IMG/VR virus record: IMGVR_UViG_3300022690_002240
Coordinates: 1-31,528 of that record
Strand: one strand, 5' to 3'
Source of the DNA: a virus
DNA length: 31,528 bases
In this document: positions 1 to 31,528 of the stretch, in pieces
How the letters are laid out: each line of letters starts with the position of its first letter
How positions within the stretch are numbered: the stretch's first letter is position 1
Notes under the pieces: generated by a model
The model's input: the letters and a program-made list of their open reading frames with translations, nothing else
Database searches by the model: none
Told to the model about the DNA's origin: nothing
Program-made: the position numbers and the translations under genes

Positions 1-112
1 TTTTGATAGAATGTCTTTTGATTTTACCACTATTGGCTTATTCACTGACAAAGGAATCATACACGGCAAAAACACCACGCTTGGTTGTGTGGTTGAAAAA
101 TTCATTACTTAA
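1..112 (+). CDS. C-terminal end of an unknown protein (5' truncated by the window)
   Basis: A reading frame is open from base 2 to a TAA at 110-112 and encodes about 36 residues ending in VVEKFIT. The start lies outside the window. It sits upstream of the zinc-ribbon and tail-tube genes on the same strand, where head-completion or tail-terminator genes normally lie, so a structural role is possible, but the fragment is too short to recognise. Coding is supported by the open frame and by natural-looking composition (for example GLFTDKGIIHGKNTT). Confidence 0.55.
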   Translation, partial: FDRMSFDFTTIGLFTDKGIIHGKNTTLGCVVEKFIT

Positions 113-115
113 TCT

Positions 116-130
116 TAATAAATAAGATAC
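116..130 (+). promoter_or_regulatory. TATA-like promoter for the tail-tube operon
   Basis: The stretch TTAATAAATAAGATA lies about 25-30 nt before the ATG at 151, the spacing expected between an archaeal TATA box and the start of a leaderless or short-leader transcript. No Shine-Dalgarno sequence precedes the ATG. This is an inference from position and composition only. Confidence 0.35.
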
Positions 131-150
131 ATCTATCATTAATCACAATC

Positions 151-525
151 ATGCTCAAACGTCAAGAATTTGTCAAACTATCTGATGATAAATTAAAGGA
201 ATTACTAAGAAAAAATCTTATCTATTTTCCACCACGATTCAAGCAACCTCAACTATCAGATTATGCATTAAACAAACTTCACGGAATTGAATTTATCAAT
301 GATAATGAAATTACCAAAGATGGGAAATTGTGCATTATCATTAAAGAACCTAAAAAAGTTGAAAAAAAGAAATGTCCTAAATGCAATCAAAACCAACTCA
401 TAAAATTCGGTGTCCCATCTGATCATATGTATTCTGGTTACATGCGGTGTGCATTTTGTGGAATCACATTAACAGCTGATGAATACAAAAATTTTAATAA
501 AAACGAAAAGGAATCTAAAACTTAA
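151..525 (+). CDS. Zinc-ribbon protein upstream of the tail tube
   Basis: This 124-residue basic protein has a C-terminal zinc ribbon: CPKC near residue 75 and CAFC near residue 101 supply two CxxC knuckles. The N-terminal 70 residues are Lys-rich with no recognised motif. The gene ends only two bases before the tail-tube ATG, so it is almost certainly co-transcribed with it. Zinc ribbons of this sort bind DNA, RNA or protein partners; whether this one is a virion component or a regulator cannot be told from sequence. The ATG at 151 is the first start after a TATA-like box. Confidence 0.75.
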   Translation: MLKRQEFVKLSDDKLKELLRKNLIYFPPRFKQPQLSDYALNKLHGIEFINDNEITKDGKLCIIIKEPKKVEKKKCPKCNQNQLIKFGVPSDHMYSGYMRCAFCGITLTADEYKNFNKNEKESKT

Positions 526-527
526 TC

Positions 528-1463
528 ATGTCTGCAATTAAATTCATCACACAACGAAGCAGAATAAAACAACCACAATTTGTTTCAGAAGGTGTAACCC
601 CTGCAACTTATGGCATTATTCCAACTAATCCTGTCTTTTTGGCTCTTGGCCGTGATACAGTTCTAGTTGATAACAGCTCACCAGAAGCCGCAGAACTAAG
701 ACAAGCTGGAAATGTTGACCGAGAAGATAAAACTTTCTTAACTGAAGGCGCTGGTGTAACAATGCGAACAAAACTAACTCTAGCTGATGGTGACATTCAA
801 CTTTTAAAATCAATTTTTGATAAACCAACTGATCCAACTTTTACTGTTGATACCCCTGATGAATCACTTGCATTTATCGATTCATATTTAGATTCAGCTG
901 GTACAGAAATATTCAGACAATTCTTGGGATGCAAACCAATTTCTTATTCATTATCATTAACAAGAGAAGGATATTATGAATTAGAAATTTCATACAGTTC
1001 TAAAACAATCTTGGAATCACCAACAACTCCCGTCATTGGTGGTGGCTCTTTTGCTGCAGCCAACCCATTAACCCCATTAACCCATAATGATTCTGGTGCG
1101 GCTCCATTCTTTTACGCTGGTTCTGCTGTGTCAATTCAAAACATTACATTCACTGGCACATTTAATCAAGGTGAACAGGATGCTTTAGGAAGCCCACAAA
1201 TGCTTTATGCAATTCCTACCCAACGAATCATAACTGGCTCAGCTGCAATATACAAAACTGATGAAACATTCCAAGATGAAGCCAAAGCCGTTGATAATTC
1301 AAACAATGCCGCCTTTACACTAAACGCCAGTCCAGTAATTAACATAAACATTTCAAATTTCCTTTGGTTGGTATCTGCAGAAGAATTAACAGGTGATGAT
1401 GCAGCTGCAACATTAGAAAACAAATCATTTGAAGCAAGAGGGGTATCAATATTTGTCGCATAG
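528..1463 (+). CDS. Major tail tube protein
   Basis: This 311-residue protein probably polymerises to form the tube of a non-contractile tail. Support is the middle segment around residues 130-165 (FLGCKPISYSLSLTREGY followed by YELEISYSS), which resembles the beta-strand signature of phage tail-tube proteins, an overall beta-rich Thr/Ser/Ala-rich composition, and its place before the frameshifting tail-assembly chaperone and tape-measure genes, the standard siphovirus order. No sheath gene accompanies it. It starts two bases after the zinc-ribbon gene and its end overlaps the chaperone start by 11 bases. The identification combines weak motif similarity with strong gene order. Confidence 0.72.
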   Translation: MSAIKFITQRSRIKQPQFVSEGVTPATYGIIPTNPVFLALGRDTVLVDNSSPEAAELRQAGNVDREDKTFLTEGAGVTMRTKLTLADGDIQLLKSIFDKPTDPTFTVDTPDESLAFIDSYLDSAGTEIFRQFLGCKPISYSLSLTREGYYELEISYSSKTILESPTTPVIGGGSFAAANPLTPLTHNDSGAAPFFYAGSAVSIQNITFTGTFNQGEQDALGSPQMLYAIPTQRIITGSAAIYKTDETFQDEAKAVDNSNNAAFTLNASPVININISNFLWLVSAEELTGDDAAATLENKSFEARGVSIFVA

Positions 1464-1983
1464 CCAAACTAAATCTGTAATTGAAGAAATTCCAAATATT
1501 GAATCAGATGTTGATGGTATAATTGAAAAAGGTAAAGTTGATCAAGAAGAACTAACCAAAAAGAAAGAATTACTTAAAGAATTTAAAGATTATCAAAAAA
1601 ATCCCACAGTTTCAATTGATTATGAAAATATGCTTGGCTGCATAGGTGATCACAAATGGAAAATTAACCCAAGCGGTCACATCAAAAAAATACGCAACCA
1701 AATCAAAGAACACCTCACGGCATTTTTAGAAGTAATTGAAACTCACAAGACCCAACTTGATATTTTAAAAACTCAAGACATCCTAGAAGATCATACAATT
1801 AAAATTCTTGATCTTTGTCTTGTTGATTTCAATTATGACATCGAAGCAGAAGATCCCGAAGTCGGCCCAATACAATTAAAGTTTTTAGCACAGGAATTAT
1901 CCTTTTTTTTAGTAGTCGAGGGGGGAAAGGGCGCCTCGAAGCACTCGCAAATGCTGCAAAAATTGGCTCTGTTCAATCCATAG
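1453..1983 (+). CDS. Tail assembly chaperone, short form (lambda gpG-like)
   Basis: The zero-frame product is 176 residues from TTG 1453 to TAG 1981-1983. It is acidic and Lys/Glu-rich and resembles no enzyme. Its identity comes from position between tail tube and tape measure and from the -1 frameshift architecture near its 3' end, which in lambda makes gpG and gpGT that chaperone the tape-measure protein. An in-frame TTG at 1429 would lengthen it by eight residues but lies deeper in the tube gene; 1453 gives the shorter 11-base overlap. Neither start has a clear ribosome-binding site. Confidence 0.7.
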   Translation: MSHSQTKSVIEEIPNIESDVDGIIEKGKVDQEELTKKKELLKEFKDYQKNPTVSIDYENMLGCIGDHKWKINPSGHIKKIRNQIKEHLTAFLEVIETHKTQLDILKTQDILEDHTIKILDLCLVDFNYDIEAEDPEVGPIQLKFLAQELSFFLVVEGGKGASKHSQMLQKLALFNP

Positions 1984-2150
1984 AAAAACTAGACTATTAT
2001 GAAGGGTTATACGAGAAATTTATCGTTTATTCACGTTGTTTAAGACATTTTGGTACAATTATAGAACTTCATAAAATAACTTTTGATGAAAACATCACCG
2101 AAGACGACCTAATTGAATATGATCTAATAGCGAGATATGCAAAACATTGA
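1453..2150 (+). CDS. Tail assembly chaperone, -1 frameshift product (lambda gpGT-like)
   Basis: Expected structure is join(1453..1929,1929..2150), giving about 232 residues. The -1 frame downstream of the slippery site is open for 73 residues to a TGA at 2148-2150 and looks genuinely coding (GRLEALANAAKIGSVQSIEK at its start, DLIEYDLIARYAKH at its end), yet it has no suitable start near its beginning. The slip site at 1923-1929 reads G GGA AAG in the zero frame, identical to the lambda G/GT heptamer. In lambda the minor gpGT form recruits tape measure to tail-tube protein. The following gene starts at TTG 2147, overlapping this stop. Confidence 0.72.
1903..1939 (+). promoter_or_regulatory. 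Programmed -1 ribosomal frameshift site (three stacked slippery heptamers)
   Basis: Three heptamers fit X XXY YYZ in the correct zero frame: T TTT TTA at 1905-1911, G GGG GGA at 1920-1926 and G GGA AAG at 1923-1929. The last two lie inside a short inverted repeat, TCGAGG (1916-1921) and CCTCGA (1934-1939), that could fold as a small hairpin. All three would move ribosomes into the same downstream -1 frame. The sequence pattern is direct; frameshifting in this host is inferred. Confidence 0.72.
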
Positions 2151-2599
2151 GTGGTAATCTAAAAGGCAAAACCAACTTTTCAGAAATCACTAAAAAGTTT
2201 GATACAATTCAAAAAAATTATGAAGACACAAAACAAGCTATCCTAATCAAAGCTCAAGAACTTCTTTTAGCAAATATCCAAAGACTAGCACCAAGAAACA
2301 CAGGCGATTATGCTGCATCATGGAAAAAAGGTGACATCACCGAAAATTCAGCATCTATTGTAACTAATCAAGGCAAGCTATATATCATCTTAGAGTTTAC
2401 AGGTTCAGCAGTACCAGCAAGACAACGAAAGCCACCAGAAAAACCATACGTATTCCAATCAAAGTCAGGTGAAACCATATTTACATTTAAAATTAAAGCA
2501 TCAGGTTTTAATAAAATCCCTCATGCTGGGCCTGCAATGAAATTAACACTAAAGGAAATCTCGACATTTATAGCTGATGAATTAAGAAAATTAATTTAA
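2147..2599 (+). CDS. HK97 gp10-like tail component
   Basis: This 150-residue protein starts at a TTG overlapping the gpGT stop by four bases, so the two are probably translationally coupled. The middle carries the pattern APRNTGDYAASW followed by a beta segment and YIILEFTG, as in the HK97-gp10 family (aP..TG.L..S....Y...vEfG) of tail-terminator or tail-completion proteins. The N-terminal 40 residues are helical and the C-terminus ends in a helix. In most siphoviruses this family lies before the tail tube, so its place after the chaperone is slightly unusual. It could also be a different minor tail protein. Confidence 0.55.
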   Translation: MSGNLKGKTNFSEITKKFDTIQKNYEDTKQAILIKAQELLLANIQRLAPRNTGDYAASWKKGDITENSASIVTNQGKLYIILEFTGSAVPARQRKPPEKPYVFQSKSGETIFTFKIKASGFNKIPHAGPAMKLTLKEISTFIADELRKLI

Positions 2600-2639
2600 A
2601 AAAGAAAAAAAGAGTTATCATAAAATTTGCTAGTATTCA

Positions 2640-2876
2640 CTAACAATTTTTATAATAATATCCACGTACTTTTTCTAACGCTTCACTAAGTTTTTCATAT
2701 TTTTCATCATCTTTTTCTGCTATTGTTTTCTGAGTTAATTCATGATGCAAAGCAGCTGCCTTTGCACATTCTGCACGTTGCGGTTTTTCAGCAATATCGG
2801 CAAATCCTACAATAGCTAATATAGCTAATGTTACAATAATGCCTATAGCAAAGATGATACCAATTGTTGATGCCAT
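2640..2876 (-). CDS. Small single-pass membrane protein, antisense in the tail module
   Basis: This 78-residue protein begins MASTIGIIFAIGIIVTLAIL, one strong N-terminal membrane segment (about residues 4-25), followed by a charged helical tail with three cysteines (two after the membrane helix region, one C-terminal). It is the only convincing minus-strand gene in the window and sits between two tail genes. Its upstream region carries the same promoter module found before the genes at 11218 and 15981, so it is probably expressed independently of the late genes. Candidate roles include a membrane-acting host modifier, superinfection-exclusion factor or holin-like protein; none can be chosen from sequence. 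Confidence 0.68.
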   Translation of the reverse strand: MASTIGIIFAIGIIVTLAILAIVGFADIAEKPQRAECAKAAALHHELTQKTIAEKDDEKYEKLSEALEKVRGYYYKNC

Positions 2877-2888
2877 ATTCTTTCTTAT

Positions 2889-2915
2889 TATAATATATTA
2901 TTGCTGTCTTATATT
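2889..2915 (-). promoter_or_regulatory. Shared promoter module, copy A (drives the minus-strand membrane gene)
   Basis: Read on the minus strand it is AATATAAGA, six bases (CAGCAA), then TAATATATTATA. The first box is a plausible TATA element centred about 35 bases before the ATG at 2876. The same two boxes with identical spacing occur at 11188-11214 and 15942-15968. The match is direct; promoter function is inferred. Confidence 0.6.
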
Positions 2916-2949
2916 CTTTGTCAATTTTAGATAAAAAACATTAAAAAAA

Positions 2950-2963
2950 ATTTTATTTAAAGG
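2950..2963 (+). promoter_or_regulatory. TATA-like promoter for the tape-measure gene
   Basis: TTTTATTTAAAGG lies about 25 bases before the TTG start at 2984, matching archaeal TATA-box to start spacing for a leaderless message. It is back to back with the minus-strand promoter at 2889-2915, so this is a divergent control region. Confidence 0.4.
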
Positions 2964-2983
2964 CATGTTTTAGTATAATTGGC

Positions 2984-4933
2984 TTGTCAGAAGAAATCAA
3001 AGGTGAAATAGAAATTGTCTATAATGATGATGATGTAGTCAAGCAATCCAAACAGACATCTAATGCAATCTCATCAATGGGTAAATCCATTGATTCAACA
3101 ATGTCAGAAATTGAGAAAAGCACAGAAGATGCAGGGGACGAATTTAGCAAGACAGGTGACAAAAGTACTAGAGCATTCGGTAAGGTAGAACGAGCAAGTG
3201 ATGGTGCATCTCAATCAGTCAAAGATACAGCCCTTGAGGTTGTTGCTTTAGGTGAATCATTCAGCTCAGTTGCAGAATCAATCTTTGCTTTTGAAGAAAA
3301 ATTACTATCACTTGAGCGATCACAATTCGGTGTAACAGATACGGCACTTGGATTAAAACAAGAAATACAGGATTTTAAACTTGCAATTGATGAAGGTATA
3401 ATATCAATTATTGAACAAGAAAGAGCATTACAAAGCATCAGTAAAGGTTATCAAGATCTTGATTTGCAACAAAGAGAATTATCAGCCCAAGCCCAAGCCC
3501 TCAACGGTGAGTTCATATCATTTGGCTTAACCCTAATTCAAACAGCAGGAATCACAGGAATAATGCTAAAACAACTTGGACTATTCAACAAGACACTTGT
3601 CATTAATCGACTATCCATGATTGCATCATCAACAGTTTTCAAATCTATGATATTTAATGTAAATCAATTTAGGGTAGCAATGATTGGTGCCACATTTTCG
3701 TTAGGTGGCTTTAGAACTGGAATACGTGCAACAATGGCAGCGCTTGGCCCTATTGGAATTATAATGATAGCTGTTGGTGCAGCATTTGCAATTTGGGAAA
3801 CAAACGCATTTGGTGTCCAAGAAAAACTTACTGAACTCTTTGAAACAATTAAACAATTTTTACCATTCTTACAAGTTTTAGAAGATGTTGTCAAATCCAT
3901 ATTTCCACCAGAAGTTGCAAATGATATTGACAACGTTGGCATATCACTAGACGAAATTGATGCTAAAGTAAGTGGCTTAAGTTCAGGATTCAATAATCTA
4001 AGTGGCAACATTGTTGATTTTTCAGGCAATCTTGATAATGCAGAATCTGTCAACATGGCATTTGCAACTTCAATGTCAAAATCAAACAAAGAACTTACTA
4101 ATCAAAATAGAATATTGACAACGAACACTCAAAAATTAAATGAAAACACAATTGCAGCAGAACAGAATTTAAAAAAAAACGAGCTTAGTGCAAGACAATT
4201 CATTTCAGCTGGTGGCACGCTAAACACACTTGTAACTGCAGGTGATACACCAACAAGGCGAGGTAATGTATCACAAGAATTTTTTGATGCATTATCACCA
4301 GAACTGCGAAGTGGGTTCAGACCGGTAGGACGAGTCAGTATACCATCATCTGTCAGAGAAAGACTTTCAAGACAAAATGAATATAGTAAATCATTAGCTA
4401 GTGTTGCAGCTATTGCGATAGCTGGCAAAGGTGTAATTGGCAGAACTCAAGCAAACAAGCTAAAGCGAAATCCTGATTTTATTCGAAGTATAGATATTAT
4501 ACTTGTTGCAGCTGGTAGAGGTTTAATCAATAGAGCACAGCCTGCAGCCGAAATTAATGCTGCTGGTTTATCCGAAGGCCCAAGTGCAGCTATGAGAGTA
4601 ATTACAAGATGGATTGGTATAGCAACAAATTTAGTTGATGAAGACGACATTCGTAAAGATGCATTACGAGCTCAATCATTTGATATAGTTTTACGCAGCA
4701 TTGGAATTGCTGCAGGTGATGTTGGTGAAGCTGGCAGAACCAGAGAAAATCTTGCCATACTTGTTGCACAAAACACACAACTTACACAAGAAGAAGCATT
4801 TACAAGATTGGGGCCAACTGGAAGCCGAGGCACATCTATACTTCAATTTAAAAAAATTATTGATGCAAGAACACAACTAGCTAATGAATTAGCATTTCAA
4901 AAACGTACAGGGATGATCCAATTTCTACCATGA
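2984..4933 (+). CDS. Tail tape measure protein
   Basis: This 649-residue protein would set tail length and occupy the tube lumen. It has a long helical, Ser/Glu/Asp-rich N-terminal region (about 1-175, coiled-coil-like), a central hydrophobic core with a strong membrane-like segment at about 252-272 (LGPIGIIMIAVGAAFAIWE) and a weaker one at about 180-200, then an Ala-rich helical C-terminal half. This arrangement and the position directly after the tail chaperones are typical of tape measures. At 649 residues it predicts a tail of roughly 100 nm by the usual proportion of about 0.15 nm per residue. The start is TTG with a TATA-like box about 25 bases upstream; no Shine-Dalgarno site is visible. 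Confidence 0.85.
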   Translation: MSEEIKGEIEIVYNDDDVVKQSKQTSNAISSMGKSIDSTMSEIEKSTEDAGDEFSKTGDKSTRAFGKVERASDGASQSVKDTALEVVALGESFSSVAESIFAFEEKLLSLERSQFGVTDTALGLKQEIQDFKLAIDEGIISIIEQERALQSISKGYQDLDLQQRELSAQAQALNGEFISFGLTLIQTAGITGIMLKQLGLFNKTLVINRLSMIASSTVFKSMIFNVNQFRVAMIGATFSLGGFRTGIRATMAALGPIGIIMIAVGAAFAIWETNAFGVQEKLTELFETIKQFLPFLQVLEDVVKSIFPPEVANDIDNVGISLDEIDAKVSGLSSGFNNLSGNIVDFSGNLDNAESVNMAFATSMSKSNKELTNQNRILTTNTQKLNENTIAAEQNLKKNELSARQFISAGGTLNTLVTAGDTPTRRGNVSQEFFDALSPELRSGFRPVGRVSIPSSVRERLSRQNEYSKSLASVAAIAIAGKGVIGRTQANKLKRNPDFIRSIDIILVAAGRGLINRAQPAAEINAAGLSEGPSAAMRVITRWIGIATNLVDEDDIRKDALRAQSFDIVLRSIGIAAGDVGEAGRTRENLAILVAQNTQLTQEEAFTRLGPTGSRGTSILQFKKIIDARTQLANELAFQKRTGMIQFLP

Positions 4934-6621
4934 GCAGCTATCCACTTGGTTATGATGCAAAAGGGCTTGCAGCTGTTGTTGTAATATTTGATATTGATGG
5001 TAATGAATTTAAAAGATATGAAATGCCACAAGTTGTAACTAATCCAATCCAAGAATTTTCATTAACTGGACTAACAATTGCAATGGGTATCAATTCCAAT
5101 CATGGTAAAATTGACATTTACATTGATGATCGAGACAGACAATTAATTGAAACAGTTGATAGTGATATTTTTTCATTATTCAAAGCTGGTTTTACAATTG
5201 AAATATTTCTTGGCAAAGATTCTTCATCATTAAACTTGTGGGTGTTAGCAGTACTACAAGATATTGATTTAGTTTATGAAACTGGATTATTCTCACAACA
5301 TCTACAATGCTATGGATTTGGAATTAGAACACAACAAAGACTATCAATTTTGAAGCGAAGCCAAATAAGGGAATCTGATGGAATCACACCAGATGAAACC
5401 GATACATCAACATTCATTTCAAATCTATTCAAAGACACATTAACACAAACAAGCCACTTGGCGGCTCCTGGACTTGGACAGCTGGACATCACAGTTGAAA
5501 ATGTTGAAGAAATAGCTATTGCAATCCCTGAATATACAAAAAATATTGTTTCATTTGGTTCTATTTTAACTGAATTGGCATCAATGGGATATTGCTATTA
5601 TGGAATTGATCAAAACAAAAAGGCATTTTTATTCAAACGTGGCGAAGTGGACAGCGGATTTCTAGTTTCAAATGATGTCACAAATACTAGCATTGACACT
5701 GCTAACTGGAATCCTGACAAACTAATGTTTTTCAGAAACAAACCAGTGACAATCCATGATATGACATCTGATTCAGGTTATTCTATTTTACATTTTGTAG
5801 GCTCACAAAGATTGTTTGTTGATCATAATGAACAAGCTGCTAATGCAGATTTACAAACTGGCGATGCATTTCATGCATTCCCATTTGTACCAACAACCGA
5901 CAACGTTGCTGAAATCTCAGTTGCACTTGGTACTGACACAGGCAACATAACTGGCGATTTACAAATTGCAATTGTTGGTGACAACGGCGGATTTCCAAGC
6001 TTAACAAATGTCAGAAAATCAATTGTATTAACTGCTGCAAAATTAGCAGAAGAAGTCAAAAATCCTCTTGGCTTTATAATTATAAAATTTGATAAAATCC
6101 CTGTTTCTCATAATGAAAAATTATATGTTGTATTATTCAAAACCACAAATGCTTTTGGTGAATTAGTTGGAAATTATCAATCAGGTGCTACAGGTGAATA
6201 TTTTGTTTCATCTGATGGTTCTGATGGCACTTGGACTTCATTCCCTGGCCAACCAGCATTAATAACATACAATTCTAAAAACGTTAGAATCATTGGTGAA
6301 AATACAGTTACAGCCCAAAACCTACTTACAAAAGAAGGCATAGTAAACGTACCAGATACCCCAAACGAGACAACAATCCTAGCAATCGCACAGGCAATGC
6401 TAACAGCAAAATCAAAGATAGTCAGAAACTTTGATCCAGTTGATGTTTCAGCACCAACACTGCCGCCAGAGCTAGGGAAAACAATTAGATTAATTGATGT
6501 TATCCTTGGTCTTGACACAATCGTTGATTTAATTGCTTATTCATTATCAATAGATGCAACTGATGACACCAACCGAGGTGCAACAACAATAAAGTTAACA
6601 TTTCAGGAGCAATACAGCTAG
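4930..6621 (+). CDS. Probable distal tail / baseplate hub protein
   Basis: This 563-residue protein starts with an ATG that overlaps the tape-measure stop (ATGA), so translation is coupled. Its N-terminal 150 residues form short beta segments, including KIDIYIDDRDRQL and a segment with FTIEIFLGKD and LNLWVLAVLQDIDL, which resembles the first domains of phage tail hub proteins. The C-terminal part contains a beta-rich insertion (about 290-450) rich in Gly and Asp and then a conserved-looking tail. Genes following the tape measure usually encode distal tail and hub proteins that close the tail tip. The role is inferred mainly from order and fold-like features; no enzymatic motif is visible. Confidence 0.5.
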   Translation: MSSYPLGYDAKGLAAVVVIFDIDGNEFKRYEMPQVVTNPIQEFSLTGLTIAMGINSNHGKIDIYIDDRDRQLIETVDSDIFSLFKAGFTIEIFLGKDSSSLNLWVLAVLQDIDLVYETGLFSQHLQCYGFGIRTQQRLSILKRSQIRESDGITPDETDTSTFISNLFKDTLTQTSHLAAPGLGQLDITVENVEEIAIAIPEYTKNIVSFGSILTELASMGYCYYGIDQNKKAFLFKRGEVDSGFLVSNDVTNTSIDTANWNPDKLMFFRNKPVTIHDMTSDSGYSILHFVGSQRLFVDHNEQAANADLQTGDAFHAFPFVPTTDNVAEISVALGTDTGNITGDLQIAIVGDNGGFPSLTNVRKSIVLTAAKLAEEVKNPLGFIIIKFDKIPVSHNEKLYVVLFKTTNAFGELVGNYQSGATGEYFVSSDGSDGTWTSFPGQPALITYNSKNVRIIGENTVTAQNLLTKEGIVNVPDTPNETTILAIAQAMLTAKSKIVRNFDPVDVSAPTLPPELGKTIRLIDVILGLDTIVDLIAYSLSIDATDDTNRGATTIKLTFQEQYS

Positions 6622-6624
6622 CTT

Positions 6625-7563
6625 ATGCCATCCCCTTTTGATTTTGCACAAGAACCAGTGCCAGGAACAGAGCTAGTCAGTGTTGAGGATATTATCCGCA
6701 GTTACATCAACCTAAACAAAACATTACCACAACAACAAGAAGATGAAATTGTCATTGGCCTAAAATTCTCACCATTAATCGATGTGCATGATATTTTTAT
6801 TGAAGCTGGTTCAGCATTTGATGTTGAAGCTTTTGAATTTGATGATCATCAAGCAAGTGAGATTGGTTATCGCAAAGTAATACCTAATCTAGTTCATTCA
6901 GATCCATTAATTTATGATTTCACAAATTTCACCAACGCAATTTTCAACATTCCAAACAATGATGAAGGTACAAGATTTCTTGGTGGTGGATTTAGTGACG
7001 GTTCAAGCTATATCACAGTTGATAATAATGTTGATCTAAGTCCAACTGATGAAATAATTTGTGTAACTTGGGCTTTTGTTAAAATTAACAGTACACTAAA
7101 AAGATTCATCAACAAAGATGCATCAACCTCATATTCATTAGACATGAATGCCTCAAATCAAGCAGAATTTAAAATCAATGTCAATGCAGGCACAATAACA
7201 CTAACAAGTGCCACATTAACTGAGGGATGGCATCACATAGTTGGAACAGCAAAATCAGGCGTTCAATCATTATACATTGATGATGTATTAGTTGACAGTG
7301 CAACAGTAATCGGTGCAATTGGTACTGATTCAAATGATGTGGGATTATTTGCAACAGCTACAGGCGCTAATAATCTGGCTGCTGGTGAAGGGCTTGCTTG
7401 GGTATCTGTGATTAATGGTTTTGCTGATTCAGCTTGGGTATCTGATGATTTTATTGGCATTCGTGATATTTCAGATATGGATGAATTCATTTGTTTTCCA
7501 TTTATGGCTGATGAGCGAGCGCAAACAATTATGACATCAGGATTATTTATATCTGACACTTAG
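6625..7563 (+). CDS. Tail tip protein with LamG / concanavalin A-like domain
   Basis: This 312-residue protein follows the hub gene by three bases. Residues about 90-270 look like a laminin-G/concanavalin-type beta sandwich: SSYITVDNNVDLSPTDE at about 127-143, then GWHHIVGTAKSGVQSLYIDD at 201-220, matching the W.HivgT...g...lYiDG..v signature. Such domains bind sugars or cell-surface proteins, so this is a candidate receptor-binding subunit. The N-terminal 90 residues probably attach it to the tail tip. Cellular location is the virion tail end; the receptor is unknown. Confidence 0.7.
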   Translation: MPSPFDFAQEPVPGTELVSVEDIIRSYINLNKTLPQQQEDEIVIGLKFSPLIDVHDIFIEAGSAFDVEAFEFDDHQASEIGYRKVIPNLVHSDPLIYDFTNFTNAIFNIPNNDEGTRFLGGGFSDGSSYITVDNNVDLSPTDEIICVTWAFVKINSTLKRFINKDASTSYSLDMNASNQAEFKINVNAGTITLTSATLTEGWHHIVGTAKSGVQSLYIDDVLVDSATVIGAIGTDSNDVGLFATATGANNLAAGEGLAWVSVINGFADSAWVSDDFIGIRDISDMDEFICFPFMADERAQTIMTSGLFISDT

Positions 7564-7576
7564 GAAATAAAAGCAA

Positions 7577-8200
7577 ATGTTTGAATCAGTTAATAGCAGA
7601 ATAGATGAATCAAACAAACAACTTTCATCTGGCATTTGGAATCTAGCTTTATGGAATAAATCAGATTATCCCGAATTAACAAATGATTCTAATTTATATA
7701 AAAAAATTAAAAAAATCTTTAATGAAATTACCAGCACACAAAAAAACACAGTTATTCCACCAGAACAAGTAACACTTTGCATAAACAACAAATCAATTAC
7801 AGCTCAATTCAACAAATCTAATATCTTAACTAACATTGGCATGAACGAAATGGCCAAACGCTCAGTTGGTGAAACATTATCTGTAAATCTGGCTCATGCA
7901 ATAGGCACTGACGGCACAACCCCAACCCTATCAGACACAGCACTTGGCGCTGAGGTTGCAAGAGTAACCATAGGAACAAAGTCTGTTGTTAATCAAACAG
8001 AAATTTATGCCTCAGCAATAGAAGGTGATATTTTATCATCACCACCACAAACAATTGAAGAAGCTGGAATCTTCACATCATTAACACCTGACGATCCTAT
8101 AATGACGGTACGAGTCACTTTTTCACCATTTCTTTTAGATGTTGGCAAAATTTTCACCTTACTAACAAACATATCTCACAAAAACGGAACGCAGGTTTAA
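7577..8200 (+). CDS. Probable fibre- or baseplate-associated tail protein
   Basis: This 207-residue protein lies between the LamG protein and the glycine-rich fibre. The second half (about 95-205) has a pattern seen in small tail-tip proteins of many phages: a GTDGTTP..SDTALGAEV segment, an EIYASAIEGD strand, EEAGIF and a final VRVTFSPF strand. It is probably a beta-rich structural adaptor for the fibre. The N-terminus is helical. The ATG at 7577 has weak upstream purines (AGGAAAT at 7563-7569). Confidence is high that it is a gene, modest for the role. Confidence 0.55.
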   Translation: MFESVNSRIDESNKQLSSGIWNLALWNKSDYPELTNDSNLYKKIKKIFNEITSTQKNTVIPPEQVTLCINNKSITAQFNKSNILTNIGMNEMAKRSVGETLSVNLAHAIGTDGTTPTLSDTALGAEVARVTIGTKSVVNQTEIYASAIEGDILSSPPQTIEEAGIFTSLTPDDPIMTVRVTFSPFLLDVGKIFTLLTNISHKNGTQV

Positions 8201-9469
8201 TTGGTTAATCCCTTTGATGCTCCTTGGGCAAAAACAAACGCAACTGATGAAGTCCTTGATAAAACCACATATGGCCAAGGCACAGCATTCCCTACAGAAT
8301 GGCCACCATTAAGATTATTTTGGCGCACTGATGAGCGAAAACTATATCAAAATATTGGCACTGAATTTGCAGTTAATTTTATTGCAATAACTGGTTCTGA
8401 TCTTTTAGGCACTGGCGTTGATGGTTCTGAAACTGTATCATCTCCATTAACATTAACAACCCCGAAACAATTTACAGATCTTACAATTGATGCTGGTCAA
8501 ACTTTAGATGCTGCATTAACTCCTTTACTCATTCAATGTGTTGGCACTGTTACAATTAACGGCACTGTCTCAATGGTTGGTAAAGGTGGCCCACTATCTA
8601 CACCTTCATTATACAATGATGCAGCTGCTGGCATTAATGGAATTAATAGCGGTGGCGGTGGTGCTGGCGGCTCTAGCTCTGGCACTGGTGGTGCTGGTTC
8701 TTCTGGCTCTGGCGCTGGCGGTGGTGGTGGCGGCAATGCTGGCCCAACACCTGCTGGCTCGTCTGGGATCTCTGGCACACCAGCACCAAATTTTCCATCA
8801 TCACCATTTCATCCAATAAATAATAATTCTGGCATAAGATCTCTTACACCTTCAACTTTTGACAAAGCTAATGCTTGGAATTTATCAAGAATTGAAGGTT
8901 ATGGTGCTGGCGGTTCTGATGGAAACCCTGGCGCTGCTGGTGGTGCTGGTGGCGCTGGCATTATTGGTGGCCCTCCTGGCCCTACATCTGGCACTGGTGG
9001 GACTCCTGGCGGCGGCGGTTCTGGTGGTGCTGGTGCTGCTGGCGCTGTTGGTTCTGGCATGATAATAATCGCAGCTAAAGATATTATAATTTCACCAACT
9101 GGAATTGTTACATCTGATGGTGGCACTCCTGTTAGTAGTGGTACTCCTGGCACTGATGGTTCTGGTGGGGGCGCCGGTAGTGGTAGAAGTGGCGGTGGCG
9201 GTGGCGGTGGCGGTGGCGGTGGCGGTGCTGGTGGTGGCGGTGGTGCTGGTGGAATTGTTTTGTTATACTTTGCAGATTCAATAACAAATAACGGATCTGT
9301 TACTGCTTTTGGTGGCGCTGGTGGATCTGGCGGATCTGGCGGTTCTGGTGCTACAGCTGGCCCTGCTGGCCCTCTTGGCGGTGGCCCTGGTGGAACTGGC
9401 GGCACTGGTGGAGCTGGTATTACTGGCGGCACTGGTGGTGATGGTGTTGTAAAAATACTACAAATTTAG
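8201..9469 (+). CDS. Glycine-rich tail fibre / adhesin
   Basis: This 422-residue protein begins at a TTG immediately after the previous stop. Residues 1-125 form a head domain with a GVDGSETVSSPLTLT motif and beta strands that resemble the beginning of glycine-rich phage fibre proteins. From about residue 140 onward it is dominated by Gly with Ser, Thr, Ala and Pro, in runs such as GGGGAGGSSSGTGG and GGPPGPTSG, interrupted by three or four hydrophobic beta segments (for example MIIIAAKDIIISPTGIV and GIVLLYFADSITNNG). Such polyglycine sandwiches form host-binding adhesin tips in some phages. G+C content rises sharply here through GGT/GGC codons. Location would be the tail tip. Confidence 0.72.
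   Translation: MVNPFDAPWAKTNATDEVLDKTTYGQGTAFPTEWPPLRLFWRTDERKLYQNIGTEFAVNFIAITGSDLLGTGVDGSETVSSPLTLTTPKQFTDLTIDAGQTLDAALTPLLIQCVGTVTINGTVSMVGKGGPLSTPSLYNDAAAGINGINSGGGGAGGSSSGTGGAGSSGSGAGGGGGGNAGPTPAGSSGISGTPAPNFPSSPFHPINNNSGIRSLTPSTFDKANAWNLSRIEGYGAGGSDGNPGAAGGAGGAGIIGGPPGPTSGTGGTPGGGGSGGAGAAGAVGSGMIIIAAKDIIISPTGIVTSDGGTPVSSGTPGTDGSGGGAGSGRSGGGGGGGGGGGGAGGGGGAGGIVLLYFADSITNNGSVTAFGGAGGSGGSGGSGATAGPAGPLGGGPGGTGGTGGAGITGGTGGDGVVKILQI
9191..9226 (+). repeat. (GGCGGT)6 tandem repeat inside the glycine-rich fibre gene
   Basis: Six exact copies of the hexamer GGCGGT run through 9191-9226 and encode twelve glycines. Similar imperfect GGT/GGC runs occur through 8646-9440. Such tracts are prone to replication slippage and to G-rich secondary structure. 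Confidence 0.85.
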
Positions 9470-9504
9470 ATACTTTTATTTAATAATTTATTTGAGCAAG
9501 TATC
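9469..9504 (+). promoter_or_regulatory. Intergenic hairpin with TATA-like loop before the oxygenase genes
   Basis: Seven-base arms GATACTT (9469-9475) and AAGTATC (9498-9504) are perfect inverted repeats flanking an AT-rich loop that contains TTTATTTAATAATTTA. The AT-rich centre is about 25 bases before the TTG start at 9506, so it may be the oxygenase-operon promoter, a terminator for the fibre gene, or both. The repeat is direct; function is inferred. Confidence 0.4.
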
Positions 9505-9505
9505 A

Positions 9506-10171
9506 TTGAAAATTCAATATTTTAGTTCACCAATCCCACACATTATAATTCAAAATTGTTTCAATAAAAAAATCAATAAAAAAATTATCAAAGAATCAAT
9601 AAAACTAAAGACCAAATTTGTTGATGCAAGTATTGGACATAACACAATTGATAAAACCATGCGAAGCAACAAGGTTTGTTATTACCATGATATTTATCCA
9701 AATCAACCACCAACAATAAGACAATCATCACCTCTACTTTCATCACTAAATTCATTATTTGCCAATGGTGATTTTAGACACTTACTATCATCATCACCAT
9801 CACCCCTATCTGAATTTGTTATGACTAATCGTGATGAGATTCAAGTTTCAAGGTATGGTGATAATTCACAAAAATATGATTGGCATATTGACAGATTTGA
9901 AAACATACAAAGACACATCACAATGATTTACTATTTCAATAAAGAGCCTAAAAAATACAAAGGCGGTGAATTACTCCTATCATCAAATCCATTATACAAA
10001 CATAACCTAGTTGGCACAAATCCAAAAATAAAAGAAATCACACCAGAAAATAATATGCTTGTTGTATTCCCATCAAACGTTGCTCACTGTGTAAAATCAA
10101 CAACATCACCCAAAGCATTTGAAGATGGCAGATTTTCAGCTAATATATGGCTCGGATTTAACAGACAATGA
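9506..10171 (+). CDS. Fe(II)/2-oxoglutarate-dependent oxygenase (prolyl-hydroxylase-like, PKHD type)
   Basis: This 221-residue protein matches the usual length of PKHD-type hydroxylases. The iron-binding triad is visible: H127 and D129 in YDWHIDR, and H194 in VFPSNVAHCVKSTT; R209 in DGRFSANIWLGF is the expected 2-oxoglutarate-binding arginine. The GGEL turn at 153-156 and RYGD at 116-119 are also typical. The enzyme would couple oxidation of 2-oxoglutarate to hydroxylation of a protein side chain or small molecule. It lies directly after the glycine-rich fibre and overlaps the next oxygenase gene by four bases (ATGA), so the two are coupled. The substrate is unknown. Confidence 0.85.
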   Translation: MKIQYFSSPIPHIIIQNCFNKKINKKIIKESIKLKTKFVDASIGHNTIDKTMRSNKVCYYHDIYPNQPPTIRQSSPLLSSLNSLFANGDFRHLLSSSPSPLSEFVMTNRDEIQVSRYGDNSQKYDWHIDRFENIQRHITMIYYFNKEPKKYKGGELLLSSNPLYKHNLVGTNPKIKEITPENNMLVVFPSNVAHCVKSTTSPKAFEDGRFSANIWLGFNRQ

Positions 10172-10710
10172 ACAACGCAGAAGAATTTGAAAAAAAAGGA
10201 TTCATCATAATTAAAAATCTGATTAACCTAACTTCATTAGATCACCATTTTTTAAATATTCAAAACAAAGGAAAATTAGACAAAGACGTACCAAACAGCA
10301 AAGCATTTTATGATGATATAAAAATTAACAGACTGCAAAAATCACTAATCCCATATTTAGAAAAGTTATTGAATCTAAAATTATTCAAAACTTACAATTA
10401 CTCTAGAATTTACTATAAAGATTCTATTCTAAAGATGCATCAAGACAGACCAGCTTGTGAAATATCTTTAACAATCAACATAACTAATGATTCTAAACCT
10501 TGGCCCATCTACATCACAGACTATGACGATAAACCACACAAGGCAATTCTAAACCCAGGCGATGCTTTACTTTATCATGGTATTGATTTGTGGCATTGGA
10601 GATCAAAATTCAAAGGAAAATATTGCATTCAATCATTCCTTCATTATGTTGATAAAGATGGCCCATACAAAGCATACAAAAACGACCAACTAATGAAAAA
10701 CTCTAAATGA
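10168..10710 (+). CDS. Second Fe(II)/2-oxoglutarate oxygenase-like protein
   Basis: This 180-residue protein overlaps the first oxygenase gene. It has an HxD motif (H91, D93 in KMHQDRPACE), a LNPGDALLYHG turn at 128-138 and a distal HWR at 143-145, all in the order expected for a double-stranded beta-helix dioxygenase. The segment KPWPIYI at 110-116 fits a core strand. The 2-oxoglutarate anchor is probably R145 or a nearby basic residue, less certain than in its neighbour. Related proteins occur in marine viruses and bacteria with poorly known substrates. The two enzymes may act in sequence on the same target or form a complex. Confidence 0.72.
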   Translation: MNNAEEFEKKGFIIIKNLINLTSLDHHFLNIQNKGKLDKDVPNSKAFYDDIKINRLQKSLIPYLEKLLNLKLFKTYNYSRIYYKDSILKMHQDRPACEISLTINITNDSKPWPIYITDYDDKPHKAILNPGDALLYHGIDLWHWRSKFKGKYCIQSFLHYVDKDGPYKAYKNDQLMKNSK

Positions 10711-11036
10711 TATTATCTTCTTTGATTAATATGCATCAAGACATTACAAAAATTGAATCTAAAAAATACCTAAAATTAATTCAATTATCAATTATTAATG
10801 GCCAACAACATGAAAAACAACTACAAAACGATAAAGATTATCTAGATTCCCTCAATTTAACACAGTTTGATAATCTAGACAAAAAATCAATCATTGATTC
10901 ATTAACTATTAATGAATTACAAACATTCAAAAAGATTTTACTTGATTTTTACCTACTATCATCAATTAAAGCCATATCATTTCAAACTGATTACAAATAT
11001 TGTGATAAATTAATTCAACAATCTAAGAAAAAATGA
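10707..11036 (+). CDS. Unknown helical protein coupled to the oxygenases
   Basis: This 109-residue protein starts with an ATG overlapping the stop of the second oxygenase gene (ATGA). It is rich in Ile, Leu, Lys, Asp and Gln and predicted mostly helical, with no membrane segment, metal-binding motif or recognised domain. Its coupling suggests a partner or small accessory factor of the oxygenases. It closes this transcription unit; a T-rich stretch (CTTTTTAATC) follows at 11042-11051. Confidence 0.6.
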   Translation: MILSSLINMHQDITKIESKKYLKLIQLSIINGQQHEKQLQNDKDYLDSLNLTQFDNLDKKSIIDSLTINELQTFKKILLDFYLLSSIKAISFQTDYKYCDKLIQQSKKK

Positions 11037-11072
11037 AAAATCTTTTTAATCTAATAATTCATCCAATGTATT

Positions 11073-11158
11073 GTGGCAATAATTAAAAGCGTCTTGACAT
11101 TGAATTGTTTCATCTTTCTAGCTTGATACCCCCCTGCAATAGTGTTCTTTATTGCCAC
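11073..11158. repeat. Long-range inverted repeat in the 11.0-11.2 kb intergenic region
   Basis: GTGGCAATAA at 11073-11082 and TTATTGCCAC at 11149-11158 are perfect 10-base inverted repeats 66 bases apart, inside a 181-base stretch without a convincing gene. They could form the base of a stem-loop RNA on either strand or be paired protein-binding sites. A run of six C residues at 11129-11134 lies in the loop. Confidence 0.6.
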
Positions 11159-11171
11159 GCCTATTGATTAC

Positions 11172-11217
11172 ATTATATTACTAAAAGAATATAAGACCGA
11201 AGTAATATAATACAGAT
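11172..11217 (+). promoter_or_regulatory. Shared promoter module, copy B, overlapped by a symmetrical operator-like repeat
   Basis: AATATAAGA (11188-11196), six bases (CCGAAG), then TAATATAATACA (11203-11214) repeat the module found at 2889-2915 and 15942-15968. The TATA-like box is about 25 bases before the ATG at 11218, so the message is probably almost leaderless. A perfect 11-base inverted repeat, ATTATATTACT (11172-11182) and AGTAATATAAT (11201-11211), straddles the TATA box and could be a repressor site or a second, minus-strand promoter. Confidence 0.6.
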
Positions 11218-11358
11218 ATGAAAACAACAATTACAAAAGAATTCTTTGGTGAAGAGGCTGACTTTTTTATTAATGCCAAAACATCTAAAATATCACAAAT
11301 CAAAAAATTAGATAGAGAAAGATCAGCAATTGCAATAACATTTGAGGTTGAGAACTAA
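11218..11358 (+). CDS. Microprotein, first gene of an overlapping small-gene operon
   Basis: This 46-residue protein (begins MKTTITKEFFGEEADFF) has no recognised domain. It is the first gene after the shared promoter module and its stop overlaps the next start (TAATG). The overlapping chain of five genes through 12071 supports it being real. The composition is mixed-charge with an alternating beta-like C-terminal strand ending in TFEVEN. Confidence 0.65.
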   Translation: MKTTITKEFFGEEADFFINAKTSKISQIKKLDRERSAIAITFEVEN

Positions 11359-11456
11359 TGGGTAATTTGCCGTATGGTAAACACTGTTACAACTGCCATA
11401 ACTTAGGTCAGCATTGTTTTTGTGATTCTCCTAGAGCAAAGGAGGTTGAGAACTGA
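11358..11456 (+). CDS. Cys-rich microprotein (probable zinc knuckle)
   Basis: This 32-residue protein carries four cysteines and two histidines in CYNCHNLGQHCFC (CxxC, then CxC), enough to bind one zinc ion. Start ATG 11358 overlaps the previous stop and its own stop overlaps the next start (TGATG). Its C-terminal codons (AKEVEN) repeat the end of the preceding gene, where the DNA GAGGTTGAGAAC occurs in both, hinting at a small duplication or a conserved coupling or ribosome-loading site. Confidence 0.65.
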   Translation: MGNLPYGKHCYNCHNLGQHCFCDSPRAKEVEN

Positions 11457-11575
11457 TGTGTACTTGTAAATATTGTAACGAAAACCCACACTGTAATTGT
11501 CGTTGTCACACCTTGACAATGGAAGATATACAAGAAGCTCACATTACAGGTTGTGACCCAGAGGTATACGACTAA
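11456..11575 (+). CDS. Cys-rich microprotein (zinc-binding)
   Basis: This 39-residue protein begins MCTCKYCNENPHCNCRCH, with six cysteines and two histidines in the first 18 residues, followed by a short acidic helix. It overlaps its neighbours on both sides (TGATG and TAATG). The dense Cys/His pattern resembles the preceding microprotein, so the two may be paralogues or partners. Function unknown; a metal-dependent nucleic-acid or protein contact is the obvious possibility. Confidence 0.65.
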   Translation: MCTCKYCNENPHCNCRCHTLTMEDIQEAHITGCDPEVYD

Positions 11576-11682
11576 TGACAAAAAAAGCATTTCACGGAGT
11601 CCTTCAAAATCTTCAAGAAAAACTAGATGCAATCCACGAAGACACTCAAGGATTAATCAGAAAGGATCTGTTATTACAATGA
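11575..11682 (+). CDS. Helical microprotein
   Basis: This 35-residue protein (MTKKAFHGVLQNLQEKLDAI at the start) is predicted to be a single amphipathic helix with heptad-like leucines, so it may dimerise. It overlaps the previous stop by one base and the next start by four (ATGA at 11679-11682). No homologue is recognised. Confidence 0.6.
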   Translation: MTKKAFHGVLQNLQEKLDAIHEDTQGLIRKDLLLQ

Positions 11683-12071
11683 GTATGAAATGCCGTTGTG
11701 GTTCAGATGATAAATTAATATTAAAATCTGGTGCAATAGTTAGAAAAAATGATAATCAACCACATGTTTGTTTAGGACAGGATAAACCAACAGATTTTTC
11801 AAACGATGATTATTTGAAGAACAAGCAAAAAGAGATTCAAGAAAAACCAACAACAAAATCAAAGCCTGCAGGAACTAAAGCAGTAATTGATCTTAATCTT
11901 CCTATCAGTCTTCAAAACTTTGTAACAGTAGAACATGCCAAAATAAAATCAATTGAAAACATCTTGACTGATTTAGATGTAACCCTTGCAAAGAATCCTC
12001 AAAAACTAGGAATGTATATCAAAATAATAGCAGACAATTATGAACACTATGAACAAAGGCTAAAGAAATAA
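11679..12071 (+). CDS. Small protein with N-terminal CxC metal site
   Basis: The start is taken as ATG 11679, which overlaps the preceding stop (ATGA), giving 130 residues. An in-frame upstream start at 11553 exists but would overlap two established microprotein genes. The N-terminus (MKCRCGSDDKLILKSGAIVR, later HVC) looks like a half zinc ribbon; a Lys/Thr/Pro-rich linker (about 55-70) leads to a helical C-terminal domain. It ends four bases before the methyltransferase gene, so it may be co-expressed with it. Role unknown. Confidence 0.68.
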   Translation: MSMKCRCGSDDKLILKSGAIVRKNDNQPHVCLGQDKPTDFSNDDYLKNKQKEIQEKPTTKSKPAGTKAVIDLNLPISLQNFVTVEHAKIKSIENILTDLDVTLAKNPQKLGMYIKIIADNYEHYEQRLKK

Positions 12072-12075
12072 AATC

Positions 12076-12636
12076 ATGCATGGAATAACCCAAAGCAATC
12101 CTTCACAAAATTGGTGGCGCACTCCTAAAGGTGACAAACTACTTGGTCGTGGCCCACATACACTTAATAATTTAATTGATACATTTGATTTAATCCTTGA
12201 TCCCTGCTGCAGTGGCATCAATGACTGTCTAATCCCAATAAAAAAAGGTGGTAAATTCTTCACCAAAGAAGATAATGGATTAATTAAAAATTGGAAACAC
12301 AACACGATTTTCAATCCACCATTCTCAAAGACAGTCATTGATCCAAAAACTAACAAACCAAAAACAAGAATAAATCAAGAAGGCATAGTTGAAACAGTTT
12401 ACAAATCAGCAATTGGTGATTGGATAATCAAAGCTGTTTCACAAGTTCAAGCACACGGCATCACAGTTATTGGCATTCTTCCAGTTTACACTTCGCAAAC
12501 TTGGTTTCATCAATATATTCACAATATTGTACCAGTAAATTTTATTCATGGTCGTGTTAAATTCACATCACCAGAAGGAAAAACAGGTTCACCAAACTTT
12601 GACACAATGCTTGCTTTTTGGATGCCAAAGAAATGA
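12076..12636 (+). CDS. Phage-type DNA N6-adenine methyltransferase (Dam-like)
   Basis: This 186-residue protein matches the compact viral N6-adenine methyltransferase family. Visible signatures are WWRTPKGD at 13-20, the S-adenosylmethionine-side motif LDPCCSG at 41-47, the catalytic NPPF at 80-83, GILPVYTSQTWF in the later strand and HGRVKFTSPEGK with SPNFDTMLAFW near the end. It would transfer a methyl group to adenine in a short DNA target, probably to protect viral DNA from host restriction or to mark replication. No restriction enzyme with obvious pairing is next to it, although an HNH-like gene lies 1.2 kb downstream. Confidence 0.88.
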   Translation: MHGITQSNPSQNWWRTPKGDKLLGRGPHTLNNLIDTFDLILDPCCSGINDCLIPIKKGGKFFTKEDNGLIKNWKHNTIFNPPFSKTVIDPKTNKPKTRINQEGIVETVYKSAIGDWIIKAVSQVQAHGITVIGILPVYTSQTWFHQYIHNIVPVNFIHGRVKFTSPEGKTGSPNFDTMLAFWMPKK

Positions 12637-12694
12637 TGTTCATTATCCAACATAAGGATTATATGCTTATTAGAATATATTACAAGGTATCAAT

Positions 12695-12886
12695 ATGAGC
12701 TCAAAAGAATCAGTAATAGTTAACCCTATCATTTGTACAAGATGCAGCAAAAAACAATGGCCACAAATTGATAAAAAAACTGGTGCTATAATTTACACCA
12801 AAGCCTGCATTCATTGCAAAAGTCCATACTATCGAAAACCAATACAAAGATTCACAACAAGTAAAGCCAGCAAAAAAAGATCATAA
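12695..12886 (+). CDS. Zinc-ribbon microprotein
   Basis: This 63-residue basic protein has CTRC near residue 14 and CIHC near residue 38 separated by a Trp-containing hairpin, followed by KSPYYRKPIQR. The CxxCx..W...C..CkSpyw.kp pattern is familiar in short archaeal and viral zinc-ribbon proteins that accompany DNA-binding functions. The Lys/Arg-rich C-terminus would favour nucleic acid. An AT-rich stretch (ATTATATGC at 12658-12666) lies about 30 bases upstream. Confidence 0.75.
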   Translation: MSSKESVIVNPIICTRCSKKQWPQIDKKTGAIIYTKACIHCKSPYYRKPIQRFTTSKASKKRS

Positions 12887-12942
12887 CGACTGTAACAAAT
12901 TCACGCATAACATATACATACTGATTAATCATCAATTCATTA

Positions 12943-13749
12943 TTGGCTACTGAACAACCTCAACAATTTGGAATTATGGAACTTTCAGATGAAAAAATTT
13001 GTGAAGATGAAATACAACTGTATAAAAATTCAATGAAAAATAAATCAGAAATCATAAAAACAGCTGCAGTTAAACTTGAAAAATCAAATAAACATAAAAT
13101 TTCAGAAATAGCAAATAGATTAGTTAAACTATTTCCTGATTGGAAAAAATCAACAATCTATAATGCACTTGATGGCAAATACAAACGAGAATATGAAAAA
13201 GAATTAAGCGATGATCCTCATAAAATGACATTACTTGAAGAAGTCTTTATCCATATGATTGATTCAAGTGATAACATCAAAAAGTTTGCAAAGGCCGTAA
13301 TTACAAGAGCAAACGAATCAGAAGAAATGAAAAATGAATTAGAGCTTGCATTAACTGAATCAATTCATAATATGCACAGTGATGATTTAATAAATTCACT
13401 AAAATCTGAATTGTCCAAGATTAGACAATTGACAGATCTTGTTGAATTTGTCAAAACCATAGCATTTGAAACTCAATTACTAGCAGACAAGACAGATTCA
13501 AGAACAAAAATAGATATGGGCCTGAAACTTGGTCTGAAATTAAAATTAACTCAACACCTCCCAAGAGAATTGGCAATCAAACTAAAAATTTCACCAAAAT
13601 GGTTAAGTCAAATTGATAATGATTCATCAATTCTAGACTTTATTGATAAAATCCCTTGTTGTCCAAAATGCACATTTAATTTTTCAGATTACATAAATCA
13701 ATGTAAAATTGCAGAACAAAAAGGCTTACCAACTCCTGTAATCAATTAA
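12943..13749 (+). CDS. Unknown helical protein with a C-terminal Cys cluster
   Basis: This 268-residue protein starts at TTG 12943. It is strongly helical and Lys/Glu-rich. A segment about 52-80 (SEIANRLVKLFPDWKKSTIY) resembles a helix-turn-helix, and CCPKC near residue 240 with a later Cys near 253 could bind zinc. This arrangement suggests a DNA-binding protein, possibly a replication initiator or terminase-associated factor, but I recognise no family. An AT-rich element (CATAACATATAC, 12905-12916) precedes it. Confidence 0.6.
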   Translation: MATEQPQQFGIMELSDEKICEDEIQLYKNSMKNKSEIIKTAAVKLEKSNKHKISEIANRLVKLFPDWKKSTIYNALDGKYKREYEKELSDDPHKMTLLEEVFIHMIDSSDNIKKFAKAVITRANESEEMKNELELALTESIHNMHSDDLINSLKSELSKIRQLTDLVEFVKTIAFETQLLADKTDSRTKIDMGLKLGLKLKLTQHLPRELAIKLKISPKWLSQIDNDSSILDFIDKIPCCPKCTFNFSDYINQCKIAEQKGLPTPVIN

Positions 13750-13814
13750 AATCAATAGTCATCTAAAATAAATTTAATAAAATATATTTATTCCATTATT
13801 AATTTCAATAATCA

Positions 13815-14573
13815 GTGACATCAAATCATTCAAATATGAATATATATGAGCGATCAGCTGCAATATGTTATCTTTTAGCTCGTGATGGTTATTGTTGCAA
13901 TAATTGTAATATCACAGTTAAGGAATTAATTAAACAAGCAAAATTAAAAGAAGAAACAACAGGTGAATCAAGAAAACTTCCATTGTTAATTGTGGATTGT
14001 AAAGATAACGTTGGCAGCCACCGAGTTGATATTTATGACACTCTAATAATGTCAAATTTACAATTAATTTGCTGGCCATGTAACAGAAGTAAAAATCTTC
14101 ACAAGCCAAACATCAGTCAATCAGTAGGCCCACAACCAAGCCGTGAAAAAAAAGATGCATTATCATTTGAACCAACATATCATAGAAATCTTCAAAATTT
14201 TCTATTAGATAATGAGCATGGTTGTCAAGCTGAAATTCAAATGAATGGTAGGGAATTTTCAGACGGTGCTAACCAAGTCACGACCAAAAGATATTTTGAA
14301 GATAAATTACACACCAACACCAATAAAAAAGGAAAATACCAATTATTCCCTTTCAATTGTGATTCTCAACATTGTAATGGAAATCATATTTGTTTAACAA
14401 AATCAAAGCCAATTAAATTACTGGATGCAGAACATCACAAACTCGAATCTGTTTGGTGGGTTGAATATGGTGATAAAAGAGAAACTTGGAAAAATTATAA
14501 TTTCAGGCCATTCTTAGAATTAGATGAATATGTTAAAACTCATTGTGTCTTATTGGCATATGATTTTAAATAA
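13815..14573 (+). CDS. HNH-like zinc-binding protein
   Basis: This 252-residue protein has the HNH-fold outline in its first 95 residues: RDGYCCNNC at 23-31, LLIVDCKDN at 57-65 and NLQLICWPCNRSKN at 81-94. The two Cys pairs and the N81/N90 asparagines match HNH proteins, but the expected catalytic histidine at the start of the beta hairpin (usually vDH) is replaced by Asp-Cys, so activity may be altered. The remaining 150 residues include a Cys/His patch (CDSQHCNGNHIC) and are not recognised. Start is GTG 13815; ATG 13836 is an alternative. A TATA-like AAAATATATTTATT lies about 30 bases upstream. Confidence 0.65.
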   Translation: MTSNHSNMNIYERSAAICYLLARDGYCCNNCNITVKELIKQAKLKEETTGESRKLPLLIVDCKDNVGSHRVDIYDTLIMSNLQLICWPCNRSKNLHKPNISQSVGPQPSREKKDALSFEPTYHRNLQNFLLDNEHGCQAEIQMNGREFSDGANQVTTKRYFEDKLHTNTNKKGKYQLFPFNCDSQHCNGNHICLTKSKPIKLLDAEHHKLESVWWVEYGDKRETWKNYNFRPFLELDEYVKTHCVLLAYDFK

Positions 14574-14583
14574 AATAAAAAAA

Positions 14584-14615
14584 GATCTAGATGAAGTCAT
14601 CTAGATGTGTGTGTG
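14584..14615 (+). repeat. 32-base direct repeat, copy 1 (palindrome plus GT tract)
   Basis: The palindrome ATCTAGATGA-AG-TCATCTAGAT (14585-14606) has perfect 10-base arms and is followed by GTGTGTGTG. Copy 2 is identical over 32 bases. Confidence 0.9.
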
Positions 14616-14779
14616 TGCAAATCGACACACCCTATCATTTCCACTGAAAGCTGTTAACTAATAAAAAATATTGGGCCGATTTCCCTTTGATCGATTTATT
14701 AACATTATATCATTTTACATGACCAATTTTCATTGCATCTGCTTTCAGTCCACGATCGATTAATCTAAATATTTTCAAT

Positions 14780-14811
14780 GATCTAGATGAAGTCATCTAG
14801 ATGTGTGTGTG
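14780..14811 (+). repeat. 32-base direct repeat, copy 2
   Basis: This is identical to 14584-14615, with the palindrome at 14781-14802. Partial copies follow (TAGATGTGTGTGAG from 14820 and GATCTAGATGAA at 14851-14862), so the unit has been reused at least four times. Confidence 0.9.
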
Positions 14812-15016
14812 AATAACACTAGATGTGTGTGAGTGTGATTATTAAGAAATGATCTAGATGAAACAAAACACCGAAAAACTTGACAACATAACCTTATTTC
14901 CTTCTAAACAAATACAACATAAGTGATGAAAATTAGGCACAAACGATTCAACCAACATCAAGCACCAATCACCACCTAAGAAAAAAAAGAAACAAGTTAA
15001 AATATCAAAAAAAATC

Positions 15017-15577
15017 ATGGCAAGACGTGCCGACGTTCTACTATTATGCATCAAAGGATTCAACAATTCAGAAATTGCCCATAAACTAGAAATTCATAGA
15101 GACACAGTAAAAACAGATTTAGAATTATTACTAAACGACATTATAGATTGGACTGAAAACCTAGCACTAATTGGATGGATGAAAAAAGTTGAAGAAATTT
15201 ACATTGAATCAAATAACTCCATAAACCACATTGTAGAACTACAAAATCAACTGCGAGAAAAACATGATGCAACCCCTTTCATTTGGGATGCAAACCCATT
15301 CAATCCCGAAACACACACAGAAGACTATCTAAAATTTGAAGACATTAAACGCAAAGCCTATTCAGCTTATGCAACTAGAATCACACATTATGGCGAATAT
15401 GCCCAGCTAGAAAATGCCAAGACTAAAGTTAAAGAATTTCTCGTTGGCATGACCACACAAATTCCGCTATTTGCTGCAACCCAAAGACTAGCCATATATT
15501 ATCAACAAAATGAACAAAAGAAAGCATTACCTGATCCAACAAACAAACCACAAAATAAAATACTAAAATCAACATAA
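15017..15577 (+). CDS. HTH DNA-binding protein, possible small terminase subunit
   Basis: This 186-residue protein has a clear helix-turn-helix at about 5-38 (LLLCIKGFNNSEIAHKLEIH then RDTVKTDLELLL), like the LuxR/sigma-4 type. The rest is helical, with Tyr/Glu-rich segments that could oligomerise. It is the first gene after the repeat-rich region and its stop overlaps the next start (TAATG). HTH plus oligomerising helices is the architecture of small terminases, but the large terminase is 6 kb away, so an origin-binding protein or regulator is equally possible. Confidence 0.6.
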   Translation: MARRADVLLLCIKGFNNSEIAHKLEIHRDTVKTDLELLLNDIIDWTENLALIGWMKKVEEIYIESNNSINHIVELQNQLREKHDATPFIWDANPFNPETHTEDYLKFEDIKRKAYSAYATRITHYGEYAQLENAKTKVKEFLVGMTTQIPLFAATQRLAIYYQQNEQKKALPDPTNKPQNKILKST

Positions 15578-15669
15578 TGACTAAAGTGCATTGGACTTGC
15601 AGCAGCTGTTCAATTAAAAATCACAACACTAGAAAAAAATGCATAATGTGTAACAGACCACAATTTTAA
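15577..15669 (+). CDS. Stand-alone RanBP2-type zinc-finger microprotein
   Basis: This 30-residue protein contains HWTCSSCSIKNHNTRKKCIM followed by C, which fits W-x-C-x2-C-x3-N-x6-C-x2-C, the complete RanBP2 zinc-finger consensus. In eukaryotes this finger binds ubiquitin or single-stranded RNA (GGU). Here the entire protein is the finger, translated by overlap with the HTH gene stop. The consensus match is direct; binding activity is inferred. Confidence 0.75.
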   Translation: MTKVHWTCSSCSIKNHNTRKKCIMCNRPQF

Positions 15670-15712
15670 ATTATACTTCTCATGCTTTAATACAAACTAT
15701 GTAACAGAAACA

Positions 15713-15719
15713 GGAGGTG
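15713..15719 (+). promoter_or_regulatory. Strong Shine-Dalgarno site (rare in this window)
   Basis: GGAGGTG lies six bases before the ATG at 15726. Most genes here have no such site, so this gene is probably translated from a leadered message or internally within a polycistron. Confidence 0.7.
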
Positions 15720-15725
15720 AAAAAG

Positions 15726-15860
15726 ATGAAAGCAAGAATAACTTTGAGAGAAGGTCACACATTTATTGTCGATATTGAACAGATACACTTTGACAATTTT
15801 GAAGACTGTGCTAATGATCCAACATCAACAATAGACAAAATAGAGAAAATAAAACAATAG
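15726..15860 (+). CDS. Small unknown protein with a strong ribosome-binding site
   Basis: This 44-residue protein (begins MKARITLREGHTFIVDIEQI) is predicted beta hairpin then helix, with an acidic centre (FDNFEDCANDP). The GGAGGTG at 15713-15719 makes the start secure. No family is recognised. The size and order of strands would suit a small regulator or inhibitor. A T-rich stretch follows at 15893-15908. Confidence 0.7.
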   Translation: MKARITLREGHTFIVDIEQIHFDNFEDCANDPTSTIDKIEKIKQ

Positions 15861-15892
15861 AAACCTAGACAATTTCTATTAATCTTAACTCC

Positions 15893-15908
15893 TTTTTATT
15901 TTTTTATT
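15893..15908 (+). terminator. T-rich archaeal-type terminator
   Basis: TTTTTATTTTTTTATT lies 33 bases after the stop of the gene at 15726-15860 and just before the promoter module at 15942. Archaeal RNA polymerase commonly terminates at such T runs without a hairpin. Confidence 0.5.
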
Positions 15909-15941
15909 CAACATCTGATCAATCACTCAATATTCACAACT

Positions 15942-15968
15942 AATATAAGATAGCAATAATATAATACA
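15942..15968 (+). promoter_or_regulatory. Shared promoter module, copy C (drives the SAA-repeat gene)
   Basis: AATATAAGA (15942-15950), six bases (TAGCAA), then TAATATAATACA (15957-15968) repeat the module at 11188-11214 and, on the minus strand, 2889-2915. The TATA-like box is centred about 34 bases before the ATG at 15981, leaving a short leader. Confidence 0.62.
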
Positions 15969-15980
15969 AATAGAGAAAAC

Positions 15981-16829
15981 ATGACACAATTACAAGCATT
16001 CAAAAATTCAAAACAAAACAAATCTAATTTAATCACACAACTTGAATCTCATTACAAAGCCGATGAGATCATAAAAGGCACATATTGGGAAGATGGCAAA
16101 GGTTGTGCCGTTGGATGCACTGTTCATTCTAGTGATCATAAATGTTACGAAATAGAATTAGGAATACCACAATGGATGGCACATTTAGAAGATTATCTAT
16201 TTGAGAATCTACCAAATGAGAAAGCCAAAGAATTTCCATTAAAATTCATCCAATCTATTCCAGTAGGATTTGAAAACTGGACAAAAATATATCATAAACT
16301 TTGTGTGTATTTACTTACAGACATTATCAAAACTGAAAAAGATGAAAAGGTAATCAAAGCAGTTGAAGACATTATCACACTTCACATGAAAGCTGCAAAA
16401 GGTGAGATAGAATCAAACTTGTCAGCAGCAGAGTCAGCAGCAAGGTCAGCAGCAAGGTCAGCAGCAAGGTCAGCAGCATGGTCAGCAGCATGGTCAGCAG
16501 CAGAGTCAGCAGCAGAGTCAGCAGCAAGGTCAGCAGCAGAGTCAGCAGCATGGTCAGCAGCAGAGTCAGCAGCAGAGTCAGCAGCAGAGTCAGCAGCAGA
16601 GTCAGCAGCATGGTCAGCAGCAAGGTCAGCAGCAAGGTCAGCAGCAAGGTCAGCAGCAAGGTCAGCAGCAAGGTCAGCAGCAAGGTCAGCAGCAAGGTCA
16701 GCAGCAAGGTCAGCAGCATGGTCAGCAGCAGAGTCAGCAGCAGAGTCAGCAGCATGGTCAGCAGCATGGTCAGCAGCAGTTTTAAAGATTTCAGATAAAC
16801 TCTTAGAATTATTGGAGTCTGAAAAATGA
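15981..16829 (+). CDS. Protein with N-terminal domain and about 30 SAA[R/E/W] repeats
   Basis: This 282-residue protein has a folded N-terminal domain (1-145) with GTYWEDGKGCAVGCTVHSS near 33-51, LGIPQWMAHLED near 69-80 and SIPVGF near 102; this domain is familiar in hypothetical phage proteins. Residues 148-267 are a tandem array of the tetrapeptide SAAx, where x is R, E or W (29 units plus a final SAAV). The array should be one long helix with the variable residue every four positions. The gene begins the unit driven by promoter copy C and overlaps the next start by four bases. Function unknown. Confidence 0.8.
   Translation: MTQLQAFKNSKQNKSNLITQLESHYKADEIIKGTYWEDGKGCAVGCTVHSSDHKCYEIELGIPQWMAHLEDYLFENLPNEKAKEFPLKFIQSIPVGFENWTKIYHKLCVYLLTDIIKTEKDEKVIKAVEDIITLHMKAAKGEIESNLSAAESAARSAARSAARSAAWSAAWSAAESAAESAARSAAESAAWSAAESAAESAAESAAESAAWSAARSAARSAARSAARSAARSAARSAARSAARSAAWSAAESAAESAAWSAAWSAAVLKISDKLLELLESEK
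16422..16781 (+). repeat. 12-base tandem repeat array (30 units) encoding SAAx
   Basis: Units have the form TCAGCAGCA plus AGG, GAG or TGG, with no change in the first nine bases. The unit order by last residue is E R R R W W E E R E W E E E E W R(x8) W E E W W V. The DNA is almost error-free between units, which indicates recent expansion or continuing homogenisation. Confidence 0.95.
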
Positions 16830-17011
16830 ACCCAGCAGAAATAAGATCACATAGATTAAACTATTTACTAAAAATTTACCTAAACAATATCGATGAAGAC
16901 AATCTATACCACCGAGCAATCAGAATGGGAATCACAAAACCGACTGCAAAAAACTATGTCAAACTTGTAATTAACCAAGCTCACAAACATGCAAAACTGG
17001 CTTTGGCATAA
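16826..17011 (+). CDS. Small HTH-like protein
   Basis: This 61-residue helical protein overlaps the SAA-repeat gene (ATGA) and the next gene (TAATG). The segment LYHRAIRMGITKPTAKNYVK looks like a helix-turn-helix (helix, MGIT turn, recognition helix), and short proteins of this appearance are common in Nitrosopumilus-like genomes. It may regulate this operon. No signal or metal site is present. Confidence 0.65.
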   Translation: MNPAEIRSHRLNYLLKIYLNNIDEDNLYHRAIRMGITKPTAKNYVKLVINQAHKHAKLALA

Positions 17012-17451
17012 TGATTCCAAAAACCAGAGCTTATGAAGCAAGCAAAGTAACTCCTCCACTTTCCAGGGCTGAGGTAGAAGATTTACTATCTAAATTCAAT
17101 ATCACTAAAACCATGTGGAAAAGAGACGATCCACAATCTAGCTATTTTGTATTTGAAAAACCCTATGATGGAGTGAAAGAAGCTATTGCTTACAAGGTAG
17201 GACTACCATTCATTGAAAGAAAAAATCGACATGGCAAAACAGAATATGATGAAGTCAGATCTTATAGATTCTTCTTTCACATCTTCAAAGCAGCTATGCT
17301 AAACTTTGACATTGGAATGGAATTTGAACAAATATTTGGAAACTTTATGGTTGTTGGTAAACTACCTGATGGAACCCCTCTCTCATTACAAGATAAAGTA
17401 TCGATGGCTCTCGTTCAAGGAAAAGCACCAGCATTGGAATTGATAACATAA
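17011..17451 (+). CDS. Unknown 146-residue protein
   Basis: The gene overlaps both neighbours (TAATG at each end). The protein has mixed alpha/beta character with aromatic-rich segments (SSYFVFEKPYDG; SYRFFFHIFKAAMLNF) and a conserved-looking C-terminal helix. No Cys, membrane segment or known catalytic motif is visible. Its position between HTH-like and ribbon-helix-helix genes suggests an early or regulatory function. Confidence 0.6.
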   Translation: MIPKTRAYEASKVTPPLSRAEVEDLLSKFNITKTMWKRDDPQSSYFVFEKPYDGVKEAIAYKVGLPFIERKNRHGKTEYDEVRSYRFFFHIFKAAMLNFDIGMEFEQIFGNFMVVGKLPDGTPLSLQDKVSMALVQGKAPALELIT

Positions 17452-17600
17452 TGAAACAAAGAATCACAATCTCAATCTCATCTGAGATAATAAAAAAAGT
17501 AAGAATCATTCAGGCTAATCTAATCCCTAAATCTACTCATTCCATATCATTCTCAAGTGTATTGGAAAATTTACTAATCGAGGCATTAAAAAAGAAATGA
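17451..17600 (+). CDS. Ribbon-helix-helix (CopG/Arc-like) microprotein
   Basis: This 49-residue protein starts with a beta strand (MKQRITISISSEIIKKVRII) followed by two helices, the second ending in SFSSVLENLLIEALKK. This is the classical RHH outline of dimeric DNA-binding repressors that insert the N-terminal strand into the major groove. It overlaps the neighbours at both ends. A second RHH-like protein lies at 18466, so the region encodes at least two. It is a candidate regulator of the palindromic sites in the window. Confidence 0.7.
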   Translation: MKQRITISISSEIIKKVRIIQANLIPKSTHSISFSSVLENLLIEALKKK

Positions 17601-17782
17601 ACAAAACATCTAAAGAAGACGGTTCAGATGAACCTATTATTTTGGGTGGTGGTGGGACTGGATCTGATAATGATAGATGGATATGTTGTAATAGACACAG
17701 TCATTCTATTATTTGTAAGAATTTTAGACCTTGGTGGATCATAAGAGCTTGGTTAACAACAAGGAAAATGAGAAATGTCTAA
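17597..17782 (+). CDS. Small Cys/His-containing protein
   Basis: This 61-residue protein overlaps the RHH gene stop (ATGA) and the next gene start by eight bases. It has an acidic, Gly-rich start (PIILGGGGTGSD) and a Trp/Cys/His patch, WICCNRHSHSIICKNF, that may bind metal. The basic C-terminus contains WWIIRAW. Its status as a gene rests mainly on the unbroken chain of overlapping frames. Confidence 0.5.
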   Translation: MNKTSKEDGSDEPIILGGGGTGSDNDRWICCNRHSHSIICKNFRPWWIIRAWLTTRKMRNV

Positions 17783-17873
17783 TCAAATATTTCTTTGTCA
17801 TAATTGTGGTCAGTTGTACAAATCAAGGTCTAAACCTCACATCAATAACTGTATTTTTACGATGAGGATATAA
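17775..17873 (+). CDS. C2HC zinc-finger microprotein
   Basis: This 32-residue protein contains LCHNCGQLY followed by HINNC, i.e. C-x2-C-x12-H-x3-C, a C2HC-type finger making up nearly the whole protein. The stop is TAA 17871-17873. A further 11-codon frame (17873-17908) follows it before the next gene; that is more likely a spacer than a protein. Confidence 0.6.
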   Translation: MSNQIFLCHNCGQLYKSRSKPHINNCIFTMRI

Positions 17874-17911
17874 TGCAAGACATAATAAAGCAAAAGGTGT
17901 TGGAGTAAAAA

Positions 17912-18205
17912 ATGACACATAAAACAAAAACAATCAAAATAGGAAGAAAGAAAATCAAAGTCGATGAAAAATTAACTGACGTAATATATCACCTAAACAA
18001 GGTTGGACTGAAAACACTTTCATGTTGTCAAAAAGATATAGAGGGGGATTCATACATTCTACTTGATTACACCAAAATACGTTTAGCTTCTGTGATTAAT
18101 ACACCATACCCCGTATTACTAATAAAATGGAGAAAGATAAACAAAAAACCAGTAGCAAATGATCGTAAATTATCAACTATTTCAGATGCAATAAATAAAA
18201 ACTAA
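17912..18205 (+). CDS. Small protein with SCC motif
   Basis: This 97-residue protein has a basic N-terminal strand pair (KTKTIKIGRKKIKVDEKL) and then LNKVGLKTLSCCQKD followed by YILLDY, resembling a family of short phage proteins with 'LN..G..T..SCCG....yi.f'. The role of that family is unknown to me. GGAG at 17902-17905 is seven bases before the ATG and may serve as a ribosome-binding site. Confidence 0.62.
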   Translation: MTHKTKTIKIGRKKIKVDEKLTDVIYHLNKVGLKTLSCCQKDIEGDSYILLDYTKIRLASVINTPYPVLLIKWRKINKKPVANDRKLSTISDAINKN

Positions 18206-18212
18206 AAAAAAA

Positions 18213-18296
18213 ATGAAACGTTGTAATTCCTGTCACGCACCAACATCTAATATGCCTGATGTAAAAATATGTATAGGATGCGGTAAACCAATCTAA
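18213..18296 (+). CDS. Zinc-ribbon microprotein (27 residues)
   Basis: The protein begins MKRCNSCHAPTSNMPDVKIC and ends IGCGKPI, so CNSC and CIGC form a minimal four-Cys zinc ribbon. It starts seven bases after the previous stop, and a new start follows within two bases of its own stop. Comparable mini-ribbons occur at 11358, 11456 and 17775. Confidence 0.65.
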   Translation: MKRCNSCHAPTSNMPDVKICIGCGKPI

Positions 18297-18297
18297 C

Positions 18298-18411
18298 ATG
18301 ATTAATCTAACTATAATATCCAATTGGTTTCAAACCCTAAAAAACTCACTACTCAATGCATTAAAAAACATCAAAACATCTCACCAAAAAGACAACAATT
18401 CCTCAAAATAA
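18298..18411 (+). CDS. Short amphipathic-helix protein, uncertain
   Basis: This 37-residue frame (MINLTIISNWFQTLKNSLLN at the start) begins one base after the preceding stop and encodes a plausible amphipathic helix with a polar tail. Only the tight spacing and the helix support it. Confidence 0.4.
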   Translation: MINLTIISNWFQTLKNSLLNALKNIKTSHQKDNNSSK

Positions 18412-18434
18412 CATTAACGCCCATATTCATAAGA

Positions 18435-18446
18435 TTAAAATATAAC
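18435..18446 (+). promoter_or_regulatory. TATA-like promoter of the RHH-secreted protein operon
   Basis: TTAAAATATAAC is centred about 25 bases before the ATG at 18466, the leaderless-transcript spacing, and follows the only sizeable gap (54 bases) in this cluster. Confidence 0.5.
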
Positions 18447-18465
18447 ATTATTATGAGATAACATT

Positions 18466-18606
18466 ATGAAGAAAGTAACTGTAAATCTCACAGATGCAGC
18501 ACACAAAATCATTCTTAATCACAAAATAAAACTTCAAAAAGAATCCGTAAAAAATCTAAACTTTACCGATGCATTAAACGATCTTGTGGAAAATGAAAAG
18601 AAATGA
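18466..18606 (+). CDS. Second ribbon-helix-helix-like microprotein
   Basis: This 46-residue protein begins MKKVTVNLTDAAHKIILNHK and ends NFTDALNDLVENEKK: a strand followed by two helices, as in Arc/CopG repressors. It overlaps the start of the large secreted-protein gene (ATGA), so it may be an autoregulator of that pair. The similarity to the RHH protein at 17451 is in outline rather than identity. Confidence 0.65.
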   Translation: MKKVTVNLTDAAHKIILNHKIKLQKESVKNLNFTDALNDLVENEKK

Positions 18607-20396
18607 AATATCAAATCATCACCATCCTACTCCTTTTATCATTTATTCTAATTTCTTCTATTCCATTTGATGATGCCTTTGCACATTCTGATAACAATAC
18701 ATCAAATCATTATCACTACTATGATCCTCCAACATTTGAATTTGATACAAGACCTTACATCTATGGTGAATTAATCACTGCAACTTGTACACCAGATAAT
18801 TCCAAACCTACAACAAGTATAGTTTGGAAGGTTGTTAATACAGATACTAGAACTGAAGTGATTTATGAAAGACATCAATCTGAAACATTTTCTTTTCTAG
18901 CAAACTTTGATGAAGGTAATTACAAAATTAAATGTCGCACTAACTTTGGAGATGGACACAACGGCACTCCTTGGGTAACATTTTCCATAATTCAGGAAAT
19001 AATAGTTGACTTGGCTCAACATCCACAAATCACCAACTATGTTGATATTAATTACAACCCAACCATTCATAATGTATCTATAGAATGGGACTTTGGTGTA
19101 TCAGATAATAGAACCTGTTATACAAAAACTGATTTTGGAATAGACTATATGATTAATGGTACTATAACACACGACCCTTATCATACCTTTTTTGGAGATG
19201 ATATTGTTTTGTATGATGTGTACAGTATGTCTAATGATGATATAGTTAATGAAGATATGGCTATAATTTCCTGTGAGGGAGAAATTTCATTTAATATCAC
19301 TGACTTTGAATTACTCAATGATTTTAGTGGCTTTGAGTTTTGGATGACTTTTTATGAAAAAATTAATGATACTGTATATATTTTAAATGAAGTGGGGATG
19401 ATTTATTCTGAGGATGTAGTAATTACACCATATTCTTGTTTGGATAGTGTCCTTGATCTTCACGCCAGCATCTACTATGATGTAACAAAACATTTGAAAA
19501 TAACTGATAGGGATATGTTCATGAAGGCATGTAACAGCATTGTTGAATCGTATGATGGTATCATTCCAGTTAGTTACACTTCAGTTGATTCTGTAACGTA
19601 TGAGGAATATCCTCCACACAATACTCACATCCCACAAAGTACACATAACACTCACAATACACATAACACTGAAAAGAAAAATAATAATGGTAGTGGTTGC
19701 TCTGGTGATTGCACAGCACCAACAATAGGTGAAGATAATCAAGGAAAACGATTCGTGGACTATGGACTAATATTAAATAACAAGTCATTCCAGGCAAACT
19801 ATTTCAAAACACACATGCTACTACAACATACCGAAGTAGGAAAAGAAAATCATCTATCTGTTATAATATATGAAAATACTGGAGCACACAACATTGACTA
19901 TCTACAATTTGGAATGGTAAATGAGATAGGATCACCAGTTAACACTTTTGAGCCAAGAATAGAAATCGACATACAAAATACCTCAAATAATATGGAGAAT
20001 CCAGGACTTGAATCTATTTTATTAGTAGACAAGAACAATATAATAAACAATTACAGAGTAGACGTATCTCTTGTACCCTGCATGATTGGATATGCACAGC
20101 AATGTTTAGGTGTAGATATTTACTGGACTTTTGATAAAGTACCATTACATAATGTACTAGCAATTAATGGATGGGATAACAACCGAAATAGCTTTACCAC
20201 ATACTTTAATGATGGATTAAGTGTAACTGACCCTAACTATGTAGAGCCTGCTTTAGAAGAACCGTATCAGTATGAGTGTAAAGATTCACCACTAGAAAAT
20301 ATTCAAGTATGGACTAGACTAAACTGTAACTTTACAGAATACAAACTAAAAATAGCAGATGAAGCCTTTCAATATTCAGAGAAGTTATATAAATGA
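18603..20396 (+). CDS. Large secreted protein with a thaumarchaeal surface-protein module
   Basis: This 597-residue protein has a signal peptide (MKYQIITILLLLSFILISSI, then PFDDAFA with likely cleavage before HSDN). Residues about 45-135 look like an Ig-like beta domain with paired cysteines and a Trp. After a His/Asn/Thr-rich linker (about 340-365) the C-terminal half starts CSGDCTAPTIGEDNQGKRFV and includes VIIYENTGAHNIDYLQFG and INGWDNNRNSFTTYFNDG. I recognise this arrangement from Nitrosopumilus cell-surface proteins. No C-terminal membrane anchor is visible, so the product is probably exported. It overlaps the RHH gene. Possible roles are surface remodelling, superinfection exclusion or adhesion. 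Confidence 0.75.
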   Translation: MKYQIITILLLLSFILISSIPFDDAFAHSDNNTSNHYHYYDPPTFEFDTRPYIYGELITATCTPDNSKPTTSIVWKVVNTDTRTEVIYERHQSETFSFLANFDEGNYKIKCRTNFGDGHNGTPWVTFSIIQEIIVDLAQHPQITNYVDINYNPTIHNVSIEWDFGVSDNRTCYTKTDFGIDYMINGTITHDPYHTFFGDDIVLYDVYSMSNDDIVNEDMAIISCEGEISFNITDFELLNDFSGFEFWMTFYEKINDTVYILNEVGMIYSEDVVITPYSCLDSVLDLHASIYYDVTKHLKITDRDMFMKACNSIVESYDGIIPVSYTSVDSVTYEEYPPHNTHIPQSTHNTHNTHNTEKKNNNGSGCSGDCTAPTIGEDNQGKRFVDYGLILNNKSFQANYFKTHMLLQHTEVGKENHLSVIIYENTGAHNIDYLQFGMVNEIGSPVNTFEPRIEIDIQNTSNNMENPGLESILLVDKNNIINNYRVDVSLVPCMIGYAQQCLGVDIYWTFDKVPLHNVLAINGWDNNRNSFTTYFNDGLSVTDPNYVEPALEEPYQYECKDSPLENIQVWTRLNCNFTEYKLKIADEAFQYSEKLYK

Positions 20397-20575
20397 ACAA
20401 CAATATCATTAAAAAATTAAAAAAGTTCTTTTCATTCTCAACTTTTTATGAGTGTGATTATAATTGGGTATGTCTTAACTGTGGAAAATTGTTTGATGGT
20501 AATGCTACAGATCTCCTCATTACACATCAAACTGATAACAATCACTACAATGCTGAAAAGAGAAATAAATTATAA
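20393..20575 (+). CDS. C2H2 zinc-finger microprotein
   Basis: This 60-residue protein has WVCLNCGKLFDG followed by LLITHQTDNNH: C-x2-C, then H-x5-H, a single C2H2-type finger preceded by a basic helix (IIKKLKKFFSF). It overlaps the secreted-protein stop (ATGA) and the next start (TAATG). It is probably a nucleic-acid-binding protein. Confidence 0.7.
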   Translation: MNNNIIKKLKKFFSFSTFYECDYNWVCLNCGKLFDGNATDLLITHQTDNNHYNAEKRNKL

Positions 20576-20691
20576 TGAAAAAACTAACAGATTACACCTT
20601 GCAAGAAATCATTGATTTACAACAAGTCATAAACGCTCAAAATGCAATTATTGAGGAATTAGAAAAATTACAATCTTTAAATCATACTTGA
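20575..20691 (+). CDS. Coiled-coil microprotein
   Basis: This 38-residue protein (LQEIIDLQQVINAQNAIIEE in its centre) is a single amphipathic helix with heptad hydrophobics, likely to form a coiled coil. The start overlaps the zinc-finger gene stop. It could be a dimerisation partner for a neighbour. Confidence 0.6.
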   Translation: MKKLTDYTLQEIIDLQQVINAQNAIIEELEKLQSLNHT

Positions 20692-20705
20692 TTCTAAAAT
20701 AATTC

Positions 20706-20975
20706 ATGGTTACTGAATGGCATCCTGATTCATGCCAATGCATCATTCAATATGATGATAAAATAAAATTTGTTGACTATATTCAAAAATGCCAATTACA
20801 CAAAAATCATTCTGGTCAGAAACTATTAGATGAAATCCATTCACATAATAAAAAATACCGATTAAAAGATCAGATACCAGCTAGAAGAAAAGAACATCAA
20901 CGTATCTTATCTAAAGGCGAACCAATCAAAAAAGAAAAAGAAAATCCTAAAAAGAAAAATAAACAAAATAAATAA
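20706..20975 (+). CDS. Small Cys/His protein upstream of the terminase
   Basis: This 89-residue protein has an N-terminal WHPDSCQCIIQYDD, then CQLHKNH, a CxC...C..H set that could hold a metal, and a very Lys-rich C-terminal tail. The basic tail suggests nucleic-acid binding. It ends 32 bases before the large-terminase ATG, so it might assist packaging, but no motif links it to small terminases. Confidence 0.6.
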   Translation: MVTEWHPDSCQCIIQYDDKIKFVDYIQKCQLHKNHSGQKLLDEIHSHNKKYRLKDQIPARRKEHQRILSKGEPIKKEKENPKKKNKQNK

Positions 20976-21007
20976 ACATAATCCAAACCATCCATTATTA
21001 ATATATC

Positions 21008-22576
21008 ATGATCAGAACAGCCGTATCAAAAGAATACATTGATCTAATCAATGATTCACCAGACCCAAAAGATACAGTGGAAGCAATGCAATTCTCAAAC
21101 GATCCTGTCACCTTCGTTGAAGATACCAGAATAATCAAGGGCCGAGGTTTCAGCTTTGATGATAGAGAATATCTATTACCAATATACCGTGATGGTTCAC
21201 ATCGTATCTACATAGTTAAAGGCAGACAAACAGAATTTTCAGAATTCTTAATAAACATGATAATATTCAACGCTTGGAAATATCCTGGCACTGTTCATCT
21301 ATATCTAGCTGACAGGCAATCACACACTTACAAATTCTCAAATCACAGAATGAAAATTGAGGCAATCAAAAACTCTAATAAAATCCAGCAAATAGTAGAA
21401 CTAAAAAACCACAACACAACAAAGATGATTCTAAAAAATGGCAGTATAGTTTATTTTCAATCAGCCTGGAATGGATTTGTAGAAGCAGAGTCAATCCCTG
21501 CAGACTTTATCTATTTAGATGAAATTCACAATGTTGATTTATCTGAATTGCCAACATTACTAGAATCAATGTCTCATTCCATTCACAAAACATTTTACGG
21601 CGTTGGCATTGGTGGCGCAGAAGGATCAGACTGGCACAAGCTTCACACATCGGGCAAACAATTTATTTGGAATCAAAAAGCTAAAGCCTGGATTCCAAAA
21701 AACCCAGCTGCAAAATATTCTAGTTATCACATACCTCAAACCATAGTGCCAACTGTAAGCGCAGAAGAAATTGAAGAAAAAAGAGCAACATACCCTGATG
21801 CCAAATTTCAAACTCACGTTATGGGCAATTTCATCAAAGGTGATTCAGTACCCCTATCAATTATTGATATGAAAAAAGTATTGATTGATTCACTAGATTT
21901 CACAATGCCAAATCAAGTGAACAAGAGCCTTGGCCCTGTTACTATCGGCATAGATTGGGGAGGCGGTACAAAGGCATTCACCGTACCATTCATTGCACAA
22001 TTCACAGACATTCAAATCCCGATTTGGAAAATCCTTTACACCACCAGAATAACTGATGCAGACACAGAAGTTCAAATCAAGAAAATCAGCAATCTAATCG
22101 ATGCATACGAGCCTGATATTGGCGTTCAAGATTTGGGTGGTGCAACAAGACAGATGCAAGAAATTGATAACAAATATGGCCATATCATTTCAAAATGGAG
22201 TGCATCAGCTCCATTCCAAAACCCATATGTCTATGATAAGCTAATCTCAGATAATTTAATCAAAGTAAATCATAGTTATGCACTACAAGATGTTTTTGAT
22301 ATGATAAAACGGCCACACATATTCAACGGCAAACCTATCTATCGTATGCAAATACCAAACAACAACCCCTCTGAAACATCGTGGATCATAGATGATTTCA
22401 CATCAATGTATGGTGAATTATCAAAATCAGCATCAGGACAAGAGTTTATGAAATACAGTAAAGCGCCAGACGGCTCACCAAACGATTCACTAATGGCAGC
22501 ATCAATGAATCTGATGGCATTCAATCTATGGAAAAGAAACAGAATATCAGGTGATCTGGCTATTGGAATAGGATGA
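21008..22576 (+). CDS. terL: Terminase large subunit
   Basis: This 522-residue protein pumps DNA into the prohead and cuts it. The ATPase half has a deviant Walker A region, IVKGRQTEFSEF at 69-80, and a canonical Walker B, FIYLDEIHN at 167-175, with D171 and E172. The nuclease half shows the RNase H-like acidic residues D316 (VTIGIDWGGG), D375 (GVQDLGG) and D493 (PNDSLMAA). Length and motif order are normal for TerL. The start is ATG; no ribosome-binding site is visible. The portal gene follows after 42 bases. TerL family usually predicts the packaging mode, but I cannot assign this one without a tree. Confidence 0.92.
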   Translation: MIRTAVSKEYIDLINDSPDPKDTVEAMQFSNDPVTFVEDTRIIKGRGFSFDDREYLLPIYRDGSHRIYIVKGRQTEFSEFLINMIIFNAWKYPGTVHLYLADRQSHTYKFSNHRMKIEAIKNSNKIQQIVELKNHNTTKMILKNGSIVYFQSAWNGFVEAESIPADFIYLDEIHNVDLSELPTLLESMSHSIHKTFYGVGIGGAEGSDWHKLHTSGKQFIWNQKAKAWIPKNPAAKYSSYHIPQTIVPTVSAEEIEEKRATYPDAKFQTHVMGNFIKGDSVPLSIIDMKKVLIDSLDFTMPNQVNKSLGPVTIGIDWGGGTKAFTVPFIAQFTDIQIPIWKILYTTRITDADTEVQIKKISNLIDAYEPDIGVQDLGGATRQMQEIDNKYGHIISKWSASAPFQNPYVYDKLISDNLIKVNHSYALQDVFDMIKRPHIFNGKPIYRMQIPNNNPSETSWIIDDFTSMYGELSKSASGQEFMKYSKAPDGSPNDSLMAASMNLMAFNLWKRNRISGDLAIGIG

Positions 22577-22618
22577 TAAATATATTGATAAAGCAGTTAT
22601 CAGATTTAAATAATAGTC

Positions 22619-23983
22619 TTGAACTACGCCAACAGATTCACCCAAAGTTTCAATAATTTTCTAAGTTACATTGGCAATGCAACACATGGTATCAACCCAA
22701 CTGTCGCACTATCAGAAAGCACAACAACCTTTGGTGAAACGCCAGACATTCCATTATCACGAATTGTTCAAAGATACCTAGTTAATTCAAAATTTGATTA
22801 TGTCTTACATCTATACACATCATATACAGTTGGCCGAGGTTTCACAAATGTATCAGAAACAGAAACCCCAAGAGCCTTAGCTTGCTTGGAAATGATTAAT
22901 GAATTTACAAAAGCTAACAAGCTTCAACAATTAAATCAAGTAGCAATTTACGAAGCCTGGGCGAGTGGCAATACTTTCTTTAACATTCCTGGTACTGGTG
23001 ATGATATTGATGGATTATACAATATACCATTAAGCAGCATTACAGCAATTGACAGAGAAACCGATGGCACAGTTATCTCATATCAACAACAACTAGGTGG
23101 AACATTTGCCGCAATTCCAGCTGATCAAGTTGCACATTTTAAAATTACACCAAAAGACGGTTCAGCATTTGGTGAAATGTTAGGGCAACCAATGGAGCGC
23201 CAAGGATTAGGATATAAAACATCAAGCGGTAATACAGTAAGAAAAGCAAGTGAGTTTTCAATCGATGAAATGACAGATGATGTCTCAAGCAAAATGTTCT
23301 ATTCAGGCCAACCCAAATATGTTGTAACACCAGCAGACAAAGATGCATCATTAACCAAACCTGATGTTGAATTAATCACAAGTAAACTAACTAAAACAGA
23401 TCCACTAAAACATTTCATCACAAACAAAAGAATCACAATAGCAACAACTGAACTCAGCACCCAATCAAAACATGATGCATACATTTCAAGAGCTAGAGAA
23501 AACTTTATCATTGGCACAAAGTCTGCAGTTATCCCATTAATCACAGCTCTAGATTTCAGTTATGCATCATCACAAACAGCACTAGAAACTGCAATCCCAC
23601 TAATAATCCTCATACAAACTGAATATACTGATTTTATCAATAACCAAATTTACAGACCACTAATCATTCAAGCAGGCAAAAACCCAGACAAAATTAAAAT
23701 CTCAATCAAATTCAAAACCATTGACAGATTAACAATTGAATTAATCACACAATCTTGGAATATACTTCAAAATCCAAAGTTTGATGGACTATACAAACCA
23801 GAAGATATTGTGCAATCCCTTCGTGATGTTGGAATGCCACTCGATGAGATAGCACCAACACAAAGCGCAACCCTCAAAGCCATTCAACAACAGAACAGAA
23901 TCATTGCAGCAATCCAAGAAGTTATAGATAAACCAAAGAAAGTTGCAGAAATAGCCAAAAGCGCCCAAGAAAAGCAAGACTAA
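22619..23983 (+). CDS. Portal protein
   Basis: This 454-residue protein would form the dodecameric DNA channel at one head vertex. Support is its position after TerL and before the protease, its length, and the portal-like segment YEAWASGNTFF at 111-121, with the following beta strands (SSITAIDRETDGTVISYQ) that resemble the wing region. The C-terminal quarter is helical and ends with a Lys/Gln-rich tail. The start is TTG 22619, with an AT-rich GATTTAAATAATAG immediately upstream. Confidence 0.85.
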   Translation: MNYANRFTQSFNNFLSYIGNATHGINPTVALSESTTTFGETPDIPLSRIVQRYLVNSKFDYVLHLYTSYTVGRGFTNVSETETPRALACLEMINEFTKANKLQQLNQVAIYEAWASGNTFFNIPGTGDDIDGLYNIPLSSITAIDRETDGTVISYQQQLGGTFAAIPADQVAHFKITPKDGSAFGEMLGQPMERQGLGYKTSSGNTVRKASEFSIDEMTDDVSSKMFYSGQPKYVVTPADKDASLTKPDVELITSKLTKTDPLKHFITNKRITIATTELSTQSKHDAYISRARENFIIGTKSAVIPLITALDFSYASSQTALETAIPLIILIQTEYTDFINNQIYRPLIIQAGKNPDKIKISIKFKTIDRLTIELITQSWNILQNPKFDGLYKPEDIVQSLRDVGMPLDEIAPTQSATLKAIQQQNRIIAAIQEVIDKPKKVAEIAKSAQEKQD

Positions 23984-24023
23984 TAATTACTTTTATTAAT
24001 CAGAATATCAAAGAATCATCATA

Positions 24024-25979
24024 ATGCAGATTGATCCTAATAATATCCCAACCCAAAAAGGATTTCATAAATTAGTTCTAACAATAAACAAGAGTTTTAA
24101 AATTAATGATATTTCTGCATTCAGAAAACACATCAGAAACAAAGTAAAATTACTCACCAAATCAATGAATGAAACTGAACTATTCGATTTTATGACAAAG
24201 GAAATGAACATATTCATTCAAGCTAAAAAAATCAAATCACTATTCAAATCAAACAAACACATTTTAAAATCAAATAATTTCAAATGGATTTCTGATTTAG
24301 GTCTCACATTAAATGAAGCTCAAGATATGATGCTCATCAAAGGTGTTGCAATGTCAGCTGGTACTAAAAAAGACAATGACATTGAAACAGATGAAAACAT
24401 AATCTTTGCATCAGGAGCAATGGCAGCAGCTGCCCTACAAAACAAATCAAATATTGACATTGATCACTTTGAAGAATCTTTACCTGTTGATGAATACAGT
24501 GAATATGATGTAAAGGCAATCAATGCAACTTATCCACCAGCTAGAACTTTGGCCGTCGGTATTGCTAAAAATGAAATGGGCGAATCTGGCACACCAACAA
24601 TACAAACTGAATTTATTGGTGTTTGCTCAAATACCAAAGTCTATGAAATGATTCAAAACGGTGAATTTGTTGGATGCTCAACTGTTGAGCTCGTAGCTAA
24701 AAGAAACTGTGAATGCAACAATGAGAATCATGATTGCGGTTGCACATTACAAGGATCACAATTCACCGATAACACTCTAATCTTAAAGGGAGTGCCAAAC
24801 TCCGAAGGCACTTGGGTTTCAGCAGTTGACAAAAATGACATTGGCTCAATCATTAGTGAATCAACAACAAAGAACTCAAAGCCAACCAAAGAAAAATTGG
24901 CAATTATAAATTCAATGAAACTCACATATCATACAACTAAAAATTCAACTGATCAAATCATGCTGCCTGATTTATCCAAATACAAAAATCAAGATGGCAA
25001 ATGGAAGGATGGCAAACAAAGCATTGCTAATTTCTTACAAGTCGAAAGGAAAATATCAAAAGAAATGGCTACATCAATCGCCAACACATTAGAGAAAAAC
25101 CCTGGACTCCTTAGTGATGCACAACTTGTATTCTTTTCAAATGATGATCTAACTGAATGGCATTCACATCTTAATGAAAAATTAAACAAACTAGCTAAAC
25201 AAAAGAACTCTACTAAAACACCAACTAAAAAACTAAACATTATCCAATTTGGTAAAGGTGAAGTTAATTACGGCCCAAGAGAGCCAGGTGGCCAATGTGG
25301 TGAATGTAGATGGGGAACATTCCCAGCTGATATAGCTGAGAACCCTGGCCAAGACGGAATTTGTGCAATTGTTGCAGGCGAAATTCAATGGATGGATGGA
25401 TGCGATAAATTTGAAATGATACCTGGGTTGTCAACGCCTGATCCTGAAACAACATCTGATGATTCAACTGATGATGAAAATATTCATGTCATTGAACCAG
25501 ATGAGGACGGCAACTGTCCACAAGGCTATAATCTTGAAACCATAAATGATGTGCCAGTATGTGTATTAATTGAAGATGATACAGAAGAAGTTATTGTCGT
25601 TGATGATAACGCAGCACATACAACTGACACTGATGCTGATGGCAACTGTCCTGACGGCTTCACTAAAACAGAAATTGATGGTGTGATGATGTGTGTTGCA
25701 AATGATGCAGACAATGAAGATCTCACAGATGAACAATTACAAAACATCAAGAACAAGAAAAAGAATCTTTCAAATGTAATGCAAGAAAAGAATCCATTAT
25801 CAAAATCTAATGATAAGATTAAGGAAATCAACAGTAAAATTCATGAGCTAAGAGTTGAATTAAACAAACATAGATATGCAATTGGATATTCCAAAGCCTC
25901 AATGGATATTATGGCCAAACGTGAGAACATAAAGAAGCAAATCAAAGTCTTAGAAGAAAAAAAAAGCAAACTCACTTAA
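24024..25979 (+). CDS. Prohead protease-scaffold protein with Cys-rich and Asp/Gly-loop inserts
   Basis: This 651-residue protein lies where HK97-type proteases sit. Residues about 105-275 look like the protease: LIKGVAMSAGTKKD, H148 in IDIDHFEE and S219 in FVGCSTVEL are the likely catalytic His and Ser. A middle helical part (about 315-400) follows, then a four-Cys domain (C425, C428, C447, C460), two related repeats with DxDGNCPxG loops (about 490-515 and 530-555), and a C-terminal coiled coil that could be the scaffold. A TATA-like TTTTATTAA lies about 28 bases before the ATG. A nine-A run near the 3' end may let some ribosomes enter the -1 frame and add a MuF-like domain. Confidence 0.75.
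   Translation: MQIDPNNIPTQKGFHKLVLTINKSFKINDISAFRKHIRNKVKLLTKSMNETELFDFMTKEMNIFIQAKKIKSLFKSNKHILKSNNFKWISDLGLTLNEAQDMMLIKGVAMSAGTKKDNDIETDENIIFASGAMAAAALQNKSNIDIDHFEESLPVDEYSEYDVKAINATYPPARTLAVGIAKNEMGESGTPTIQTEFIGVCSNTKVYEMIQNGEFVGCSTVELVAKRNCECNNENHDCGCTLQGSQFTDNTLILKGVPNSEGTWVSAVDKNDIGSIISESTTKNSKPTKEKLAIINSMKLTYHTTKNSTDQIMLPDLSKYKNQDGKWKDGKQSIANFLQVERKISKEMATSIANTLEKNPGLLSDAQLVFFSNDDLTEWHSHLNEKLNKLAKQKNSTKTPTKKLNIIQFGKGEVNYGPREPGGQCGECRWGTFPADIAENPGQDGICAIVAGEIQWMDGCDKFEMIPGLSTPDPETTSDDSTDDENIHVIEPDEDGNCPQGYNLETINDVPVCVLIEDDTEEVIVVDDNAAHTTDTDADGNCPDGFTKTEIDGVMMCVANDADNEDLTDEQLQNIKNKKKNLSNVMQEKNPLSKSNDKIKEINSKIHELRVELNKHRYAIGYSKASMDIMAKRENIKKQIKVLEEKKSKLT
25957..25965 (+). promoter_or_regulatory. 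Poly-A slippery site, candidate -1 frameshift
   Basis: Nine A residues contain A AAA AAA (25958-25964) in the zero frame of the protease gene, 12 bases before its TAA stop (25977-25979). A -1 slip joins the protease frame to the open frame that runs to 26216-26218. An assembly or sequencing error in the homopolymer would give the same picture. Confidence 0.55.
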
Positions 25980-26218
25980 CCTTAATCAATAATTATAAAC
26001 AATATTATCAATCAATTTCAAATCAAGCTGTTGGCATCCTTCCAACTACTGCTGAACCTGTCACAATATTACAAATATGGGAGATTCATGGAGCCGTAGA
26101 CTTCATTTGTACACAATATCAAGGCACAACATGGGAGATAAATGAAGGCCCACAGCCAATTATAGACACTCACCCCAATTGTAACTGCACAAGAGATCCT
26201 TTTTCCTTTACAGTTTAA
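25964..26218 (+). CDS. MuF-like minor capsid domain in the -1 frame (frameshift extension of the protease-scaffold)
   Basis: This frame encodes about 84 residues, including TILQIWEIHGAVDFICTQYQ, then GTTWEINEGPQPIIDTHPNC and NCTRDPF. The order Trp, Asp, Cys, Gly, Trp, then a final HPNCxC is the C-terminal signature of Mu gpF-like minor head proteins. The frame contains no ATG, GTG or TTG, so independent initiation is unlikely, and it opens upstream only inside the protease gene. Expected product is join(24024..25964,25964..26218). Alternatives are a homopolymer error joining one normal gene, or a non-standard start such as ATT. Confidence 0.62.
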   Translation, partial: KQTHLTLINNYKQYYQSISNQAVGILPTTAEPVTILQIWEIHGAVDFICTQYQGTTWEINEGPQPIIDTHPNCNCTRDPFSFTV

Positions 26219-26277
26219 TCAAATTACACCTAAAATGTATTAAAAATCTTGAAATAATACCAAGTTAACCATCCTTT

Positions 26278-26610
26278 ATGGCTAGAAACAAAAAAAATAA
26301 GAAAAACAAAGCTATAACATCGACAAACCAAGAACAAAACGCCAAAAATGATGCTGAATCAGGTCATAATACACCAATTATATTGGGAACCGAAGCAATT
26401 ACACCAACATTAACAGCTTCAACAGCTGATGAAACACCAATCATACCTGAAACAAGCAAACCTGAAAACATTCCAACCAAAAAGACCTCAAAAGAAGAAA
26501 AAGAATGGCGTAAATGCACACATCAATTCTGCAGCTATAAAACTTGGGTAAAAGATGTCAAAAATTGTCCAATGCATCCTGATATTATACTTGTAAAAAT
26601 TAAAAAATAA
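26278..26610 (+). CDS. Low-complexity protein with C-terminal zinc finger
   Basis: This 110-residue protein has a Lys/Asn-rich start, a Thr/Pro/Glu-rich disordered middle (15-78) and a C-terminal metal site CTHQFCSYKTW followed by NCPMHPDI (C-x4-C, C-x2-H). It sits between the MuF-like domain and the decoration gene, so a capsid-associated role is possible. The disordered linker with a terminal finger would suit tethering to nucleic acid or another protein. Confidence 0.62.
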   Translation: MARNKKNKKNKAITSTNQEQNAKNDAESGHNTPIILGTEAITPTLTASTADETPIIPETSKPENIPTKKTSKEEKEWRKCTHQFCSYKTWVKDVKNCPMHPDIILVKIKK

Positions 26611-26621
26611 CACAATGCATC

Positions 26622-26629
26622 TTATAAGG
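26622..26629 (+). promoter_or_regulatory. TATA-like promoter of the capsid genes
   Basis: TTATAAGG is centred about 29 bases before the ATG at 26655 and is the best TATA match in the late region, as expected for the highly expressed decoration and major capsid genes. Confidence 0.5.
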
Positions 26630-26654
26630 CACAATACCTCTCTTTATTTTAACA

Positions 26655-27077
26655 ATGACTGACTTTGCACCACAATATGCTTTAGGTGAAGATATTGATG
26701 GGGATTTTAATGGTGGTTCTAGAAAAATGCCAGTTACTTACACTGAAACAATTGTACCAGGCAAAGGATTAACAATTACTGGTAATGGTCAAGGTGTTGA
26801 TAATGTTGATGTTGATTTAACTGATAATAATGCAGACTTGTCAAGATTTATTGCAATTCTTGATGGTGATGATGGAGATGTTAAAGAAGCATTACAAGAA
26901 GGCAGAACCAAAGTGGAATTTGGCGGAACTGTAACAGCTGGAAATGCTATTTCAATTGATCTTAATGGTGACGTAATTAATCATACTACAAATCAAATAG
27001 TTGGCTTTGCTTTACAGTCTGGCGTTGATGGCGATTTAGGATTAGTTTACTTTTACGGAGCAGTAGGAACAACATAA
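26655..27077 (+). CDS. Capsid decoration-like protein (DUF2190 type)
   Basis: This 140-residue acidic protein lies directly before the major capsid gene, the usual place of decoration proteins. The sequence shows alternating short strands and glycines, with FIAILDGDDGDVKEALQEGR near 65-84, VEFGGTVTAGNAISIDLNGD near 87-106 and a final IVGFALQSGVDGDLGLVYFY, the layout of small phage head proteins that stabilise capsids. The identification rests on layout and position; length is within the normal range. Confidence 0.65.
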   Translation: MTDFAPQYALGEDIDGDFNGGSRKMPVTYTETIVPGKGLTITGNGQGVDNVDVDLTDNNADLSRFIAILDGDDGDVKEALQEGRTKVEFGGTVTAGNAISIDLNGDVINHTTNQIVGFALQSGVDGDLGLVYFYGAVGTT

Positions 27078-27079
27078 TC

Positions 27080-28060
27080 ATGGAACAACTACTAGAAAAC
27101 AAAATTCGCAATATGATTAATAGTAAATACAAATACACTTACAATACAATCAATGCAATTCTAGGTGATAAAGGAAGTGATGGAAATGATGTCAATCTTG
27201 AAACACTCAAAGAATCTGCATTATACAAATCTTATTCTAAATCTCTAAACACTGTCACATCAGACACATTGCCTGATTTAGTAGAATTACTATCTACTGC
27301 AATTAACGCCCCAACCCCTGCAACTGTTGGCCGTTCACTTGTAAACATTCACACAACTACAGCTGAAACAATAAAAATTAGATTACCAAAATTAGCCGTA
27401 GCATCTAAAACAAACAACGGACTAAAAGGCCGTTCAGTTGGTGAAAGAAATGACTTTGTATCATTAACACCAAACCAAGAAATTGAAGACTCTGATCAAT
27501 GGAATGATAACGATTTAGAAGACCGACCTTGGAATCTTCAACAATCAGACATTGCAGCTATCGGTGTAGGTCACGACATTAAAGAAACATCTAACATTTT
27601 AGATTTCTATAATAATTTATCATTGGGCAGTTTAGCAACTGATGCATTAATCCCAGCTGTTACTCAAAATGAATTTGGTTGGTCTGACATTGTAAACATG
27701 TGGGTTGCATTGGGCAACTTTGCTGGAAATGCTCTAATGATGAGTAAAACCACATACGGTGCACTAATCAAAGACCAAGACTTTAAGGATCAAACCATAC
27801 TTGGTGAATTTGTTGATCCTTCAACTGGTCAATTTGGCAGAACTATCTTAGGCTTTGATATATTTGTCTCAACATTACAAGCAGATGATATTGTTTTAGC
27901 AATTGATACATCATCAGCTGGTCAATATGCATTAAGACGAAACAAAGTTCTAAAAACATTCCAATCATCAATTAACGACACACAAATCCAAATCTCATCA
28001 AGATTCGATTTGAAACTTGGCCGTGATGGCAGTGTTGCAAGAATGGATATTAGCGCATAA
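27080..28060 (+). CDS. Major capsid protein (HK97 fold)
   Basis: This 326-residue protein follows the decoration gene by two bases. The N-terminal 55 residues are helical and may act as scaffold or delta domain. After them come strands around TTTAETIKIRLPKL and a region with NQEIEDSDQWND, then spine-like helices (NILDFYNNLSLGSLATDALI) and FGWSDIVNMWVALGNFAGNA, ending in strands with a tail of ARMDIS. Position after portal, protease and decoration genes makes the assignment strong even without a diagnostic motif. A T-rich stretch (28078-28092) follows and may end the transcript. Confidence 0.85.
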   Translation: MEQLLENKIRNMINSKYKYTYNTINAILGDKGSDGNDVNLETLKESALYKSYSKSLNTVTSDTLPDLVELLSTAINAPTPATVGRSLVNIHTTTAETIKIRLPKLAVASKTNNGLKGRSVGERNDFVSLTPNQEIEDSDQWNDNDLEDRPWNLQQSDIAAIGVGHDIKETSNILDFYNNLSLGSLATDALIPAVTQNEFGWSDIVNMWVALGNFAGNALMMSKTTYGALIKDQDFKDQTILGEFVDPSTGQFGRTILGFDIFVSTLQADDIVLAIDTSSAGQYALRRNKVLKTFQSSINDTQIQISSRFDLKLGRDGSVARMDISA

Positions 28061-28110
28061 TCATAAATCAAAAACTTTCTTCTTTTATTCTTACTTTACT
28101 TTAAATTAAT

Positions 28111-28443
28111 ATGGCTAAACGTAAAATCTCAACTTTACTCAAAATTATTGATGGCAGCTCAATTAGCACTGATCCTTTACTGATAACTAATCTTCAAAAT
28201 AAAGGTGGCAACATTATCCGTATTGGCATATCTGTTAGTGTAGATGCCAAAATTTCAATGTCACTTAATGCTGACACTGGAACGCCTGAGTTTGAACTTT
28301 TCAATAATGGTGATGATCTTATTGCTGGTGCTGATTATGTATTTGAATCAGTTGCAACAGGAAATGATGTAATTAATTTCAAATCAAACACATTACCAAT
28401 ATCTCTAAGAAAATTAATCGTGGAGAATTACACCGAGCGATAA
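28111..28443 (+). CDS. Small beta-rich structural protein
   Basis: This 110-residue protein downstream of the major capsid gene is predicted all-beta (ISTLLKIIDGSSI, NIIRIGISVSVDAKISMSLN, VINFKSNTLPISLRKLIVEN). It has no Cys or membrane segment. It could be a head protein, a neck component or the base of the fibre encoded downstream. A TTTAAATTAAT stretch immediately before the ATG may be part of a promoter. Confidence 0.6.
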   Translation: MAKRKISTLLKIIDGSSISTDPLLITNLQNKGGNIIRIGISVSVDAKISMSLNADTGTPEFELFNNGDDLIAGADYVFESVATGNDVINFKSNTLPISLRKLIVENYTER

Positions 28444-28447
28444 TAAC

Positions 28448-28621
28448 ATGTTTGACTATATCAGAAAACCACAAGGCAATATTGTTTCACAGCCAAACTT
28501 TTCACAATATCTGCCACAAGGACAAAACCAAGAAATTGTACCAAAAGTGCCGCAATTTTGGGTTGATGGAGCAGGCAATCAATTCGTTACAGGTGATGGG
28601 AATGATTTCATATTTAATTAG
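28448..28621 (+). CDS. Small protein (57 residues) before the fibre
   Basis: The protein begins MFDYIRKPQGNIVSQPNFSQ and ends with WVDGAGNQFVTGDGNDFIFN. It is polar, Gln/Pro/Asn-rich and probably extended, so it may be a small virion linker. It starts four bases after the preceding stop and ends just before the fibre gene. Confidence 0.6.
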   Translation: MFDYIRKPQGNIVSQPNFSQYLPQGQNQEIVPKVPQFWVDGAGNQFVTGDGNDFIFN

Positions 28622-28633
28622 GTGAATGATAAC

Positions 28634-30280
28634 ATGGCTAATGTACAAATTCTTAATCAAGATGATATAGATAATGTAGCTGCACCTGATGGCACATTTG
28701 TTGCAGTTCAAACTTCACTTGGTACAACTCAACGAAGAAGTCTAAACGGCTCAATTGCTGCCAAAGTACAAACACCACTAAGAGGCAATGTTGATGCAGC
28801 TGGTTTCAAAATAATTAATGCTGATGATCCAATCAATCAAGGCGATTATGTAACATTAGCTTATGCCAATATTAATTTCGTAATAAATCCACTAACTGAT
28901 AATATTAATGCAGTTGGAGTTCATAAATTTATCAATGCAATTGATCCATCAAATCCACAAGACTATGTTACCTTAAATTATTTAGATACTAATTTTGTAG
29001 CTAAACTATTCACAAGTGATGTTAATGCAAATAATTTCAAAATAACCAATCTACCAGATCCATCATCTAATGGTGAACCCTTAACTCTTGGCGTTGCCAA
29101 TAGTGAATTTGTAAGAAACCCATTTACACAAAATATTAATGCAGACCAAAACAGAATTGTTAATGCAGCTGATCCAGTAAATCCCCAAGATTATGTAACC
29201 AAAGCTTTTGGTGATGCAAATTATCTGGTTGGTGAAGATGGTGCAAATAAAACACTATCAAATCTAATTGCACCAACTGCACTAAATGAAAATCTAAACA
29301 TGAGTACAAAAGCACTTACATTCCCTTCAACCTTTGGCCCAAACAGTCTTCACTTTGTTAGTAACCTTGCAAACGAAGTCCAACTTATCCAAACAGGTGG
29401 TGCAGTTGTACCAATCACATCTAGGATGATTGATTCTGATGCTACCTTTGAAACTGAATTTACACGCCAAATTGCAGGCGGTCTGCACATCATAACATAT
29501 CAAAGTGTTCCAGCTCTTCCAACTTCACAAATAGTCACTCAAAATTATCGTATTAGTCCATCATCTGATACACTTGGTATTAGTGAAGCCATCCTTAATT
29601 ATAATTTTGCCAGAATTGGAGGTGCTGCTATAATTGACAAGCCTTTAGTTCAATGGCAAAATAATGGTCTTGTAATAGCAACAATTTTAGCAAATGGAAC
29701 TTTTGATTTTAACACTCACATATTATCCAACGTTGATGTGATTCAATATAAGGTGAGATCTACTCCAGCACCTATCAACCCAGGATTTGGCACAAATTTT
29801 GTTTCTAGTCAGGATGATGATCATGCAACTGCTAGATTTAGAAATTCATCGGGAACTGTGTTTTCATTAACAAAGTCTTCAATTCCATTAATTGTCGGCT
29901 ACTCTAGTTTTTTTATTAATGATAATACTCCAAGGATTTTTGGATTTACTAGGGCGGCAGGATTAACTGACTTTAACGATGAATTGGAAGTGGAAACTTT
30001 TGCAGGAATTGTTTGTACTGTTTCGAGAGTTTTTTTAACTATATTTGAAAATGGTACTAATACAGTTAGTCCTTTTGCCTTACGTGTTGATGGTGTTACA
30101 TCAACAATTCTAACAGGTAGTATTCCAGCTAGTGCCACTGGAAATTTCATAGCTGTTACTTCAACATTAATTACCGTTGAAATTGGTGAGGGATTTTCTC
30201 TGCTTTTTACAAAAGGTTCTAGTGGCACTTTACAAATAGGCACAATCGGCGCTTTAATTAATACAGAAAATACATCTTAA
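28634..30280 (+). CDS. Fibre protein with N-terminal repeats and a C-terminal knob
   Basis: The start chosen is ATG 28634, eight bases after AGGTGA (28620-28625), giving 548 residues; GTG 28622 would add four. Residues about 52-210 contain four repeats of about 42 residues, each like NINAxxxKIxNAxDPxNPQDYVTLxY, typical of phage fibre shafts and trimer-forming repeats. The middle is beta-rich. The final 150 residues (from about KVRSTPAPINPGFGTNFVSS) resemble a jelly-roll knob ending SGTLQIGTIGALINTENTS. The location beside capsid genes suggests a head or neck fibre, though a tail fibre is possible. Confidence 0.75.
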   Translation: MANVQILNQDDIDNVAAPDGTFVAVQTSLGTTQRRSLNGSIAAKVQTPLRGNVDAAGFKIINADDPINQGDYVTLAYANINFVINPLTDNINAVGVHKFINAIDPSNPQDYVTLNYLDTNFVAKLFTSDVNANNFKITNLPDPSSNGEPLTLGVANSEFVRNPFTQNINADQNRIVNAADPVNPQDYVTKAFGDANYLVGEDGANKTLSNLIAPTALNENLNMSTKALTFPSTFGPNSLHFVSNLANEVQLIQTGGAVVPITSRMIDSDATFETEFTRQIAGGLHIITYQSVPALPTSQIVTQNYRISPSSDTLGISEAILNYNFARIGGAAIIDKPLVQWQNNGLVIATILANGTFDFNTHILSNVDVIQYKVRSTPAPINPGFGTNFVSSQDDDHATARFRNSSGTVFSLTKSSIPLIVGYSSFFINDNTPRIFGFTRAAGLTDFNDELEVETFAGIVCTVSRVFLTIFENGTNTVSPFALRVDGVTSTILTGSIPASATGNFIAVTSTLITVEIGEGFSLLFTKGSSGTLQIGTIGALINTENTS

Positions 30281-30315
30281 CAACTTTTTAATAGTCTAAA
30301 CATAAAAATAATTCA

Positions 30316-30639
30316 TTGCAGATTTCATACACCAGAACCATCTACTATGGCACATCAAATGAAATAACACAAATCGAATTTAAAGTGAAAAAAGAATTAT
30401 CATTTTGCTGTGAAAAACTTCAAAGTATGATACAACAAAACCTGATGCCATTTACAAATTTTCAAGAAGACGCAAAAGACAAGTCAACTGCATTCCTTGG
30501 TGTTGCAATTCTTGTGCCAATTCAAAATCAACAAACCCCAATATCCATAAATGGATGCCCCTTTTGTTTGCAAAAATTAAAATTCACACAAACAGATAAA
30601 GAAGAATTTTATCTTAAAACCAAGAAATCTAAAAAATAA
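30316..30639 (+). CDS. Small Cys-rich protein
   Basis: This 107-residue protein starts at TTG 30316 and has SFCCEKL near 33-39 and GCPFCLQKL near 88-96, a CC...CxxC arrangement that could bind zinc. It is otherwise amphipathic with a Lys-rich tail. No family is recognised. It lies between the fibre and the secreted protein that leaves the window. Confidence 0.55.
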   Translation: MQISYTRTIYYGTSNEITQIEFKVKKELSFCCEKLQSMIQQNLMPFTNFQEDAKDKSTAFLGVAILVPIQNQQTPISINGCPFCLQKLKFTQTDKEEFYLKTKKSKK

Positions 30640-30665
30640 ATAGATAACAATCAATCATTCATTCA

Positions 30666-30680
30666 TAATACTTAAATTAC
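30666..30680 (+). promoter_or_regulatory. TATA-like box before the final secreted-protein gene
   Basis: AATACTTAAATTACG lies about 25 bases before the GTG at 30700, consistent with a leaderless archaeal transcript. Confidence 0.35.
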
Positions 30681-30699
30681 GTTTTTCTAATATTATATT

Positions 30700-31528
30700 G
30701 TGAAACTTTTCTTTAGTTTGATTATTATCTTACTTTTAGCTATCTCAATCCCTATCACATCATTTGCATTAACTTCAAATGATTCACAATACTTAGGAAC
30801 AGCACCAATTCAAGAACCAACTGTTATCCCATCCTATCAAGGTGAATACATCACTACTAACAGTAGCACGTATCACAAATCAAACCTATTAGATTCTCAC
30901 AATACAAACAAACCAATCAAGCACTATGAAATGTATTCTATCCTTGCAGATATTGATGATGCATTCAAATCAGTTATTTTAAACATTCATTTACAATTAG
31001 GCAATCTTCAAACATCAGTTGCTAATCTAGAAACAGCTAGTGCATCACACGATTCGCAATTATATATTTTAATGAATAATAACAATACATCATCATCAAT
31101 TGATATTTACGAATCAGCACCATTTACATCATTAATGCGTGATGTGTACAAACCACAATGGATTGATCTTTATGAAAAAGAATTTAATATCTATGTAACA
31201 AGTCCAATACATATTAGTAATGTGGAAAGTATGTTGACAGGAAATACTACAATGTATAATTACACACAAGCATTATTTGATATTCAAAGTCAACGATTAA
31301 CTATAGGCCAATCAAATTATGATGATTGGATTCTATCTAATCCCGATTATGATCCCTCTATAGAAGACTTGACTGTTGCTGATTCATCATTACCTGGAAT
31401 TGACAGATATAATTTTGAATACAATACTGTTAAAGATCATGTTGATCAACCAATAATTGCAATGGCAAAAATTCAATTATTCAATTCAACAATACCTGAA
31501 AATCTTTTTCTCAAAGGAATTGGCATGA
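30700..31528 (+). CDS. Secreted protein, 3' end beyond the window
   Basis: The frame is open for 276 codons from GTG 30700 to the last base. It begins MKLFFSLIIILLLAISIPIT then SFALTSND, a signal peptide with likely cleavage after SFA. The mature part is polar with Asn/Ser/Thr/Tyr-rich regions, a helical stretch (about 85-125, possible coiled coil) and potential N-glycosylation sites (NSS, NNT, NTS, NTT). No Cys-rich or catalytic motif is seen. Together with the protein at 18603 it shows that the element exports at least two proteins. It could be a virion surface component or an exported host modifier. Confidence 0.72.
   Translation, partial: MKLFFSLIIILLLAISIPITSFALTSNDSQYLGTAPIQEPTVIPSYQGEYITTNSSTYHKSNLLDSHNTNKPIKHYEMYSILADIDDAFKSVILNIHLQLGNLQTSVANLETASASHDSQLYILMNNNNTSSSIDIYESAPFTSLMRDVYKPQWIDLYEKEFNIYVTSPIHISNVESMLTGNTTMYNYTQALFDIQSQRLTIGQSNYDDWILSNPDYDPSIEDLTVADSSLPGIDRYNFEYNTVKDHVDQPIIAMAKIQLFNSTIPENLFLKGIGM

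Follow-up and report, generated by a model that had tools for sequence, protein, structure and literature searches.

A MuF-like domain without a usual start codon behind a conserved nine-A run, probably expressed by slippage at the end of a viral head-assembly gene

The stretch of DNA analyzed here, hereafter the window, comprises the 31,528 nucleotides (positions 1 to 31,528) of the IMG/VR virus record IMGVR_UViG_3300022690_002240. Its head gene region contains, after the TerL gene and on the plus strand, a putative portal gene (454 aa; 22619-23983), an ORF of 651 aa (24024-25979) that would encode a putative head maturation protease with a C-terminal, scaffold-like helical region and that is referred to below as the zero-frame gene, a MuF-like ORF in the -1 frame relative to it, and a putative major capsid protein (MCP) gene (27080-28060). 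The same order, i.e. TerL, putative portal, zero-frame/MuF gene, a small gene, a decoration-like gene and putative MCP, was found in all three lineages of uncultivated tailed viruses that share this layout, two of which (contigs L004 and L010, see below) carry one to three additional genes ahead of the zero-frame/MuF gene. The portal and MCP labels are based on position and weak matches: the putative portal follows TerL and has orthologues that are 45-89% identical, and it matched nothing in Pfam, PHROG or the phage records, and the putative MCP, with orthologues that are 48-91% identical, gave a weak match to a PHROG major head protein (E 0.032). The TerL protein matches those of Bacillus and other phages at low identity. 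When genome contigs were searched with the protease and MCP profiles, no relatives were found and no host genome or provirus was matched. Most genes of the window show no obvious Shine-Dalgarno site by eye, which fits archaea and also some bacteria, and an archaeal host is suspected. Elsewhere in the window there are a 2OG-Fe(II) oxygenase gene (9506-10171), a Dam-type adenine methyltransferase gene (12076-12636) and a gene (15981-16829) whose protein contains short Ala/Ser repeats in long succession (ESAAESAARSAAWSAA...).

The zero-frame gene ends with the codons GAA AAA AAA AGC AAA CTC ACT TAA, which include a run of nine A residues (A9; 25957-25965, plus strand) and the stop codon TAA at 25977-25979. 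This stop begins 11 bases beyond the end of the run, and the 12 bases that the first-pass annotation had counted from an A AAA AAA heptamer to the stop fit the A_AAA_AAA sequence located in the zero-frame phase at 25958-25964. In the -1 frame, positions 25925-26218 are open for 97 codons, which end in DTHPNCNCTRDPFSFTV, and none of these codons is ATG, GTG, TTG or CTG. The sequence thus confirmed that the MuF-like frame running to 26218 lies in the -1 frame after the nine-A run and lacks ATG, GTG and TTG, as that annotation had stated. The part that would be read after a slip begins with an AAG codon and extends over 25964-26218, stop codon included. The genome of the window is AT-rich and contains further runs of eight to ten A residues, including a second nine-A run at 4171-4179 that is located within the tape-measure ORF, whose frame stays open. 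Of the dinucleotide shuffles, 1.4% placed an A9 run in the final 55 nt of the gene and 0.46% left the frame following the run open for 82 codons, and the 82 open codons and the missing start codons did not occur together in any of 20,000 shuffles.

Conservation provided a stronger test than these shuffles. Three related contigs with the same layout as the window were identified in the viral collection, namely 3300022690_001502 (L002), 3300023223_000712 (L004) and 3300023443_001024 (L010). Their zero-frame proteins are 95, 44 and 45% identical, respectively, to that of the window, and the -1 extension of the window shows 54% amino acid identity to that of L004 and 50% to that of L010. The nine A residues and the frame offset of L002 are the same as in the window, and the zero-frame genes of L004 and L010 end with CAA AAA AAA AGA ACT CTA TAG and CAA AAA AAA AGA AAA CTA TAA, respectively, so that the codon phase across the run is NAA.AAA.AAA.AGN in all four records. 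Both sequence signals expected for slippage, the X_XXY_YYZ heptamer in zero-frame phase for -1 ribosomal frameshifting (here A_AAA_AAA) and a homopolymer of about nine A or T residues for transcriptional slippage (here exactly nine A residues), are therefore present in the four records. Each relative has its MuF-like ORF in the -1 frame without a plausible start, and none of them carries MuF as an independent gene with its own start; the only codon of the usual set, a single GTG in the -1 ORF of L004, is located late, inside the MuF motif, and an own start codon of that kind was accordingly rejected. Four records that represent three lineages, the only three known to have this layout, share the A9 run and its phase as well as the frame offset and the lack of a start. 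When the alignments of MuF, MCP, TerL and portal were used to scan for further relatives, the same contigs were recovered, plus one distant TerL match (L019; 22% identity) from a contig of 104 kb whose gene content differs, which was set aside. The pattern A9G-N(174-204)-CAYCCNAAYTGYAA was found in L002, L004 and L010 only among the searched viral contigs, a set that may leave out the window's own record, and as its gap range was chosen to span these three cases, the scan shows specificity rather than the absence of looser relatives. The window and L002 are identical over 104 bases around the A run and beyond it (25932-26035); this identity is not specific to the run because a second block, of 110 bases (26212-26321), which reaches from the last part of the MuF ORF across the intergenic region into the beginning of the following gene, is identical as well.

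The conserved offset and the lack of a start make recoding the simplest route to the MuF part. A separate initiation of MuF at a non-standard codon (ATA, ATC or ATT) near the zero-frame stop, either by termination-reinitiation or from its own transcript, would be an alternative, and there is an isoleucine codon in the -1 frame that is aligned across the lineages: it is ATA in L004 (position 6016) and L010 (position 7917), where it overlaps the zero-frame stop (ATAG and ATAA, respectively), and ATC at 25985 in the window. However, such starts are very weak, the codon of the window is not at the stop, and the conserved A9 run would be left without a reason, which makes this explanation highly doubtful.

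The pattern of substitutions indicates that the -1 frame is under purifying selection. Between the window and L002, pS was 0.17 and pN 0.04, with 11 of the 17 differences at third codon positions; between lineages, dS was 0.6-2.2 and dN 0.20-0.39, and considering all pairs pN/pS ranged from 0.23 to 0.46, dN/dS being about 0.2-0.3. The zero-frame gene is likewise constrained. Such selection argues for a protein-coding -1 frame, and a conserved overlapping -1 ORF under selection, as expected for programmed -1 frameshifting, is thus present. Moreover, dS between the lineage of the window and the other two is about 1.5-2.2, i.e. near saturation, and all nine A residues have been kept. In the zero-frame gene of the window, lysine is encoded by AAA in 76% of the cases and serine by an AGN codon in 17%; given the amino acids, the nine A residues are therefore unforced by codon usage, and codon bias alone would produce A9 in both lineage groups with a probability of around 0.03, as a rough estimate that takes the lineages as independent.

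Conservation across divergent lineages, together with the dN/dS values, is a strong argument against both sequencing error and decay. Homopolymers are error-prone and the relatives are metagenome contigs, but the four records, three of which come under three different IMG sample numbers, agree on nine A residues up to near-saturated synonymous divergence, and a sequencing or assembly error in the run is consequently very unlikely indeed. The A9 run might alternatively be a tolerated lesion, the full fusion being the sole functional product, restored by slippage, and the short form being waste. The AT-rich genome and a zero-frame stop located at most four codons beyond the run would suit such an origin, slippage is reported to restore the frame at such homopolymer breaks in some AT-rich genomes, and Wernegreen et al. 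(2010) reportedly described ancient homopolymer frameshifts maintained by selection. Nevertheless, the break persists in three lineages whose synonymous divergence is near saturation and no in-frame version was seen, and we regard a lesion as improbable.

The MuF-like nature of the -1 extension is suggested by its C-terminal motif, DFICTQYQGTTWEINEGPQPIIDTHPNCNC (26099-26188, plus strand). When the extension was compared by hhalign with MuF proteins, two of which exceed the cut-off of Pfam PF04233, it aligned over 30 columns with a probability of 98.4% and an E value of 8e-15, and the C-terminal pattern C...DG..W...P.P..(D)THPNC.C is kept in the four records. In addition, the -1 ORF of L004 gave weak tblastn matches in phage records (E 0.07-0.7), and those with a functional annotation were largely head-morphogenesis or minor-capsid genes. 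The location between the putative portal and putative MCP genes is the usual place of MuF. On the other hand, searching the window with the PF04233 profile gave no match up to E 10, a Pfam search with the -1 ORF of the window gave no match, and its predicted structure was of low confidence (pLDDT 56). The aligned part is about 30 columns long, compared with 112 profile positions for the full PF04233 domain. A short extension that is unrelated to MuF and contains HPNCNC by chance would account for the short alignment, the missing Pfam match and the poor model; the hhalign result, the tblastn matches and the genomic location speak against it, and it appears unlikely. The support for MuF is weaker than the first-pass annotation, which called the signature convincing, had suggested, as the match extends over about 30 columns.

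The identity of the zero-frame product was less easily assigned. Its orthologues in L002, L004 and L010 (44-95% identical) share two invariant motifs, IDHF, with the candidate catalytic His148 (codon 24465-24467, plus strand), and GEFVGCST, with the candidate catalytic Ser219 (codon 24678-24680, plus strand), which were likened by eye to NHKTWELPVG and MQHGTVEGMSVG of HK97 gp4. However, no known protease profile, including that of the HK97-type (S78) prohead protease, matched the product in any test, and a restricted hhalign comparison with HK97-type proteases aligned only the stretch of Ser219 with a non-significant probability (0.13%). The phage records yielded no match to the product. Searches among solved structures gave nothing meaningful. 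The capsid protease label given in the first-pass annotation was thus not confirmed by any profile and, since all such tests failed, we infer a protease from other evidence: gene order and the His/Ser motifs suggest that the product is probably a maturation protease, and its helical C-terminus looks scaffold-like. Its predicted structure is poor (mean pLDDT 42), with a C-terminal hairpin that locally reaches 54-84 (25794-25976, plus strand; predicted helices 591-615 and 624-650) and that extends into the slip site. Going by the models of the two parts, both of low confidence, the last 60 zero-frame residues would form a helical hairpin that continues in the first MuF helix. Within the putative protease, the region at 25480-25710 encodes Cys-containing repeats (DxDGNCPxGF...IDGVxMC) whose number and spacing differ between lineages.

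Taken together, these results suggest, with a probability of about 0.75, that the MuF-like part is produced by recoding, a slip at A9 giving rise to a minor, MuF-tipped fusion beside the standard product; this estimate applies to a slip-made fusion by either a ribosomal or a polymerase route, and not to the functional model discussed below. The predicted joined peptide of the fusion is LEEKKKQTHLTL. As for the first-pass proposal of a -1 slip yielding two proteins, the conserved run and offset, the lack of an independently started MuF gene in these relatives and the purifying selection on the -1 frame support it, and as far as these contigs allow a test it withstands the refuting conditions named there. 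The translational route that it assumed is only slightly favored over a transcriptional one.

Two routes to the same fusion have to be considered. No stable RNA structure beyond that of shuffled sequences was predicted in the 100 nt downstream of the A run in the three lineages (z -0.02, 0.71 and 0.89, in a comparison with pseudoknots outside its scope), and no Shine-Dalgarno-like stimulator was evident by eye near the run; such structures or sites are not obligatory for A-run sites. A stretch of L010 just upstream of the run (7830-7901) folds better than shuffles (z -3.45), and neither the window nor L004 shows this in the corresponding stretch. The virus appears to have a second -1 site, T_TTT_TTA (1905-1911), in its tail assembly chaperone pair (1417-1983 and 1839-2150, the second half being in the -1 frame). 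The same heptamer is present in the pairs of the two divergent relatives (L033, 6018-6664; L034, 15837-15206, reverse), both chaperone halves are homologous between them, and in the window a lambda-like G_GGA_AAG follows T_TTT_TTA after a few codons. This second site suggests that the ribosomes of the hosts probably make -1 shifts.

If RNA polymerase slipped instead, some transcripts would carry ten (or seven) A residues and the fusion would be read without a ribosomal shift, with the same protein outcome and a mixture in the RNA. Nine A residues is a classic length for slippage by the polymerase: many bacterial genomes show selection against slippage at this length (PMC1088944), and Thermus thermophilus dnaX uses it for transcriptional slippage (PMC1088944, PMC3711429). 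In E. coli the shift product of A-run cassettes increased from 10% with seven A residues to 40% with nine (PMC3711429), which supports a slip as such, by either route. A run of exactly nine in all lineages and the lack of a stimulatory structure downstream are in agreement with this route, as is the contrast with the T run of the tail chaperone gene, whose length is 8, 6 and 6 across lineages and is thus not kept. In turn, the other A8-A10 runs of the genome, including the one in the tape-measure ORF, look as if they were tolerated, longer A runs may raise ribosomal slippage too, and the T_TTT_TTA of the tail chaperone gene favors the ribosome. We therefore consider polymerase slippage a serious but less probable alternative, and ribosomal slippage, which is only slightly ahead of it, the most likely route, the two not being separable here.

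In the mechanism that we propose, most translation would stop at 25979 and yield the head-assembly protein of 651 aa, the probable maturation protease with its scaffold-like helical C-terminus, and a minority of events at A9, most likely ribosomes on A_AAA_AAA, would shift to the -1 frame and extend the product to about 731 aa, with the MuF C-terminal domain at its tip. In SPP1, gp7 enters the procapsid in few copies through portal binding (PMC6316719); the MuF tip would, by analogy, attach to the portal within the capsid, and the slip rate would set the number of protease/scaffold molecules anchored at the portal vertex.

Fusions of MuF are already known. In-frame MuF-protease and MuF-portal fusions have been described in phages as single genes (PMC7302621), and MuF-like genes are among the computational frameshift candidates flagged by a predictor (PMC10885494). 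A search covering part of the literature found no described MuF fusion that comes about through a shift out of a protease/scaffold-like gene. The first-pass remark that no case with this arrangement is known thus holds for shift-dependent fusions but not for the fusion type as such, to which the layout of the window adds the shift dependence. The cluster EG MuF-protease (PMC7302621) and phrog_595 (head maturation protease) likewise combine both functions in one polypeptide. However, the cluster EG gene is continuous and every molecule has both parts, and in phrog_595 the MuF stretch (about 166-297 of 513) probably precedes the protease part, whereas MuF is C-terminal and in the -1 frame in the window. 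SPP1 gp7 and Mu gpF (Phage_Mu_F, PF04233) show the same C-terminal Cys-His-Cys motif (C..GxxWE...P.P..DTHPNCNC) and the same place between the portal and capsid genes, but they are independent genes with their own start. In the portal/MuF-like fusions of Arthrobacter phage OMalley (gp3) and of the Microbacterium phage clusters EA and EB, MuF is also tethered to another head component, which is the portal and is in the same frame.

Slippage itself also has precedents. The coat proteins of T7/T3, Lactobacillus phage A2 and Listeria phages A118/A500/PSA acquire a C-terminal extension by frameshifting near the gene end, as proposed here, but there it is the major coat protein that is extended, and the added part is Ig-like or of another kind instead of MuF (PMC5009743). 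T. thermophilus dnaX also contains nine A residues late in the gene and gives two products, although it is a bacterial cellular gene and slippage shortens its product (PMC1088944, PMC3711429). Finally, in lambda-type gpG/gpGT, of which this virus seems to have a counterpart, a -1 shift produces a small share of fusion used in assembly, but of the tail rather than the head, and the heptamer of the three lineages at that site is T_TTT_TTA, not an A run.

How tailed viruses bring a minor head protein, in few copies, to the single portal vertex is a question of assembly that does not lend itself easily to testing. We tentatively suggest that a tailed-virus lineage doses the MuF portal-binding domain by recoding, the A9 run putting MuF on a fixed minority of molecules and thereby limiting recruitment at the portal vertex, a reading that is possible but considerably less certain than the slip-made fusion itself. 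A slip site that fixes the MuF-tipped share would make copy number testable by altering the run. Such domains escape gene callers that require a start codon. Should the host prove archaeal and the dosing reading true, this virus would provide an example of slippage-controlled capsid assembly in archaea.
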